Positions 1-64,000 of a stretch of DNA of 64,000 bases are shown piece by piece. Origin of the DNA: Deltaproteobacteria bacterium (lineage in GTDB: Bacteria > Myxococcota > Myxococcia > Myxococcales > Anaeromyxobacteraceae); contig JACRMN010000012.1 in the NCBI GenBank assembly GCA_016214955.1, positions 496,001-560,000 of the forward strand, read 5' to 3'. Every line of letters begins with the position of its first letter. The stretch's first letter is position 1. The notes under the pieces were generated by a model, which was not told where the DNA came from, did not search any database, and saw nothing but the letters and a program-made list of their open reading frames with translations. Made by a program: the position numbers and the translations under genes.

Positions 1-2192
1 GCGGCGGAGGGCCGCCAGCCGCCCTTCTGCAGGAGCGCCACCAGCGCGCCGGCCGCCCGGCCCACCAGCGCGCGGGCGCCGTCCCGCTCTGCCTCGCGCC
101 CCAGCGCGGCGAGCGGCGCCGCCTCGGTGCCCACCCGGGCGTCGAAGGCGGCCAGGGCCCAGGCGCTCGCCTGGTCCGGCGTGCAGGTGGCGAGGTCGAG
201 CCGCTGCGGGCCGAGCAGCATGTCCTGCAGGAGCGCGTGGGCGAAGGTGCCGAGCAGCCGGCTGCCGTCGGGCAGGTCGAGCGCGCGGCCGGGCTGGAGG
301 CGCGCCTGGTGTTCCAGCGCCCAGCGGAAGGGGCAGCCGAGCAGCGCCTGGATGGTGGTGGCCGAGAGCTGGCCGCGCACCCCGAGCGCCGCGGGCGGGA
401 CGGTCCACACCGCGCGCGGGCCGATGGGCGCGGCCGGCGGGACGGGGACGGTGGCCAGCGCCGGGGCCGCGCCCGCGAGGAGCCGCTCCGAGCTGCGGAT
501 GCAGGCGGCGAGCGCGCCCGGCGCGGTGCGGACGCGCAGCTCGTCCTGCAGCGCGTGGGGCGCGACCGGATCGGCGCCATCGAGCCGCCAGCGCACCAGC
601 GCTACCCGCTCGCGCGCCAGGAGGAGCGGCCGGCGCCAGCCGCCGGCCTCGACGCCGCGGGCCTCGCCGGGGGCCGCCAGCGACAGCCCCGCCTCCAGGA
701 GGGTCCGGCGCTCCGCCTCGGTGAAGGGCTCGGGCGCGGCGGCGCCCTCGCCGTCCACGAAGCCGAACCAGAGGACGCTCGAGGCGCCGGGCTGCACCGC
801 GCCCGGACCCGTGCACACGGCCGGACGGCCCGCCTCGGCCGCGAAGGGCGAGGCCTCGGCGCCGCTCCCCGCGGCGAGGTCGTGGAGCTGACCCAGCCCC
901 AGCGGCGAGAGCCGCTCGCCCTGCGGCAGCGCGGTCAGGTTGCGGGCGAGCGTGTGGGCGGTGATCGACGCCTGGGACCAGAGCGCGGCGTCGAGCAGAT
1001 GGCCCTCCTCCTCGGCGCCGGCGGCCCGGGACCCGGCCCAGCTCCCCACCTGGCTCGCCAGCGCCGCCGCCTCCGGCGCGGGGATGCCGGCGGCCGGGTC
1101 GTGCGCCTCGCCGCCGAACCACTGCTCGACGCTGCGGCGCAGCGCGGCCCCCTCCTCGCCCGCCTCCGCGGCGAGTGCTTCCACCGCCTCCCTCCAGGCC
1201 GGGCTGCCCAGCCCGGGCTGCTCGGCGAGCGCGGAGAGCAGGGCGCGGCGCACCTTGCCGGGCAGCGGGCCGCCCGGCAGGAGGAGCAGCTCGGCGGCGC
1301 GGAGCGGATCGCGCGGGCGGAAGGCGAGCGCCAGGCGCAGCGGCAACACCTGGGCGTGGGGCCGCTGGGTGGAGGCGGTGGAGAGGCCGAGCGTGGGAAG
1401 CCCCTGCCGCGAGAGGGCGGCGTCGAGCGGCTCGGCGCCGGCGGTGACCACCGCGGTCGTCGAGGCCAGCGGCCAGGTGCGCAGCAGGGCCGCCGCCAGC
1501 TCGGCCGACTCGATGGGCGTGTCGGCCTCGAGCAGCAGGAACGAGCCGTCTCCCGCGAGCGCGGCCGGCGGCGCTCGCGGGTCGAGGAGGGCGCGCTGCA
1601 CGCGGCCCAGGTCGGTGCCGGCGGGCGCCAGCGGCGCGGCGGTCGCGGCCTCGCGCACCGTGGCGCCGGCCCGGGCGAGCGCCGCCAGGAGGTCCCGGAC
1701 CAGCGGGGCGTAGGCCTCGCGCTCGGCGGTGAGCTCGATCGCGAGCGGGCAGGGCAGCGGCGCGGCGCCGGCCGCGGCGACCAGGTCGCCGAGCAGGTCG
1801 GGCGCGCCCGGCGGAAGCGGCGGGGTGTCGAGCGCCTCCAGCCCCGAGAGGTCGAGGAGCCGCGGGCTGCCGGAGAGCGGGTCCCCGCGCCAGCCCGCCA
1901 GCCGGAGCCGGTCGCGCAGCGAGAGCAGGTGCGCCGCGACGCCGTAGGGGTCGGCGGCCCGCGAGGCGGAGTAGGAGCGTCGGCCGTCCTCGTGGACGGC
2001 GAGCCGGGCGGAGTAGGCGGCGATGCGATCCGGTGCGGGGGCGGGCTCGAAGGCCAGGCCCAGGAGGCGCGCCGCGCGGCGCGCCAGGCCGAGCGGGCCC
2101 ACAGGCTCCCAGCCGGCGCGGGCCTCGCCCTCCGCCAGCAGCTGGCGCCAGGCCGTGCCGCCGTCCGCGGGGCTGAGCAGGAGCGTGAGCAT
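1..2192 (-). CDS. PD-(D/E)XK nuclease family protein, AddB-like (3' end outside window)
   Basis: The minus strand is open from an ATG at 2192 to the window edge, giving at least 730 residues without a stop. The first roughly 600 residues are Leu/Ala-rich and show no motif I can name. Near residues 620-655 there is a segment LLGCPFRWALEH followed by LPDGSRLLGTFAHALLQ. This resembles the start of the PD-(D/E)XK exonuclease domain of the AddB/RecB family, with the conserved CPF and GxxAHxxLQ elements. The catalytic Asp/Glu-Lys core would lie beyond position 1. In this family such proteins pair with a UvrD-like helicase/nuclease to process double-strand breaks, so an addA-like gene may follow off the window. 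The start is divergent from the VIT-vWA gene. Family call fairly good; AddB orthology is an inference. Confidence 0.7.
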   Translation of the reverse strand, partial: MLTLLLSPADGGTAWRQLLAEGEARAGWEPVGPLGLARRAARLLGLAFEPAPAPDRIAAYSARLAVHEDGRRSYSASRAADPYGVAAHLLSLRDRLRLAGWRGDPLSGSPRLLDLSGLEALDTPPLPPGAPDLLGDLVAAAGAAPLPCPLAIELTAEREAYAPLVRDLLAALARAGATVREAATAAPLAPAGTDLGRVQRALLDPRAPPAALAGDGSFLLLEADTPIESAELAAALLRTWPLASTTAVVTAGAEPLDAALSRQGLPTLGLSTASTQRPHAQVLPLRLALAFRPRDPLRAAELLLLPGGPLPGKVRRALLSALAEQPGLGSPAWREAVEALAAEAGEEGAALRRSVEQWFGGEAHDPAAGIPAPEAAALASQVGSWAGSRAAGAEEEGHLLDAALWSQASITAHTLARNLTALPQGERLSPLGLGQLHDLAAGSGAEASPFAAEAGRPAVCTGPGAVQPGASSVLWFGFVDGEGAAAPEPFTEAERRTLLEAGLSLAAPGEARGVEAGGWRRPLLLARERVALVRWRLDGADPVAPHALQDELRVRTAPGALAACIRSSERLLAGAAPALATVPVPPAAPIGPRAVWTVPPAALGVRGQLSATTIQALLGCPFRWALEHQARLQPGRALDLPDGSRLLGTFAHALLQDMLLGPQRLDLATCTPDQASAWALAAFDARVGTEAAPLAALGREAERDGARALVGRAAGALVALLQKGGWRPSA

Positions 2193-2420
2193 CGAGGTGC
2201 GGATTGTACGGGGCCGGGCGGACATGGGGTGCCACCACCGGCGTGGACCACGTCCCCGTGCAGGTGGAGGTCTGCGGGGCCCCGCGGCTGCACGGCAACC
2301 CTGCGCGGTCACTCCCGGATTCCCGCCCGGCGCCGGTTCCGTGCGAATCTCTGTCACCAGGCGCCGGCGCCCCGCGTTGTCCCCTCGAAGGCCACGAAGG
2401 CCGAGGGAGGTTCCACCATC

Positions 2421-4760
2421 ATGACGACCGCGCTTGCCCACCAGACGACGACGCCCCACCACCCGAGCAGCGGAGGCCGCCTGGTTGCCACCGACGGCCG
2501 GGCGCTGCCGCTCCTCTCCACCCGCCTCGCGGCCGACGCCCAGGGCGGCCTCATCCGCGTGCGGCTCGAGCAGCGCTTCGCCAACCGCCACCAGGAGGCG
2601 CTGGAGGTCACCTACCTCTTCCCGCTGCCGCACGACGCCGCGGTGAGCGGCTTCGCCATCCACGCGGGCGGCCGGCGCATCGCCGGCCTGGTCGAGCCGG
2701 TGCAGGCGGCCCGCGAGCGGTACGAGGAGGCGCTGGTGGAGGGGCGCACCGCGGCGCTGCTGGAGCAGGAGCGCGGCAGCCTCTTCACCCAGTCGGTGGG
2801 CAACGTGCCGCCCGGCGAGGAAGTGCGCGTCGAGATCGACCTCGACCAGCGGCTCGCCTGGGCCGAGGGTGCCTGGGAGTGGCGCTTCCCCACCGCCGTG
2901 GCGCCCCGCTACCTGGGCGCGCCCGGCCGCGTGGCCGACGCCGGCCGCGTGACGGTGGACGTGGCCGAGGGCGACATCGCCCCTCGCCTGCACCTCCAGT
3001 TCACCGCGCGCGACGCGCTGGCGCCCGGGCGCGACCCGGAGAGCCCTTCCCACGCGGTGACCTTCGCCCGCGGCGCCGGGGCGCTCACCGCCGCGCTGCC
3101 GGCCGAGGGCGCGCCGCTCGACCGCGACCTGGTGGTGCGCTGGCCGGTGGCCCTGCCCGCGCCCGGCCTCTCCCTCGGCACCTGCCGCGTGCCGGGGCGG
3201 GGTATCGAGGGCCAGGCCTACGGCCTCCTCACCCTGGTGCCGCCCGCGCCCGGCGCCGTCGCCGAGCCGCTGCCGCGCGACCTGGTGGTGCTCATCGACG
3301 CCAGCGGCTCGATGGGCGGGCGGCCCATGGAGCAGGCCCGGGCGGTGGTCCGGGCGCTGGTGCAGACCCTCGGCGAGCGCGACACGCTCGAGCTCATCTC
3401 CTTCGCCAGCGCCCCGCAGCGCTGGAAGCGCAGGCCGGCCCGCGTGGATGCGTACGCGCGCAGGAGCGCGCTCGCCTGGCTCGATGGCCTCGAGGCCGGG
3501 GGCGCCACCGAGATGAAGGCCGGCATCCGGGAGGCGCTGCGCCCGGTTCGCGACGGCGCCCAGCGCCAGGTGCTGCTGGTCACCGACGGGCAGATCGGCT
3601 TCGAGCAGGAGATCGTGGCCGCGGTGCTGGAGCGCCTGCCGGCCGGCACGCGGCTCCACGCGCTGGGCGTGGGCGATGCGGTGAACCGCTCGCTCACCGG
3701 GCCGGTGGCCCGGGCCGGGCGCGGCGTCGAGCAGGTGCTGGGCATCGACGAGGACCCGGCGCGCGCCGCCGAGGGGCTCCTGGCCCGGACCGACAGGCCG
3801 CTCCTCACCGGCCTCACGGTCGAGGGGAGCGCGCTCGCCGGCGGCGAGCCGCTCGCCCTGCCGGACCTCCTGGCCGGTGGCCCGGCGCTCCTGCCGCTGG
3901 CGCTGCGCCCCGAGGGCGGCGCCCTCACCGTGCGGGGCACCGCCGCCGGCGGCGCCTTCGAGCGCACGCTGCAGGTCGAGCCCTGTGCCGAGGCGAGCGG
4001 CAACCCCGCCTTCGCCGCGCTCCACGCCCGCGAGCGGGTGGAGGAGGCGGAGATGCGCATCGCCGCCGGGGAGGAAGGGCGGGAGCGGGAGCGGGAGATC
4101 GAGCGGCTCGGCGTGGCCTTCCAGATCGCCACGCGGCTCACCTCCTGGGTGGCCGTGGCCGAGGAGCCCACCGTCGACGGCAAGGCGCCGCTGCGGCGCG
4201 AGCGCATGCCGCAGATGCTGCCGCACGGCATGTCGGCCGAGGGGCTGGGTCTGCGCGCGCCGATGATGGCCTTCGCCGCCGGAGGCCCGCCGCCGATCTC
4301 CTTGGACTCGGCTGCCCCGTTCGAGAAGCGCCGGATGTCGAGGCTCGCGTCCCCGCCCGCCAACGAGGCGTCGTTCGAGGTGCCGGCCCCAGCGCCGCTC
4401 CGCGAGGACGACGGGATCACTCTGAAGCAACACTCCGCCATCTTCTCGCCCGCCGCCTCGCGGCCCGGGTACCGCGCCACGCACCGCTGGGTGCGCGGGC
4501 GGCTGGTGATCGAGCTGGAGCTGGCCGCGCCCCTCGCCTGGACCCTGCCCGCCGAGGTGGTGGTGCACCTGGGCGCCGAGCGGGTCACCTGCGCCGCGGT
4601 GGCCGAGCGGAGCACCGGCTCCGGAGCGATCGCCGCCGGCCTCACCGTCCGGCTGGTGCTCGAGTGGCCCGACGCGCGCAAGGCCGCCGGGCCGGCGCCC
4701 GACGCCGTGGAGCTCCGGCTCGGCGGCCAGACGCTGGTGGTGCCGGTGGCCGCGCCCTAG
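2421..4760 (+). CDS. VIT and von Willebrand factor A domain protein
   Basis: 779 residues. The N-terminal part (about 15-150) is a vault inter-alpha-trypsin (VIT) domain, with the typical run of LEQRFANRHQEALEV and YLFPLP. A von Willebrand A domain starts near residue 288, and its metal-ion-dependent adhesion site DASGS is at 293-297. A helical segment and a C-terminal beta-rich region follow. VIT-vWA proteins are protein-binding scaffolds; some are surface exposed, but I see no signal peptide, sortase motif or membrane anchor here, so the cell location is open. The ATG at 2421 was chosen because GGGAGG lies ten bases upstream and the VIT domain begins soon after. The reading frame is open far upstream, but that is an antisense artefact of the nuclease gene. 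A sigma-70-like gene starts 20 bases downstream, suggesting co-transcription. Confidence 0.85.
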   Translation: MTTALAHQTTTPHHPSSGGRLVATDGRALPLLSTRLAADAQGGLIRVRLEQRFANRHQEALEVTYLFPLPHDAAVSGFAIHAGGRRIAGLVEPVQAARERYEEALVEGRTAALLEQERGSLFTQSVGNVPPGEEVRVEIDLDQRLAWAEGAWEWRFPTAVAPRYLGAPGRVADAGRVTVDVAEGDIAPRLHLQFTARDALAPGRDPESPSHAVTFARGAGALTAALPAEGAPLDRDLVVRWPVALPAPGLSLGTCRVPGRGIEGQAYGLLTLVPPAPGAVAEPLPRDLVVLIDASGSMGGRPMEQARAVVRALVQTLGERDTLELISFASAPQRWKRRPARVDAYARRSALAWLDGLEAGGATEMKAGIREALRPVRDGAQRQVLLVTDGQIGFEQEIVAAVLERLPAGTRLHALGVGDAVNRSLTGPVARAGRGVEQVLGIDEDPARAAEGLLARTDRPLLTGLTVEGSALAGGEPLALPDLLAGGPALLPLALRPEGGALTVRGTAAGGAFERTLQVEPCAEASGNPAFAALHARERVEEAEMRIAAGEEGREREREIERLGVAFQIATRLTSWVAVAEEPTVDGKAPLRRERMPQMLPHGMSAEGLGLRAPMMAFAAGGPPPISLDSAAPFEKRRMSRLASPPANEASFEVPAPAPLREDDGITLKQHSAIFSPAASRPGYRATHRWVRGRLVIELELAAPLAWTLPAEVVVHLGAERVTCAAVAERSTGSGAIAAGLTVRLVLEWPDARKAAGPAPDAVELRLGGQTLVVPVAAP

Positions 4761-4780
4761 CATTGCCCAGGCATCGCCCC

Positions 4781-5356
4781 GTGGCCGACCTCGACCGCCA
4801 CCTCCCGCAGATCGCCGCCGGCGACCCGGACGCCTTCGCGCGCTGGGTCGCCGGCGCCGAGCCGCGCGTGCGGGACGGGCTGCGGAGCTTCGCAGTGGCG
4901 GTGGACGTGGAGGCGGTGCTGCAGGAGGCGCTGCTGCGGGTGTGGCAGGTGGCGCCGCGCTTCCGGCCCGACGGGCGCGAGAACGGCCTCCTGCGCCTCG
5001 CCATCCGCATCGCCCGCAACGCCGCCGTGAGCGACCTGCGGGCCCGCGGCCGCGAGGTCAGCGAGGAGGAGGAGCACCTCACCCGGCGGCTCGAGGAGGC
5101 GGCGGCCGGCCACGCGGCCGAGGCGCCCGATCCGCTGCTCCGGCGGCTCATCGCCCGCTGCCGCGAGATCCTGCCGGCGAAGCCGCGCGCCGCCCTCGAC
5201 GCGCGGCTCCGCTCGGCCGGTGGCGACGCCGACGCCGTGCTGGCCGAGGGGCTGCGGATGAGGCTCAACACCTTCCTGCAGAACGTCACCCGCGCCCGGC
5301 GCGCGCTGGCCGACTGCCTGCGGCGCGGCGGGGTGGAGCTGGAGGTGGAGCCGTGA
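4781..5356 (+). CDS. sigma-70-like (ECF-type) RNA polymerase sigma factor
   Basis: 191 residues from a GTG start. The segment VLQEALLRVWQVAPRF followed by LRLAIRIARNAAVSDLR matches sigma-70 region 2 of extracytoplasmic-function sigma factors (core-binding helix and -10 recognition). The C-terminal helical part ending in LQNVTRARRALADCLRR is where region 4 would be, but the match there is weak. If functional it would direct transcription of a small regulon; the adjacent VIT-vWA gene and the small overlapping gene downstream are the obvious partners. No zinc-binding anti-sigma signature is visible next door. The weak region 4 leaves the alternative of a sigma-derived protein that no longer binds a -35 element. 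Confidence 0.7.
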   Translation: MADLDRHLPQIAAGDPDAFARWVAGAEPRVRDGLRSFAVAVDVEAVLQEALLRVWQVAPRFRPDGRENGLLRLAIRIARNAAVSDLRARGREVSEEEEHLTRRLEEAAAGHAAEAPDPLLRRLIARCREILPAKPRAALDARLRSAGGDADAVLAEGLRMRLNTFLQNVTRARRALADCLRRGGVELEVEP

Positions 5357-5595
5357 TCGATCCCCGCGAGCGCGAGGCCCTGGTGGAGGCGGCGGCGAGC
5401 GCCTGGCGCCCGCGCCGTCCCGGCGGCTCCCTCGGCCCCCACCCGGCCTGGGCCGACCTCGACGAGGCCGGCAGGCGCGAGGCCTACGAGGCAGGCCGCC
5501 TGGCGCGGCGCCTCGAGGCGGCGCTCGACCGCGAGGGGCTCTCGGCGGCGGGCCGCGCCGTGCTGGCGCGGGTGAGGGCGGCCGCGGACGGCTAG
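5353..5595 (+). CDS. small hypothetical protein coupled to the sigma-like gene
   Basis: 80 residues from a GTG that overlaps the stop of the preceding gene (GTGA), so translation is probably coupled. The protein is charged and Arg/Glu/Ala-rich, with no membrane segment or cysteine. The central part contains DLDEAGRREAYEAGRLARRLE, predicted helical by eye. Position immediately after a sigma-like gene would suit an anti-sigma or sigma-accessory role, but nothing in the sequence proves it. I do not recognise the family. Confidence 0.55.
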   Translation: MIDPREREALVEAAASAWRPRRPGGSLGPHPAWADLDEAGRREAYEAGRLARRLEAALDREGLSAAGRAVLARVRAAADG

Positions 5596-5614
5596 CAACC
5601 GAGGAGGAGGACGC

Positions 5615-6052
5615 ATGGCACCGACGCTGGAGGACGCGCTGGCCTGGGCCCTGGAGCTGTACCGGCCGCACGAGCCCGACAAGGGCGGCAACCCGTACAT
5701 CCTCCATCCGCTGGCGGTGATGATGGCGATGGACACCGACGAGGAGCGGCGGGTGGCGCTGCTCCACGACGCCATCGAGGACTGCGGGGTGGAGCCCGAG
5801 CACCTCCGGGCCCGCGGCTACCCCGAGCGCGAGATCGAGGCGGTGGTGGCGCTCTCGCGGAACGAGGAGCAGGGCGAGACGTACGAGGCCTTCATCGAGC
5901 GGCTCCGGCCCAATCCGCTGGCCCGCAAGGTGAAGCTCGCCGACCTGGCGCACAACATGGACGTGCGCCGGCTCGCCTCCGTGGACGAGAAGGCCCGGGA
6001 GCGGCTGGAGCGGTACCGGAGGGCGTGGGCGAGGCTGAAGGAGGAGGGCTGA
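5615..6052 (+). CDS. HD-domain hydrolase, small SpoT-like (p)ppGpp hydrolase candidate
   Basis: 145 residues after a strong GAGGAGGAG ribosome site. The arrangement of NPYILHPLAV, VALLHDAIED and VKLADLAHNMDV matches the HD-type metal site of RelA/SpoT-family hydrolases (His, His-Asp, then a distal Asp). It lacks synthetase, TGS and ACT domains, so it is the size of a stand-alone hydrolase such as MESH1-type enzymes, which remove pyrophosphate from ppGpp or act on NADPH. A general HD phosphohydrolase with another nucleotide substrate is the alternative. It lies 19 bases after the small gene and may belong to the same transcription unit. It converges with groEL over a shared hairpin. Confidence 0.8.
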   Translation: MAPTLEDALAWALELYRPHEPDKGGNPYILHPLAVMMAMDTDEERRVALLHDAIEDCGVEPEHLRARGYPEREIEAVVALSRNEEQGETYEAFIERLRPNPLARKVKLADLAHNMDVRRLASVDEKARERLERYRRAWARLKEEG

Positions 6053-6106
6053 GCGCCTCCCCACCTCTCGCTCTGCTGCGCGCGCCGCCCTCCGCCGCGC
6101 CACGAG

Positions 6107-6139
6107 GAGAGGCCCCGCGGGTTCCCCCGGGGGCCTCTC
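6107..6139. terminator. hairpin between convergent HD hydrolase and groEL
   Basis: GAGAGGCCCC (6107-6116) is a perfect complement of GGGGCCTCTC (6130-6139), with a 13-base GC-rich loop. It sits in the 113-bp gap where the two genes converge, so it probably ends transcripts from both sides. There is no U-tract on either strand, so termination efficiency is uncertain. Confidence 0.6.
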
Positions 6140-6165
6140 GGTGTCTCCAGGGCCGCAGCGGGCCG

Positions 6166-7836
<1,671 letters not shown>

Positions 7837-8130
7837 CTACCGCGCCTCGACGACGCCGAGGATGTCCTCTTCGCGGATGATGAGGTGCTCTTCGCCGTCG
7901 AGCTTGACCTCGGTGCCGGAGTACTTGGTGAAGAGGACGCGGTCGCCGGCCTTGACGTCGAGCGCGCGGACCTTGCCGTCCTCCTGCACCTTGCCGTTCC
8001 CCACCGCCAGCACCTTGCCCTCGATGGGCTTCTCCTTGGCGGTGTCGGGGATGATGATGCCGCCCCTGGTCTTCTCCTCCTCGGGGACCCGCTTGACGAT
8101 GACGCGGTCCTGCAGCGGACGGAGCTTCAT
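7837..8130 (-). CDS. groS: co-chaperonin GroES (10 kDa)
   Basis: 97 residues, full length. The start [15 protein letters not shown], the mobile-loop region [19 protein letters not shown] and the roof/base segment [14 protein letters not shown] are canonical. It forms the heptameric lid of GroEL. The frame is open upstream of 8130, but the conserved N-terminus fixes the ATG at 8130. A CIRCE-like inverted repeat lies 81 bases upstream. It is first in the operon with groEL. Confidence 0.98.
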
Positions 8131-8211
8131 GGATGCTCTCCTGGTGCTCCCGCCGGCGCAGGCGCGCGTGCCGGGGTCTGGTTGTGGGGGGTCCCGCGTT
8201 CCGGGAGCGCG

Positions 8212-8238
8212 CTGGCACTCGGCAGCGACGACTGCCAG
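8212..8238 (-). promoter_or_regulatory. CIRCE operator (HrcA-binding site) of groESL
   Basis: CTGGCACTC, nine spacer bases, then GACTGCCAG. The established CIRCE consensus is TTAGCACTC-N9-GAGTGCTAA. The arms here pair at eight of nine positions and keep the GCACTC core on the left. Position, 81 bases before the groES start, fits an operator in the promoter or leader region. HrcA repression relieved by heat is the known mechanism for this element; hrcA itself is not in the window. Confidence 0.85.
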
Positions 8239-8436
8239 CGAAGGGATCCATACCGCGGGCCGAGGGCCGTCGCCCTCCATTCGCCTGCGCCGGCGGGAAA
8301 GGCCCGGAGCGCGGCGCTCGGCCCCGTCGCCTGGGCGCTTCCGGCGCGCGGCAGGTGAGCCGCGGCGGCCCGCGGCGGGGCGGCCTTGCGTTCCCCGCCC
8401 CGTCGTCCCTACGCTCCCGGGAGGAGCAAGGACGCC

Positions 8437-9039
8437 ATGGCCGAGCCGCTCGTCGTCGATCAGAGCCCCCGCGAGTTCTTCCGGGAGGCGGTCTCCTCGG
8501 CGCTCTCCACCCGGCGGCTGCGGATCGAGGGAGAGACCGAGTTCTACCTGGTGAACCTCCTGGCCACGCGGCTCGACCTGCGCCAGGCAGAAGGCGCCGG
8601 GGGCCTGGACGAGCCGCTGGCGCTCATCCTGGCCCGCGCCCTGGAGGGAGACCGGGAGCGGCGCTTCCGGGAGCTGCGGAGGCTCGGCGACACGGCGCTG
8701 TTCCTCGCCGGGTTCTTCTCCGACCGCCTGGCCCGCTCGCCGGTCGGCGAGCGGTACTACGTGGCCATGGGGCAGCGGGCCTACGGGGCGCTCGCCGGCG
8801 GAGGGCTGGCGTCGCGCGGCACCGAGGCGCTCTACGACGAGCTGGCGCGGCGCTTCCAGGACTTCGCCGACCTCTTCGCGGAGATCTCCGAGCTGGCGGA
8901 GCTCCGGTCGAACCGCGGGCTGGTGAAGCTCTACGAGCGCTTCCTCCTGACCGGCTCCCGGCGGCTGGCCGAGCGGCTGCGCGCGCGCGGCGTGGCACTC
9001 TTCGCGCCCGGGCGGAAGCCCGGCGACCTGGCCAGCTGA
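8437..9039 (+). CDS. conserved hypothetical protein
   Basis: 200 residues; ATG at 8437 with GGGAGGAG upstream (the frame is open 51 bases earlier but without a ribosome site). Predicted all-helical and soluble, with no signal peptide or cysteines. The middle shows [20 protein letters not shown] and a run of Tyr around [13 protein letters not shown]. Such proteins are common next to housekeeping genes in delta-proteobacteria as far as I remember, but I cannot give a function. Divergent from groESL, convergent with the lyase gene. Confidence 0.75.
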
Positions 9040-9060
9040 CGGCGCCGGCCCGGCGCGCCC

Positions 9061-10467
9061 CTACGCCCGCCCCGGCCTGGTGAGGCGCAGCGGGTCGAGG
9101 ATCCGGCGCGCCTCCTCCGGCGACAGCCCGGCCATCTCCGCCGCCAGGTCGGCGATGGAGCGGCCGGTGCGCAGCGAGGCCTTCACGATCTCGGCCGCCC
9201 GCGCGTAGCCGATGCGCGGCGCCAGCGCGGTGGCCAGGCTCACCGTCCGCTCGGCGTGGGCGCGGGCCCGCTCGGCGTCGGGCTCGAGGCCGCGGGCGCA
9301 GCGCTCGTCGAAGGCCCGCACGCCGTTCGCCAGGATCTGGAGCGCGTGGCACAGGTCCCAGGCAACGAGCGGCATCATCACGTTGAGCTCGAGCTGGCCC
9401 GCCGCCGTGGCCGAGCCGATGGCGGCGTCGAGCCCCACCAGCTGGTGGCACACCATGGCCAGCATCTCGGCCATGGAGGGGTTCACCTTGCCGGGCATGA
9501 TCGACGAGCCGGGCTGCACCGCCGGGAGGCGCAGCTCCCCCAGGCCGGTGGCCGGCCCCGAGCCCAGGAGCCGGATGTCGCCGCCGATGCGCAGGAGCTC
9601 CAGCGCCGTCACCCGCAGGCTGGCCGAGAGCGCTGCGAAGGGGGCCAGGGACTGCATGGCGTAGAAGCCGTTGGGCGCCAGGCGCAGCGGCGCGCCGGTG
9701 AGGAGCCGCAGCTCGGCAAGGGCCAGGCGGGCGAAGCGCGGGTGGGCGTTGAGGCCGGTGCCCACCGCCGTGCCGCCGAGCCCGATCTCGCGCAGCTCGC
9801 GCAGCGAGCCCTCCACCCGCGCCGCCGCGGCGCGCAGGGCCGCGGCCCAGCCCGACACCTCCTGGCCGAGCCGGATGGGCGTGGCGTCCATGAGGTGGGT
9901 GCGCCCCGCCTTGACGATGCCGTCCCAGTCCCGCGCCTTGCGCTCGAAGGTGGCGGCCAGCCCCGCGACCGCCCCGGTGGCCGCGGGCCCGAGCGCCAGC
10001 GCGGCGAGCCGCATGGCCGTGGGCACCACGTCGTTGGTGGACTGCGCCATGTTGACGTCGTCGTTGGGGTCGACGAGCGCCCGGTCGCCGCGCCGTCCGC
10101 CGAGCAGCTCGCAGGCCCGGTTGGCCAGCACCTCGTTGACGTTCATGTGGTGCGAGGTCCCGGCGCCGGCCTGGTACACGTCCACCGCGAACTCGCCGCG
10201 CCACCGCCCGGCCAGCACCTCGCGGGCCGCCCCCTCGATGGCCCGCGCCTTCCTGCGCGGCAGGAGGCCGAGCCGCGCGCTGGCGCGGGCGGCGGCGATC
10301 TTGATCCGCACCGTGGCCTCGACGAAGGCCGGGTGGGGCGCGAGGCCGGAGATGGGGAAGTTGGCGAGCGCCCGCGCGGTCTGGGCCCCGTACATCGCCC
10401 GGGCCGGCACGCGCAGGGTGCCGAGGGTGTCCCGCTCGACGCGGGTGCGGACGCGGGAAGTGGCCAT
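9061..10467 (-). CDS. class II fumarase / aspartate ammonia-lyase family enzyme
   Basis: 468 residues, normal for the family. The superfamily signature GSSIMPGKVNP lies near residues 320-330. Substrate is ambiguous. Fumarase-like features are GRTHLMDATP, LGGTAVGTGLN and NDDVNMAQSTND. Aspartase-like features are YGAQTARALANFPISG, DVYQAGAGTS and AGQLELNVMMP. Fumarase would hydrate fumarate to malate in the TCA cycle; aspartase would release ammonia from aspartate to give fumarate. Both act as cytosolic tetramers with the active site built from three subunits. It stands alone, convergent with the hypothetical gene and divergent from the small gene at 10681. Confidence 0.9.
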   Translation of the reverse strand: MATSRVRTRVERDTLGTLRVPARAMYGAQTARALANFPISGLAPHPAFVEATVRIKIAAARASARLGLLPRRKARAIEGAAREVLAGRWRGEFAVDVYQAGAGTSHHMNVNEVLANRACELLGGRRGDRALVDPNDDVNMAQSTNDVVPTAMRLAALALGPAATGAVAGLAATFERKARDWDGIVKAGRTHLMDATPIRLGQEVSGWAAALRAAAARVEGSLRELREIGLGGTAVGTGLNAHPRFARLALAELRLLTGAPLRLAPNGFYAMQSLAPFAALSASLRVTALELLRIGGDIRLLGSGPATGLGELRLPAVQPGSSIMPGKVNPSMAEMLAMVCHQLVGLDAAIGSATAAGQLELNVMMPLVAWDLCHALQILANGVRAFDERCARGLEPDAERARAHAERTVSLATALAPRIGYARAAEIVKASLRTGRSIADLAAEMAGLSPEEARRILDPLRLTRPGRA

Positions 10468-10680
10468 GTGGCGCCTCCGGTGGCCCCCATCCCATAGCCT
10501 GGCGATGGCGCCCCTTCATGCGGCGAAGGGCCCGAAACCCGGGCGCCCGCGCCCGCCGGAGCGTAAGGGAAGGGCATTGCCTTCTCCTCTCCCGCCCGCG
10601 TGGGCCCGACCGGGGCGGTGCGGTGGAGGGCCCGGCGGCGCAGCCGGGCTCCCTGGTCGAGGGAACGACGGAGGTGAACG

Positions 10681-10875
10681 ATGCGCCCCTACCACTTCGT
10701 GCGGCCGACGACGGCCCCGCTCCTCGAGCCGCTCTGCGGCGACTGGGGCTACATGGACACCCACTGGACCGAGGACGCGGGCGCCGTGACCTGCCCGGCC
10801 TGCCTCCAGGCCCTGGGCCGCCCCGGAGCGCGGGCCGCGGCCGGGGCTCCGGCGAGCGCGGCCGCCCGGGCCTGA
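10681..10875 (+). CDS. small Cys-containing protein of unknown function
   Basis: 64 residues. An almost perfect Shine-Dalgarno, GGAGGTGA, lies at 10670-10677, four bases before the ATG; this is the main reason to accept the gene. The protein has one Cys near residue 19 in EPLCGDWGYMD and a CPAC pair near residue 38, so three cysteines plus His residues could bind a metal such as zinc. The C-terminus is Ala-rich and probably disordered. It lies between the divergent lyase and the amidohydrolase. I do not recognise the family. Confidence 0.6.
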   Translation: MRPYHFVRPTTAPLLEPLCGDWGYMDTHWTEDAGAVTCPACLQALGRPGARAAAGAPASAAARA

Positions 10876-10967
10876 CCCCGACACCGCGCCCGCCTTCCCA
10901 GGTGGGCCGCCCCGCCGCGCTCGGCGCGCGGCGGCGGTATACGCTTCCGGTCCCCTCCGGAGGCGAC

Positions 10968-12443
10968 ATGTCCATCCTCTCCTCGCTCCTGATGCTGGCC
11001 CTCTCCGCCGGGCCCGCGGCCGCGGCGAAGCCGGCGGCCGGTCCGAAGCTGGGACCCGCGGTGAAGGCCGTGCTCCGGCACGAGGCGCGGCGCTTCGTCA
11101 TCGCCCGCGTTCGCGTCCTCGACGGCACCGGGCGGCCGGCGCTGGAGGACCGCAATGTCACGCTGGAGGGCGGGCGCATCGCCGCCATCGGCCCGGGCGC
11201 CGAGGTGGCGCCGGCCGAGGGCACGGTGGTGATCGACGGGCGCGGGCGGACGCTGCTCCCCGGCCTCGTCGGCATGCACAACCACATGTATTACATCGCG
11301 CGCCCCAACCTCGACGCGCACGGCCACTCCGACCCGCCGCTGGTGGTGCCGCAGATGACCTTCTCGTCGCCGCGCCTCTACCTGGCGGCCGGGGTCACCA
11401 CCGTCCGCACCACCGGCAGCGTCGAGGGGTACGCCGACCTCAACCTGCGCGCCCTCATCGACGCGGGCCAGGTGCCGGGGCCGCACCTCGAGGTGACCGC
11501 GCCCTACCTGCAGGGCAAGAGCGATCTCTTCCTGCAGATGTACCAGCTCCGCGGCCCGGAGGACGCGCGCCGCTTCGTCGCCTACTGGGCCGACGCCGGC
11601 GCCACCTCGTTCAAGGCCTACATGCACATCACCCGCGCCGAGCTGGGCGCGGCCATCGAGGAGGCCCACCGGCGCGGCCTCAAGGTGACCGGCCACCTCT
11701 GCTCCGTCACCTACCCCGAGGCCATCGCCCTCGGCATCGACGACCTGGAGCACGGCTTCATGGTCAACACCCAGGGGGCGCCGGGGAAGCAGCCGGACGT
11801 CTGCCCCATGGAGCAGTCGAGCGCCTTCGTCGAGCGGGTGGAGCCCGGCAGCGCCGAGGCCACCGCGCTCATCCGGAGCCTGGTGGAGCACCGCGTGGCC
11901 GTCACCTCCACGCTTCCCGTCTTCGAGCACTCGATCCCCAACCGGCCGCCCCTCGACCCGCGGGCAATGGAGGTGCTCACCGCCGAGGCGCGCGAGGCCT
12001 ACCTCTACGCGCGCAGCCTGCGCGCGGCGCTGCCGCCCGCGGAGGCGGCCCGCAAGCGGGCGCTCTTCGAGAAGGAGCTGGCGCTGGAGCGGGAGCTCGT
12101 CCGCGCCGGCGGCCTGCTCCTCGCCGGGCCCGACCCCACCGGCAACGGCGGCACCATCCCGGGGTTCGCCGACCACCGCGGCGTGGAGCTGCTGGTGGAG
12201 GCCGGCTTCACGCCAGCCGAGGCCGTTCGCATCGCCACCCTCAACGGCGCCATCTTCCTGGGGCGCGAGCGCGACATCGGCTCGGTCGAGCCCGGGAAGG
12301 TGGCCGACCTCCTGCTGGTCCGAGGCGACCCCTCGACCAGGATCTCCGACCTGCGCCAGGTGGAGCTGGTGTGGAAGGACGGCGCCGCCTACGACCCCCA
12401 GAAGCTGCTCGACAGCGTGCGCGGGCGGTACGGGCAGTACTGA
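10968..12443 (+). CDS. exported amidohydrolase-family protein
   Basis: 491 residues. Residues 1-20 form a signal peptide ending in AGPAAAA. The metal ligands expected of the amidohydrolase superfamily are present: H104 and H106 (MHNHMYY), K216 (FKAYMHI, a candidate carboxylated lysine), H243 (GHLC), H262 (LEHGF) and D389 (GPDPTG). The end, IGSVEPGKVADLLLVRGDP, is the usual C-terminal beta-domain motif of imidazolonepropionase/prolidase-type members. Substrate cannot be read from sequence; secreted relatives cleave cyclic amides or Xaa-Pro peptides. ATG at 10968 is preceded by CCGGAGG. It stands alone and converges with the NHL lipoprotein gene. Confidence 0.85.
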   Translation: MSILSSLLMLALSAGPAAAAKPAAGPKLGPAVKAVLRHEARRFVIARVRVLDGTGRPALEDRNVTLEGGRIAAIGPGAEVAPAEGTVVIDGRGRTLLPGLVGMHNHMYYIARPNLDAHGHSDPPLVVPQMTFSSPRLYLAAGVTTVRTTGSVEGYADLNLRALIDAGQVPGPHLEVTAPYLQGKSDLFLQMYQLRGPEDARRFVAYWADAGATSFKAYMHITRAELGAAIEEAHRRGLKVTGHLCSVTYPEAIALGIDDLEHGFMVNTQGAPGKQPDVCPMEQSSAFVERVEPGSAEATALIRSLVEHRVAVTSTLPVFEHSIPNRPPLDPRAMEVLTAEAREAYLYARSLRAALPPAEAARKRALFEKELALERELVRAGGLLLAGPDPTGNGGTIPGFADHRGVELLVEAGFTPAEAVRIATLNGAIFLGRERDIGSVEPGKVADLLLVRGDPSTRISDLRQVELVWKDGAAYDPQKLLDSVRGRYGQY

Positions 12444-12495
12444 GGCGGCGGGCGCCCTCGGCGCGGCAGCGCCTGGCGACGGCGCCCCAGTCCCT

Positions 12496-14826
12496 TCAGT
12501 TGTTGGTGCCGCAGGTGCCCGCGCTCCCGGCGAAGGTGGTCACCTCGCCGGCCGGGGTGATCTTCCGGATGGCGGCCGCGTCGGTCACGTAGAGGTTGTC
12601 GGCGCTGTCGATGGCGATGCCCGAGGGGTAGTAGAAGCTGGCGGCGGTGCCGGTCGCGTCGGTGTTCCCGTGGGCGCCGCTCCCGGCGAAGGTGGTGACG
12701 GCGCCGTCCGGCGTGATCTTGCGGATCTTCTTGTTGTCCTTGTCGGTGACGAACAGGTTGCCCTGGCTGTCCACGGCGATGGCGAACGGGTGGAAGAAGC
12801 TGGCCGCCGGGCCGGTGCCATCGGCCGCACCCTGCACGCCCGCCGTCCCCGCGAAGGTCGTGACCACTCCGCCGGGCGCGATCCTGCGGATGGTGTGGTT
12901 GCCCTGGTCGGCGACGTAGATGTCGCCGGAGGGCAGGACGACGAGGCCGCTCGGCCCCAGGAACCTGGCGTCCGCGCCGGTCCCGTCGGCGGAGCCGGGC
13001 GAGCGCGCCAGGCCGGCGATGGTGGTGACGACGCCCGCGGGCGTGACCCTGCGGATCGAGCCGTAGCCGTAGTCCGCGACGTAGAGGTTGCCGTCCGCTC
13101 CCGGGGCGGCGGCGTAGGGGCGGTAGAAGCTGGCGAGCGGTCCGGTGCCGTCGGTGTCGGTGCCGTTGCCCAGGTAGCCCGGGGCACCGGCCAGGGTGGT
13201 CACGTTGCCGTCCGGCGCGATGAGCCGGATGGTGGAGTTGTTCGCGTCGGCCACGGAGATGGTGCCGCCGGCGTCGACGCCCACGCCGGCCGGGCCGTAG
13301 AACCGCGCCGAGGCGCCGGGCCCGTCGGCCGAGCCGGTGTAGCCGGCCAGCCCGGCAACCGTGCTGACGACGCCGGCCTGGGTGATCTTGCGGATGGTCG
13401 AGTTGTTGGTGTCGGCGACGTACAGGGCATCCGAGGCGTCGACGGCCAGCCCCAGGGGCATGCAGAAGCGCGCCGCCAGCGGGGCGGTGCCCGGCGCCGT
13501 CTGCACGCTCAGGGTCACCGTGGCCGAGGCGCCGCCCTGGTAGCCCTGGCAGAAGAGCGAGTAGTTGAAGGTGCCGGCGCTCGGCGGCGTCACGGTGCTC
13601 GTGCCGCTGAGGCTCTGCAGGCCGGTCCAGGCGTCGCTGGCGGTGCAGGCGCTGGCGTAGCGGGATGACCATTCCAGGGTGGCCGACTCACCGAGCGCGA
13701 TGCTGGCCGGCGTCACCGCCAGGTCGAGCGCGGGCTGCGGCGGAGGCTGCCAGCCGTTGGAGGGCACGGCGCAGACCGCCGCCGACGCGCTCGCCGTGCC
13801 GCCGGCCCCGGTGCAGCTCAGCGCGTACTCGAGCGTCAGGTAGGCCGCGCTGCTGGCGGCCGCGGGGTAGATCACCTGGCTCCCGCTCGGCGCCACCGTC
13901 CCGCTCCACGAGCCGCTGGCCGTGCAGGAGGTCGCGCCGGTGGAGCTCCAGGTCAACGTCGTCTGCTGGCCGGTGTCGACGCAGGACGGGTACTCCGTGG
14001 CCGCCGAGATGGCGACTGTCGGGGCCGGCGCCGGCGCGGGGCCGCTCGCCGGCAGGACGGTGAGCGTGGCCGAGCCGCTGCCCGATCCCTTCAGGGCGCT
14101 CAGGCAGCTCAGGGTGTAGGTGTAGGTTCCGGCGGCGGGCGGCGACACGGACTGGCTGCCGTTCAGGGCCACCGGCCCGCTCCAGGGACCGCTGCCAGCG
14201 CAGGAGGTGTACTGCCAGGTCGTCCAGGCGAGGGTCGCCTGCTGGCCCACCGTGATGGTCGCGGGCGAGACGGCGAGCTGCACCGAGGGCGGCGGGAGCC
14301 TGACGGTGAGCGTGGCGGAGCCGGAGGCCGAGCCGCCGGGGCCCGTGCAGCTGAGCGCGTAGGTGTAGCTGCCCGGGGTGGCCGGCGCGACCTGCTCGCT
14401 GCCGCTCGTGCCCTTGGCGCCGCTCCAGCTCCTGCCGGCCGTGCAGGAGGTCACCAGCGTCGACGACCAGGTGAGCGTCGCCGTCTGGCCCGCGTCGATC
14501 GCCGAGGGTGTCAGCGTCAGCGTCACCGCGGGCGTGGGCGGCGGGTTCAGGCCCGGGGAGTTGTCGCACCACTGCTGCGCCGGCGGGATGCTCCAGACGT
14601 TGGCGCCGAAGTGGAGCAGGCTGTTGCAGCCGGCGCGCCCACCCTGTCCCGGCCCCTGGTTCGAGGTGCCCGAGGAGGCGCCCGCGAAGTTGGTGGACAG
14701 GCACTCCGGGTCGCCGTTGCAGACGAAGTGGTAATACCACTCCGGGTCCCCACCCCCCGCCCCGCCACAGCCACCGAGTGCGATCACTCCGAGTGACGCC
14801 AGGCGAAGCAGGCTCCGTGCGCTCAT
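12496..14826 (-). CDS. lipoprotein with Ig/PKD-like and NHL repeats
   Basis: 776 residues. The start MSARSLLRLASLGVIALGGC has a lipobox, so the mature protein is lipidated at the Cys near residue 20 and probably outer-membrane attached. About four 85-residue beta-sandwich repeats follow, each with a GQTATLTWSS-like strand and a conserved Cys pair (TSCTA ... LSCTG). The C-terminal 330 residues hold about six NHL repeats with the pattern LYVADTNNSTIRKIT, G-VSTVAG, a beta-propeller used for protein or ligand binding. ATG at 14826 was chosen over an ATG 15 bases upstream because it gives the cleaner signal peptide. It follows two multihaem cytochrome genes on the same strand, so it may be part of the same extracytoplasmic complex. 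Confidence 0.85.
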   Translation of the reverse strand: MSARSLLRLASLGVIALGGCGGAGGGDPEWYYHFVCNGDPECLSTNFAGASSGTSNQGPGQGGRAGCNSLLHFGANVWSIPPAQQWCDNSPGLNPPPTPAVTLTLTPSAIDAGQTATLTWSSTLVTSCTAGRSWSGAKGTSGSEQVAPATPGSYTYALSCTGPGGSASGSATLTVRLPPPSVQLAVSPATITVGQQATLAWTTWQYTSCAGSGPWSGPVALNGSQSVSPPAAGTYTYTLSCLSALKGSGSGSATLTVLPASGPAPAPAPTVAISAATEYPSCVDTGQQTTLTWSSTGATSCTASGSWSGTVAPSGSQVIYPAAASSAAYLTLEYALSCTGAGGTASASAAVCAVPSNGWQPPPQPALDLAVTPASIALGESATLEWSSRYASACTASDAWTGLQSLSGTSTVTPPSAGTFNYSLFCQGYQGGASATVTLSVQTAPGTAPLAARFCMPLGLAVDASDALYVADTNNSTIRKITQAGVVSTVAGLAGYTGSADGPGASARFYGPAGVGVDAGGTISVADANNSTIRLIAPDGNVTTLAGAPGYLGNGTDTDGTGPLASFYRPYAAAPGADGNLYVADYGYGSIRRVTPAGVVTTIAGLARSPGSADGTGADARFLGPSGLVVLPSGDIYVADQGNHTIRRIAPGGVVTTFAGTAGVQGAADGTGPAASFFHPFAIAVDSQGNLFVTDKDNKKIRKITPDGAVTTFAGSGAHGNTDATGTAASFYYPSGIAIDSADNLYVTDAAAIRKITPAGEVTTFAGSAGTCGTNN

Positions 14827-14954
14827 GGGCCACCGTACCACCAGGACCCTGGATCCGCGGCACGGCGCCCCGTCGCTCGATCACGCTACGCTGGGCGTTT
14901 ACCAGCCGGTGTGCTCCGCGCCCCCACTCCTGCCCACTCGATGACGCCTCACTG

Positions 14955-16610
14955 TCAGTGGTTGGTGTGGCAGCCGAAGCAGGTGGAGTAGGAGCCGATG
15001 TTGGCGCCGCCCCACTGGACGGAGGTCTGCCGGAGGTGGCACGCCACGCTGCTGCAGGACTTGGTGGCGGGCGCGTAGCCGGCCCCGTCGAGCCGGAAGG
15101 AGAGCGTGCCGGCAGCGGCGCCGGTCGGTGGCGGCGGGGGATTCCAGGCGGCGCCGGGCGGCAGCACGCTGGCGTCCTTGAAGATGAGCACGCTCACCCA
15201 GTAGGGGAAGTCGGGCGTGAAGGGCGCCGCGGGCAGGCCGTCGAAGCTCGGCGCGGCGGTGCGTCCGTCGAACACCACGTCGCGCGAGCCATTCACGTGG
15301 AGCAGGGGCAGGACTCGCCCGACTCCCTGCGGCGCCCCGCCGGGCGCGCCGGTGTGGCAGCCCGAGGTCCGGCAGCCGTACGTCAGCGCCGCACCTGCCA
15401 GGTCGTACTCGCCGGTGGTGTCGAGCCAGTAGAACCCGGAGCGACCGGTGGCGGTGGGATCGACGGTGGCCGCGTGACAGGTCTGGCAGGTCATGGGCGC
15501 CGCGCCCTCGCCGGGCACGCCGTGCTTGCCGATGACCTCGGTGGTCGCCCCGGCGTAGCGGTTGTGCCAGGTGAAGTGGCCGTAGAGCTGGGGGCTGGAG
15601 CCGGCCATGGGCACGCGCAGGAGCAGGTGGCTGTTGGCGGTGGCGGAGCCGGCCGCGCCGGTCGGGTAGGCGGGCGGGTTGCCGTGGCAGCCGCTGCAGC
15701 CCAGGTGCGTGCCCGACGTCCAGGCCGGCGTGCCCGCGTAGGCCGGGCTCTCCTGGCCGCTGGAGTGGCAGTAGACCCCGCTGCAGGTCCCGCCGGCGGC
15801 GTCGAAGGCGGCGGTGGGGGCGTTGCGGGCCTTGAGGCTTCCGGCCGGCGCGTCCGCCTCGTGGAGCACGACGTCGATCGTGCCGTTCATGTGCCTGCGG
15901 GAGTCGACCGAGTGGCAGCTGGCGCAGCCGAACGCGTAAACCGCCGGCGCGCTGGTGGGCGTCTCGGCCGGGTAGCGGTCCCGCAGCGTGCCGACGTCCG
16001 CATAGCTGGCCGCGGTGATGCCCGGGAGCCCGAAGTGGGCGACGTGTGCCCCCGTGGCCGGCGGGAAGGGATGGCAGGAGGCGCAGCCGCTTCCTCCGGC
16101 GCCCCCGGAGAAGTCCAGCACCCCGTTGACGTGCCTTCCGCCGGCGATGTCGATGGTGCCGTCCGGCTTCACCGTGCCGGAGTGGCAGGCGTTGCAGGAG
16201 GTGGCCGAGGCGGCGTGCGACGTCGGCGGGTAGCCGTGGCACGCGGCGCACTCGACGGAGGGAGCCGGGGGGACGGGCGAGTAGACATAGGCCCAGGCCA
16301 CGGGCGGGGAGCCGGAGCCGTGGCAGTAGACGCCGGAGCAGGTCCGGGAGGCGGGGTCCCAGGAAGGCACCGCCCCTCCGGCCGCCGCCAGCTCGCCGAA
16401 GGCGACGTTCTTGCTGCCGGTCGGGCCGCACACCGGCGCGTGGCACTCCGCGCAGGAGAGCTTGCCGCGCACCCGATGGTCCTGCGTGTGGCTGGCGTGA
16501 GCCGCACCCTGGGAGATCGTCATGTCCGCCGCCAGCGCCCGTCCCGCCGCCAGCCCACAGGCGAGCACCAGCAACGCCGCGCAGCCCCGGTTCCGCATTG
16601 CCGGCTTCAT
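14955..16610 (-). CDS. secreted dodecahaem c-type cytochrome
   Basis: 551 residues with an N-terminal signal peptide (MRNRGCAALLVLACGLAAGRALA region). I count twelve haem-binding motifs: eight CxxCH (CAECH, CAACH, CNACH, CASCH twice, CSGCH, CQTCH, CFGCH) and four CxxxxCH (CSGVYCH twice, CRTSGCH, CSSVACH). The mixed spacing is characteristic of Geobacter/Anaeromyxobacter outer-membrane-associated cytochromes used in metal reduction and extracellular electron transfer. The ATG at 16610 shares its A with the stop of the upstream cytochrome (TGATG), so the two are translationally coupled. An internal ATG at 16598 would also give a good signal peptide. Electron partners are inferred, not seen. Confidence 0.9.
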   Translation of the reverse strand: MKPAMRNRGCAALLVLACGLAAGRALAADMTISQGAAHASHTQDHRVRGKLSCAECHAPVCGPTGSKNVAFGELAAAGGAVPSWDPASRTCSGVYCHGSGSPPVAWAYVYSPVPPAPSVECAACHGYPPTSHAASATSCNACHSGTVKPDGTIDIAGGRHVNGVLDFSGGAGGSGCASCHPFPPATGAHVAHFGLPGITAASYADVGTLRDRYPAETPTSAPAVYAFGCASCHSVDSRRHMNGTIDVVLHEADAPAGSLKARNAPTAAFDAAGGTCSGVYCHSSGQESPAYAGTPAWTSGTHLGCSGCHGNPPAYPTGAAGSATANSHLLLRVPMAGSSPQLYGHFTWHNRYAGATTEVIGKHGVPGEGAAPMTCQTCHAATVDPTATGRSGFYWLDTTGEYDLAGAALTYGCRTSGCHTGAPGGAPQGVGRVLPLLHVNGSRDVVFDGRTAAPSFDGLPAAPFTPDFPYWVSVLIFKDASVLPPGAAWNPPPPPTGAAAGTLSFRLDGAGYAPATKSCSSVACHLRQTSVQWGGANIGSYSTCFGCHTNH

Positions 16611-17521
16611 CAGTGACACCCGAAGCACTTCGAGGTGAACCTGGCCTGCACGTCCGCGATCCCGTTGCCGTGCAGCGCCGCGTACGTCGCGTTGATTGCG
16701 ACGCCGACGGTCGACCCGCCGACGACGGCGCTGATGGCGTCGGGGTGGCAGGTCTCGCACTTCCTTCCGGTTGCCAGGGAGGACGCGTGGATGGGCGAAT
16801 GCCAGGCGGTGGTGGGCGAGGGGGGGTTCCCGTGGCACGACGTGCAGGTCGAGCCAGGCGTGTACCAGTTGCCCGCAGCGCCGCCGGAGCCCGCGTACGG
16901 GACCGTCACGTACTCGACCTCCTCGAGGCCGTAGTCCCAGCGGGTGTACGTGAAGGTGCCGGAGTAGGCCCCGTGGCACGAGACGTTGGAGCAGGTCTTG
17001 GCGGCCGGGTCGAAGGCCGGGGAGGGCTTGCCGGAGGCCGCCGCCGGGCCCGTCGGGTCGAGGCAGGGGCTTCCTCCGACGAGATGGCAGGCAGCGCAGT
17101 CGTAGGCGCGGTGCCTGGCGTGGGCGCCGCTCGGGGAGAACGGCACGGCGAGCGCGGCCTGCACGCTGCGCCCGATGCCCTCGGCGCCCCGGTCCACCAG
17201 CGCGTCCCCGCGGCCGTCGACGCCCTCGTCGCGGGGTACCCACCGCGCGCCGTCGTAGATCCACTCCCGGCCGTCCACGGTGTTGAAGTAGGCCTGCATC
17301 AGCCGAGGAGCCGTGGGCGCCGACGCCAGCCTGGGAAGGCGCCGGGTCGAGACGGACTTGCCGGCGGGAACGGTGGAGCCGGGGGGAGCGGGCGGTCCGT
17401 CCTGGCGGGAGCAGCCGGAGATTCCGAGCAGCCCGATCCCCACCAGCAGCACGGTGGCTGGAGCCCAACCCATGCCGCGCCGGATGCGGCCCTTCGCCAC
17501 AGCGCCCCGCTGCTTGTCCAT
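16610..17521 (-). CDS. pentahaem c-type cytochrome lipoprotein
   Basis: 303 residues. Residues 18-37 form a lipoprotein signal ending in LLGISGC, so the protein is probably anchored to a membrane facing the periplasm or cell surface. Five haem motifs: CAACH, CSNVSCH (CxxxxCH), CTSCH, CETCH and CFGCH. The last motif is the very C-terminus, the gene stopping directly after the His. Its repeat style (FDPAAKTCSNVSCHG, CTSCHGNPP) matches the downstream dodecahaem protein, so the pair may have arisen by splitting or duplication of one gene. First gene of the cytochrome-cytochrome-NHL unit. Confidence 0.9.
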   Translation of the reverse strand: MDKQRGAVAKGRIRRGMGWAPATVLLVGIGLLGISGCSRQDGPPAPPGSTVPAGKSVSTRRLPRLASAPTAPRLMQAYFNTVDGREWIYDGARWVPRDEGVDGRGDALVDRGAEGIGRSVQAALAVPFSPSGAHARHRAYDCAACHLVGGSPCLDPTGPAAASGKPSPAFDPAAKTCSNVSCHGAYSGTFTYTRWDYGLEEVEYVTVPYAGSGGAAGNWYTPGSTCTSCHGNPPSPTTAWHSPIHASSLATGRKCETCHPDAISAVVGGSTVGVAINATYAALHGNGIADVQARFTSKCFGCH

Positions 17522-18004
17522 GAAGCCCCTCCCGAGGGCACGGCAGGTCGCGGCGTGGCGACGATGAGCTGGCCCTGAAGCCGGCGGGGGTAAGCAGGTA
17601 TTGAGCCACCATCACGGTGAGGCAAACCTCGGTGATCCCGAGACGCGCCCTCGACGATGGCCCGGGACCCTGGGGGCTTCACCCATTCCCGTGAGTGAAT
17701 GGGGGAAAAGACCCTCCGAGGCCATGAACCGCGGCCGCGGTGGTGAGCCTGCTCCTCTTCGACCTCGACCGGCTCGCGTCCCGGGAGCCGGGTACACCCG
17801 CACGGCCGCGCGTTGCCTCGGCAGCTCGGCGACGAGGGCCTCGGCGCCGGTTGGGGTGATGCAGCGGATCCGCTTGCACACCCCGGCACCGGTTCCTACC
17901 CACAGCACCTGGCCCGGCCCGGGGAGCCGCCCGCGCCGGCGCCAACACCCCGCCCGCCAGGAGCGGCGAACGACGACGACGCAGGGTCGAAAGGGGTCAC
18001 GCTC
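17522..18004. other. 483-bp gap: cytochrome promoter region, hairpin and possible broken small gene
   Basis: This is the shared upstream region of the cytochrome unit (minus) and the reductase gene (plus). It holds the hairpin described separately. On the minus strand, from a GTG near 17878, one frame reads CKRIRCITPTGAEALVAELP and continues with good codon usage for about 35 codons. It then deteriorates, while the next frame picks up REPVEVEEEQAHHRGRG. Removing one base near 17775 would join them. This may be a frameshifted small gene or chance. No clear -35/-10 pair seen. Confidence 0.35.
17682..17703. other. hairpin in the cytochrome leader region
   Basis: CCCATTC (17682-17688) and GAATGGG (17697-17703) form a perfect seven-base-pair stem with an eight-base loop, about 160 bases upstream of the pentahaem cytochrome start. 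It could be a leader structure, operator or attenuator. It lacks the GACGCAAAGCC core of a c-di-GMP (GEMM) riboswitch, so I do not call one. Confidence 0.3.
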
Positions 18005-18670
18005 ATGTCGAGGCTTCGGGTCAACGCGTTCAGCATCTCGATCGACGGCTACGGCGCCGGTCCCGACCAGGCTCTGGAGAATCCCATGGGCGTTGGAGGG
18101 ATGGCGCTGCACCAGTGGGTGCTCGGCACGAAGACGTTCCAGAAGGTGGCCGGCGGCTTCGCCGGGTCGCTGATCGGGGACAAGGTCGCCCGGCAGGACA
18201 TCGACGACCACTTCGCCGCGCGGAGCTTCGACAACCTCGGTGCCTGGATCATGGGCCGCAACATGTTCGCGCCGTCGCGCGGTCCCTGGCCCGACGACGG
18301 ATGGAAGGGATGGTGGGGCAACGTCCCGCCCTACCACGTGCCCGTCTTCGTGCTCACCCACCATGCCCGGGCACCGCTCACGATGGAGGGCGGAACCACG
18401 TTCCACTTCGTGACCGATGGCATCCATGCCGCGCTGGAGCGCGCGAAGGAGGCGGCTCGAGGCAAGGACGTCCGGCTCGGCGGGGGCACTGCCACCATCC
18501 GCCAGTACCTCGCCGCCGGCCTCATCGACGAGATCCACCTCGCGATCTCCCCCGTCCTCCTCGGCCGGGGCGAGCACCTCCTCGCCGGGATCGACACGGT
18601 GGGGCTCGGCTACAGGTGCACGGAGGACGCGTCCACGAGCCAGGCCACCCACGTGGTGCTGGCGAGGTAG
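18005..18670 (+). CDS. dihydrofolate reductase / RibD C-terminal family protein
   Basis: 221 residues. The start VNAFSISIDGYGAGP and the C-terminal LGGGTATIRQYLAAGLIDEIHLAISPVLLG pattern (split here as GGGTATIRQYL and IDEIHLAISPVLLG) are typical of the RibD-C/YwjB-type reductases. These bind NAD(P)H and reduce pterin- or pyrimidine-like substrates. The central insertion MGRNMF with GPWPDDGWKGWWG is usual for this subgroup. The physiological substrate is unknown. ATG at 18005 has AAGGGG nine bases upstream. It is the last chromosomal gene before the tRNA-Asp island. Confidence 0.85.
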   Translation: MSRLRVNAFSISIDGYGAGPDQALENPMGVGGMALHQWVLGTKTFQKVAGGFAGSLIGDKVARQDIDDHFAARSFDNLGAWIMGRNMFAPSRGPWPDDGWKGWWGNVPPYHVPVFVLTHHARAPLTMEGGTTFHFVTDGIHAALERAKEAARGKDVRLGGGTATIRQYLAAGLIDEIHLAISPVLLGRGEHLLAGIDTVGLGYRCTEDASTSQATHVVLAR

Positions 18671-18803
18671 CCCAGGGGCAGCGTCCGGGAGCGCGGCCGG
18701 GCCCGGTGGCTCGGGTGCGAGGACGCCACCGGCAAGAGGACGCCCGAGGCGACGAGGGCGCTCACCAGGGCCGAGGTGCGCGCCCGCACGGGAACCCAAG
18801 ATC

Positions 18804-18844
18804 GAGGCCGGGACCCCTGCGTTTCCGCTGGGAGTCCCGGCCTC
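18804..18844 (-). terminator. left (chromosomal) copy of the tRNA-Asp terminator hairpin
   Basis: GAGGCCGGGAC (18804-18814) pairs with GTCCCGGCCTC (18834-18844). It is a diverged copy of the hairpin that follows the intact tRNA-Asp at 29418-29458, with a different loop and without the T-tract. It lies just left of the duplicated tRNA core, so it is most likely the original terminator separated from its tRNA by island integration. Confidence 0.55.
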
Positions 18845-18894
18845 TGTACTGGCGGGGTGTAGGGGACTCGAACCCCTGGCCTCCGGCGTGACAG
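18833..18894. repeat. attL: 62-bp copy of the tRNA-Asp 3' half
   Basis: These 62 bases are identical to 29447-29508. They run from the terminator arm through the tRNA 3' end, acceptor and T arms into the anticodon loop (ending GTGACAG), where the two copies diverge. The tRNA 5' half is missing here. This is the signature of a tyrosine-integrase attachment site with crossover near the anticodon loop. The spacing between copies is 10,614 bp. Confidence 0.9.
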
Positions 18895-19010
18895 TCAGTG
18901 AAATCACGCTGAGTGGAGGTGGTCAGGGGTCGCAAGCCGGCGGAAACACTGGCAGCGGGTCCGGCGAGGAGTCCAGCGGCTCGCCGGGTTTCGCAGGCGT
19001 TCTCCGGCCG

Positions 19011-19031
19011 CTTGGTATCCCCTTGGTATCC
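19011..19031. repeat. tandem CTTGGTATCC repeat, left island end
   Basis: Two direct copies of CTTGGTATCC separated by one C. The same 21 bases, also followed by G, occur at 29376-29396 near the right end in the same orientation. Paired short direct repeats flanking the core are what integrase arm-binding or excisionase sites look like. They lie 117 bp inside attL and 51 bp before the attR core respectively. Confidence 0.6.
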
Positions 19032-19235
19032 GGGTCGCGAGGCGCTGCGGCGGGGCTGGAGCGGCTGCTGACGGTGCGGGAGGTGGCGGCGGTGCTCGGA
19101 ACGGCGACGTCGACCGCTTATCAACTCTGCGCGACGGGGAAACTCCGGCACTGCCGCGTCTCGAACGCGATCAGGTTTGCTCCGATGGAAATCGCGGAGT
19201 TCGTTCGGCGAAGACGTAGCGGCGCAGGGACCTGA
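19023..19235 (+). CDS. small HTH protein, excisionase-like
   Basis: About 70 residues from a TTG at 19023, which lies within the second CTTGGTATCC copy. The core LLTVREVAAVLGTATSTAYQ followed by LCATGKLRHCRVSNAIRF is a MerR-like/excisionase-family winged HTH, with the usual first helix, turn and RF wing. Such proteins bend att DNA to promote excision. The start is uncertain: the frame is open through attL, with a GTG at 18888 inside the tRNA copy as the alternative. No good ribosome site was found for either, which raises the chance that it is normally translated as an extension of the integrase (see findings). Confidence 0.6.
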   Translation: MVSGSRGAAAGLERLLTVREVAAVLGTATSTAYQLCATGKLRHCRVSNAIRFAPMEIAEFVRRRRSGAGT

Positions 19236-19329
19236 ACCTGATCCAACCGGCTCGCTAGTACGCTGACGGCGGCACCAATCGCTCGAACTCAACCCGAGCG
19301 GCACTGGCGATGTGTGCTCGGCCCGTGGT

Positions 19330-19340
19330 GTACACTGTAC
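19330..19340. promoter_or_regulatory. small palindrome before the radical SAM gene
   Basis: GTACA-C-TGTAC, a perfect five-base inverted repeat centred 22 bases before the radical SAM start. It overlaps TACACT, a plausible -10 hexamer, with no matching -35. It could be an operator for the defence-like cassette; a chance palindrome is possible. Confidence 0.3.
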
Positions 19341-19356
19341 GTCGTCGTCTTTACCT

Positions 19357-20295
19357 ATGGATCCGACGCCGATCCGGCACGAGTGGAAGAGTCGGGCAGA
19401 GCCTGGCGGGCTCCACCTGTTCGACCGCGTCACCGGACTGAACGTGTTGCTCGACGAAATCCGCGTCGCGCCGCAACACTGGTCAACCGCGCCTAGGCAG
19501 GTGTCAGTTGCCCTTACGAACGCTTGCGACCTCTCGTGCTCGTTCTGCTTCGCGCCCAAGCGCCGAGCGGAGCTTCCGTTTGAAACGCTGATACAGTGGC
19601 TGGTGGAGCTCGACGAAGACGGATGCCTCGGCGTCGGCTTCGGAGGTGGCGAGCCGACGAAGTACCCGCGCTTCGTCGATCTGTGTCGACTCACCGCACG
19701 TCGAACGCAGCTTGCTGTTACGTTTACGACGCACGGGCACTCCTTCGACCGTTCGCTTGCGGCGAAACTGAAGGGAAGCGTTCACTTCATCCGCGTTAGC
19801 ATGGACGGAGTGGGGACGACGTACGAGGCGCTCCGGGGCCGACCGTTCTCTGAGTTCTTGGTGCGGCTGGACGTGATCAAGAGCGTTGCGCCGTTCGGCA
19901 TCAACTTCTTAGTCAACGCGCAGACGATTCCGTGCCTGGACACGGCGGCAAGAATCGCCGGCGACTTTGGTGCGGCCGAGTTCCTCCTGCTCCCTGAGCG
20001 CGAAGCCGGCTCGGCGCGGTCGGGCGACACGGCCACCGCCCTGCAACTTCGGAGCTGGGTGGAGCGGTATCGTGGCTCGGTACCCCTTTCCGTAAGCGAG
20101 ACGGACAGTGATGGGTTGCCGACCTGCTCCCCGTTCCGGCCTGATGACGACAGGTTGGGAGCCTACGCGCACGTCGATGCGCAGGGCGTCCTCAAGCCAA
20201 CGTCTTTCGACGAGAAGGGAATTGCGATCGGTGAAGGCGGGATTCGACGCGCCCTGCGAGTGCTCAGGGACAACGAAAGGCAAGGACCGACATGA
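19357..20295 (+). CDS. radical SAM enzyme of the island cassette
   Basis: 312 residues from ATG 19357 (an upstream GTG/ATG extension looks non-coding). C57, C61 and C64 in ACDLSCSFC form the CxxxCxxC site for the [4Fe-4S] cluster that cleaves S-adenosylmethionine. GGGEP at 96-100 binds the SAM amino group. The rest follows the TIM-barrel pattern (TFTTHG, IRVSMDG, INFLVNAQT). There is no multi-Cys SPASM domain; only one late Cys (CSPF) is seen, in a region that looks like a degenerate version of one. The substrate is unknown: a small molecule, a nucleotide or the neighbouring 138-residue protein are all possible. It is not clearly a viperin. Its stop overlaps the next start (ATGA). Confidence 0.85.
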   Translation: MDPTPIRHEWKSRAEPGGLHLFDRVTGLNVLLDEIRVAPQHWSTAPRQVSVALTNACDLSCSFCFAPKRRAELPFETLIQWLVELDEDGCLGVGFGGGEPTKYPRFVDLCRLTARRTQLAVTFTTHGHSFDRSLAAKLKGSVHFIRVSMDGVGTTYEALRGRPFSEFLVRLDVIKSVAPFGINFLVNAQTIPCLDTAARIAGDFGAAEFLLLPEREAGSARSGDTATALQLRSWVERYRGSVPLSVSETDSDGLPTCSPFRPDDDRLGAYAHVDAQGVLKPTSFDEKGIAIGEGGIRRALRVLRDNERQGPT

Positions 20296-20708
20296 AGATC
20301 TGGCAGGCGTATGGGTCGGAGCACTCCGCGAACTTGGTGATGATAGGTCGGTTCAAGACGGAGGATGACGCTGCGAAGGCGAAGCACATCATCGAGATGA
20401 TCTCGGAGGGCGTCCAAGCTGACGTCGACGCCGGACGAATCAAGCTCGGTGAGCCGCCTGAGCGGTACACGGATGAAGCACAGCGGCAGCTTCGGCAGGT
20501 GAAGGTTCACAGCCTCGCGCCGGGCGAGCTAGAGCAATTCGTCTACGATATCTCCGTCGAATTAAAGGGAACCGAAATCGTCATCACAACCGATGAGATC
20601 GACGTATCAGCTTTCATGAAAGTGCTGTTCGACGGTGGCGCTCGGATTGAGGTCTATTCGGCGCACGAATATCCGCGTCCGGGCGAGGTCGAGCCCGGCG
20701 ATCGGTGA
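20292..20708 (+). CDS. 138-residue protein of unknown function, middle gene of the cassette
   Basis: The start overlaps the radical SAM stop (ATGA) and the stop lies four bases before the STAND gene, so the three are almost certainly one translationally coupled operon. The N-terminus MKIWQAYGSEHSANLVMIGRF is followed by alternating helix and strand segments (AAKAKHIIEMISEGV, TEIVITTDEIDVS, ARIEVYSAHEYP), suggesting a compact alpha/beta, ferredoxin-like fold. No Cys, no catalytic motif and no signal peptide are visible. It could be a substrate of the radical SAM enzyme, an adaptor that gates the STAND protein, or an immunity-like partner. I assign no family name. Confidence 0.8.
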   Translation: MKIWQAYGSEHSANLVMIGRFKTEDDAAKAKHIIEMISEGVQADVDAGRIKLGEPPERYTDEAQRQLRQVKVHSLAPGELEQFVYDISVELKGTEIVITTDEIDVSAFMKVLFDGGARIEVYSAHEYPRPGEVEPGDR

Positions 20709-20712
20709 CGCC

Positions 20713-23700
20713 ATGCCGCAGGTTAATTGGGATGCGTTCGCGGCACTCTCCGGCGCTGCGACGTCGAACTTCGAGTTGCTGTGCCGAGCGCTCATCCGGA
20801 GGCACTACGGTCGCTTCGGGCGCTTTGCGGCGCTCGCGTCGCAGCCCGGAGTGGAGTTCCACCTCCGGATAGACCGGGCCTGTACGCTTGGTGATCCGGG
20901 CCGGTGGTTCGGATGGCAGTGTCGCTGGTACGACCTCGCGGCCGGCAAGGCTCTCGGCAAGACGCGTCGCGACAAGATCGCCAAGGCGTTGAAGACGACG
21001 GAACGCGAGCTTCCTGGCCTAACCGACTGGGTTCTGTGGACGCGGCGGCCGCTCACCGAGGGTGACCAGAAGTGGTTTTTTGGGCTGGAGTCTCCGTTCA
21101 AGCTCCATCTCTGGACGGCGTCGGAGGTCGAGGAACACCTCAGTGGGGACGCCGAGATCCTGAGGGCGACGTACTTCGGCGAGCTGGTGTTTTCGCCGGA
21201 AGACCTCAAGGCGCTGCACGGCTCGGCAGCGGCTACCGTCCGCCCGAGGTGGCTGCCGGAGGTGCACCAGTCAGTAGAAGCCGAACGTGAGCTCCGGCGG
21301 TTCTTGGGAGAGGTGGCAAGCTGGGGAGATCTCCGTGAGACTGAGAAGAGTCTGTTGACGCACGCGAGCACCGTCGAAGGCGCAGCAGGCGTTGCTCCAT
21401 CGGTCCTGCGACCAGAGATCGCGCGCATGCCTGGGGCGCTGCGTGGTTGCGCCAGTGCTCTTGCGACCGCTGCATCAGCGCTCGACACCGGGGACTTCGA
21501 TCTGCTCCGGCAGGTGACGCAGTCACGACCTGCCGTCATCAGTGGGGAGTTCGTGGGCCTCCCCCGCCAACTGCGGGCCGCACGATCCGCGGCCGTATTC
21601 GCAGTCACGGACGCGCTAGCGACGCTCAAGGCAGCAGCTGTGCTTCTGGACGAAGTTGGCCAGGCGGTTGGGGTTCGCTCCGTCGCGGTTGTCGCAGACG
21701 CAGGAGGTGGAAAGACGCAGCTTAGCGCACAGCTTACTGCGTCGGTGGAGGGCCGCCCGGCAGGGGTGCTGCTGTTCGGGCGAGACCTCCATTCCCGAGA
21801 CAATCTCACAGATCTGGTGCGCCGCTCGATCTCGATCCGCGGCACCCCGGTACCCAGCATCGAAGCGCTCGTGGCCGCGATCGATGCAGCGGGCCAGCGG
21901 GCGCACCGGCGGCTCCCGCTTGTCATCGATGGCCTCAATGAGGCTGAAGACGCGCGGGACTGGAAGGCCCCGCTCGCGGCGCTGAACGAGCTACTCGAAA
22001 GCTACCCTTACGTCGTCGCGGTCTGCACGGTGCGTGGTGCTTTCGCGGAAGAGGCGTTGCCTTCCGCCATAGTCCGCCTGGAGATGACCGGATTCGATGA
22101 AGACCTGCGAGACGCGGCCGTTCGGTACTTCACGTATTTCAGGATCGACTGGCGCGATGCTGAACTGCCGTTCGAACTCCTGCGTCACCCGCTGACACTG
22201 CGCTTGTTCTGCGAGGTCACGAACCCCAGAAGAGACAAGCCGGTCAGTATCGACAAAGGCCCAGGTTCGCTGGCGGCCCTGTTCGACCGATACCTTGAGA
22301 TCGCCGCGGGACAGATTGCGAGCCTTGCCCCTGCGTCGCACAGATACTACGACCACGACGCCCGAAACGCTGTCGACGAGATTGGAAAAGAACTCTGGCG
22401 ACGACGTGGGCGTTCCATACCGAGAAGTGCTTTGCGCGTGATGCTCGGGGAACAGGGTCGCTCCTGGCAAGAGAGTATCGTTCGCGCGCTCGAACACGAA
22501 GGCGTGCTCCTTGCGGTACCGGGTGATGCGCCAGGGGATCCCCACGAAGCGGTCGTGTATGACGCACTCGCGGGACACATGATCGCAAGCCACGTCATCG
22601 GAGCACGAGGGAGCGACCACCTCGAGGAATGGCTGAATGCGAGCGAAGTGGTAACGGCCCTTTCGGCTCCGCATGACGGGCGGCACCCGCTGGCCGCGGA
22701 CATCGTCACCAGCCTTGTAGCATTGGTGCCACGGCGCGGCGGGCATAAGCAGGCATGGCAAATCGCTCCAGCTCCACTGCGACTCACCGCGCTACGACAG
22801 GCCGCAGAGTTGGAAGGCGCCTACCTAGACGCCGCTACGGTTCGGGAACTCGCAGATCTCATCACGACGCATCGAGATGGGGTGCCAGACATACTCGATC
22901 GGCTGGTCCGTACGCGTGGGCTGATAGGTCACCCACTCAATGCTGAGTTCCTCGACGGCGCACTCCGCGCGATGCCGGTGGCCCAGCGGGACCTCCGGTG
23001 GACGGAGTGGCTTCGCAGAAACGCAGACGCCATCCAGAAGGGACTGGAGTCGCTGGAGTCGTACTGGCGGAGAAGGGATCAGAGGGGGCCCGCGGACGTT
23101 CTGCGTGCAAAGTGGGTGATGTGGACTCTCACGAGCACCGTTCGGCGCCTGCGTGATCAGGCGACGAGAACATTGTACTGGTTCGGCCGTGCCGACCTCG
23201 GCGCGCTCCTGACGCTCGTCGCTGACGCGCTCTCGATCGATGACGCCTACGTTCCAGAGCGTGCTGCTGCTGCCGGGTACGGAGTAGTCATGGCACAGCA
23301 ACCGTCCGCTGAGGCGTCCGAGCCGGTCCTGGCCCGATTCCTGGCGAGAATCGGCGACGAACTTGTCGGAGCGGCGTCCGCGCATCCCACGAGTCACTAC
23401 CTGATCCGCCTATTTGTGGACGGCATCTTCTCGTTTGCAACGAAGTTCTGTCCGAATGCTATCCCGCAGGCTTGGCGTGGGCGGGATGGCGTGCCGTTTG
23501 TGCGCGGGCCTGTCGTCGAGGCCATCCCAGACAATGACGTTCGAGCAAAGGAGGTTGATCGGACTCTCGGGATGGACTTCTCAAACTACACGATCGGTGG
23601 TCTCATCGAAGGCCGCGGCAACTACCAGATGGAACACGCCGGCTACCGCGCGGCCCTCGCACACGTGCGTGGGGTCGTGTGGAGTATCGGTTGGCGAAAG

Positions 23701-24792
23701 GCGTTGTTCGACGAGATCGACAACGAACTCGGCGGGCAAGTACACAGGGGTGTTCGAGCCGACATCGAACGTTACGGGAAGAAGTATGGGTGGAGCGGCT
23801 ACTATACGTTGGCGGGAGAACTTGATGAGGAGGGCCGCCTTCCCGACCGGGAGGAACGCCTAGCGGATGTTGATATCGATCCGTCGTTTCCCGAGGATCC
23901 TCCACCGGATGTAGTGAAGATCGAAGGCTTGACTGCCCAATTCCCCGGGGATGACAAACGCTGGCTCGTCGAAGGGGAGGTCCGCGTTCCAGATGAACTG
24001 CTCTATCGAGATTCGATCCGGGGCAGGCCCGGTCCTTGGGTCGCGGTATATGCATTCCTGAACAGTCGCGAGGAGCTGGAGCGGAGGCGGGTGTTCGCGT
24101 TTGTCTCGGGGCTGTTTGTCGCTAAGCGAGATGTCCCTCGAGTTGTGAAGGCGCTTAGGGAACGGGAGTACCCAGGCAATCACTGGCTCCCGGAACCACG
24201 AACGGCGTACTACTCGTTCGCCGGCGAGATCCCCTGGCACCCCGACTTCGTGCGTCACTGGGGCGAAGTCGCGGACTACACGCACGAACTCGAACTCGGG
24301 AACGCGGCTTCGGTCAAGATCGAGGCACTCGCTCACGAGTACGGATGGGAGACGTACCATAGCCAGTTGAACAGGGCTGGTGGCGCGATGGTGCCGTCAG
24401 CTTGGTTCTCGCGACAGTTCGACCTCCGCCCGGTGCCGAACGGTTTTGACCAGATGCTGCCGGACGGTTCTTTCGCGGCCATTTCGCTACGTGCGCCCGA
24501 AGCGTTCTCCGGTCATATCGTGTATCTGCGCGAAGATCTTCTTGAGCGGTACGCGAACGGGCGTCGACTCGTCTGGTTCGCTTGGGGGGAAAGAGAGATC
24601 AGGCGGCGCAACTATGCTGACCCGCCCTCGTGGGTGATGGAGGCGATCCAGAAACATCAGAACGTATGGCGGTGGATCCGGCTACGCAATGACCTTTCAT
24701 CGCGCGGCGCCACATCTGCACGCGCTCGGCCTTCTCGCTCGCGGAGAGGGCAAACGCGACGGCCCCGTTCGAAGAAGAATCCGGGAAAGTAG
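20713..24792 (+). CDS. STAND-type NTPase with N-terminal restriction-nuclease-like domain
   Basis: 1359 residues. Residues 15-130 look like a PD-(D/E)XK (Mrr/restriction) fold: E48 in PGVEFHL, then WQCRWYD with Q69-C70-R71, where families usually have QxK. The NTPase core has a P-loop ADAGGGKT (328-335) and Walker B VIDGLNEA (404-411). The DG-x-NE arrangement is typical of NACHT/STAND ATPases. A winged-helix and helical region follows (about 490-900). The last roughly 400 residues are a mixed alpha/beta region, probably the sensor, ending in a basic tail. The layout nuclease-STAND-sensor is that of Avs-like anti-phage proteins, which oligomerise when they bind a phage protein. Here no TPR repeats are obvious. 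ATG 20713 gives a start just before the nuclease domain. Confidence 0.85.
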   Translation: MPQVNWDAFAALSGAATSNFELLCRALIRRHYGRFGRFAALASQPGVEFHLRIDRACTLGDPGRWFGWQCRWYDLAAGKALGKTRRDKIAKALKTTERELPGLTDWVLWTRRPLTEGDQKWFFGLESPFKLHLWTASEVEEHLSGDAEILRATYFGELVFSPEDLKALHGSAAATVRPRWLPEVHQSVEAERELRRFLGEVASWGDLRETEKSLLTHASTVEGAAGVAPSVLRPEIARMPGALRGCASALATAASALDTGDFDLLRQVTQSRPAVISGEFVGLPRQLRAARSAAVFAVTDALATLKAAAVLLDEVGQAVGVRSVAVVADAGGGKTQLSAQLTASVEGRPAGVLLFGRDLHSRDNLTDLVRRSISIRGTPVPSIEALVAAIDAAGQRAHRRLPLVIDGLNEAEDARDWKAPLAALNELLESYPYVVAVCTVRGAFAEEALPSAIVRLEMTGFDEDLRDAAVRYFTYFRIDWRDAELPFELLRHPLTLRLFCEVTNPRRDKPVSIDKGPGSLAALFDRYLEIAAGQIASLAPASHRYYDHDARNAVDEIGKELWRRRGRSIPRSALRVMLGEQGRSWQESIVRALEHEGVLLAVPGDAPGDPHEAVVYDALAGHMIASHVIGARGSDHLEEWLNASEVVTALSAPHDGRHPLAADIVTSLVALVPRRGGHKQAWQIAPAPLRLTALRQAAELEGAYLDAATVRELADLITTHRDGVPDILDRLVRTRGLIGHPLNAEFLDGALRAMPVAQRDLRWTEWLRRNADAIQKGLESLESYWRRRDQRGPADVLRAKWVMWTLTSTVRRLRDQATRTLYWFGRADLGALLTLVADALSIDDAYVPERAAAAGYGVVMAQQPSAEASEPVLARFLARIGDELVGAASAHPTSHYLIRLFVDGIFSFATKFCPNAIPQAWRGRDGVPFVRGPVVEAIPDNDVRAKEVDRTLGMDFSNYTIGGLIEGRGNYQMEHAGYRAALAHVRGVVWSIGWRKALFDEIDNELGGQVHRGVRADIERYGKKYGWSGYYTLAGELDEEGRLPDREERLADVDIDPSFPEDPPPDVVKIEGLTAQFPGDDKRWLVEGEVRVPDELLYRDSIRGRPGPWVAVYAFLNSREELERRRVFAFVSGLFVAKRDVPRVVKALREREYPGNHWLPEPRTAYYSFAGEIPWHPDFVRHWGEVADYTHELELGNAASVKIEALAHEYGWETYHSQLNRAGGAMVPSAWFSRQFDLRPVPNGFDQMLPDGSFAAISLRAPEAFSGHIVYLREDLLERYANGRRLVWFAWGEREIRRRNYADPPSWVMEAIQKHQNVWRWIRLRNDLSSRGATSARARPSRSRRGQTRRPRSKKNPGK

Positions 24793-24824
24793 CGTGCCAT
24801 GCGTTGAAGTGGACAACCCCTGCT

Positions 24825-24851
24825 GGCGGCCCCAAACCACTTAGGGCCGCC
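24825..24851. terminator. hairpin at the end of the defence-like operon
   Basis: GGCGGCCC (24825-24832) pairs with GGGCCGCC (24844-24851) around an 11-base A/C-rich loop. It lies 32 bases after the STAND stop and between convergent genes. There is no U-tract, so it may act in both directions or depend on Rho. Confidence 0.5.
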
Positions 24852-24921
24852 GATAGGGAACGGCGGATCGATAATGGGAGCTGCGTCGAGAGCCGCTCGA
24901 TCACGTTCGACTGAACGCCCT

Positions 24922-25444
24922 TCAGGTGTTCGCGAAGAAATCGATCCAGCGTTCAGCACGAGGTATGTCCGGGATCTCACTCCACCCCGCCGCTGTGGCT
25001 TCTGGGCAGGTATCGAGAAGCCACGCGGCCATGTGCCGAGGAAGCCTAATGGCGTGCTGAAGCGGGACTGGGACGTCTCGAGTCCGCACGAGCTTCGACT
25101 CGGAATACGAGGACCAGCGACCATCTGACCCTGCGTAGGAAGCCTCGAATGTGAACTGCGCTTCCATTGCGACCCCGTTCTCGCGGTCTGCGATAGGCCT
25201 GTAGAGGGTGAGGGCCGCCTCCTGAAGGGCTTCTTCGGAAAGCCATCCATCCGTGAAGTGCTCGCTCGAGCGATGGAGAGCTATCGCTTCTTTACGCAGT
25301 GGCTCGAACGTCTCCGCGAACTCGGCAGCAGAAAAAGCCTCGACGGGCAGCCCGGTACGGCTGTCGACGACCTTGAATTGGGCGGAGGTATTCCCGTGAG
25401 CGCCGCCTGTGAATGTCCAGACATGGATGGTTACGAACAGCAGC
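24922..25444 (-). pseudogene. C-terminal part of an unknown gene cut off by IS66
   Basis: On the minus strand one frame stays open from the IS66 border near 25445 to a stop at 24922, about 174 codons. It encodes convincing protein, for example FKVVDSRTGLPVEAFSAAEF, FTDGWLSEEALQEAALTLY and AERWIDFFANT. An internal ATG at 25167 gives only the last 81 residues and is probably not the true start. The 5' part should lie on the far side of the IS but has been lost in the deletion there. No motif recognised. It belonged to the island cargo and was convergent with the STAND gene. Confidence 0.75.
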
Positions 25445-25521
25445 GTAACCGTCCGAGATAGGCCGGCTGGCGACGTCGGTGGCTGAAGGCGATCCTTCGC
25501 GCTTTCGCGAAGGAGGCAGCC

Positions 25522-25905
25522 ATGGACGACGGGAAGAGAGCGCTCTGGACGAAGGCTGTGTCCGAGTTCGAGCAGAGCAAGCTCAGCCAGCGCGAGTTCG
25601 CCGAGCAGAGGAAGGTCGAGCTGAGCAACCTGCGGTACTGGATCTACCGGCTGCGGAACGACTCGCGGCCGCTGGCGACAGAGAAGAAGGATCCGCCGCC
25701 GGCTCCTGAGCAGCGGCCCGCGAAGGCCCCCGATGTGGGCTCGCGGTTGGTACCGGTCCGCGTGGTAGCCTCGGCCGCGCCGAAGGCGCGGCAGGGGGAA
25801 GAGGGCGGTGGCCTCCTGGAGCTGGCTCTCCCCTCCGGCGCCCGCCTCCGCTTCCCAATCGGCACGGACCCTCGGTACCTGCGCGAGCTTGCAGCGGCGC
25901 TGTAG
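25522..25905 (+). CDS. tnpA: IS66 accessory protein TnpA
   Basis: 127 residues. The N-terminal segment FEQSKLSQREFAEQRKV followed by LRYWIYRLR is a short HTH-like region typical of the IS66 first ORF. The C-terminus LELALPSGARLRFPIGTDP with YLRELAAAL is the matching family tail, and the middle is a Pro-rich linker. Needed for IS66 transposition by an unclear mechanism. A ribosome site GAAGGAGG precedes the ATG. Confidence 0.85.
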   Translation: MDDGKRALWTKAVSEFEQSKLSQREFAEQRKVELSNLRYWIYRLRNDSRPLATEKKDPPPAPEQRPAKAPDVGSRLVPVRVVASAAPKARQGEEGGGLLELALPSGARLRFPIGTDPRYLRELAAAL

Positions 25906-25907
25906 CC

Positions 25908-26294
25908 GTGCTGACCATCCCGCGGGCGGTCCGGATCTTCCTCTCGTCCGGGGCCCAGGACATGAGGAAGAGCATCGACGGGCTCAAGGCCATCGTCGAG
26001 GCGGAGATGCAGGAGGACGCCCACTCGGGCCACCTCTTCGTCTTCGTCTCGCGGCGAGGGGACCGGGTGAAGGTGCTCACCTGGGACAAGGGCGGCTTCG
26101 TCCTCTACTACAAGCGGCTCGAGCGTGGGCTGTTCCGGCTCCCGCACATGGATCCCAGCGCCATGGCGGTGGAGATCGACGCGACGCAGCTCTCGATGCT
26201 GCTCGACGGGATCGACTACAGCCGGGTGCGCCGGCCGACGCCGTGGATGCCGGAGAGGGGCGAGGGAAAGATCGACAGATCCCCCGGAACATGA
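25908..26294 (+). CDS. tnpB: IS66 TnpB (Orf2-like) protein
   Basis: 128 residues starting two bases after tnpA. It has the hallmark segments VRIFLSSGAQDMRKSIDGL and LFVFVSRRGDRVKVLTWDKG, then YYKRLERGLFRLP, all standard for this short family. It has no relation to the CRISPR ancestor also called TnpB. It appears complete. Required together with TnpA and TnpC for transposition. Confidence 0.9.
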   Translation: MLTIPRAVRIFLSSGAQDMRKSIDGLKAIVEAEMQEDAHSGHLFVFVSRRGDRVKVLTWDKGGFVLYYKRLERGLFRLPHMDPSAMAVEIDATQLSMLLDGIDYSRVRRPTPWMPERGEGKIDRSPGT

Positions 26295-26307
26295 TCTGAC
26301 ACTGGTG

Positions 26308-27927
26308 ATGGGCGGCGACGATCACCGTTGCGAGTGGCGCGAGAGGGCCGAGGCCCTCGAGACGCGCCTCGCCCAGCTCGAATCCTCCCTGGCCAAGCTG
26401 CAGCGCCACACCTTCGGCAAGCGCTCCGAGAAGATGCCGCCGGTGAGCGAGGAGCTGCGCCGGGCCGGCGTGACGTCCTCGGACCCCGAGGCGGCGCTGG
26501 CGAAGCGCCGGGCCAACGCCGAGAAGAAGAAGGGGCTCCCGGCCCGGGAGATCGTCCACAAGGTCCCCGAGGAGAAGAAGCACTGCCCAAGGTGCGGCGG
26601 CCACGACTTCACCTCGCTCGGCGCCGGCAAGGTGACCACGGTCTACGACTACATCCCCGCTCGCTTCGAGCAGCAGATCCACATCCAGGAGAAGCTCCGC
26701 TGCAAGTGCGGCGAGACCATCCTCACCGCCGAGAAGCCGGCCGGCGCGTACGACAAGGCCGGGTACGGCTCGGGCGTCCTCGCTCACCTGGCGGTGGCGA
26801 AGTGTGCCGACGCCATCCCCATCTACCGGCTCGCCAAGCAGTACCGGCGCAGCGGCGTGCCGGTGAGCCGCTCATCGCTCAACGACCTCTTCCACCGGAC
26901 CGCGGAGGAGACCGCTCCGCTCGCGCAGCGGCTCCTGGCCCTCACGGCGCAGCAGCTCGTCGTCCAGGCCGACGAGACGACGGTGCGCGTGCTGGCCGAG
27001 GGGAAGACGAGAACGGCCTGGCTCTGGACCTTCCTCGCCCAGGCCGAGGACAAGCACCTCATCGCCTACTGCTACAGCCCCAGCCGCTCGGGCGAGACGC
27101 CGGTGAGCGTGCTCGGCGGGACCAAGGGCTTCCTCGTCTCCGATGGCTACACCGGCTACAACAAGGTGACGACGCCGGAGGGCCGTGAGCGCGTCGGTTG
27201 CATCGCCCACCTTCGCCGGCGCTTCTTCGACGCGCTCCCGAGCGCTCCGCAGGCCCGGCAGGCTCTCGATCTCATCCTCGAGCTGTACAAGGTCGAGCGG
27301 GCCGCGGCCGAGCTGAACGTCTTCGGCACGCCCCAGCACCTGGCGCTCCGCCGCGAGAAGAGCCGCCAGGCCATGGACGACCTCCACGCCTGGCTCGTGG
27401 CCGAGCAGCCGAAGCACCTGCCCAAGGGCCCCCTCGGCGAGGCCATCGGCTACGCCCTCAACCAGTGGAAGCCGCTCACCCGTTTCCTCGACGACGCCCG
27501 ACTCCCCGTCGACAACAACGCGTCGGAGAGAGCGCTCCGCCCGGCTGCGCTCGGGCGCAAGAACTACCTCTTCGTCGGAAACGACCACGCCGGCCAGAAC
27601 ATCGCCGGCCTCTATGCCCTCATCGCCACCTGCGAAGTGAACGGGGTCAATCCCTTCGAGTACCTCGCCGACGTCCTCCTGACCTGCCCCCCGGAAACTA
27701 GTCCAGTCGAGCTGCAACCTCTACGCTGCAAGTGGGGGTCGCATGAAGCCGAAGACGTACTCCGAGGAGCAGATCATCGGCGCGCTGCAGGAGGCCGACA
27801 ACGGCGCGCCGGTCCAGGACGTGTGCCGGCGGCTTGGCATCAGCAAGGTCACCTTCTATCGCTGGAAGGCCAAGTTCTCGGGCATGCAGGTGAGCGACGC
27901 GAAGCGCCTGCGGCAGCTCGAGGATGA
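26308..27927 (+). pseudogene. tnpC: IS66 transposase TnpC, C-terminus replaced by IS3 sequence
   Basis: Starts at ATG 26308. The N-terminal leucine-zipper-like helix (LETRLAQLESSLAKLQ) and RHTFGKRSEK are followed by a CPRCGG ... CKCG zinc-finger region. The DDE catalytic domain comes next (VQADETTVRVL; VSDGYTGYN; LPVDNNASERALR). The sequence matches the family up to NPFEYLADVLL at 27679, then runs 83 codons into IS3 DNA in a meaningless frame. Probably 25-35 natural C-terminal residues are gone. The three catalytic acidic segments are intact, but with the right inverted repeat missing the element cannot move on its own. Confidence 0.85.
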
Positions 27928-28578
27928 GAACCGCCGGCTCAAAGCAGATGGTGGCGGACCAGGCCCTCGACATCCAGGCGCTGAAGGCGGTCACCCGGCG
28001 AAAGTGGTGAAGCCCACGGTCCTGCGGCAGGCCGTGGGCTACCTCCAGAGCGAGTTCCAGATGAGCGAGCGGCGAGCCTGCCGGCTGCTCGACTTCTGTC
28101 GGGCGAGCGCCCGCTACAGGTCGCTGCGCGAGGAGCCCGCTGGCCTGGTCGGCAGGCTCCGCGAGCTGGCCTCCCAGCGGCCGCGCTGGGGCTACCGCCG
28201 GCTCCACGTCCTGCTTCGACGTGAGGGCGTGGAGGTGAACCACAAGCGCGTGTACCGCCTCTATCGCGCCGAAGGGCTCGCCGTGCGTCGCAAGCTGCGC
28301 AAGCGCCTCGCGTCGGGGTTGCGGACCGTCCTGCCGCCGCCGACGGCACCGAACGAGCGGTGGTCGATGGACTTCGTCTCCGACGCACTCATCGGCGGGA
28401 CCAGGATCCGCGCCTTCGTGGTCGTGGACGACTTCACCCGCGAGTGCCTGGCCATCGAGGTCGACACCTCGATCCCCGGCCTCCGCGCCACGCGCGTGCT
28501 GGAGAGGGTCGCCGAGAGCCGGCCGTTGCCGAAGTACCTCATCTGCGACAACGGCCCCGAGTTCAGCGGCAGGGTCTT
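27680..28578 (+). mobile_element. IS3-family insertion sequence, 3' part deleted
   Basis: The left end starts TGACCTGCCCCCCGG at 27680, matching the TGACCTGCCCC ends seen in the IS407/IS2-like branch of IS3. It is inserted in the 3' end of the IS66 tnpC. The element stops abruptly at about 28578 inside the transposase catalytic domain, where integrase sequence begins, so its right end and any target duplication are lost. Confidence 0.8.
27743..28578 (+). pseudogene. IS3-family transposase OrfA+OrfB, frameshifted and truncated
   Basis: OrfA starts MKPKTYSEEQIIGALQ with an HTH (VCRRLGISKVTFYRW) and a heptad helix (LRQLEDENRRLK). One extra base within CTCAAAGCAG (about 27942) shifts the rest of OrfA out of frame and places it in the OrfB frame. 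OrfA and OrfB therefore read as one ORF with a nonsense linker. OrfB continues KPTVLRQAVGYLQ, the HTH region RWGYRRLHVLLRREG and the first two catalytic acidic positions (WSMDFVSD; CDNGPEF). It breaks off before the final Glu. Inactive. Confidence 0.85.
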
Positions 28579-29375
28579 CGAAGCTCGCGCCGGAGCAGCG
28601 GCCGGTGTTCGCGGCGGCCATCTTCACGGGGTTCCGCAAGGGCGAGCTGTGCGGGCTCCGGAAGGACGACGTGGACCTGGTGCGCCGGCTCCTGGTCGCG
28701 CGGCGCTCCTACGAGCGGCCATTCCCGAAGAGCAAGAAGCAGCGGGTGGTGGCGATCCCGGAGGAGTTCGTTCCGTTCATCACGTACGCGCTCCGGGCGA
28801 CGAAGGGGCCGTGGCTCTTCCCCGACGAGACCGGCGCGATGCGGAACAAGACCTGGCAGCCGGAGGACGTGCTGCGGCGCGCGCTCAAGCGGGCGGGGAT
28901 CGTCACCGGGTACACGCACGTGTGCCGCCGGAAGACGTGCCGCTTCAGCGAGGAGCGGGAGGACGCGGAGATCCGGCCGTGCCCGCGCTGTGGGTTCAAG
29001 CTCTGGCCGAAGGGGAAGGTCCGGGAGATCCGCTTCCACGACCTCCGGCACACCTACGCGAGCGTGCTCCTCATGCTCGGCGCGCGGCTCGTCTCCGTGC
29101 AGAAGCTGCTCGGCCACTCGGATCCGAAGATCACCGAACGGCGGTACGGCCACCTGCTCCCGGACTTCATGAAGTCGGAGGTGGACCGGCTGCGGTTCGG
29201 GATCGACCAGCTCGCGCCGACCGCAGGGGCGCCCCTCGACTCCGCCGCGCTTCGCGCGGCTACGCTCGGGGCGAGCGGGGCGAGCGGGGATGGGGGGAGC
29301 TCGCGGTTCGACAGGCTCACCGCGAGCGGGAGAACAGGCAGCGATTCGCCAGACTTCGCGGCCGCTGGGAGCAGC

Positions 29376-29396
29376 CTTGGTATCCCCTTGGTATCC
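29376..29396. repeat. tandem CTTGGTATCC repeat, right island end
   Basis: Exact copy, same orientation, of the left-end tandem repeat at 19011-19031. It lies inside the 3' extension of the integrase frame, 51 bases before the attR core. Likely integrase arm-type or excisionase sites. Confidence 0.6.
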
Positions 29397-29417
29397 GCCC
29401 CCGCCGCCCAAAAAGCT

Positions 29418-29446
29418 GAGGCCGGGACTCCACCGGTTTCCCGTGA

Positions 29447-29458
<12 letters not shown>
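29418..29458 (-). terminator. Rho-independent terminator of the tRNA-Val/tRNA-Asp operon
   Basis: Reading the minus strand, a perfect 12-bp stem (GAGGCCGGGACT with AGTCCCGGCCTC, 17-base loop) is followed by AGC and five T residues (complement of 29410-29414). It lies six bases beyond the tRNA-Asp CCA. Because it is inside the island boundary it was probably brought by the element to restore termination. Confidence 0.85.
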
Positions 29459-29540
<82 letters not shown>

Positions 29541-29551
29541 AAGTCGGAGCT

Positions 29552-29623
29552 TGGGCGGAGCAGGTTTCGAACCTGCGACCCTCGCCTTGTAAGGGCGATG
29601 CTCTACCGCTGAGCTATCCGCCC
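29552..29623 (-). tRNA. tRNA-Val (TAC)
   Basis: Acceptor GGGCGGA pairs with TCCGCCC. D stem is GCTC/GAGC and the anticodon stem TCGCC/GGCGA carries the loop CTTACAA, anticodon TAC. T arm is GCAGG-TTCGAAA-CCTGC, discriminator A. CCA is not encoded. 72 nt. First gene of the two-tRNA transcript; promoter must lie in the 162-bp gap shared with the rapA-like gene. Confidence 0.95.
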
Positions 29624-29785
29624 AGATGGCCGAGAGCAGGCGCGTTCTAGCCGCTCGCCGCTCCCCTGTCAACGGATCGGGGTTGCGGGCGCCAGTGGCC
29701 GGCCGGCCCGCGCCGGAGTCTCCTCCGCCCCCCGCGCCCGGTGCCTTGTCGGCGGGCCGGAGCGGGTGTTAGGGAGGCGGTCCGC

Positions 29786-32467
29786 ATGGTCTGGAAGCCG
29801 GGCATGAAGCTGGTCCACCGCGCCCAGCGCGAGTGGGGCGTGGGCGTCATCCTGGCGGTCCAGGACGACGGCCGGCGCCTCCAGGTCCGCTTCGCCGGCC
29901 GCCCGGGCACCACCATCGTCTCGGGCCGCGACCCGGCGCTGGCCGCGGTCTCGGCCTCGGCGCCGCTCGAGGTCCCCCCGGCCGCCGGCCCGCTGGGCCA
30001 GCTCCTCCACGGCCGCGTCGGCCAGGCCTCGGCCTTCCGCCTGCGCGCCCGCGTTGCCCGCCTGGAGGCGCTGCGCCGCGCCGACTCGCTGGGGGCGCTC
30101 CTCTCCTCCCGCGTCCACGTCCTCCCGCACCAGGTGGGCGCCGCCGGCCGCATCCTCGCCGACCGCACCCCGCGCTTCGTCCTCGCCGACGAGGTGGGCC
30201 TGGGCAAGACCATCGAGGCCGGCCTGGTCTTCGCCGGACTGCGCCAGATCGGCCTGGCCGAGCGGGTGCTGGTGGTGGCCCCGGAGCACCTCTGCTTCCA
30301 GTGGATGGCCGAGCTCTTCCACAAGTTCAACGCCCTCTTCACGCTGCTCACCCGCGAGCGCATCGCCGAGCTGGGCGGCCCGGAGACGGCCCTGGCCCGC
30401 AGTCCGCTGGCCATCCTCTCCTTCGAGCAGCTCCGCGGCGACGAGGAGCTGGCCGACGCCTGCTGGGAGGCGGAGACCGATCTCCTCGTCGTGGACGAGG
30501 CCCACCACCTCGCCGACGACGCCCTCTTCGAGGCCGTGGCCCCGGTGGCGCTGGAGAGCTTCGGCCTGCTCCTGCTCACCGCCACGCCGGTGCGGCTCGA
30601 TCCGCGCGAGTACTGGCGGCTGCTGGGGCTGGTGGAGCAGGTGCCCACCACCTCGCTCTCCGCCTTCAAGGCGCGCCTGGCCCGCCACGAGGCGGTGGCC
30701 GAGGTGGCCCGCGGCCTCCTCGCCGGCGGCGACGCCGAGGCGGCCCGCGCCCGGCTGGCCGGGCTGGCGCCCGGCGACGCCTTCTTCTCCGCGCCCCGCA
30801 GCGGCGAGGCCCTCCTCGCCCACCTGGCCGAGCACCACAGCCTCTCGGCCCGCCTCGTCCGCAACCGCCGCGCCCAGGTGGGCGCCTTCACGCGGCGCGT
30901 GCTGCGGCGCGAGGCGGTGCCGGCCGGCGGCAAGGAGGCGGCGGCCGCCGGGGTCTGCGCGCGCCTGGCCCGCTCCGGCGAGAAGGTGCTCTGCTTCGGC
31001 GCCGACGTGGCGGCCCTGGCCGGCCTGCGGACCGCCATCGCCGGCCTGGGGCTCGAGGCGCTGCTCTACGACGAGGCCGAGACCATCGAGCAGCGCGATC
31101 GGCTGGTGGCCCGCTTCCGCGACCCCGAGGGGCCGCGCATCCTGCTCTCGGGCGAGTCGGGCGGCGAGGGGCGCAACTTCCAGTTCGCCTGCCACCTGGT
31201 CTGCTACGACCTGCCGCCCTCGCCGCTCACCCTGGAGCAGCGCATCGGCCGGCTCGACCGGCTGGGGCAGCACCGCCCGGTGGAGATCCACCTGCTGCCC
31301 GAGCCGGGCGAGGAGGCCTTCCTCGCCGACCTGTACGAGCAGGTGATCGGCATCTTCGACGAGCCGGTGGGCGGCCTCGACGCGGTGCTGGCCTCGCTGC
31401 CGGCGGAGCTCCTGGGGCTGCGCGGCGCGCCGGAGGAGAGGCGGGAGGAGTTCCGCAGGGCGCTCTCGGCCCGGGTGGCGGAGGGGCGGCGGGCGCAGAT
31501 CGAGGCCTACGACCCCCTGCTCGACATCCGCTCGGCGGCGCTGCCGGAGCTCTCGGCGCTGACCGAGCGGGGGCTGGCGAGGGTGGGGGAGGGTGGAGCA
31601 GCGACCTCGGCTCCGACCGCGACCGCGAGCCAGATCCGCGAGCGGCTGTCCCGCCTCTCCCAGTGGCTGGAGGAGGAGCTGGAGGAGGTGGTCACGGAGG
31701 TGGGGCGGCGCGCCGGCCTCGACGTGGACACCGACCAGAACGTGAACGCCTTCGAGGTGGCATTCACGCTGGGTGCGCACATGCGCATCGACGCCCTGCC
31801 GGGCATGACCATCCCGGAGGATCCGGAGACGCACCTGGGCAGCTTCTGGCGCGAGACGGCGGTGGTGCGCGAGGAGCTGGAGTGGTTCGCCACCGGTCAC
31901 CGGCTGGTGGAGGCCCTGGTGGGCCTCGCCCGCGACGGCGACGCCGGCCGCACCGCGGTGGTGCGCGCCGCCGGTGCCCCGCGCGGCGGCGCGCTCCTGG
32001 CCCGCTTCCACGTGGCCCTGCCGCAGCCGGCCGACGTCGACCCGGGCGCCCGCGTGCCCTCGCGACAGGCGGCCCGCTACCTGGATCAGTCGCCGCTCGC
32101 GGCCTGCGCCTCCCTGGAGCCGAGGCACCCCCTCCGGCCCGACCTCGTGGGCGCGCTCGACGCCGGCGAGCTCACCGACGCCCGGCTCGCCGGTCCCCTC
32201 GACCCCGCCGCCGCGAGCGGCGCCTTCGCCGCCCTGTCGCGCGAGGTCCAGGAGGAGCTGGGCCGGCGGCGCGAGGCGGCGCTGGCGCTCCTCTCCCGCC
32301 ACGCCGAGGCCGAGGAGGAGCGGCTCCAGGCGGCCGCCGCCGGCGGCGCCGACCCCGAGGTGGTGGAGGAGTCGCGGGAGGAGCTGCAGCAGCACCTGAG
32401 TGCCACCGCCGGCGCCCTGCGCCGCGCCCGGCTGGAGGCCGACGCCATCGCCGTGCTGGTCCCGTAG
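29786..32467 (+). CDS. rapA: RapA-like SNF2-family ATPase
   Basis: 893 residues. N-terminal Tudor-like/beta region (KLVHRAQREWGVGVILAV), then SNF2 helicase motifs: ADEVGLGKTIEAG (motif I), DEAHHLADD (II, DEAH), LLTATPV (III), and GRLDRLGQ (VI). A spacer and a C-terminal domain with DTDQNVNAFEVAFTLG resemble RapA's RNA-polymerase-binding region. RapA recycles RNA polymerase from post-termination complexes. It is shorter than the E. coli protein (968 residues). The ATG at 29786 follows AGGGAGGCGG; the frame opens 45 bases earlier without support. A SNF2 helicase of another function is less likely given the C-terminal match. Confidence 0.85.
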   Translation: MVWKPGMKLVHRAQREWGVGVILAVQDDGRRLQVRFAGRPGTTIVSGRDPALAAVSASAPLEVPPAAGPLGQLLHGRVGQASAFRLRARVARLEALRRADSLGALLSSRVHVLPHQVGAAGRILADRTPRFVLADEVGLGKTIEAGLVFAGLRQIGLAERVLVVAPEHLCFQWMAELFHKFNALFTLLTRERIAELGGPETALARSPLAILSFEQLRGDEELADACWEAETDLLVVDEAHHLADDALFEAVAPVALESFGLLLLTATPVRLDPREYWRLLGLVEQVPTTSLSAFKARLARHEAVAEVARGLLAGGDAEAARARLAGLAPGDAFFSAPRSGEALLAHLAEHHSLSARLVRNRRAQVGAFTRRVLRREAVPAGGKEAAAAGVCARLARSGEKVLCFGADVAALAGLRTAIAGLGLEALLYDEAETIEQRDRLVARFRDPEGPRILLSGESGGEGRNFQFACHLVCYDLPPSPLTLEQRIGRLDRLGQHRPVEIHLLPEPGEEAFLADLYEQVIGIFDEPVGGLDAVLASLPAELLGLRGAPEERREEFRRALSARVAEGRRAQIEAYDPLLDIRSAALPELSALTERGLARVGEGGAATSAPTATASQIRERLSRLSQWLEEELEEVVTEVGRRAGLDVDTDQNVNAFEVAFTLGAHMRIDALPGMTIPEDPETHLGSFWRETAVVREELEWFATGHRLVEALVGLARDGDAGRTAVVRAAGAPRGGALLARFHVALPQPADVDPGARVPSRQAARYLDQSPLAACASLEPRHPLRPDLVGALDAGELTDARLAGPLDPAAASGAFAALSREVQEELGRRREAALALLSRHAEAEEERLQAAAAGGADPEVVEESREELQQHLSATAGALRRARLEADAIAVLVP

Positions 32468-32540
32468 CCGCCGGTGCGGCAGGCGCCGTCCGGAGCGGTA
32501 GGCGCTCGACGGGCGCGCGCCGGCCGGTTAGCCTCGGGCC

Positions 32541-33152
32541 GTGCTCCCCATCGTCTACCTCCCCGGCGCAGGTGGCCGCTCCATCTTCTGGCGGCCGGTG
32601 GCCACGCGGCTCGCCGACCTGGGCAGGGCCTGCCTCCTGGGCTGGCCCGGCTTCGGCGACGAGCCGCCCGACCCCGCCATCGGCTCCCTCGACGACCTCT
32701 ATTCCTGGATGCTGCCGCGCCTCCCGGCCGGCCGGCTCCACCTCGTGGCCCAGTCCATGGGCGGCGTGCTGGCGGCGCGGCTGGCGCTGGAGCAGCCGGG
32801 GCGGGTGGGGCGGCTGGTGCTGGCCGCCACCTCGGGCGGCCTCGACGTGCGGGCGCTCGGCGCTTCCGACTGGCGCCCCGACTTCCTCTCCCGCCTTCCG
32901 CACCTGCCGCGCTGGTTCGCCGAGGACCGCACCGACCTCTCCGCCCGCCTCGGCGCCATCCGCGCCCCCACGCTGCTCCTCTGGAGCGATGCCGATCCGG
33001 TGAGCCCGCTGGCGGTGGGCCAGCACCTGCAGAAGGTCATCCCCGGCGCGCGGCTGCAGGTCTTCGCGGGTGGCACCCACACCTTCGCCGAGGACCGGGC
33101 GGAGGAGGTGGCGGCGGCGGTGCGGGCGCACCTGGGCAGTCACGTGGAGTGA
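32541..33152 (+). CDS. alpha/beta hydrolase
   Basis: 203 residues from a GTG. The oxyanion region PGAGGRS, the nucleophile elbow AQSMGG, the acid in LWSDADPVSP and the base in GGTHTF form a complete Ser-Asp-His triad in normal order. The cap region is very short, so it is close to a minimal hydrolase. Substrate unknown; esterase-type chemistry is likely, and it is cytosolic. It lies 73 bases after rapA on the same strand and may share its transcript. Confidence 0.85.
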   Translation: MLPIVYLPGAGGRSIFWRPVATRLADLGRACLLGWPGFGDEPPDPAIGSLDDLYSWMLPRLPAGRLHLVAQSMGGVLAARLALEQPGRVGRLVLAATSGGLDVRALGASDWRPDFLSRLPHLPRWFAEDRTDLSARLGAIRAPTLLLWSDADPVSPLAVGQHLQKVIPGARLQVFAGGTHTFAEDRAEEVAAAVRAHLGSHVE

Positions 33153-33464
33153 TTGGCGGCGCGCGCGCGGCCCGTCGCGTGAATCCGCTCGACCTGGCCG
33201 GTGGGCATCCTGGCCGGGGCCAACCCCATCGACACCAGGGCTCCGGGGCACAGGCCGGGTGCCCGCCCGGGGGTCGCGGCGGGCTCCTGGTTGGGGGCCC
33301 GCACCGTCCGAGAGCAAAAGTTTGTCACGCGCCCGGGGGGCGAGGTGTTTCACCCGCCGAAACAGCGACAGATCACCAGCTCACCCCGTTGGCTCGTGCA
33401 GCGAGCGCAGGCGACGCCCCGACGCGTCCGCGGCGCCCGTCCTGCGCTCGAAAGGATCTGGAAC
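33153..33464. other. 312-bp gap before the secreted HExxH gene
   Basis: Antisense frames are open here but show no family pattern. Around 33317-33345 the sequence is less GC-rich (AAAAGTTTGTCACG ... GAGGTGTTTCACC) and could hold the promoter of the downstream gene. I see no clear -35/-10 pair. Confidence 0.3.
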
Positions 33465-35525
33465 TTGTCCCCGCCCGCCCCCCCTCGCCGGCTCGTCGCC
33501 GGCTCCGCAGCGCTCGCGGCTCTGCTGCTCCCCCTCGTGGCCGCGCCCCAGGCTCCCCTCCCCGAGACCTTCCAGCAGATCAAGGTCGAGCTCATCGAAG
33601 GCGCTGCGCCCGGGCTCGACCGCGCCGAGATCGAGCGCCGCCTCGGGCTCTACTTCGCCGACGTCTCGGCCATCTTCGCCCAGCAGACCCGCCGCAGGTT
33701 CGTCTTCGACCCGCGCATCGACCTCACCATCTACCCCACCGTGGCGGACCTGCCCCCGTTCTCCTTCAGCGGGACCGACTCGACGATCCGCGTCATCCTC
33801 AACCCGTCGGGCCCCGGCGGTATCTCGGGCTCCGCCGCGAGCGGAGCGCGCCAGATCGGCGGGGCCGTGTCGGTGCACGGCGTCACCACGCTCTTCGACC
33901 CGGAGAACCTGGCCACCCAGCAGGAGGTCGGCCAGTACCTCGGCAACCACCTCCACACCCTGGTGCACGAGCTCGAGCACATCTACGGGGCCGGCGGCGG
34001 CGAGTACTACGAGAACCGGCACGTCGTCGACAGGACGGGCGTGGCCCCGCGGGTCGACCTCGATCACGACGAAGGCTACCCGCAGTCGACCGACCCCTAC
34101 TGGTCGCAGCACCGGGAGTACGACGGCGACCCGCTCTTCACCCAGCAGTACATGAACGCGAGCCTCGGGTCCCCGAGCGACCGCCAGGCGGTCATCGCGG
34201 CCACGCGCTTCACGCGGGGCACCCGCGCCCTCGTCGACGGCGAGTGGGCCGTGAAGCCCACCGCGAGCCTCACCTCGCCCGAGCTCGCCGGCAGGCAGGC
34301 GATCGAGCTGCGCCTCTTCGACAAGCTCACCGGGCAGCCCATCGCCGCCTCCGGCGGCAGCGTCAAGATCTGGGCCTTCACGCAGTCGCTCTTCGGGACC
34401 GCCTCGCCCTACCTCACCCGCAGCGGCGCCTACGACCCCGCGGCCGGCTACGTCTTCTCCTGGCCCGGGAACCAGGGCGGATTCACCTGGGGAGAGAACC
34501 GGCTGCTCATCAAGGCCTTCGTCCCCGGCTACGTGTCCGCCGGGGCCTGGCACACCTCCTACGATCTCGTCGACCAGCTCATCGTGGAGGGGCGGCCCTC
34601 GGCCCGGTTCGACCTCTTCCTCACGCCCGTCGGCGCGCCGGGCCCGGAGCTCGCGCTCGCCGCCCCCGCGAACGGCAAGGCGGACGCGGGCCAGGCGCTC
34701 CCGGTCACCTTCCGCGCCAGCGCCGGGCAAGGAGTCCGCAAGTTCCAGCTCGCGTACGAGAGCGGCCTGCCCGCCTGCACCCGGCTCTTCGCCCCGGACA
34801 CGGGCCGGGCGGCGCCGGTCGACGTGACCTGCCCGGTGCCCGTCACGGGCGCCGTGGGCAGCACCATGCAGGTCACCGCCACCGTCACCGACGAGGCCGG
34901 CCGCTCCGCGTCGCAGGGCGCCTCGTTCGCCGTCGTGGACGAGAGCGGCCCCTTCCTCTCCCTCTGGCCCGCATCGGGGAGGAGCGCGGTGCACCCGGGC
35001 GAGAAGCTGAACGCCGTCCTCGACTTCTACGACCCCTCCGGCGTCGCGCGGGCCGAGCTCTTCGTCGGCGGCTCGCGCGTGTGCGCGCGGTCCTTGAAGC
35101 CCGGGGAGGCGCTCACGCACCTCGAGTGCGCCTGGTCGGCGCCGGAAGTCGCGGGCGGCATGGGCCAGGTCCCGGTGCGGCTCGTCGGCTGGGACGCCCG
35201 CGGCCAGGCCTCCGAGGTGACGGAGACCGTGAACGTGGACGGCATCGCGCCGACGCTCGCGGTCCTGTCCCCCGCGGACGGAGCGGTGGTCCGGGCGGGC
35301 GACGAGCTGCGCGTCGAGCTCCGGGCCGCCGACGCCTCGGGCATCGACCACGTGGAGGTCGCCTCCAGCGGCCAGACGCTCTGCTACGAATTCTCCCGGC
35401 CACAGGCCTGCTCGTTCACCGTCCCGGCGGACTTCTCCGGGCCCAAGGAGCTCTCGGTGGAGGTGCACGACCTCGCAGGAAACCGGTCCCGCCAGGTGGT
35501 CTGGATCCAGGTCGTGAGGCCCTGA
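33465..35525 (+). CDS. secreted HExxH metallopeptidase-like protein with Ig-like repeats
   Basis: 686 residues if it starts at the TTG at 33465, which follows AAAGGA at a good distance and gives an immediate signal peptide (LVAGSAALAALLLPLVAAP). Residues 30-250 form a peptidase-like domain with LVHELEHIYG; H168, E169 and H172 form the zinc motif HExxH. The third ligand may be the Glu or His in GGEYYENRH. From about residue 390 there are three beta-sandwich repeats ending in the style VTDEAGRSAS and VHDLAGNRSRQV, with paired Cys. These are typical extracellular adhesion or substrate-binding modules. Function inferred as a secreted protease; no peptidase family can be named with certainty. Confidence 0.75.
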   Translation: MSPPAPPRRLVAGSAALAALLLPLVAAPQAPLPETFQQIKVELIEGAAPGLDRAEIERRLGLYFADVSAIFAQQTRRRFVFDPRIDLTIYPTVADLPPFSFSGTDSTIRVILNPSGPGGISGSAASGARQIGGAVSVHGVTTLFDPENLATQQEVGQYLGNHLHTLVHELEHIYGAGGGEYYENRHVVDRTGVAPRVDLDHDEGYPQSTDPYWSQHREYDGDPLFTQQYMNASLGSPSDRQAVIAATRFTRGTRALVDGEWAVKPTASLTSPELAGRQAIELRLFDKLTGQPIAASGGSVKIWAFTQSLFGTASPYLTRSGAYDPAAGYVFSWPGNQGGFTWGENRLLIKAFVPGYVSAGAWHTSYDLVDQLIVEGRPSARFDLFLTPVGAPGPELALAAPANGKADAGQALPVTFRASAGQGVRKFQLAYESGLPACTRLFAPDTGRAAPVDVTCPVPVTGAVGSTMQVTATVTDEAGRSASQGASFAVVDESGPFLSLWPASGRSAVHPGEKLNAVLDFYDPSGVARAELFVGGSRVCARSLKPGEALTHLECAWSAPEVAGGMGQVPVRLVGWDARGQASEVTETVNVDGIAPTLAVLSPADGAVVRAGDELRVELRAADASGIDHVEVASSGQTLCYEFSRPQACSFTVPADFSGPKELSVEVHDLAGNRSRQVVWIQVVRP

Positions 35526-35748
35526 CGGGGAGCGACGCCCGGGGAGACGGGCGGCTTCCTCCACGCGCCGGAGGCGGCCGCCCGCGTCACCGGCGGCGGT
35601 GGCGCCTCACGATCCGCTCGGGATCCTCGAAGTCGACTTCGTGGACGGGACCCAGTACTGGATCCAGTGAGCGAGCGCCGGTCGCCGCCCCAGCCCCCCC
35701 CCCGCTCGCCCTCGACCCGCGGCGGGCCCACGGCTACGCTGCCCTTCC

Positions 35749-36867
35749 ATGGAGCCCGTCCCCCTCCTGCAGCGGCTCGTCGCCATCGACAGCACCTCGT
35801 CCCGGTCCAACCTGCCGGTGCTCGACCTGCTCGAGGAGGCGGTGCGGCCGCTGGGCTTCGCCACCCGCCGCATGACCTGGCGCGACGAGGCCGGCGTGGA
35901 GAAGGGCAACCTGCTCTGCCGCCGCGGGCCGGAGGCTCCGGGCGGCCTGGCGCTCCTGGGCCACACCGACTGCGTGCCCTTCGATCCGGCCTGGCCGGAG
36001 GCGCTCTCGGGAGCCATCCACGACGGCAGCCTCCACGGCCGCGGCTCCGCCGACACCAAGGCCTTCATCGCCTGCGCCCTTGCCGCCGCCGCCCACACCG
36101 GCCCCACGGCGCGGCCGCTCCACCTCCTCTTCACCGCCGACGAGGAGGTGGGCTGCTGGGGGGCGAAGAAGCTCGTCGAGGAGGGGCTGCTGCGGCCGCG
36201 GGTGGCCATCGACGGCGAGCCGACCTCGCTGGTGCCCATCCGCGCCCACAAGGGCTACGCCGCGGTGGACGTGGAGGTGCTCGGCCTCGAGGGCCACTCC
36301 TCCTACCCCGACCTCGGCGCCTCGGCGGTCCACGCCGGCGCGCGGCTCATCACCGAGGTGGTGGGGCGCGTCCAGGCCGAGCTGGCCCGCAGCCAGGACC
36401 CGCTCTTCGCCCCGCCCCACACCACCTACAACATCGGCGTGGTGGAGGGCGGCAAGGCCCGCAACGTCATCGCCGGCCGCTGCCGCTTCACGCTGGAGTG
36501 GCGCCCCATTCCCGGGCAGGAGCCGCAGCTCGGCCTGCGGCTCTTCGAGGAGGCCGCGGCGCTCGTCGAGGCGGAGAGCGGCGGCCGCATCCGGGTGGCC
36601 CACACCCCCATGCGGCTCGACCAGGCGGCGGTGACGCCGGCCGAGGCCGAGGTGGTGCGCTTCCTCGAGGCCGAGAGCGGCAACGCCGCCCGCTGCGTGC
36701 CCTACGGCACCGAGATGCCGGAGCTGCTGGCGCTGGGGGCCGAGGCCTGCGTCTTCGGCCCCGGCGACATCCGCGTGGCCCACCGCACCGGCGAGCACGT
36801 GCCGCTCGCCGAGGTGGAGCGCTGCACCGCCATCCTCGAGGCCGCCGTCCGCCGCTTCTGCGGCTGA
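35749..36867 (+). CDS. argE: acetylornithine deacetylase (M20 family)
   Basis: 372 residues. M20 metallopeptidase pattern: LLGHTDCVPF with H72, GRGSADTKAF with the bridging Asp near 101, TADEEVGCWG (catalytic Glu-Glu near 132), the Asp in IDGEPTS, and a late His in VAHRTGEHV. ArgE removes acetate from N-acetylornithine in arginine synthesis; the length and GEPTS segment fit ArgE better than DapE. It is followed by dapF, so a DapE-like desuccinylase role in lysine synthesis is the alternative. Confidence 0.85.
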   Translation: MEPVPLLQRLVAIDSTSSRSNLPVLDLLEEAVRPLGFATRRMTWRDEAGVEKGNLLCRRGPEAPGGLALLGHTDCVPFDPAWPEALSGAIHDGSLHGRGSADTKAFIACALAAAAHTGPTARPLHLLFTADEEVGCWGAKKLVEEGLLRPRVAIDGEPTSLVPIRAHKGYAAVDVEVLGLEGHSSYPDLGASAVHAGARLITEVVGRVQAELARSQDPLFAPPHTTYNIGVVEGGKARNVIAGRCRFTLEWRPIPGQEPQLGLRLFEEAAALVEAESGGRIRVAHTPMRLDQAAVTPAEAEVVRFLEAESGNAARCVPYGTEMPELLALGAEACVFGPGDIRVAHRTGEHVPLAEVERCTAILEAAVRRFCG

Positions 36868-36943
36868 GCCCGCCCGCCGGGGGGCGGAGGCGTGCCGGCG
36901 GTCGGTCTGTGACGCGCCGCGGCTCCCGGGCTATATTCCGCCC

Positions 36944-37729
36944 GTGCCCCTCCGCTTCGCCAAGTACCACGGCCTCGGCAACGACTTCGTGGTCGTGGAG
37001 GGGCCGCTCATGGACGCCGGGCGCGCCCGACGGCTCTGCGACAGGCGCCGCGGCATCGGCGCCGACGGCGTGCTGACGGTGCTGCCGCCCCGCGCCGGCG
37101 GCGCCGCCTACATGCACATCTACAACTCCGACGGCTCGGTGGCCGCCATGTGCGGCAACGGCGTCCGCTGCGTGGCCCGCTGGCTGGCCGAGCGGCGCGG
37201 CCTTTGGGGCGAGCTCACCATCGAGACCGACGCCGGCCCGCGGCGCTGCACCGTGCACCGCGACGCCGACGGCTCCTTCGAGTCGGTGTCGGTGGAGATG
37301 GGGCCGGCCCGCCTCGAGGGGCCGCAGGACTTCACCGTGGGGGAGGAGCTGCTCCATTCTCTCCGGGTGAACATGGGCAACCCCCACGCGGTCTTCTTCG
37401 ACGCCGCCACCCGCCAGCGGGCCGAGAGCGTCGGCCCCACCGTCGAGGCCTCGGTGCCTGGCGGCGTCAACGCCGGCTTCGCCAGCCCCCGCGACGGCGG
37501 CCTGGATCTCGTGGTCTGGGAGCGGGGCGCCGGCCTCACCGACGCCTGCGGCACCGGCGCCTGCGCCGCCGCGGTGGCCGCCGTCTCCACCGGCCAGCTC
37601 CCCGCCGGGCGGCCGCTGGAGGTGCGCCTGCCCGGCGGGCCGCTCTCCATCACCGTCAGCCCCGATCTCGCCCGCGTGGCGATGCGAGGCCCCGCCGCCC
37701 GGGTCTTCGAGGGCGAGACCGACCTCTAG
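36944..37729 (+). CDS. dapF: diaminopimelate epimerase
   Basis: 261 residues from GTG 36944. It interconverts LL- and meso-diaminopimelate for lysine and peptidoglycan. The two catalytic cysteines are C70 in MCGNGVRC and C202 in DACGTGACA; the N-terminal KYHGLGNDFVVV is also diagnostic. Cytosolic, cofactor-free. It lies 76 bases after argE. Confidence 0.95.
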   Translation: MPLRFAKYHGLGNDFVVVEGPLMDAGRARRLCDRRRGIGADGVLTVLPPRAGGAAYMHIYNSDGSVAAMCGNGVRCVARWLAERRGLWGELTIETDAGPRRCTVHRDADGSFESVSVEMGPARLEGPQDFTVGEELLHSLRVNMGNPHAVFFDAATRQRAESVGPTVEASVPGGVNAGFASPRDGGLDLVVWERGAGLTDACGTGACAAAVAAVSTGQLPAGRPLEVRLPGGPLSITVSPDLARVAMRGPAARVFEGETDL

Positions 37730-37746
37730 CCGCCGACCGAGGGAGC

Positions 37747-39582
37747 ATGGCACCCGGCCGCATCCTGGTGGTCGACGACGAGCGGCTCTTCCGGGAGATG
37801 TACCGGGACACCCTGGTGCGCCACGGCTACGAGGTGGCCACCGCCTCCTCGGCGCAGGAGGCGCTGGCCACCCTGGCCGCCGACCGCACCGATCTCCTCC
37901 TCACCGACGTGCGCATGCCCGGCATGGACGGCATCGGGCTCTGCGCCGAGGCGCTGCGGCGCGACCCGGCCCTGGAGGCCGTGGCGGTCACCGCCGCCGG
38001 CGACCTCGACACCGCGGTGCGGGCCATGCAGGCCGGTGCCGGCGACTTCCTGGTGAAGCCGGTGCAGGAGGAGCGGCTGGTGCAGGCGGCCGCCCGCGCG
38101 CTGGCCCGGGCGCGGCTGCGGCGCGAGCACGGGCGGCTCCTCGACGAGAACCTGGAGTTCGTCCGCTCCCAGTCGCTCCTGCAGCAGAGCCTGGCCATCC
38201 TCTCCACCCTCGACCTGGAGCTGCTCCAGGACCAGCTCCTCCAGGTGCTGGCCTCGGCCACCGACGCCCAGGGCGGCGCCCTGTGGGTGGCCGACGACCG
38301 CGGCCAGCTCACGCTGCGCGCCTACCGGGGGCTGGTGGACCGCTCGGCGCTGCCGGTGCGGCTCGAGCTCCGCGACGCCGAGCGCGGCCTCCTGGCGGAC
38401 GGCCAGCCCCGGCGCGGCGACGCCTTCGAGCTGCCGCTGCGCGCCGACGACGAGCTGGTGGGGCTGTGCCTGCTCACCGACAGGGCCCGCGGCCGCTTCG
38501 GCGAGGAGGAGCGGGCCGCGGCGGCGGCGGTGGGCCGCTTCGCCGCCATCGCCCTGCGCAACGCCCGGCGCCACCAGGCGCTGGAGCGGGTGGGGCTCAA
38601 GGACCGCGAGACCAGCGCCTACAACCTGGCCTACTTCGTGGACTACGCCGGCAAGGAGTTCTACAAGGCCCGCCGCTACGGCCGCTCCTTCTCCCTGGCG
38701 GTGCTGACGGTGGACGGCGCCGAGCGGCTGCGGCGCGAGGGCGGCCGCGAGGCCTGGAGGGCCGCCACCCGCGGCCTGGTGGCGGCGGTGGGCCGGGCGG
38801 TGCGCGACGCCGACATCCTGGCCCGCATGGCCGACACCGAGTACTACGTGCTCCTCCCCGAGACCGACCACTTCGGCGCGCGCATGTTCGCCCGGCGGGC
38901 CGCCGACGAGGTGCGCAAGGAGCCCTCGCTGCGCGCTCCGTCCGAGCGCGCCGCGCCGCTCCTCTCGCTGGGCGTGGCCACCTTCCCGCGCGACGGCGAG
39001 GACTTCGACGAGCTGGTGCACCACGCCCGCCTGCGCCAGGAGGAGCAGCGCCGCTCGCTGGCGCGCCGCCTCCCCCTCGACGGCCTCTCGCGCACCGCCT
39101 TCTGGGAGCTGTGCGATCTCCTGCTCGCCGACGGCCAGCCGCTCGCCGACGCCACCTCGGCACGCCGCCCCGCCGACGCCGAGCTCTTCGGTGCCGCGCT
39201 GCGCGAGGCGGCCCGCGAGCTGGGGCGCGACCCGCGGGCCCGCGGCCTCCTCTACCTGGGCTCGGGCGACCGGGCGGCGGTGGCGGCGCTGGTGCAGGCG
39301 CTGCCGGCCCCCGGCGGCAACGCCCGCTCCGGCGACGGCGCGCCGCGGGTGGTGCTCCTCGGCCCGCAGCCGCCCGCGCCGGGCCACCCGCTGGTGGCGG
39401 TGGTGCCGGCGGTGGGGGAGCGGCGCTTCGAGACCCACCAGTTCCTGATCTTCCTCTCCGAGCAGAGCGCCTACGCGCTCCTGCAGGACAGCGAGGGGCG
39501 CGCCTTCCACACCGCCGACGGCCCGCTCGTCGACGCCCTCGCCAGCCGCCTCCAGGCCCTCCACGACCTCGAGCCGGCCTAG
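37747..39582 (+). CDS. response regulator with GAF and degenerate GGDEF domain
   Basis: 611 residues. A receiver domain (5-120) has phosphoacceptor D54 in LLTDVRMPG and K in LVKPV. A coiled linker and GAF domain (about 150-290) follow. Next comes a region that aligns with GGDEF folds (SAYNLAYFVDYAGKEFYKARR, then AVRDADILARMADTEYYVLLPET) where the signature GG(D/E)EF is replaced by DTEYY, so cyclase activity is unlikely. The last 180 residues are an unassigned alpha/beta region. It is 17 bases after dapF and 15 before another receiver-type gene, so the two regulators are probably paired. The degenerate domain may bind c-di-GMP or a partner. Confidence 0.8.
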   Translation: MAPGRILVVDDERLFREMYRDTLVRHGYEVATASSAQEALATLAADRTDLLLTDVRMPGMDGIGLCAEALRRDPALEAVAVTAAGDLDTAVRAMQAGAGDFLVKPVQEERLVQAAARALARARLRREHGRLLDENLEFVRSQSLLQQSLAILSTLDLELLQDQLLQVLASATDAQGGALWVADDRGQLTLRAYRGLVDRSALPVRLELRDAERGLLADGQPRRGDAFELPLRADDELVGLCLLTDRARGRFGEEERAAAAAVGRFAAIALRNARRHQALERVGLKDRETSAYNLAYFVDYAGKEFYKARRYGRSFSLAVLTVDGAERLRREGGREAWRAATRGLVAAVGRAVRDADILARMADTEYYVLLPETDHFGARMFARRAADEVRKEPSLRAPSERAAPLLSLGVATFPRDGEDFDELVHHARLRQEEQRRSLARRLPLDGLSRTAFWELCDLLLADGQPLADATSARRPADAELFGAALREAARELGRDPRARGLLYLGSGDRAAVAALVQALPAPGGNARSGDGAPRVVLLGPQPPAPGHPLVAVVPAVGERRFETHQFLIFLSEQSAYALLQDSEGRAFHTADGPLVDALASRLQALHDLEPA

Positions 39583-39597
39583 CGGAGCCCGCGCCCC

Positions 39598-41073
39598 ATG
39601 CCCACGCCCCGCAAGATCCTCATCGCCGACGCCGACGCCGAGACCGCCCGGCGGCTGGCGCCGGCGCTGCGCCGCCAGGGCTGGCAGGTGCACGCCGCCC
39701 GCGACGGCTCGCGGGCGCTGCAGCTCGCGGTGCTGCGGCTGCCCGACCTCATCCTGGTGGACGAGGGCTGCCCGCTCCTGGATCCGCGCACCTTCGCCCG
39801 CATCCTCCGCACCAACCCGCGCACCGAGCGCATCCCGGTGCTGGTCATGGGCGCGGCGCCCGACCCCGACCGGGCCCGCCTCGGCGCCTTCCTGCAGAAG
39901 CCGGTGCACGAGGACGAGGTCCTGGCCCGCGCCGAGCAGGCCTGGCGCCGCGGCGAGGCCTCGCGGGCCGTGGCCGGCGAGAACCGGCAGCTGGAGGGGA
40001 ACCTGGCGCAGATCCCGCTGCCGGACCTGCTCCAGGTGCTGGGCCAGAACCGGAAGAGCGGCCTGCTCGAGCTGGGGCGCGACGGCGGCGAGGCCACGGT
40101 GCGCCTGGTGGAGGGGCGGGTGGTGGACGCGGCCGCCGGCCCGGCGCGCGGCGAGAAGGCGCTCTTCCGGCTCCTGGGGCGGCGCGAGGGGGCCTTCGCC
40201 TTCGTCCCCGGCCCCGCCGGCGAGCCCGGCCCCATCGACAGGCGGCTCGACGCGCTGGTGCTCGAGGGGCTGCGCCACGCCGACGAGACCGCTGCCCTCT
40301 GGCCCTCGCTCCCGCTGCCGGCAGAGCGCATCGAGCTCACCGCCGACGAGGGGGCCCTGGGCCCCGGGCTCCACCCGGTCACCGCCGAGGTGGTGAAGCT
40401 CCTCGCCCGGCCGCTGCCACTCTCCGACCTGCTCGACAGGGCCCAGGCCACCGACCTGGAGGCGCTGCGGGCGGTGCAGGCGCTCCTGGAGCGCGGCTGG
40501 GCGGTGCGGCGCGAGGCCCCGCCGCCCCCGCCGCCGGCCGAGCCGCTGCTGGGGCCGGCCGAGATGCACGCCCTCCGCGGTCGCATCGCCCGCGGCCGGC
40601 AGAGCGGCGCCCGCGCCGTGGGCAAGGTGCTGCTGGCCGGCGGTGGGCCGCTGGCGCGCAAGGCGGCCCTGGCCCGCTTCGCCGCCGTGCCCGGCTTCGG
40701 CGCCGAGCCGGAGCCGCCGGCCGGGCTCGGCCCGCTGGGCCGCCTCGACCTCGGTGACGGCCTGCGGCTCGACCTCACCGGCCTGCCGCTCGACCCCGAC
40801 CTCCTGCCGCTGTGGCGGGCCTTCGCGCCCGGCGCCCTGGGGGCGCTCCTGCTCCTGCCGGCCGACGGCATGACCGAGGCCCACGTCGCGCTGCTCCGCG
40901 ACCTGCGGGTGCCGGTGGTGGTGACGGGACCCTCCCGCGAGGCGGTGCCGCCGCCGCTCTCCGGGGGGCCGCTGCCGGCCGCCTTCGGGGGCAGCGACGC
41001 GGCCGAGGCGCTGCGGGCCCTGCTGGCCGGCGCCGGCCGCCCTGCCGGCGGGCCGCGCCTGGCACCGCCGTAG
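39598..41073 (+). CDS. receiver-like and DUF4388 (PatA-type) protein with GTPase-like tail
   Basis: 491 residues. The N-terminal receiver-like domain (5-120) has a Glu-Gly (VDEGCPLLD) near the usual Asp position but keeps LQKPV. Residues 130-215 match the PatA/DUF4388 pattern: EGNLAQIPLPDLLQVLGQNRKSG split across LQVLGQNRKSGLLEL and VEGRVVDAAAG. The C-terminal 150 residues begin KVLLAGGGPLARKAAL and resemble an MglA/Ras-like GTPase. They lack a proper GxxxxGKS loop and the NKxD motif, so this is likely a pseudo-GTPase. Role probably in polarity or motility signalling, by analogy with myxobacterial DUF4388 proteins. Confidence 0.75.
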   Translation: MPTPRKILIADADAETARRLAPALRRQGWQVHAARDGSRALQLAVLRLPDLILVDEGCPLLDPRTFARILRTNPRTERIPVLVMGAAPDPDRARLGAFLQKPVHEDEVLARAEQAWRRGEASRAVAGENRQLEGNLAQIPLPDLLQVLGQNRKSGLLELGRDGGEATVRLVEGRVVDAAAGPARGEKALFRLLGRREGAFAFVPGPAGEPGPIDRRLDALVLEGLRHADETAALWPSLPLPAERIELTADEGALGPGLHPVTAEVVKLLARPLPLSDLLDRAQATDLEALRAVQALLERGWAVRREAPPPPPPAEPLLGPAEMHALRGRIARGRQSGARAVGKVLLAGGGPLARKAALARFAAVPGFGAEPEPPAGLGPLGRLDLGDGLRLDLTGLPLDPDLLPLWRAFAPGALGALLLLPADGMTEAHVALLRDLRVPVVVTGPSREAVPPPLSGGPLPAAFGGSDAAEALRALLAGAGRPAGGPRLAPP

Positions 41074-41083
41074 CGCTCCTCCG

Positions 41084-41512
41084 CTACGGGCTGGCGGCGC
41101 CCTGCTGCACGGCCGCGGCGCGCGCCAGGTGCCGGCCCAGCGCCTGATCGGTCTGGCCCACGTGGCGGCGCAGCCAGGAGCAGAGCCAGACGTTGAGCCG
41201 CACCACCACCGCCGGCCGCGGGCCCTGCGCCAGGTAGCTGCGGCACACCTCCTGGAAGGCCTGCACGAAGTCCACGTGCTCGCGCCGGTGTGGCTCCTGC
41301 TCGGGATACCGGGTGTCGCGCATCAGCCGCTCCTCGGCGGCGAAGTGCTCGACGGCGTAGCGGCCCAGGTACTCGAGGAGCCGTCCCACCTCGGCGGCCC
41401 CGCGCTCGTCGCCCAGGGCGGCGAGCACCAGGTTCACCTGGCGGAAGAGCTCCCGGTGCTGCTCGTCGATGGTGGGCACGCCGACGGCGAGGCCCGGTTG
41501 CCAGCGCAGCAT
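41084..41512 (-). CDS. bacteriohemerythrin
   Basis: 142 residues from ATG 41512, preceded by GGGGAG (the frame is open nine codons more). Di-iron ligand pattern: IDEQHRELF, HFAAEERLM and EPHRREHVDF, plus H in the last helix (RRHVGQTD). Hemerythrins bind O2 reversibly and may also bind NO; this single-domain form is soluble. It is one of four paralogues within 2.5 kb. It converges with the DUF4388 gene. Confidence 0.95.
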   Translation of the reverse strand: MLRWQPGLAVGVPTIDEQHRELFRQVNLVLAALGDERGAAEVGRLLEYLGRYAVEHFAAEERLMRDTRYPEQEPHRREHVDFVQAFQEVCRSYLAQGPRPAVVVRLNVWLCSWLRRHVGQTDQALGRHLARAAAVQQGAASP

Positions 41513-41620
41513 CTCGCTCCCCTTCCCCTGCCCACCCATGCTAGCCGGCCGGGAAGGGCGAGGGGAGGGAGCGATCCACCTACAGTGTATCCAGGGCGGC
41601 GGTGAACCGCGCCTGCGCGC

Positions 41621-42043
41621 CTACAGCGCCACCTGCGCCTGGCCCTTGGAGACCAGGAAGGTGCCGAAGGCCTTGTCGGTGGCGCCGATGTGCTGCCGCA
41701 GCCAGCCGCAGACGGTGCGGTTGAGCTTGACCGCCAGGCCGTTGGTCGGGCCCGCCTTGTCGTACTCGGCCTTCAGCTCCAGGAAGGTGCGGACGAAGGC
41801 CTCGTGCTGGCCCTTGTGGGCGACGGCGTCCGGGTACTTGTACTGCTGCATCAGCCGCTCCTCGGCGCCGAAGTGGTCCTTCACGTACTGGGCGAGGAAG
41901 CCCAGGGTCTTGTCCACCGCCTCCTTGCCGTGGTTCTGCTCCATCGCCGCCAGGAGCGAGTTCACGCGGCGGAACAGCTCCTGGTGCTGCTCGTCGATCA
42001 GCTTCACGCCCACGGACAGCTTCGGATCCCACTGGATGGCCAT
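41621..42043 (-). CDS. bacteriohemerythrin
   Basis: 140 residues, full length. WDPKLSVGVKLIDEQHQELF, then HFGAEERLMQQYKYP and HKGQHEAFV give the His/Glu/Asp set for a di-iron site; the terminal helix WLRQHIGATDKAFGTFL supplies the last His and Asp. It is the most canonical of the four. Own ribosome site (AAGGGGAGAAAC). Confidence 0.95.
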   Translation of the reverse strand: MAIQWDPKLSVGVKLIDEQHQELFRRVNSLLAAMEQNHGKEAVDKTLGFLAQYVKDHFGAEERLMQQYKYPDAVAHKGQHEAFVRTFLELKAEYDKAGPTNGLAVKLNRTVCGWLRQHIGATDKAFGTFLVSKGQAQVAL

Positions 42044-42076
42044 GACGTTTCTCCCCTTGTGTTGCGAATGCGCCGA

Positions 42077-42514
42077 CTAGCGGACTGCGGCTGGCGCGAG
42101 CCGCTCGGTGACTCCGGACTCGGCGAGGAAGCTGCCCAGGGCGCGATCGGCGGTGCCGATGTGCTCGCGCAGCCAGGCCAGGAGGAAGGAGGCCAGCTTC
42201 TCGGTGACGGCCTCGCTGGCGCCCTCGCGGTCGAGGCGACCCCTGAGCTCCACGAAGACCTCCACGAAGGAGCGGTGCTGGGCGCGGTGGGGGCCGATGA
42301 GCGGGTAGTGGAACATCAGCATCAGGCCCTCCTCGGCGCCGAAGTGCTGTTGCACGTAGTCGCCCAGGAAGGAGAGCAGCTTCTCCAGCTCCTCCTTCGA
42401 CTGGCCGCGCCGCAGGTTCCCCACCAGCACGTCGACGCGCCGGAAGATCTCCTGGTGCTGCTCGTCGATCTCGCGGAAGCCGACGCTCAGCTGCGCGTCC
42501 CAGGTGATGCCCAT
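42077..42514 (-). CDS. bacteriohemerythrin
   Basis: 145 residues from ATG 42514, which follows GGAGGG; an upstream ATG in the same frame gives an unrelated leader. Ligands: IDEQHQEIF, HFGAEEGLML, GPHRAQHRSF, and WLREHIGTADRAL at the end. It lies 33 bases upstream of the preceding copy on the same strand, so the two are probably one transcript. Confidence 0.95.
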   Translation of the reverse strand: MGITWDAQLSVGFREIDEQHQEIFRRVDVLVGNLRRGQSKEELEKLLSFLGDYVQQHFGAEEGLMLMFHYPLIGPHRAQHRSFVEVFVELRGRLDREGASEAVTEKLASFLLAWLREHIGTADRALGSFLAESGVTERLAPAAVR

Positions 42515-42723
42515 GGCGGTGCCCTCCGAGGCAGGCCCCTCTGTTTGCAAGGGGGCTGCCGCAGGGGGCCGCCGCACGGCCTCCGCCGATCGGGGTTGGA
42601 TTCCGGAGCGTTCCAGCCCGGGTCGCGACCCGCCGGGGACCGCGGTGCGGGCCGCCCGGACGGGAGTCGGCCAGCACCCGGGGTCGGTCTTGCCGAATTG
42701 GCGGGGTAGTAGCCGGGCCCTGC

Positions 42724-43032
42724 CTACCAGCCCCCGGGCAGCGGCAGCGCGGCCCGCGCCTCGGGATTGCGGCAGAGGATGCGGAGCTCCGCCTGCGTGA
42801 GGAAGGCCACGCGGCGGTAGCGGGCGCCGGTCAGCGTCAAGCGCAGGCGCTCGCCCTCCTGCTCCAGCGTCGCCCGTGCGCCGGCGGCCAGCGCCTGCTC
42901 CAGCGATCGCAGGTGCCGGTGGATGCGGAGCGCCCGCTTCCCCTCGGGCGAGGAGAAGGCCTGGTAGTGGCGGTTGCGGCTGAAGCCGGGCTGCTCCCGG
43001 AGCCGCAGGATGACGCGCTCGACGAAGTCCAC
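42724..43032 (-). CDS. small conserved-looking basic protein, function unknown
   Basis: 102 residues from GTG 43032. The body is basic and helical at the start (VDFVERVILRLREQPGF, NRHYQAFSS), with a beta-rich middle (ATLEQEGERLRLTLTGARY) and a short Cys-containing tail. No catalytic motif. It lies between hemerythrin genes on the same strand. The frame extends to 43089 but without a ribosome site. Coding status is supported by sequence character only. Confidence 0.55.
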   Translation of the reverse strand: MDFVERVILRLREQPGFSRNRHYQAFSSPEGKRALRIHRHLRSLEQALAAGARATLEQEGERLRLTLTGARYRRVAFLTQAELRILCRNPEARAALPLPGGW

Positions 43033-43137
43033 GCGCCGAGCGTAGCAGGCGATCCGGCGCGGGCGAAAGCGGCCGGGGCCGTCCGGCACCTTACAAGTCC
43101 CCGGCGCCCGCCGCCCGGCGAGGGCCGGAGGCTGCCG

Positions 43138-43548
43138 TCAGCTCCGGGGCAGGGCCTGCAGGAAGGTCACCAGCGCCCGGTCGGTGCGGTAGATGTGGCT
43201 CCGCAGCCAGCCCGTGAGCTGGGTGTTGACGCGGATGATGAGGCTGGCGGTGGCGCCGTCGCGCTGCCGCTCGGCGTCGAGCGTCACCAGCTCGGCCGCG
43301 AAGGCCTCGTGCTCGGCCCGGTGGTCGGCCAGGCCGGGGTAGCCCCTGGCCGCCATCAGCGCCTCCTCGGCGGCGAAGTGGCTCCGGGCGTACTCGCGGA
43401 GGAAGGCGAGGGTGTGGGCCACCTCGTCGCGGCTGCGGCCGCCGCGGATCGACTCCAGCAGCGCGTCGAGCCGCCGGAAAAGCTCCTGGTGCTGCTCGTC
43501 GATCTCGGGGATGCCGACGACCAGCGTGGGGTCCCAGGCGATGGTCAT
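43138..43548 (-). CDS. bacteriohemerythrin coupled to a zinc-ribbon protein
   Basis: 136 residues. Ligands: IPEIDEQHQELF, HFAAEEALMAARGYP, DHRAEHEAF, and WLRSHIYRTDRAL in the final helix. The ATG overlaps the stop of the upstream zinc-ribbon gene (ATGA), so the two are co-translated. This suggests that the small protein and this hemerythrin work together. Confidence 0.95.
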   Translation of the reverse strand: MTIAWDPTLVVGIPEIDEQHQELFRRLDALLESIRGGRSRDEVAHTLAFLREYARSHFAAEEALMAARGYPGLADHRAEHEAFAAELVTLDAERQRDGATASLIIRVNTQLTGWLRSHIYRTDRALVTFLQALPRS

Positions 43549-43760
43549 CCGCGCACCGCCGCCCCGGCCAGCGCCCAGGCCGGGAGCTTCGCGGTCAGGT
43601 AGCGGCGGAGCTGGGCCCTGTCGGAGAAGCGGGAGCCGCAGTCGAGGCAGAGCCGCAGCGTCACCACCTGCGGCGCGCCGGTGAAGTCGCGCGACTCGAA
43701 GGTCTCGGTGAAGCCGGAGGTGAACCGCGGCGTCCGGCAATCCACGCAGGCGTCGGCCAT
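43545..43760 (-). CDS. small zinc-ribbon-like protein
   Basis: 71 residues from ATG 43760 after GGGGAGGTGG. Two Cys pairs, CVDC near residue 5 and CLDC near residue 41, with a beta-strand-rich linker (FTETFESRDFTG), form a likely zinc ribbon. The C-terminus is a short hydrophobic helix. Such proteins often bind nucleic acid or act as protein adaptors. Overlaps the hemerythrin start. Confidence 0.75.
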   Translation of the reverse strand: MADACVDCRTPRFTSGFTETFESRDFTGAPQVVTLRLCLDCGSRFSDRAQLRRYLTAKLPAWALAGAAVRG

Positions 43761-43967
43761 CGCGGCCACCTCCCCTTTGCGGCTGGAAGCGGCAGTGTAG
43801 CGGACCGATCCGACAGGGGAAGCGTCATTCCGGCGCGGGGGGGCGGGCGACGCGGCGCGCCATGCGATGGCACGCCCGGCCCTGCGCATCTCCGGAAGCC
43901 GGCTCGCCCGGACCATGCGCCGCGGTTCGCTCGACCCGGCGGCGGGAAGGGACGCCCTCACCGGCGC

Positions 43968-45332
43968 TCAGCCGAGGTCCGAGGCCAGCACCGCCCGCTC
44001 CACGCGCCGGCGGGCCGCCTCGCCGCCCGGTCCCACCACCACCGCCAGCAGGTTGCGGCGGGTGAAGGTCTGGCGCGCGACGCGCTGCACGTCGGCGGCG
44101 GTCACCGCCTCGACCCGCCGGCAGCGCCCCTCGAAGCTCTCGGGCGCTCCCAGGAGCTCGCCCGAGCCGTGCCAGCCGACGAGCTCGGCCGGGCTGTCGA
44201 GGGAGAAGGCCAGGGTGGTGCGGTGGCGCCGCAGCACCCGCGACAGCTCCTCCTCGCCCACCGGCCGCACGGCCAGATCGGCCAGCACCTCCAGCACCGC
44301 CTCGACCACGCGGGTCAGCTTGCGGGGGTTGCAGGCGCCGTCGACGACGAACATGCCGGCGTCGCTGAAGGTGTCGATGCCGGCGTGGAGCGAGTAGGCG
44401 AGGCCGCGCTTCTCCACCACCTCGAAGGGCAGGCGGGAGGAGAGGCCGTCGTCGAGGATGCGCCGGATGACCATGTGGACCGGGTAGTCGGGGTGAGGCT
44501 CGGGCGGACAGGGGAAGCCGATGCTGAGCTCGGCCTGGGCGTCGTCGTGGGGCGTGAGCTGCACCCGCGGCCCGCGGGGCCAGGCCGGAGGCGGCAGGTC
44601 CACCGAGCGGCGGCCGCGGGGCAGGGCGCCCAGGTGGCGCCGTGCCGCCTCGAGCACGTGGGCCTCCCGGAGCGGCCCGGCCACCGCCAGCACCAGGTTC
44701 TCGCCCACGTAGAAGCGGCGCAGGTGGGCCCTCACCTCGGGGAGGCCGAGCCGCTTCAGGATGCGCGGGGTGCCGCCGATCTTGAAGGAGAGCGGGTGGC
44801 CGGCGAAGGCCATCCGCTTCAGCAGGTTGTCGGCGTCGATGTCGCGGCCCTCGGCGTCCACCTCGTCGAGGATCTCCTCGAGGATGACCTCGCGCTCCAC
44901 GTCGAGGTCGCGCAGCAGCGGGCGGCGGATGAGGTCGCCGACGACCGAGAGCACCGTGTCGAGCTCGCCGGGGTGGAGCGGGGTGTAGTAGCAGCCGTGG
45001 TCGCGGGCGGTGATGCCGTTGAGGCTGCCGCCGGCCGCCTCCACCAGCGCGTTCATGGCCACGCTGTCGGGGAAGCCGGCCGAGCCGCGGAAGAAGAGGT
45101 GCTCGAGGAAGTGGGAGACCCCGTTCACCGCCGCCGACTCGTGGCGCGAGCCGGCGCGGACGTACAGCGCCACCATGGCCGAGTGCAGGCCGGGCGTGGG
45201 CACGGTCACCACCCGCAGGCCGTTGTCGAGCACCTGGCGGCGGGCATCGCCCCACCCGCGCCCGGGCGAGCCGCTCCCGCCCCGCCCCGCCGCGGAGGTG
45301 GCGCTCCAGCGGGCGCGCGGACGGCGGCTCAT
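43968..45332 (-). CDS. M16-family zinc peptidase
   Basis: 454 residues. The inverted zinc motif HFLEH places H74, E77 and H78; the third ligand is in the EVILEEI segment about 75 residues on. The second half (from about 235) is the inactive M16 C-terminal lobe with GLAYSLHAGID. Bacterial members (processing peptidase/PqqF-like) degrade or process peptides in the cytosol; no signal peptide is seen. The ATG at 45332 overlaps the stop of the upstream sensor kinase, an unusual pairing. Confidence 0.9.
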   Translation of the reverse strand: MSRRPRARWSATSAAGRGGSGSPGRGWGDARRQVLDNGLRVVTVPTPGLHSAMVALYVRAGSRHESAAVNGVSHFLEHLFFRGSAGFPDSVAMNALVEAAGGSLNGITARDHGCYYTPLHPGELDTVLSVVGDLIRRPLLRDLDVEREVILEEILDEVDAEGRDIDADNLLKRMAFAGHPLSFKIGGTPRILKRLGLPEVRAHLRRFYVGENLVLAVAGPLREAHVLEAARRHLGALPRGRRSVDLPPPAWPRGPRVQLTPHDDAQAELSIGFPCPPEPHPDYPVHMVIRRILDDGLSSRLPFEVVEKRGLAYSLHAGIDTFSDAGMFVVDGACNPRKLTRVVEAVLEVLADLAVRPVGEEELSRVLRRHRTTLAFSLDSPAELVGWHGSGELLGAPESFEGRCRRVEAVTAADVQRVARQTFTRRNLLAVVVGPGGEAARRRVERAVLASDLG

Positions 45333-46870
45333 GCGCTGGCCGCCTCCGCGGGCGACGGCGCCCGCTCCTCTGCGGCCGCCGGCAGCCGCACGGTGAAGGT
45401 CGTGCCCCGCCCGGGCTGGCTCTGGCAGGCGATGGTGCCGCCGTGCTCCCGGATCACCTGCTGCGTGTAGGCCAGCCCCAGCCCCGTGCCCCGCTCCCGG
45501 GTGGAGAAGAAGGGGTCGAAGATGCGCGGCAGCGCCTCGGCCGGGATGCCGCTGCCCGTGTCGGCCACCTCGGCCTCCACGCCGCCGGGCGCGGCGCGGG
45601 TGCGGAGCCACACGGTGCCGCCGCCGGGCATGGCCTCGCGGCTGTTGCGCAGGAGGTTGAGGAAGGCGGCCCGGAGCTGCCCCTCGTCGGCCCGCACCGC
45701 CGGCAGGCCGGGCGCCAGCTCCAGCCTCACCTCGACCCCGGCCCCCGAGAGCTCCGGCCGCAGGAAGTCGGCCAGCACCGCCAGGATCTCGTTCAGGTCC
45801 TCGCGGCCCAGCACCGGCCGGGGCAGGCGCGCGAAGCGCAGGTACTCCTCGGTGACGGCGTGGAGCCGGTCCACCTCGCGGCCGATGGCGGCCACGAGCT
45901 GCCGCTGCTCCCCGGAGACGCCTGGCGCCTCGGCCAGCTCCTCGGCCAGGAGCTCGGCGTTGAGGCCAATGGCGTTGAGGGGGTTGCGGATCTCGTGGGT
46001 GATCTGCGCCGAGATCCGGCCCACCGCCGCCAGCCGCTCGGCCCGGAGCAGCTCGCGCCGCTGCTGGTCCAGGGAGGCGGCCATGGCGTTGAACTCGCGC
46101 GCCAGCATGCCGATCTCGTCGTTGGAGCGGACCTCGACCTCGCGGGAGAGATCGCCGGCAGCCACCGCCTTCACCCCCTCGGTGAGGGTGCGGATGGGCA
46201 GGAGCAGCCGCTGGGCCACCACCGCCGCGCCCACGCCCACCGCCGCCGCCAGCAGGGCGTAGATGACGATCAGGGCCACGGTGCGCGACTCGGCCCGCCG
46301 CGCCGCGTGCACCCTGTCGGCCACCTGGCCGTCGAGCGCCACCTGCAGGAGCTTCACCTCCAGCGAGAGCCCCTTCTCCAGCTGGCGCAGCCCCTGGGTA
46401 CCCTGCTCCAGCGAGGCCGGCGAGGTCTCGCCCCGCTCCAGCGCGTCGAAGAGCGCCTGGGCCGCGGTGTCGTAGTCGGCCCAGCGCCTGTCGATGCCCT
46501 CGAGCCGCCCCGCCACCTCGGCCAGGAAGCGCTGGTCCCGCTCGCCGGCGAAGGCCTGGGCCCGCGCCGCCACGGCGCGCCCCTCGCCCACCTTCTCCCG
46601 GATCACCGAGGGGAAGTGGGCCCGGGCCAGCGGCAGCCAGGCGCGGCGCGCCGGGGCGTCGAGGGCGCCGGCCTCCAGCACCCGGCTCGTGACCCAGTCC
46701 TTCACGTCGATCTGGGCGGCGATGCGGGTGAGGGGCAGGTAGCCCTCGCTGAGGAGCTGCAGGTCCTTGCCCGAGGCGTGGATGCGGCTGGCGCCGAAGC
46801 CGGCGGCCAAGGCGAAGGCGGCCAGGGCGACGGCGAAGGTGAGGAAGATCTTGAAGGCGACGCTGCGCAT
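45329..46870 (-). CDS. membrane sensor histidine kinase
   Basis: 513 residues from ATG 46870. TM1 at about 5-27, a 165-residue periplasmic helical sensor with no named domain, TM2 at about 193-215, then HAMP (LLLPIRTLTEGVKAVAAGD). HisKA follows with phosphoacceptor H292 in ITHEIRNPLNA. HATPase_c has DEGQLRAAFLNLLRN, DTGSGIP and GTGLGLAYT. No receiver or cognate regulator is adjacent; an M16 peptidase is coupled downstream instead, so the partner regulator must be elsewhere. Confidence 0.92.
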   Translation of the reverse strand: MRSVAFKIFLTFAVALAAFALAAGFGASRIHASGKDLQLLSEGYLPLTRIAAQIDVKDWVTSRVLEAGALDAPARRAWLPLARAHFPSVIREKVGEGRAVAARAQAFAGERDQRFLAEVAGRLEGIDRRWADYDTAAQALFDALERGETSPASLEQGTQGLRQLEKGLSLEVKLLQVALDGQVADRVHAARRAESRTVALIVIYALLAAAVGVGAAVVAQRLLLPIRTLTEGVKAVAAGDLSREVEVRSNDEIGMLAREFNAMAASLDQQRRELLRAERLAAVGRISAQITHEIRNPLNAIGLNAELLAEELAEAPGVSGEQRQLVAAIGREVDRLHAVTEEYLRFARLPRPVLGREDLNEILAVLADFLRPELSGAGVEVRLELAPGLPAVRADEGQLRAAFLNLLRNSREAMPGGGTVWLRTRAAPGGVEAEVADTGSGIPAEALPRIFDPFFSTRERGTGLGLAYTQQVIREHGGTIACQSQPGRGTTFTVRLPAAAEERAPSPAEAASA

Positions 46871-47002
46871 CGGGGCGGCGGGGATCCTAACAGGAGCGGG
46901 GGGCCGGGGCTCGGGCGCGCGCCGGCGCCGTCCGGGGAGGGCGCGGCGCCGCGGATGGGGCGCGACCTGGCCTCGCCGGGGCCGCTGCGGCAGCATCGCG
47001 CC

Positions 47003-47479
47003 ATGGACCGCGCCACCCCGCCGCTCGCCGCCCTCTTCCTCGCGCTCCTCCTCCCCGGTTGCGCCGGGATCGGCGCGGCCGCGGTCCGGGACGACGCCGC
47101 CCTGGTGGCGCAGCTCACCGCCCAGGCGGACCGCTGGGACAGGGCCATCGTCCGCAAGGACCGCGCCGCCATCGAGGCCAACATGGCCGAGGACTTCCGC
47201 CAGATCGACGGCGCCGCCGGAGTGGAGACCGGGCGCTCCTTCGTGGACGGCCTGATGGATCCGGCGCTGCGGATCGACCCGTACCAGGTGGAGGAGCTGG
47301 AGGTCCGGCTCTACGGCGACGTCGCCCTGCTGAGCGGGCGCACCCGGATGACCGGCAGCTACCAGGGCAAGCCCTTCGAGAGCCACTACCGGTACATCGA
47401 CGTCTACGTCCGGCGCGGTGGCGCGTGGAAGATCGTCAGCGTCCAGATCACCCGGGTGCCGGAGCCGCGGCCGGGCTAG
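47003..47479 (+). CDS. NTF2-like (DUF4440/SnoaL-type) lipoprotein
   Basis: 158 residues. Signal peptide with lipobox LLLPGC; mature protein starts at the Cys near residue 20. The rest is a compact alpha+beta NTF2-like fold: LTAQADRWDRAIVRKD helix, ANMAEDFRQID, LYGDVALLSGRTRM, then YRYIDVYVRRGGAWKIVS. Such proteins bind small ligands or act as immunity or chaperone factors; no catalytic residues can be assigned. Divergent from the sensor kinase, 132 bases away. Confidence 0.8.
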   Translation: MDRATPPLAALFLALLLPGCAGIGAAAVRDDAALVAQLTAQADRWDRAIVRKDRAAIEANMAEDFRQIDGAAGVETGRSFVDGLMDPALRIDPYQVEELEVRLYGDVALLSGRTRMTGSYQGKPFESHYRYIDVYVRRGGAWKIVSVQITRVPEPRPG

Positions 47480-47651
47480 CCGCGCGCGCCTCCCCGTCCG
47501 CGCCCGTCGCCCGGCGCGTCTCCATCGTGGATGCCAGCCACGTCGCACTTCACATACGCCGGCTGATCTCGCGGAGTCGGGGGTGCGCGAGGCGCGCGGT
47601 GACCTGCGTCGCGTCTGGGCCGGGCGGCGACGACAGGGGCCGCCGGCGCTC

Positions 47652-48686
47652 TCAGGCGAGATCCGGGCGATGCGCCGCAATCGCCCCCCGGAGCGCGCCA
47701 GGGTCGTCCACTCGCAGGCCGAGGGACTGGCCGCGCCGGCGGAGGCCGAGGGGACCCGCGAGCTCGGCGGGCCCGTCGAGGTGCAGGTAGAGATTTGGGG
47801 AGCCGAGCACGGAAGCGACCGCGCAGCTGCGGTGGCGCACCGGGTCGGGTCCCGGACAGATGGTCCGGATCGATTTCAGGGGAACCCCGGCGCGCCAGCG
47901 GAGCCCGATGCGGACACGCAGAACGTCGCCCTCAAGCAAGACGGGGCGGAGCTTCAGGCCGCGAAGGTCGCCGACGAGCCAGATGACGAGCCACAGGGAC
48001 AGCGCGGTGGCGGTCCAGGCCGCGGTCACACTCCACCGCGAAAGCAGGACATGGGCGGCGAGCGTCTCGCTGGCGCCTGCGAGGAGGAGGGCACCGGCCA
48101 CCGCGCCGGCGCCGCTCGTCCGGTGGACGGTAAACGCCTGGGCTCCAGGCGGAACGTGCGGCGCGCTGCGCCACGAGAAGAAGGCCATGCCCACGAACGA
48201 CAGCTCCGTGATGAGGGCGTCGAGCCCCCGGTGCTGGCCGACTCGCTGCCGCACCGCCTCGCGCGCCAGATCCTCCCACGGGAGGTCGCTGCCTCTCGCG
48301 CGGAGCGCGCTGCGGGCACGGAGCACCACGTGACCGATCCAGACGAGGAGGCCCAGCTCTGCGAGCGGCACGACCACTCGCGCGGGGCGCGCGAATCCCG
48401 CGGCTTCCCCTGGGGGCAGGAGTCGCGCGGCGATGAAGAGTCCCGCCGAGACGATTGCGAGGAGCGACCCCGACGCAATCCGTCGGGTGCGAACGAGCGT
48501 CACCCATGCGAGGGCCGCGCCGGTGAGCGTGAGGTCGAGCACTACGGCGGTCGAGAAGAGCGAGGGACGCGTACGAAAGGCTGCCGACGCCACCACCGCA
48601 CGAGACGTGAGCAGGATGGCAGCAGCCCCCAGCGCGAAGGCGATCCAGGGGTGCTCACGACGGTTAGCGGTGACGGTGGTTCGCAC
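47652..48686 (-). CDS. integral membrane protein of unknown function
   Basis: 344 residues. About seven hydrophobic segments, at roughly 15-33, 45-64, 74-92, 105-123, 155-172, 188-208 and 220-240. A cytosolic PH-like beta segment follows at the end (LLEGDVLRVRIGLRW; SPNLYLHLDGPAEL). No conserved functional motif. Stands alone; codon use slightly less GC-biased than neighbours. Confidence 0.7.
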   Translation of the reverse strand: MRTTVTANRREHPWIAFALGAAAILLTSRAVVASAAFRTRPSLFSTAVVLDLTLTGAALAWVTLVRTRRIASGSLLAIVSAGLFIAARLLPPGEAAGFARPARVVVPLAELGLLVWIGHVVLRARSALRARGSDLPWEDLAREAVRQRVGQHRGLDALITELSFVGMAFFSWRSAPHVPPGAQAFTVHRTSGAGAVAGALLLAGASETLAAHVLLSRWSVTAAWTATALSLWLVIWLVGDLRGLKLRPVLLEGDVLRVRIGLRWRAGVPLKSIRTICPGPDPVRHRSCAVASVLGSPNLYLHLDGPAELAGPLGLRRRGQSLGLRVDDPGALRGAIAAHRPDLA

Positions 48687-49257
48687 TTGGAGAGCATAGC
48701 GCTGTCAGGGGGACAAGGCTTCCAACCCGCCCTTCAAGTCCGATGAGGTCTCCTGGGTCAAACTCCACCGTCACTGATTCAGCCCGCCCGCTCCCAAGTC
48801 AGGATGTAGACCGAGCTCTTCCCCGTGGTCGCGCTCTTCATCGGTGCCGAGCGGAGCACCAATCGGTTCCCGTCGACCGAGCCTCATGACGGCAGCCTTA
48901 ACGCACGAGGCCAGTGAGCAGCGCCACCAGCCTGTCGGCGAGGAGCGCGTTGTTGGCCATGGCCGGCGCGTGTGCCCCATCGTGAACTCCCCGACCCCGA
49001 CCCCGACCCCGACCCCGCCCCCGACCCCGGCCTCGACCTCGACCCCGACCTCGACCCGACCCCGCCCCCGACCTCGACCCGACCCCGCCCCCGACCTCGA
49101 CCCCGACCTCGACCCCGACCTCGACCTCGACCCCGACCAGTTCGGCTGTCCGACCACTTCGGCTTGCCACGGGGAATGGGCAGGTCTAGCCTCTCGGTTT
49201 CGCTCTTCGACCCGCAGCCCCTCCACCCCGACCCTTCATTCCACCCGGAGCCCATCC
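48687..49257. other. 571-bp gap with simple repeat and a possible gene remnant
   Basis: No complete gene. The middle holds the GACCCC repeat listed separately. On the minus strand, before 48990, one frame ends in APAMANNALLADRLVALLTG then a stop at 48898. It looks like a protein C-terminus that runs into the repeat, possibly a decayed gene. Confidence 0.4.
48979..49139. repeat. imperfect GACCCC/GACCTC simple-sequence repeat
   Basis: About 160 bp of units CCGACC and CTCGAC with occasional CGCCCC. The minus strand gives long Arg-Gly or Val-Glu repeats in different frames, so it is not coding in a meaningful way. It looks like a slippage-prone tract of hexamers and could expand or contract between strains. 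Confidence 0.85.
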
Positions 49258-50079
49258 ATGACCGGCCTCGCCGTCGTCGTCGCAGTCGCCGCCATCCTGG
49301 CGGCCATCGCCATGTGGAGCGCCTCGCGCAAGGCGAGCGCCGCCGCGGCCGCGGCCCAGGCCGAGAAGGGGCGCCTGGAGCAGGCGGCCGAGGAGGCCAC
49401 CCGCGCCGCCAACGAGTCGCGCACCGAGGCCAAGGCGCGGCGCGAGGAGGCGCAGGCGGCCCGGTCCGAGCTGGCCGTGGCCAAGAAGAAGGCCTTCGAG
49501 CAGCTGGAGGCGCAGAAGCGGGCCGGTGGCGCCACGGCGCTGCGCGAGGAGGTGGACAAGCTCAGCACCCGCCTCGCCGAGTCGCGGGCCGAGGCCCAGG
49601 CGGCCGCCGACCGTGCCCGGTCGCTGGAGGCGCAGCTGGAGAAGCAGGCCAGGGAGCTGGAGCGGCTCAGGGCCGCCGCCGAGCGCCAGGCCGCCGCCCC
49701 ACCCCCGCCCCCTGCCCCGGTGGCCGCCGCGCCGGCCGCCCCCGCCGCCGCCGGCGACGACAGGTTGGCAGCCGAGAAGGACCGTGCCGACAAGGCCGAG
49801 CAGAAGCTCACCGAGGTGCGCAAGAAGGCGGCCGAGATGGAGCGCGACCTGAAGGCGGTGCGCGGCCGGCTCGAGACCGAGAAGCGGGTCTACACGGTGC
49901 AGAAGGGGGAGCTGGAGCTGGCGCAGGACCGGTACGCCGAGCTCAAGCGGCGCAACGACGCCCTCCGCAAGGAGCACGAGGAGCTGATCGAGGCGGTGCG
50001 CCAGGCGGCGCGCGAGGAGGCGGCCCGCTCCCAGCCCAGGCCCGACGCCCCCGCCCCCGGCGGCGAGACGCCGGCCTAG
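49258..50079 (+). CDS. membrane-anchored coiled-coil protein
   Basis: 273 residues. One N-terminal membrane helix (LAVVVAVAAILAAIAMWS), then nearly continuous coiled coil rich in Ala, Glu, Lys and Arg (two blocks, about 30-145 and 172-255) broken by a Pro/Ala linker (PPPPPAPVAAAPAAPAAA). It ends in a short acidic-Pro tail. Probably a structural or scaffolding protein; no enzyme motif. ATG 49258 follows GGAG; the frame is open through the upstream repeat, which is not coding. Confidence 0.75.
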   Translation: MTGLAVVVAVAAILAAIAMWSASRKASAAAAAAQAEKGRLEQAAEEATRAANESRTEAKARREEAQAARSELAVAKKKAFEQLEAQKRAGGATALREEVDKLSTRLAESRAEAQAAADRARSLEAQLEKQARELERLRAAAERQAAAPPPPPAPVAAAPAAPAAAGDDRLAAEKDRADKAEQKLTEVRKKAAEMERDLKAVRGRLETEKRVYTVQKGELELAQDRYAELKRRNDALRKEHEELIEAVRQAAREEAARSQPRPDAPAPGGETPA

Positions 50080-50102
50080 CCGTTCCGGGCGGGGCGGCAC
50101 GC

Positions 50103-50723
50103 CTACCGGGCGTTGAGCAGCAGCTTGAAGAGCGAGGCCAGGTCGCGGAAGGCGCCCAGCACGTCGCCGGCCGCGAGGCTGCGGGCCTCGGCGGCCGGCC
50201 AGGCCACGCCCAGGTCCACGCCGGCGGTGGCCATCTGCTCGGCCTGCTCGGTCCAGAAGGCGGCCGAGTGGGCCGGCGCGATCTCCGGGAGCTCGTCGTG
50301 GTTCCAGCCCTCGTAGCTGCGCAGCTTGCGGAAGGGCTTGCCCTTGCGGGAGAGGTTGAGCGCCTCCCGCTGCAGCGCGCGCTGCAGGGCACCGCCGCGG
50401 TCGGCCGAGGCCCGCGCCGCCACCCGGGCGTGCAGGTCGCGGGCGGTGACGGCCAGGAGGAGGTGGGGGACGGTCTTGTAGGCCTTCTCGCTCGCCGAGA
50501 AGGCAACGTGGAGCTCGCCCGGCGGGACGCCCTTGCGCCGCTGCACCTTGCCCAGGTGGACGTGGAGGGGAACGCCGGCGACGCGGGAGAGGCCGCCCAC
50601 CAGGGCCGCGCCCAGCACCTGCAGGCGCGGCGCCAGCCGGGCCTCCAGCGCCGCGGAGCGCGCCTCGGCGTCCTCGACCGCGAAGACCTCGAACTCGTCG
50701 GGACCGATGCCGAGCCCCGCCAT
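50103..50723 (-). CDS. DUF1054/UPF0637-like protein
   Basis: 206 residues. The central part VHLGKVQRRKGVPPGELHVAF and YKTVPHLLLAV corresponds to the conserved core of DUF1054 (as in the Bacillus YktB protein), where HxxxHxRR and PHF-like segments occur. Function of the family is unknown. ATG 50723 follows GAGGGGTG and gives the expected start. The long reading frame upstream is antisense to the WYL genes. Confidence 0.7.
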   Translation of the reverse strand: MAGLGIGPDEFEVFAVEDAEARSAALEARLAPRLQVLGAALVGGLSRVAGVPLHVHLGKVQRRKGVPPGELHVAFSASEKAYKTVPHLLLAVTARDLHARVAARASADRGGALQRALQREALNLSRKGKPFRKLRSYEGWNHDELPEIAPAHSAAFWTEQAEQMATAGVDLGVAWPAAEARSLAAGDVLGAFRDLASLFKLLLNAR

Positions 50724-50807
50724 GGGCACCCCTCGCGAACGCGATCGGGGAATCCTAGCACGGGGCCGGATGGCCTGATATTCCATCCGCAGCGGGGGTA
50801 GTGGACC

Positions 50808-51821
50808 ATGCAGAAGGCGCAGCGCCTCCTCGATCTGGCGGCCCTCTTGCTGCGGGCGCCCGAGCCGGTGTCCTGGCGCGAGATCCAGGAGCAGTTCCGG
50901 GAGGACTACGGCGGCTCCGAGGAGGCCGCCATCCGCAAGTTCGAGCGGGACAAGGCCGAGCTCCTCGAGCTCGGCATCCCGGTGCGCTACCTGGCCGGCG
51001 ACGAGGACCTGGCCGCCGGGTACCTCGTCGACAAGGACGACTTCTACCTCCCCGACCTGCGGCTCCCCCCGGAGGACCTGGCCCTGCTCTACCTGGCCGG
51101 CTCGGCGGCCCTGGCCGGCGGCGCCTTCCCCTACGCGCGCGACCTGATGCACGCCATGAGCAAGCTCTCCTTCGCCGCCCGCGCCGCCGGCGCCTCCGAG
51201 GTGGCCGCCGCCACCGCCCAGCGCCTCTCCCGCGGCCCGGAGGAGCAGGAGGCCCGGCCGGCGGTGGCCGGATGGCTGGAGCAGCTCTCCCACGCGGTGG
51301 CCGCCAGGAAGCGGGTGCAGCTCACCTACGCCGGCGCCGAGCGGCGCGAGGTCACCACCCGCGAGGTGGAGCCCTACGGCCTCTACCAGAAGGGCGGGGC
51401 CTGGTTCCTGGTGGGCCACTGCCTGCTGCGCAAGGCGCTTCGCACCTTCCACCTGGGCCGGGTCCGTTCGCTCACCGTGAACGGGGCGGCGCCGCGCACG
51501 CCCGACTTCCCGTCCCGGAAGGACTTCAGCCTCGCCGAGCACGCCACCCGCGAGCCCTGGGAGTACCGCAACCACGCCCCGCTCACCTGCAAGGTGCGGC
51601 TCGATCCGCCGGTGCCGCCCGAGACCGTGGCCTCCTTCGGCCCGCGGGCCCGCGTCCGCGAGCAGGACGGCTCCACGCTGGTGGAGCTCACCGCCACCAA
51701 CGGCGCGGCGCTGGTGCGCCACGTGCTCTCGCTGGACCGGGCCGAGATCCTGGCCCCGCGGCCGCTGCGCGACGAGGCCCGCTCGGTGCTGGCGCGCCTG
51801 GCGCGGAAGGTCTCGGCGTGA
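50808..51821 (+). CDS. WYL-domain transcriptional regulator (PafB-like)
   Basis: 337 residues. N-terminal winged HTH (LDLAALLLRAPEPVSWREIQ, then AAIRKFERDKAELLELG), a linker, then the WYL domain with VQLTYAGAERREV, EPYGLYQKGGAWFLVG and LGRVRSL. WYL domains sense nucleic-acid or nucleotide ligands. Together with the overlapping next gene it forms a pair like PafB-PafC, which in Actinobacteria activates DNA-damage genes. Confidence 0.85.
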   Translation: MQKAQRLLDLAALLLRAPEPVSWREIQEQFREDYGGSEEAAIRKFERDKAELLELGIPVRYLAGDEDLAAGYLVDKDDFYLPDLRLPPEDLALLYLAGSAALAGGAFPYARDLMHAMSKLSFAARAAGASEVAAATAQRLSRGPEEQEARPAVAGWLEQLSHAVAARKRVQLTYAGAERREVTTREVEPYGLYQKGGAWFLVGHCLLRKALRTFHLGRVRSLTVNGAAPRTPDFPSRKDFSLAEHATREPWEYRNHAPLTCKVRLDPPVPPETVASFGPRARVREQDGSTLVELTATNGAALVRHVLSLDRAEILAPRPLRDEARSVLARLARKVSA

Positions 51822-52798
51822 CCCGCGCCCGCAGGCCCCGCCCCGCCGCCGAGGGGCCGCCGCCGGCCAAGGCCGAGTCCCGCGACCGGCTGCGACGGGT
51901 GCTCTTCCTCGTGCCCTACGCCGTGCGCCACCCCGGCATCCCGGTGAAGGAGCTGGCGCGGCGCTGCGGCGTCACCGAGAAGGAGCTGCTCGACGACCTC
52001 GACTTCCTGCTGGGCGTGGGCTGCCCGCCCTTCGCCCCCGACGACTTCCTCGACCTCTACGTCGAGGGGGACCGGGTGTTCGTGGCCCTGCACCAGAGCT
52101 TCTCCCGCCCGCCGCGCTTCACCGAGGGTGAGGCAGCGGCGCTGGCGGCCGCGGCCCGGGCCCTGGGCGGCGAGGGGGTGGAGCGGGCGGTCCAGGCGCT
52201 GCGCGAGTCGGTGCCGCGCGACCGCCGCGACTCCTTCGACGAGCTCGCCGGCCGGATCTACGCCGGGTCCCCGCCGGCCCGCGGCTCGGTGCTGGGCCGC
52301 ATCCAGCGGGCCATCGCCGAGCGGCGCGCGCTGCGGCTCGTCTACTACACGGCCTCGCGCCAGGCCGAGGGCGAGCGCGTGGTGCGGCCCTACACCCTCG
52401 CCAGCCGGCTGGGTCACTGGTACCTGTGGGGCCACGATCACAAGCGCGGTCAGGCGGTGGCCTTCCGCGTGGACCGCATCCGCGAGTGCGCCCTCACCGA
52501 CGAGCGCTTCGATCCGCCGGCCGACCCCGACCTGCCCTCGCGCCTCTTCTCCGAGCCCTCGGGGGAGCCGGTGCGCGTCCGGCTCGGGCCGGGCGCCCTG
52601 GCCTGGGCCCGGGAGCGCCCCGGCGTGCGCATCCTGCAGGAGGGGCCCAGGGGCGGTGTGGTGGAGGTGGCCGGCGTGGACGACGCCTGGGCCACGCGCT
52701 TCGCGCTCTCCTTCTCCGGGGACGCCGAGGTGGTGGCGCCGGCCTCGGCGCGGCGCCACTTCGCCGAGGCGGTGCGCCGGGCGCTGGAGCGATACTGA
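51818..52798 (+). CDS. WYL-domain transcriptional regulator (PafC-like)
   Basis: 326 residues from a GTG that overlaps the preceding stop (GTGA). HTH (VKELARRCGVTEKELLDDLDF), then WYL domain with LRLVYYTASRQAEGE, RPYTLASRLGHWYLWG and FRVDRIREC. It ends in the WCX-type extension. It is coupled to the first WYL gene, so they probably act as a heterodimer; a PafBC-like role is inferred from this arrangement. Confidence 0.85.
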   Translation: MTRARRPRPAAEGPPPAKAESRDRLRRVLFLVPYAVRHPGIPVKELARRCGVTEKELLDDLDFLLGVGCPPFAPDDFLDLYVEGDRVFVALHQSFSRPPRFTEGEAAALAAAARALGGEGVERAVQALRESVPRDRRDSFDELAGRIYAGSPPARGSVLGRIQRAIAERRALRLVYYTASRQAEGERVVRPYTLASRLGHWYLWGHDHKRGQAVAFRVDRIRECALTDERFDPPADPDLPSRLFSEPSGEPVRVRLGPGALAWARERPGVRILQEGPRGGVVEVAGVDDAWATRFALSFSGDAEVVAPASARRHFAEAVRRALERY

Positions 52799-52920
52799 CC
52801 GCGCGCGCCCGGCGGTGCGTTTCCGGATGGGTCTGCGCCAATCGGCGGATGGCGGGTCCGCGGCATCTCCGCCAGAGTCCAGAAGACGTTCCCGTGCGGG
52901 CGGGCGCGAGAGGGCAGGGG

Positions 52921-54297
52921 ATGGACGCACGGCTCCGGAACAGCATCGTGTTGCGCCTGGCGCTGCTGGCGCTCGGTCTCGCCACCCTGGCGGGCCTGGG
53001 CGTGTTCGCCTACCAGAAGGGCCAGACCGACGACCAGGTGGTGTCGCTGGCCCTGGCCGAGTCGGAGGGGCTGGTGAGCCACGTCGGCACCCTGGCGACG
53101 GCCGGCCCCACCGACTACGCGCGCCGGGCGGTGGCCGACCACCTGCTGGCCGAGCACGTGGCCAAGGGCCACTTCGTGGTCATCGAGCTCTACGACCTCC
53201 AGCGCCGCAAGATGGTGGAGGCGCAGCACCCCGAGTTCCTGGAGCTCAAGCGGGTGGTGGACCGCCACCCCCACCTCTCCCTGCTGGGCGAGGAGCTGGC
53301 CCACCTGCGGCTCTCGGTGGCCGGCGAGGAGTTCGTGCAGGTGTTCGCGCCGCTGCGCGACGACGGCAAGGTCATCGCCTGGTTCGAGGGGGTCTACCGC
53401 ATCGAGCCGGCGGCGCTGCGCTCGATGCGCCTGGGGATGGCGCTCTCGGTGGGGCTGGTGGCCCTCGCCATCCTGGCCGCCGCCGTGGCGCTCTACCCGC
53501 TCATCCTGCGGCTCAACCGGCACGCCCTGCAGGCCACCGACGACCTGGCGGTGGCCAACCTGGGCATGCTCGCGGCGCTGGGCAGCGCCGTGGCCATGCG
53601 CGACCGCGGCACCAACAGCCACAACTTCCGGGTCACCCTCTACGCCATCCGGCTGGCCGAGGCGGTGGGGCTGCCGGCCTGGCGCATCCAGGGGCTGGTG
53701 AAGGGCGCCTTCCTCCACGACGTGGGCAAGATCGGCATCGCCGACGCCATCCTCCACAAGGCCGGCCCGCTGACCGACGGCGAGGTGGCCCGGATGCGCA
53801 GCCACGTCCACCACGGCGTGGAGATCGTGCGGCCCTACGAGTGGCTGCAGGACGCGCTCCCGGTGGTGCGCAGCCACCACGAGAGGTACGACGGCACCGG
53901 TTATCCCGAGGGGCTGCGCGGCGGCGACATCCCGGTGGAGGCACGGATCTTCACGCTGGTGGACGTCTTCGACGCCCTCACCAGCCGCCGCGCCTACAAG
54001 GAGCCGGCCTCGCTGGAGGAGGCGCTGCGCCTGCTGGCCGAGGGGCGCGGCAGCCACTTCGATCCCCGCCTCCACGACACCTTCCGCTCCATCGCGCCCG
54101 GGCTCTACCAGACGGTGTACCTGGTCGACGAGCGCACGCTGGTGCGGACCCTGGACGCCGAGCTGGCCCGCTACTTCCGCACCCAGACCCACCGCCGCCC
54201 TCCTCCGCCGCCGCCCGGCGAGCCCCGGTCGGGCGAGCCGCTCGAGCAGCTCGACTACCTCAGCGGCTCCTGGCCCCTGGCGGGCGACTCGCGCTGA
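52921..54297 (+). CDS. membrane HD-GYP c-di-GMP phosphodiesterase
   Basis: 458 residues. TM1 at about 9-30, a periplasmic sensor region of about 145 residues with no named domain, TM2 near 180-200, then the HD-GYP domain: H266-D267 in HDVGKIG, HHERYDGTGYP with G327-Y328-P329, and DVFDALTSRRAYK. These enzymes hydrolyse cyclic di-GMP using two or three metals. ATG 52921 follows GGGCAGGGG. The C-terminal tail after 430 is Pro-rich. A single-domain response regulator follows 212 bases later. Confidence 0.92.
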   Translation: MDARLRNSIVLRLALLALGLATLAGLGVFAYQKGQTDDQVVSLALAESEGLVSHVGTLATAGPTDYARRAVADHLLAEHVAKGHFVVIELYDLQRRKMVEAQHPEFLELKRVVDRHPHLSLLGEELAHLRLSVAGEEFVQVFAPLRDDGKVIAWFEGVYRIEPAALRSMRLGMALSVGLVALAILAAAVALYPLILRLNRHALQATDDLAVANLGMLAALGSAVAMRDRGTNSHNFRVTLYAIRLAEAVGLPAWRIQGLVKGAFLHDVGKIGIADAILHKAGPLTDGEVARMRSHVHHGVEIVRPYEWLQDALPVVRSHHERYDGTGYPEGLRGGDIPVEARIFTLVDVFDALTSRRAYKEPASLEEALRLLAEGRGSHFDPRLHDTFRSIAPGLYQTVYLVDERTLVRTLDAELARYFRTQTHRRPPPPPPGEPRSGEPLEQLDYLSGSWPLAGDSR

Positions 54298-54509
54298 TCC
54301 GGGCTCTGCCGATTCCGCCGCAGCACCTCGCGGAGCGGGTTGCCCGCGCCCCGGGGTCCCCGATCCCGGGGGCGCTTCTCCTGGGAATTCTGGCGGAACC
54401 CGGGGCCTCCTCCACCCGCTTCGGAGTCGGAAGAACTTGCCCGAATATCGGCCCCCCGCCCCCGGCACGCGCGACGCAATGGACCGTCGCGGGGGAACCG
54501 AGGGGAAAG

Positions 54510-54881
54510 ATGGCTCGCGTACTCATCGTGGACGACACCGACATTGTGCGTAAGGCCCTGGAGCTTGCGGTCCGCAAGATGGGGCACGACGCCGAGAGCA
54601 CATCCGACGCCAAGGTAGCCCTGGAGCTGGCGCGGCTGCACCTCCCGGATCTGGCGCTGCTCGACTACCGGATGCCGGGCATGGACGGCGCCACCCTGCT
54701 GGGCGAGATGCGGAAGGAGCTGGGCAGCCGCTGTCCCAAGGTGCTCTTCGTCTCCGCCACGCCGCCCGACGAGGTGCGGGCCAAGGCCGAGAGCGCCGGC
54801 GCCCGGCCGGTGGGCTACGTGAAGAAGCCCTTCCACCTGGACGACCTCTCGAAGCTGGTGGCCGAGGCGCTGGCGGCGTAG
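54510..54881 (+). CDS. single-domain response regulator
   Basis: 123 residues, receiver domain only. Acidic pocket D8-D9 in VDDTD, phosphoacceptor D52 in LLDYRMPGMDG, T/S in VSATPP, K in VKKPF. No output domain, so it signals by phosphotransfer or protein contact (CheY/Spo0F-like). The preceding 212-bp gap holds no gene; AGGGG is the ribosome site. It converges with the Sco1 gene. Confidence 0.9.
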   Translation: MARVLIVDDTDIVRKALELAVRKMGHDAESTSDAKVALELARLHLPDLALLDYRMPGMDGATLLGEMRKELGSRCPKVLFVSATPPDEVRAKAESAGARPVGYVKKPFHLDDLSKLVAEALAA

Positions 54882-54890
54882 CCCGCGCGG

Positions 54891-55805
54891 TCACCGCTCC
54901 GCCGCCTGACGGTCCTGGGACCGCAGGTACGCGAGCACCGCGTCGAGCTCGGAGGCCGAGAGGTCGGAGGGGGGCATGGCGATGCCACCGTGCCGCTCCA
55001 GGAGCTCGAGCGCCAGCGGGTCGCCCCCGTCGATGAGCGTGCCGGGCGACCGGATCCAGCGCGCCAGCCACGCCGGATCGCGCCGCCTCGTCACCCCGGC
55101 GAGGTCCGGCCCGACGCTGTCGCCCCCGGGCACGTGGCAGGCGGCGCAGCGCTGGCGGAAGAGCGCCTGACCCTTGCCGGCCGCCACCGGCGGGGCAGCC
55201 CGGTAGCCGCGGGCCGCCACCTGGCTCCGGCCGTCCCAGGCCGGATCCATGAACCCGGCGATGACCGTGGCCAGGTACCTGGGGTTGTCGAGGGCGCTGG
55301 TGCGCCACCACTGGCCGGTGACGTCGTTGCCGATCTCGATCACCGGGGCGTGCTCCTCGATGGGCGCGAGGTCACCGAACTTCTTCCGCAGCAGCGCCAC
55401 GTCCTCCGCCCGGCCGGTGAGGAAGGTCCAGCCGGGCCGGGCGCGGAAGGCGGCGGCGAAGGCCCGCAGCCGCTCCGGGGTGTCGTGCTCCGGCTCCAGG
55501 CTCACCGAGTAGAGGTGGATGTCCTTGCCGACCCGCTCGCCCAGCTCGCGCTGCACCCGCGCCAGGTTGGCGGTGGCCAGCCCGCAGATCTGGGTGCAGC
55601 GGGTGTAGATGAAGCTCACCACCACGCGCCTGTCGCGGACCAGGTCGGCGTAGAACCGCACCCTCCGTCCTTCGTGGGTGGTGAGCTCCACGTCCGGGAA
55701 GTAGGCGGCGCCCCAGGGTGAGCCGGGCGGGGCGCCGCCGGCCGGGAGGGCCGCCAGCGCGAGGGCCAGGCCGGCGAGCGCGCGCCGAGGGGAGTGGGCG
55801 GGCAT
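54891..55805 (-). CDS. Sco1/SenC copper protein fused to cytochrome c
   Basis: 304 residues. Signal peptide 1-24. The thioredoxin-like Sco domain has copper ligands C70 and C74 (CTQIC) and a later His in EEHAPVIEIG. From about residue 215 there is a class I cytochrome c domain with CAACH and a C-terminal Met-containing loop (IAMPPSDL). Sco proteins load copper into CuA of cytochrome oxidase or reduce its cysteines; the attached haem domain would supply electrons. It lies eight bases after a multicopper oxidase gene, supporting a role in copper handling. Confidence 0.9.
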   Translation of the reverse strand: MPAHSPRRALAGLALALAALPAGGAPPGSPWGAAYFPDVELTTHEGRRVRFYADLVRDRRVVVSFIYTRCTQICGLATANLARVQRELGERVGKDIHLYSVSLEPEHDTPERLRAFAAAFRARPGWTFLTGRAEDVALLRKKFGDLAPIEEHAPVIEIGNDVTGQWWRTSALDNPRYLATVIAGFMDPAWDGRSQVAARGYRAAPPVAAGKGQALFRQRCAACHVPGGDSVGPDLAGVTRRRDPAWLARWIRSPGTLIDGGDPLALELLERHGGIAMPPSDLSASELDAVLAYLRSQDRQAAER

Positions 55806-55813
55806 GGCGGTCC

Positions 55814-57859
55814 TCAGGCGCCCTCGGGGAGGAGCTCGGAGGGGACGAAGGTGCAGCCGGCCGGCGTGGAGACCGGGTTGGGAAGCGGGGTGGGGCCCCC
55901 GTTCACGTCCCAGCGCAGCAGCATGGCGTGGTCCTCGTGGACCGTGTTGTGGCAGTGCTCCACGAAGGTCCCGGAGAACTCCCGGAACTGGAGGTAGACG
56001 GAGACCGTGCCCGAGGGGCGCAGCCGCCAGACGTCCTTGCGGGCGAAGCGCTCCCAGGGCGGTGGCGTGGCGCCGTTGCGCGCCAGCGTCTGCCCCTCCT
56101 CGAAGTGGATGTGGATGGGGTGGTCCCAGCCGCCTCCGCCGTTGACCAGGTGCCAGATCTCCGCCGTGCCGGGGACCGGCGCCGCCGAGATGCGGCCGGT
56201 GTCGGCGGCCAGGCCGCGCCCGTCGTTGACCTTGATGGTCCAGGGGTTCTCCTCGGTGCCGCTGCTGCGCCCGAACTCGAAGACCCGCTCGCGCACCGCC
56301 GGGCGGCGCTCGGGGAGGGGGATGAGCCGGGAGGGGACGCGCGAGGCGTCGGGGCGCGGCGGGTCGCGGGCGATGCGGAGCTCCAGGACCCGGCCGACGC
56401 AGGGATCCGGAGAGCGGCCCGCCAGGGCCTCGGGCAGCGAGCGATTGCGCTTGGGCCCGCGGCCGTCGTCGTGCTCGCAGAGGTTGACGAGCCAGATCCG
56501 GTCGCCGGCCCGGTAGCGCGCGAAGTCGATCACCACGTCGAAGCGCTCCGCCACCCCCAGCTCGTCGGTGACGCTCATCGACAGCGGGTGATCGAGCAGG
56601 TTCCCGTCGTTGCCGATGAGCTGGAAGCGGGAGCCGTCGGAGAGGGCCAGCTTGTAGAAGCGGGCCACGCTGCCGTTGAGGATGCGGAACCGGTACCTGC
56701 GCCGCTCCACCTCCAGGTAGGGCAGGTAGGCGGCGTTGACGGTCATCACGTCGCCGAGGAAGCCGTCGCGGTCGAAGACGTCGAAGAAGAGCTGCCCCGA
56801 GGCGTCGAGCGCCTTGTCGGCCAGCATCAGGTTCACGTCGTAGTCGGTGTTTCCCCAGGGCTGGGCGGTGCCGCTGGGGAGCCGCAGGTTGACGCCGTCC
56901 TCGATCTCCTCGTTGCCGCGATCGACCGAGGAGTAGAGGTTGAGCGTGGCGGCGCAGCCCTTGTAGACGTTCTGCGAGGTGAAATCGACCATGTGGTCGT
57001 GAAACCAGAGGCTGCTCTGGATCTCGCGCCAGTCGCCGGGGACCCGGACGATCCCGCCGTCGTCGCCGGGCATGCCGGCCCGGGAATCCTCCGCGTCTCG
57101 GTTGACGGTGTCGTGGCCCGCGAGCGCCATGGGCCACCGGTAGTCGTAGAACTGGCCCGGCCAGAAGAAGGCGCTGGTGTAGCCGTCGCTCTCGGCCGGG
57201 GTGTGGCCGTTGTGCAGGTGGGTGGTGAGGGTGTTGCGGCCGAAGCCGCCGTTCTCGGCGGGGCTCGTCGGCAGCCGGTTGTGGTGGCGGAAGAGCATCG
57301 GCTCGCCGTAGCGGGCCTTGAGCAGCCTGAGCGGCAGCGTCCCGTCGAAGGTCCACATCCGCTCGGGGCGGATCTCGGGCAGCGCCGGGTGGAAGCGGTA
57401 GCCGGGAAGGAGGGGCCGCTGGCTCGCCTCCACCGCCACCCGGGGGAAGAACTCGCCCCAGCGCTGGTGGGCCCAGAGCGGGCCGGGCGGCCGGCCCTCG
57501 ATCGGGCCGAGGCCCTTGGCGGCGTTGAAGGTCTGGTTCGACTCGCGGGTGGGCCCCGGGTCGAGGGCGGAGAGGGCCGTGCGCTGGAACTCCTCGAGCC
57601 TCGGCATCGGCTGGGTGAAGGCCAGGCCGGGCGGCACCGGCGAGGGCGGCGTCCCGGTGGGCACGTCGGCGCGGGCCGGCCGGGCCAGGGGCGAGAGCCC
57701 CTGGAGGAGCAGGCCGCCGGCGGAGAGCAGGCCCCACCGCACCAGGTCGCGCCGCGAGACCCGCCCGCTCGACCAGGCGGCCAGGATCTCCTGCCTGTCG
57801 CGCCGCACCGCCTCGGCCTCCAGCCGCCTCCGCCTGCTGCCCTTGCCCGCGATGAACAT
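55814..57859 (-). CDS. Tat-exported multicopper oxidase
   Basis: 681 residues from ATG 57859, chosen because GGAGG lies six bases upstream; the frame is open 21 codons earlier without a ribosome site. A Tat signal (SRRDLVRWGLLSAGGLLL, residues about 35-65) follows an N-terminal extension. Copper ligands: THLHNGH, SLWFHDHMV, HPIHIHFEEG and EHCHNTVHEDHAMLL, giving type 1 plus trinuclear sites. Similar proteins (CotA, phenoxazinone synthase, manganese oxidases) oxidise phenols, bilirubin or metal ions with O2. It sits between its likely regulator pair upstream and Sco1 downstream. Confidence 0.92.
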   Translation of the reverse strand: MFIAGKGSRRRRLEAEAVRRDRQEILAAWSSGRVSRRDLVRWGLLSAGGLLLQGLSPLARPARADVPTGTPPSPVPPGLAFTQPMPRLEEFQRTALSALDPGPTRESNQTFNAAKGLGPIEGRPPGPLWAHQRWGEFFPRVAVEASQRPLLPGYRFHPALPEIRPERMWTFDGTLPLRLLKARYGEPMLFRHHNRLPTSPAENGGFGRNTLTTHLHNGHTPAESDGYTSAFFWPGQFYDYRWPMALAGHDTVNRDAEDSRAGMPGDDGGIVRVPGDWREIQSSLWFHDHMVDFTSQNVYKGCAATLNLYSSVDRGNEEIEDGVNLRLPSGTAQPWGNTDYDVNLMLADKALDASGQLFFDVFDRDGFLGDVMTVNAAYLPYLEVERRRYRFRILNGSVARFYKLALSDGSRFQLIGNDGNLLDHPLSMSVTDELGVAERFDVVIDFARYRAGDRIWLVNLCEHDDGRGPKRNRSLPEALAGRSPDPCVGRVLELRIARDPPRPDASRVPSRLIPLPERRPAVRERVFEFGRSSGTEENPWTIKVNDGRGLAADTGRISAAPVPGTAEIWHLVNGGGGWDHPIHIHFEEGQTLARNGATPPPWERFARKDVWRLRPSGTVSVYLQFREFSGTFVEHCHNTVHEDHAMLLRWDVNGGPTPLPNPVSTPAGCTFVPSELLPEGA

Positions 57860-57998
57860 GACCGCCTCCAACTCCCCTCCGGTGCCCAAGGTGGGCGCGG
57901 GGTCGCGAGGGCGCATCTCCATGACGCGGTGACCGTGGATCGATGGTCGCGCTCCGGGAGCCAGCGCACGCTTTCGCGACGTACACCGGCGGTAACCA

Positions 57999-58017
57999 CG
58001 TGTCCGCCGCGGACACG
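57999..58017. promoter_or_regulatory. 19-bp perfect palindrome, candidate operator before the multicopper oxidase
   Basis: GTGTCCGC-C-GCGGACAC flanked by C and G, making nine-base arms around one central base. It lies two bases after the response-regulator stop and 140 bases upstream of the multicopper oxidase start. Symmetry and position suit a binding site for a dimeric regulator such as the adjacent Fis-type response regulator. A short terminator is possible, but there is no U-tract and the loop is too small to fold as RNA without opening pairs. Confidence 0.6.
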
Positions 58018-58019
58018 CC

Positions 58020-58685
58020 TCAGGCGGACCCGCGGCGGCCCGGCGCCGGCGGAGCGCCCCGGGGCCCGGCGGGTGGGGCCCCGGGCGCCGCGTCGCGGTG
58101 GCTGTCGGGCGAGACCTGGTACCTGCGCAGCACGCGGTGCAGGCTCTCCCGCGTCATGCGGGCACGCAGGGCCGCCTGGGTGACGTTGCCGCGGTAGAGG
58201 CGCATCAGCGCCTGGAGGTAGTCGCGGGAGACCCGGTGCCGGGCCTCTTCCACCGTGCCGTGGAAGCTCAGCCCCAGCGGCGCCCCGGCGTCGGTCGGCG
58301 CGCCCCCCGGCGCGCCGCCGTTGGCCCGGGCGAGGGCTCGGGCCACCACCAGCGAGATCTCGTCAGCGTCCACGGGCTTGGCCAGGTAGTCGTAGGCGCC
58401 CGCCTTGATGGCAGCGACCGCGTCGGGAATGCTGGCGTACGCGGTCATCAGCACCACCTGGGCGCGGGGGCGCAGCACCCGGGCCCGCTCCAGGACCTCG
58501 AAGCCGCCGGCGCCCGGCAGGCGCACGTCGGTGAGGACCACGTCCAGGTCCTGCGCCTCGAGGAGGGCCAGCGCGCCCCTCCCGTCCTCGGCGGTCAGCA
58601 CCTCGTGCGAGCCGCCCAGGATGGCCCGCATGAGCTGCAGCACGCTGCGACGGTCCTCGGCCACCAGCACGCGGGATCGCTCCAT
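58020..58685 (-). CDS. response regulator with Fis-type HTH
   Basis: 221 residues. Receiver domain with phosphoacceptor D53 in VVLTDVRLPG and K in YLAKPV. A linker and a Fis-type HTH follow: VSRDYLQALMRLYRGNV with TQAALRARMTRESLHRVLRR, the DNA-binding end of NtrC-like proteins but without the AAA+ sigma-54 domain. It therefore resembles RegA/ActR-type redox regulators. The start lies one base after the kinase stop. The C-terminal tail is Pro/Ala-rich. Likely target: the palindrome just downstream and the copper genes. Confidence 0.9.
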   Translation of the reverse strand: MERSRVLVAEDRRSVLQLMRAILGGSHEVLTAEDGRGALALLEAQDLDVVLTDVRLPGAGGFEVLERARVLRPRAQVVLMTAYASIPDAVAAIKAGAYDYLAKPVDADEISLVVARALARANGGAPGGAPTDAGAPLGLSFHGTVEEARHRVSRDYLQALMRLYRGNVTQAALRARMTRESLHRVLRRYQVSPDSHRDAAPGAPPAGPRGAPPAPGRRGSA

Positions 58686-58686
58686 G

Positions 58687-60195
58687 TCACGCCCTCCGCT
58701 CCGGCGCGGGCAGCCACAGCCGGAACACGGTGCTGCACCCTTCCTCGCCCGCCAGGTCCACGTCGCCGCCGTGGGCACGCGCGATGGCGCGGGAGACGGC
58801 CAGGCCCATCCCGGTCCCGCCCGCCTTGGTGGTGAAGAAGGGCTCGAAGAGCTGGGCGCGCGCCTCGGGGGCCACGCCCGGGCCGGTGTCGCCGACCGCC
58901 ACTTCCACGCCGTCCGCGCAGCGGCCGACCCGGACGCGCACGCCCCCCTGCGGGCCGGCGGCCTCCATCGCGTTCTTCACCAGGTTGTGGACCACCTGGC
59001 GGACGCGGGGAGGATCGCCCACCGCCACCCCGGCGCCCTCGACCGAGAGGGCGGTGCCCTGGCTCCAGCGCGGGGCGCGCAGGCGCTCGACGACCTCGTC
59101 GCAGAGGAGCCGCAGGTCCACCGGCTCGCTGGAGGCCACCGGGCGGGACAGCTCCAGCAGGTCGTCGACGATGGCCTTGCAGCGCAGGGCCTCGTCCTCC
59201 ACCGCGGCCAGCTGCGCCACCAGGGTCCGGTCCGGGTGGTCCCGGTGGAGCGACAGGTAGCCCAGCATCACCTGCAGGGGGTTGTTGATCTCGTGGGCCA
59301 CGCCCGCCGCCAGGCGGCCGATCCCCGCCAGCTTCTCGGACGCCACCAGCCGCTCCTGGTGCTGCCCGAGCGCCGCGGTCATGGCGTTGAACTCCGCCGC
59401 CAGGTGGCCGAACTCGTCCGCGCTCTCCATGGCGATGCGGGCGGAGAGATCGCCGGCGGCGACCCGGGCCGCGCCCTCGGAGAGGCGCGCCAGCGGCCGG
59501 GCGATGGAGCGCCACAGGTAAAGCGCGGCGCCGGCGACCAGGAAGGGCAGCGCGGCCAGGAGCCCCTGCGTCCAGCCCGCGGTGCGATCGTGGATCCGGT
59601 CCAGCTCCCGGCGCGAGTCGGAGATGGTCACCTGCAGCTGCCGCAGGACGCCGTCGAGGTCGTCGCCGGTGCGCGCCGCCAGGGCGCCGCGGGTGGCCAG
59701 GCTCGCCGAGGCACCGCGGTGCTCGCCGCGCTGCGCGGCGGGGAGCACCTCCTCCCGGAAGTGCCGGTCCAGCTCGGCGGCGTCCTGGCGCACCCGCCGC
59801 AGGAGCGGGGCCGCCGCCGGTGAGGGGGGAGCCTGCTCCAGCGCCAGCAGGAGCTCCGCCGCCCGGTCGTGCGAGGCCCGGTAGCCGGCATCCTGGTCCG
59901 GCTCGCCGCGGGCCAGGCGGGCGGCGCGGGCCTGGCGCTCGCGCAGCGCCTCGCCGAGCTCGAGCACGCCCAGCACGTGGCGCTCGTGCTCGTGCATGGC
60001 GTCGAGGATCGCGTCCATCCCCCGCAGCGCGGAGAGCTGGAGCGCCACCGCCGACCCCAGCGCTTGGAGCACGGCGGCGAAGGCGACGACCAGCCGCCAC
60101 CGCGTGCGGCTCCCGGCCCGGCGCGGCGCGGGGCCCGGGACCGCAGCGCCGGAAATGCCCGGCCCTCCCATCGCTCGTTCGCTCGCTGCCACCAC
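58687..60195 (-). CDS. membrane sensor histidine kinase
   Basis: 502 residues from GTG 60195 (an ATG at 60171 is the alternative; neither has a clear ribosome site). TM1 about 35-55, periplasmic helical sensor, TM2 near 215-232, HAMP (IARPLARLSEGAARVAAGD), HisKA with H301 in AAGVAHEINNPLQV. HATPase_c follows with VRQVVHNLVKNAMEA, DTGPGV and GTGMGLAVS. It is coupled to the Fis-type regulator and upstream of multicopper oxidase and Sco1, so the stimulus may be copper or redox state. Confidence 0.92.
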   Translation of the reverse strand: MVAASERAMGGPGISGAAVPGPAPRRAGSRTRWRLVVAFAAVLQALGSAVALQLSALRGMDAILDAMHEHERHVLGVLELGEALRERQARAARLARGEPDQDAGYRASHDRAAELLLALEQAPPSPAAAPLLRRVRQDAAELDRHFREEVLPAAQRGEHRGASASLATRGALAARTGDDLDGVLRQLQVTISDSRRELDRIHDRTAGWTQGLLAALPFLVAGAALYLWRSIARPLARLSEGAARVAAGDLSARIAMESADEFGHLAAEFNAMTAALGQHQERLVASEKLAGIGRLAAGVAHEINNPLQVMLGYLSLHRDHPDRTLVAQLAAVEDEALRCKAIVDDLLELSRPVASSEPVDLRLLCDEVVERLRAPRWSQGTALSVEGAGVAVGDPPRVRQVVHNLVKNAMEAAGPQGGVRVRVGRCADGVEVAVGDTGPGVAPEARAQLFEPFFTTKAGGTGMGLAVSRAIARAHGGDVDLAGEEGCSTVFRLWLPAPERRA

Positions 60196-60593
60196 CGTGC
60201 CCCCACCCGCTCCTAACCGCGGGCCGGGCCCCGGTGGTGGACCGGGTGGGGCACCATGGTCGAGCGACAGCCGCGCGGGCCCCGCGGGCCCCGTTCTCCG
60301 GCGGGAGCGTATCGGCTGCCGCCACGGGTGGCGGTCGCCCCGCGCGCCCCGGGCCCGTCACTCACCGTCAACTCGAGCGGCGAGGCCCGCGCGCGGTTCG
60401 CCCGGGAGTGGAAGGGATAAGCGAGGCGTACGCGTCGTTCGAGGCGTGTCCGCTCCGGCCACAGGCAGCTTCGGCTTGCGCCCCGGCACGTGACCGGCGA
60501 CGGCGCGACTGCCGCGCCACGCGCCGCCGACGCATCTTCCTGCGGTGGAGAAGCGCCCTCGCCGCACCGACGTGCGGCAACCCGGAGGAACCC
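60196..60593. other. 398-bp divergent promoter region
   Basis: Between the sensor kinase and the peroxidase gene, which diverge. Both promoters must lie here. I see no convincing gene and no clear sigma-70 or sigma-54 pattern. A ribosome site, CCCGGAGGAA, precedes the peroxidase start. Confidence 0.5.
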
Positions 60594-63500
60594 ATGAGCA
60601 CAGCCCACTCGCATCGCCGCGAACCCGCACCGCGCGCGCCCCGACTCCGCGCGCTGCCGCCGCTGGCCGCCCTGGTCGCCATCGCCCTGGGGGGCGTGGC
60701 GGCCTGCGCCCGCAACGAACGTGCCGCGCCCGCAGGGGCGGAGACGCGCGCGCAGGCGGTGGCCCCGGTGGGGCAGGGCTTCCACCTCAACGCCTCCGAC
60801 CTGCGCTTCATCCTGCAGCAGATCAAGATCGCCGAGAACCACGCGGCCGGCGGCCAGCTCCTCGGCCCCGGCCCCGACCAGGTGGGCCACCCGGTGCTGC
60901 CCTTCGGCCTGCGGACGGTCGACGGCACCTTCAACAACCTCCAGCCGGGCCAGTCGGGCTACGGCGCCGCCGACCAGGTCTTCCCCCGGGTCCTGCCGCC
61001 CAGCTTCCGGCCGGCGGAGGGCGGCACCTCCTACGCGCAGAAGGGCGGCGTGGTCGTCGACTCCCACCCGCGCCTGGTCAGCAACCTCATCGTCGACCAG
61101 ACGGTCAACAACCCGGCGGCGGTGGTGGCCGCCGGGCCGGTCCCGGACATCGATCCCACCGGCATCATCTTCATCCCCAACGTCGCCCCCGACGTCGGGC
61201 TTTCGGCGCCCTACAACTCGATCTTCACCCTCTTCGGCCAGTTCTTCGACCACGGCCTCGACCTGGTCACCAAGGGCGGGGGCACGGTCTTCGTGCCGCT
61301 CCGGGCGGACGACCCGCTGTTCGCGCCCGGCGGGCCGAATTTCATGATGCTGACGCGGGCCACCAACCAGCCCGGGCCCGACGGGGTGGTGGGCGACGAC
61401 CCGGCCACGCCGCAGGACGAGAGCGCCGACGACGTCCAGGAGGCCACCAACACCACCACGCCCTTCGTGGACCAGAACCAGACGTACACCTCCCACCCCT
61501 CGCACCAGGTGTTCCTCCGCGCCTACAGGCTCGACGCCGCCGGCCGGCCGGTGGCCACCGGCAAGCTCATCGACGGCGCCATCCGCGGCAACATCGGCAA
61601 CTGGGCCGAGGTGAAGGCGCAGGCGCGAGACCTGCTGGGCATCGCCCTGGCCGACGCCGACGTCCTCGACGTCCCGCTGCTGGCCACCGACCCCTACGGC
61701 CGCTTCCTGCGCGGGCCCAACGGCTTCCCGCAGGTGGTGTTCCCCGGCGGCGTGCTGGAGGGCAACCCGGCGGCCCCGGTGGCCGTCGCCGGCGCGGTCA
61801 GGACCGGCCACGCCTTCCTCGACGACATCGCCCACCACGCCGCCCCGGTCGGCGACCACGACCGCAACCCGGCGACGCCCCCGCGCCCCCTGCTCCCCGA
61901 CGCCGATCCGGGCACCGCCGACGACGGCGACCCGGCCACCTACGACGACGAGCTCCTCGGCGCCCACTTCGTCACCGGCGACGGCCGCGGCAACGAGAAC
62001 ATCGGCCTGACCATGATCCACACCGTCTTCCACTCCGAGCACAACCGGCTGGCCGACGACATCCACGGGCTCATCCAGACCACGCTGACGCCGGTGGAGA
62101 TCCTGGAGTGGGACGCGGTCGGCCCGGCCTCGGGCTGGGACTACGGCGAGCGGCTCTTCCAGGCGGCCCGCTTCGTCACCGAGATGGAGTACCAGCACCT
62201 GGTGTTCGAGGAGTTCGCGCGCAAGGTGCAGCCGCAGGTGAACGTCTTCGCCGGCTACCACACCGAGATCGATCCAGCCATCGTGGCCGAGTTCGCGCAC
62301 ACCGTGTACCGCTTCGGCCACTCGATGCTCACCGAGACCGTGGCCCGCATCAACGCCGACGGGCGCGGCAACGACCTGCCGCTGCTGGCCGCCTTCCTCA
62401 ACCCGCTGGCCTTCAACGACGACGGGGCCGGCGGCACCCTGACCGCCGACCTGGCGGCCGGCTCCATCGCCCGCGGCATGGCGCTGCAGGTCGGCAACGA
62501 GCTCGACGAGTTCGTCACCGAGGCGCTGCGCAACCGGCTCCTGGGCCTGCCGCTCGACCTGGCCACCATCAACCTGGCCCGCGGACGCAGCGAGGGCATC
62601 CCCACCCTCAACGCCGCCCGGCGCGGCTTCCACGGCATGACCGGCAACTCGGCGCTGGCGCCCTACCTCTCCTGGGCCGACTTCGCCCTGGGCATCCGGC
62701 ACGCCGAGTCGCTCGTCAACTTCGTGGCCGCCTACGGCACCCACCCCAGCATCGCCGCCGCCGGCGACGTGGCCGCGCGGCGCGCCGCCGCCGAGCGCAT
62801 CGTCCGCGGCGACCTGGCCGACCCGGCCACCCCGGCCGACTCGCTCGACTTCCTCCTGGGGACCGGCGTCTGGTTCGACCCCGGCGACCGGACCATCACC
62901 GGCGTCGACGACGTCGACTTCTGGGTGGGCGGCCTGGCCGAGAAGCAGGCGCCCTTCGGCGGCCTGCTGGGCTCCACCTTCAACTTCATCTTCGAGACCC
63001 AGCTGGAGCGGCTGCAGGACGGCGATCGCTTCTACTACCTGACCCGCACCGCCGGCCTCAACCTGCTGGTGCAGCTCGAGGGCAACTCGCTGGCCGAGCT
63101 GATCATGCGCAACACCGACGCCGAGAACCTGCCGGCCGACGTCTTCTCGCGCCCCGACTTCACCTTCAACCTGGCCTTCCTGGGCACCAGCGGCCCCATC
63201 GCCGACGACCCCGGGACCCCGGTCGACGAGTCGGCCATGCCCGACCTCATCCGCATGCCCAACGGGACGGTCCGCTACACCGGCCCGGCCCACGTCATCT
63301 GGGGCGGCACCGACGACCCAGCCGTGGTCGATCGCATCTGGTCGAGCGAGGGCGACGACACCCTGCGCGGAAACGGCGGGCGCGACTTCCTCGAGGGCGG
63401 CGCCGGCAACGACAACCTCATCGGCGGGGAGGGGAACGACATCCTCACCGACTCCTTCGGCGACGACGTCCTCAAGGGCGGGGACGGCAACGACGTCCTC

Positions 63501-64000
63501 AGCTCCGGCCCCGGGTTCGACCTCAACCAGGGCGGGCGCGGGAGCGACTTCATCATCGGCGGCTCCGATCCCACCGAGACCTTCGGCGGCCCCGGCAACG
63601 ACTTCATCTTCGCCGGCGACTCGGCCGACACCGTCTTCGGCGACGACGGCGACGACTGGATCGAGGGTGGCGGCCAGGCCGACCTGCTGCAGGGCGACAA
63701 CGGCGCGCCGTTCCAGAACGACCCGAACCAGCCGGGCCACGACGTCATCATCGGCGGCGGCGGCGACGACGACTACGACGCCGAGGGCGGCGACGACATC
63801 ATGGTGGCCGGGCCGGGCATCGAGCGCAACGAGGGCATGCTCGGCTTCGACTGGGTCACCCACCGGGGCGATCCGCAGGCGGCCAACGACGACATGCGCT
63901 TCACCGGCCTGCTGCCGCCCGACGTGGAGAACGTCCGCGATCGCTTCGACCTGGTCGAGGGGCTCTCGGGCTGGAACCTGGGCGACGTCCTGCGCGGCGA
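60594..64000 (+). CDS. animal-type haem peroxidase with RTX repeats (3' end outside window)
   Basis: At least 1135 residues from ATG 60594. An N-terminal hydrophobic segment (LAALVAIALGGVAAC) could be a signal or lipoprotein leader. The peroxidase domain (about 50-820) shows FGQFFDHGLD with the distal His (H220), TVFHSEHNRLA, and RFGHSM with proximal His H576, the standard elements of the An_peroxidase superfamily. From about residue 915 there are Gly/Asp nonapeptide repeats (GGAGNDNLIGGEGND, GDDVLKGGDGND) that bind calcium, as in RTX proteins. Secretion by type I export or Sec is not settled by sequence. Likely oxidises halides or phenols with H2O2 outside the cell. Confidence 0.9.
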   Translation, partial: MSTAHSHRREPAPRAPRLRALPPLAALVAIALGGVAACARNERAAPAGAETRAQAVAPVGQGFHLNASDLRFILQQIKIAENHAAGGQLLGPGPDQVGHPVLPFGLRTVDGTFNNLQPGQSGYGAADQVFPRVLPPSFRPAEGGTSYAQKGGVVVDSHPRLVSNLIVDQTVNNPAAVVAAGPVPDIDPTGIIFIPNVAPDVGLSAPYNSIFTLFGQFFDHGLDLVTKGGGTVFVPLRADDPLFAPGGPNFMMLTRATNQPGPDGVVGDDPATPQDESADDVQEATNTTTPFVDQNQTYTSHPSHQVFLRAYRLDAAGRPVATGKLIDGAIRGNIGNWAEVKAQARDLLGIALADADVLDVPLLATDPYGRFLRGPNGFPQVVFPGGVLEGNPAAPVAVAGAVRTGHAFLDDIAHHAAPVGDHDRNPATPPRPLLPDADPGTADDGDPATYDDELLGAHFVTGDGRGNENIGLTMIHTVFHSEHNRLADDIHGLIQTTLTPVEILEWDAVGPASGWDYGERLFQAARFVTEMEYQHLVFEEFARKVQPQVNVFAGYHTEIDPAIVAEFAHTVYRFGHSMLTETVARINADGRGNDLPLLAAFLNPLAFNDDGAGGTLTADLAAGSIARGMALQVGNELDEFVTEALRNRLLGLPLDLATINLARGRSEGIPTLNAARRGFHGMTGNSALAPYLSWADFALGIRHAESLVNFVAAYGTHPSIAAAGDVAARRAAAERIVRGDLADPATPADSLDFLLGTGVWFDPGDRTITGVDDVDFWVGGLAEKQAPFGGLLGSTFNFIFETQLERLQDGDRFYYLTRTAGLNLLVQLEGNSLAELIMRNTDAENLPADVFSRPDFTFNLAFLGTSGPIADDPGTPVDESAMPDLIRMPNGTVRYTGPAHVIWGGTDDPAVVDRIWSSEGDDTLRGNGGRDFLEGGAGNDNLIGGEGNDILTDSFGDDVLKGGDGNDVLSSGPGFDLNQGGRGSDFIIGGSDPTETFGGPGNDFIFAGDSADTVFGDDGDDWIEGGGQADLLQGDNGAPFQNDPNQPGHDVIIGGGGDDDYDAEGGDDIMVAGPGIERNEGMLGFDWVTHRGDPQAANDDMRFTGLLPPDVENVRDRFDLVEGLSGWNLGDVLRG

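What the first reader, a model, noticed from the sequence alone, without database searches (positions are those of the whole stretch)
19357..24792. Three-gene radical SAM / small protein / STAND-nuclease cassette: candidate undescribed defence system
Seen: the three genes are coupled (ATGA overlap, then a four-base gap), have lower GC than the flanks, and sit in a tRNA-integrated island. The third gene has a nuclease-like N-terminus, a P-loop ADAGGGKT and VIDGLNEA Walker B. Known: STAND proteins with nuclease effectors (Avs type) defend against phage by sensing a phage protein. Inference: the radical SAM enzyme and the 138-residue protein form a modification or gating arm of such a system. I know of no described defence system with exactly this trio, though I cannot search.
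Basis: partly seen in the sequence, partly recalled or inferred. Interest (0 to 1): 0.9.

Follow-up and report, generated by a model that had tools for sequence, protein, structure and literature searches.

The report
Radical-enzyme-coupled phage-alarm nuclease operon
Three neighbouring genes, a radical-chemistry enzyme, a small protein of unknown function and a large phage-alarm-type nuclease, travel together as one unit across at least 18 bacterial phyla, and probably form an anti-phage defence system in which the alarm protein depends on an enzyme modification not previously linked to this kind of system.

Summary
Genes: radical SAM (rSAM) enzyme 19357-20295, DUF6375 protein 20292-20708, STAND nuclease 20713-24792. 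A scan with DUF6375 alone found 64 loci in 84,980 genomes: 63 have this rSAM gene just upstream, 61 have this STAND gene just downstream. From the STAND side, all 13 full-length relatives in 1,363 genomes carry the pair; more distant Avs2-like proteins do not. The three proteins co-evolve (r = 0.80-0.89), and the STANDs form one clade beside Avs2 (SH-aLRT 100). The STAND is an Avs2 relative, but scores 192 bits against an Avs2 cut-off of 1000, where true Avs2 proteins score 1424-1675. Its N-terminus folds like the Avs4 and MspJI nucleases. Three relatives sit inside type I restriction gene clusters. The window copy is cargo of a decayed tRNA-Asp element. No held paper mentions DUF6375; the key AVAST papers were not readable. 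Most likely mechanism: phage-triggered suicide nuclease gated by rSAM-modified DUF6375. Defence is likely; the gating step is inferred. Verdict: new variant of a known kind.

The parts
19357..20295 (+). Radical SAM enzyme, 312 aa, single CxxxCxxC cluster motif, no conserved auxiliary-cluster cysteines
   Evidence: Pfam Radical_SAM 50.6 bits over a cut-off of 29.5; C57, C61, C64 in 67-68 of 68 relatives
19525..19548 (+). CDLSCSFC, the [4Fe-4S]/SAM site of the rSAM enzyme
20292..20708 (+). DUF6375 protein, 138 aa, overlaps the rSAM stop codon (ATGA)
   Evidence: PF19902, 150 bits over a cut-off of 27.5; ferredoxin-like alpha/beta model, mean pLDDT 85.8, no PDB homologue
20292..20354 (+). Conserved N-terminal tail MKIWxxYGSEHSxNLVMIGxF of DUF6375; W4, G8, E10, H11, S12, G19, F21 invariant in 67 sequences; residues 1-10 have no confident structure
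20713..24792 (+). STAND NTPase, 1359 aa, relative of Avs2: N-terminal nuclease, NACHT-like ATPase, long C-terminal sensor-like region
   Evidence: PADLOC Avs2 287 bits; NCBIfam Avs2 192 bits, cut-off 1000; solved Avs2 9o4e E = 9e-18
20713..21192 (+). N-terminal Mrr-like PD-(D/E)XK nuclease domain: E21, E48, Q69, R71 (K in 47 of 64 relatives, R in 17)
   Evidence: Foldseek best hits Avs4 8dgf and MspJI 4f0p; conservation
21694..21717 (+). Walker A, ADAGGGKT
   Evidence: G331, G333, K334, T335 conserved
21922..21945 (+). Walker B, VIDGLNEA
   Evidence: D406-E410 conserved
18804..18894 (.). Left direct repeat (attL-like), copy of the tRNA-Asp 3' end
29418..29508 (.). Right direct repeat (attR-like), overlaps the 3' end of the tRNA-Asp gene
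29464..29540 (-). tRNA-Asp(gtc), the integration target
   Evidence: Rfam tRNA 72.8 bits
19065..19217 (+). HTH_17 domain, possible excisionase of the element
   Evidence: Pfam 42 bits
28605..29534 (+). C-terminal remnant of a tyrosine integrase
   Evidence: Pfam Phage_integrase 70 bits
25522..28600 (+). IS66-like and IS3-like insertion sequences between trio and integrase
   Evidence: ORFs; transposase domains in 27743-29416

Best explanation
The three genes form one anti-phage system of the STAND/AVAST kind with a built-in modification arm. The large protein is a sister of Avs2: its C-terminal region senses a phage protein, ATP-dependent oligomerisation through the NACHT-like domain follows, and the N-terminal Mrr-type nuclease is switched on to cut DNA and stop the infected cell. 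The rSAM enzyme and DUF6375 are obligate partners of this nuclease. Most likely the rSAM enzyme installs a radical-derived modification on the conserved, disordered N-terminal tail of DUF6375, and modified DUF6375 binds the STAND protein and licenses or restrains it. Shown here: the linkage, co-evolution, single origin, intact rSAM and STAND motifs, nuclease-like fold, and mobile and defence contexts. Inferred: the defence function, the phage trigger, and above all that DUF6375 is the substrate and acts as a gate.
For: Obligate trio: DUF6375 scan, 63/64 with rSAM and 61/64 with STAND in 18 named phyla; STAND-side search, 13/13 full-length relatives have the pair; plasmids, the same 15-16 records from three separate queries. 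Co-evolution r = 0.80, 0.86, 0.89 against permuted maxima of 0.15. One clade of 64 STANDs against 12 Avs2-like proteins without the pair, SH-aLRT 100. Avs2 homology across ATPase and C-terminal regions. Nuclease fold: Avs4 E = 4e-5, MspJI E = 9e-3. The nuclease domain is as conserved as the ATPase (0.46-0.55 mean pairwise identity, C-terminus 0.23-0.32). rSAM motif kept in 67-68 of 68. DUF6375 residues 1-20 have 0.76 mean identity against 0.25-0.53 elsewhere, yet residues 1-10 have pLDDT 48, as expected of a tail that is read by a partner. Trio placed within type I restriction gene clusters in L044, L046 and L055 and beside GmrSD in L062. Precedents: rSAM plus peptide effectors in conflict systems (PMC7159879); a gated nuclease pair in Avs1 (PMC12799240).
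Against: No phage or enzyme data. DUF6375 is a folded 138-residue protein, not a typical short peptide substrate, and its fold matches nothing solved. The expected nuclease lysine is arginine in this copy and in 17 of 64 sequences in all, so catalysis is not certain. rSAM and DUF6375 are sometimes left without the STAND gene (L063, L066, L005), where they may have another role or be decaying.
Confidence: 0.55

Rival explanations
1. Same defence trio, but the rSAM enzyme modifies the STAND protein itself (sensor or nuclease) and DUF6375 is its chaperone or substrate-delivery partner, as MftB and PqqD serve peptide maturases.
For: rSAM core closest to peptide and cofactor maturases (MftC, SkfB, PqqE); all three genes needed together; strongest co-evolution is rSAM with STAND, r = 0.89.
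Against: DUF6375 models as ferredoxin-like, not as the winged-helix recognition element of those partners (fold of the partners from memory); its most conserved part is an unstructured tail.
Confidence: 0.2
2. The rSAM enzyme makes a small antiviral or signalling molecule (viperin-like) and the STAND nuclease is a separate second line in the same operon.
For: pVip models hit the rSAM core (52 bits, E = 2e-14) and hit all six members scanned.
Against: Viperin family score 40.8 against a cut-off of 180; the match covers only residues 49-165, the general rSAM core; the rSAM is never found without DUF6375; the tight co-evolution is unexplained.
Confidence: 0.1
3. rSAM plus DUF6375 act as an antidote: they keep a constitutively dangerous STAND nuclease off, and phage infection that blocks the modification releases it.
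For: STAND is never found without the pair in this clade, while the pair survives loss of STAND (L005, L063, L066, and Vibrio plasmid copies with an IS in the STAND gene).
Against: The same asymmetry is expected if the pair is merely required for activity; Avs relatives are triggered directly by phage proteins (PMC12931631).
Confidence: 0.15
4. Not defence: a housekeeping or signalling STAND regulator carried by chance on mobile elements.
For: No experimental evidence of defence for this clade.
Against: Rare and patchy (64 hits in 84,980 genomes, 1 of 195 Myxococcota), on plasmids and a tRNA element, within restriction gene clusters, Avs2 kinship and nuclease effector.
Confidence: 0.07

Closest known systems
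AVAST type 2 (Avs2)
   Same: STAND ATPase with N-terminal PD-(D/E)XK-type nuclease (GxE...GWQxK/R) and homologous C-terminal region, including the ER-GKKY-W motif; solved Avs2 9o4e matches at E = 9e-18
   Different: Scores 192-246 bits against a cut-off of 1000; separate clade; needs two further genes that Avs2 loci lack
AVAST type 4 (Avs4)
   Same: N-terminal nuclease fold is the best structural match (8dgf, E = 4e-5)
   Different: ATPase and sensor regions are nearer to Avs2
AVAST type 1 (Avs1)
   Same: Multi-gene STAND system with a separate gated effector pair (PMC12799240)
   Different: That pair is an MBL-fold nuclease and a trypsin-like protease; here it is an rSAM enzyme and DUF6375
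Prokaryotic viperins (pVip)
   Same: Radical SAM core, defence context
   Different: Far below the family cut-off (40.8 against 180); always tied to DUF6375 and STAND
rSAM-linked MoxR-vWA conflict systems (Kaur 2020, PMC7159879)
   Same: NTPase-centred conflict system with an rSAM enzyme thought to modify a protein or peptide encoded next door
   Different: Core there is MoxR/vWA with short peptides; here an Avs2-like STAND and a 138-aa folded protein

Membership tests
AVAST type 2 (Avs2) | NCBIfam NF041813 score above 1000 bits | tested here: not met
   192 bits for the window protein, 203-246 for four relatives; true Avs2 1424 and 1675
AVAST type 2 (Avs2) | STAND/NACHT ATPase with Walker A and B | tested here: met
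AVAST type 2 (Avs2) | N-terminal PD-(D/E)XK-type nuclease | tested here: met
   fold and motif; the lysine is arginine in this copy
AVAST type 2 (Avs2) | Single-gene system | tested here: not met
   rSAM and DUF6375 always linked
AVAST type 2 (Avs2) | Activation by a phage protein (terminase, Ksap1 or similar) | not testable with these tools
   needs phage or co-expression assays
STAND/NLR-like anti-phage proteins (broad kind) | Effector, NACHT-type ATPase and sensor in tandem | tested here: met
Prokaryotic viperin | NCBIfam NF038283 score above 180 bits | tested here: not met
   40.8 bits
Prokaryotic viperin | ddhNTP synthesis | not testable with these tools
   needs biochemistry
rSAM/SPASM peptide maturase | CxxxCxxC radical SAM core | tested here: met
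rSAM/SPASM peptide maturase | SPASM/twitch auxiliary cluster cysteines | tested here: not met
   no SPASM hit in six members; outside the CxxxCxxC motif only C110 is conserved, within the core
rSAM/SPASM peptide maturase | Adjacent substrate gene | tested here: inconclusive
   DUF6375 is adjacent and has a conserved tail, but no modification can be tested
DUF6375 (PF19902) | Pfam score above 27.5 bits | tested here: met
   150 bits

The most novel reading that the evidence does not exclude
A bacterial NLR-like immune receptor whose activity depends on a dedicated radical SAM modification of a partner protein (DUF6375): a post-translationally licensed STAND nuclease, which would be the first case known to me of radical chemistry gating an NLR-type immune protein, conserved across at least 18 phyla.
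Probability: 0.4. Interest if true: 0.88.

Novelty: new variant of a known kind. Interest (0 to 1): 0.74.

Why it matters
STAND/NLR-like defence proteins are generally thought of as self-sufficient sensors. An entire clade that never occurs without an rSAM enzyme and a conserved partner implies that the receptor, or its nuclease, must be chemically licensed or restrained. That would add radical post-translational modification to the control of innate immune receptors, give the unknown family DUF6375 a function, and provide a compact three-gene operon in which the question can be tested directly by deleting one gene at a time. Because the trio is found on conjugative Vibrio plasmids and in many phyla, it may be an unannotated reason for phage resistance.

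Tried and rejected
Phage and viral origin: no match in phage records or viral contigs. Fourth conserved gene: clustering of 550 neighbouring ORFs gave no family shared by more than 4 loci. Viperin membership: rejected on score. SPASM domain: not found. Known fold for DUF6375: none convincing, best E = 0.018 with poor superposition. Empty integration site in relatives: the joined-flank search did not settle it, because the right-hand repeat matches on its own and the left-hand neighbour gene is itself variable. First structure submissions failed because plasmid rows are not accepted. Consensus promoter and terminator scans gave nothing above shuffles. Papers: no hit for DUF6375, one incidental hit for AVAST with radical SAM; three primary Avs papers are not held. 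Defence-gene enrichment of neighbours was not put against a control, so only single clear cases are cited.

Full report
WHAT IS THERE. The three open reading frames are as described: rSAM 19357-20295, DUF6375 20292-20708 (ATGA overlap), STAND 20713-24792 (four-base gap). Pfam finds Radical_SAM (50.6 bits) and DUF6375/PF19902 (150 bits, cut-off 27.5), and a weak NACHT match in the large protein. PADLOC matches the large protein to Avs2 (287 bits) and NCBIfam gives Avs2 at 192 bits, far below its cut-off of 1000. GC is 0.63 against 0.75 in the flanks.

SETTING. A 91-bp direct repeat at 18804-18894 and 29418-29508 carries the 3' end of tRNA-Asp (29464-29540, minus strand). Inside the left end is an HTH_17 domain, next to the right end the C-terminal remnant of a tyrosine integrase; IS66-like and IS3-like sequences lie between the trio and the integrase. 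The trio is thus cargo of a small, now decayed, tRNA-Asp element. Among 195 Myxococcota genomes only this one has DUF6375.

LINKAGE, TESTED FROM THREE SIDES. (a) With DUF6375 as the only query, 64 loci were found in 84,980 species genomes. 63 have the rSAM gene immediately upstream and 61 the STAND gene immediately downstream. Of the exceptions, L066 has a transposase downstream, L063 has the pair but no STAND, and L052 is a lone DUF6375 gene behind a PglZ gene. The rSAM-DUF6375 overlap is exactly four bases in 53 of 67 loci, and the loci cover 18 named phyla, all bacterial. (b) With STAND as query over 1,363 genomes of four groups, all 13 genomes with a full-length relative have both partners next to it; seven genomes have only distant Avs2-like proteins, and none of those shows the pair, though for one (G095) the upstream side is cut by a contig end. 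(c) On plasmids, the rSAM, DUF6375 and STAND queries each return the same 15-16 records as their strong hits, 12 of them Vibrio plasmids; weaker STAND hits are Avs2-type proteins, and five that were fetched have no pair.

CO-EVOLUTION AND ORIGIN. Pairwise-distance matrices of 59 complete sets correlate at 0.80 (rSAM-DUF), 0.89 (rSAM-STAND) and 0.86 (DUF-STAND); permuted maxima are 0.14-0.15. In trees of the ATPase region the trio STANDs are one side of a branch against Avs2-like proteins without the pair (60 against 5; 64 against 12; SH-aLRT 100). One acquisition with no later loss from intact STANDs is the simplest reading. The trees are quick ones with some long branches.

THE STAND PROTEIN. 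It matches solved Avs2 (9o4e) over the ATPase and helical regions, E = 9e-18, with weak further matches in the C-terminal region. An AlphaFold model of residues 1-320 (pLDDT 89) best matches Avs4 (8dgf, E = 4e-5) and the MspJI restriction enzyme (4f0p, E = 9e-3). E21 and E48 are invariant in 64 of 64, Q69 in 63; position 71 is K in 47 and R in 17, R in the window. The same GxE...GWQxK pattern is seen in four of the five Avs2-type plasmid proteins fetched. Mean pairwise identity is 0.46-0.55 in the nuclease, 0.45-0.57 in the ATPase core and 0.23-0.32 in the C-terminal part, as expected of a fixed effector and ATPase with a varying sensor. That the effector is never exchanged in this clade suggests that the pair works with this nuclease (inference). 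Avs1-4 are described as nucleases triggered by terminase, portal or Ksap1 (PMC12931631).

THE rSAM AND DUF6375. The cluster cysteines and the GGE-type motif are kept in nearly all 68 relatives; no auxiliary-cluster cysteines are conserved and no SPASM domain is found. Nearest named families are peptide and cofactor maturases and viperins, all far below cut-off. DUF6375 models as a ferredoxin-like alpha/beta protein (pLDDT 86) without a solved relative. Its first 20 residues are its most conserved part (0.76 against 0.25-0.53), but the first 10 have no confident structure (pLDDT 48). A strongly conserved yet flexible tail is what one expects of a segment that enters an enzyme site or docks on a partner; this is the basis for proposing DUF6375 as the rSAM substrate. 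It is inference.

DEFENCE CONTEXT. In L044 and L046 the trio lies between the methylase/specificity genes and hsdR of a type I restriction system, nearly touching them, and in L055 it follows an hsdM-hsdS gene; L062 has a GmrSD restriction gene upstream. No fourth gene is shared. No phage or viral contig carries the trio.

RELATION TO THE KNOWN. It works like AVAST (STAND sensor with nuclease effector). It is not a member of Avs2 by the curated cut-off, nor a single-gene system. A three-gene AVAST-like system with rSAM plus DUF6375 was not found in the papers available, but the primary AVAST papers are not held, and the PADLOC copy is from 2023. Nearest precedents are rSAM enzymes with peptide effectors in MoxR-vWA systems (PMC7159879) and a protease-gated nuclease in Avs1 (PMC12799240).

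VERDICT. Observation confirmed. Interpretation supported as a defence candidate; mechanism of the pair inferred. New variant of a known kind.

Noticed in passing
window 17813-18670; L076:477-1154: A RibD/dihydrofolate-reductase-like gene lies just outside the left repeat; a 94% identical copy sits beside the same tRNA-Asp, next to a different integrase, in a genome of another genus (G033). The tRNA-Asp site looks like a hotspot with tandem elements.
   Followed up: partly
L006 (NZ_CP115190.1) and 11 further Vibrio plasmid records: The trio is carried on large, mostly conjugative Vibrio plasmids, in L006 near qnrVC6 and dfrA31; in two records an IS3 element interrupts the STAND gene.
   Followed up: no
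L052:8001-8561: A DUF6375 gene without rSAM or STAND, overlapping the end of a PglZ-domain gene (BREX-type context); its C-terminus diverges. May be a recombinant or an assembly join.
   Followed up: partly
L063:7066-8396: rSAM plus DUF6375 without any STAND gene, in a candidate-phylum genome, on an island with an integrase.
   Followed up: partly
L103:4699-8580 (minus): A STAND protein without rSAM or DUF6375 and with a short N-terminus is the nearest sister of the trio clade; it may show the state before the pair was acquired.
   Followed up: partly
window 14955-17521 (minus strand): Two open frames with many CxxCH motifs, apparently multi-haem cytochrome-like proteins, left of the element.
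   Followed up: no
STAND residue 71 (window 20923-20925): The expected nuclease lysine is arginine in this copy (17 of 64 sequences in all), and no third residue occurs.
   Followed up: partly
L045:3019-7080 and L049:9394-11754: Large genes (1354 and 787 aa) beside the trio with no Pfam match; possible further unknown defence genes.
   Followed up: no
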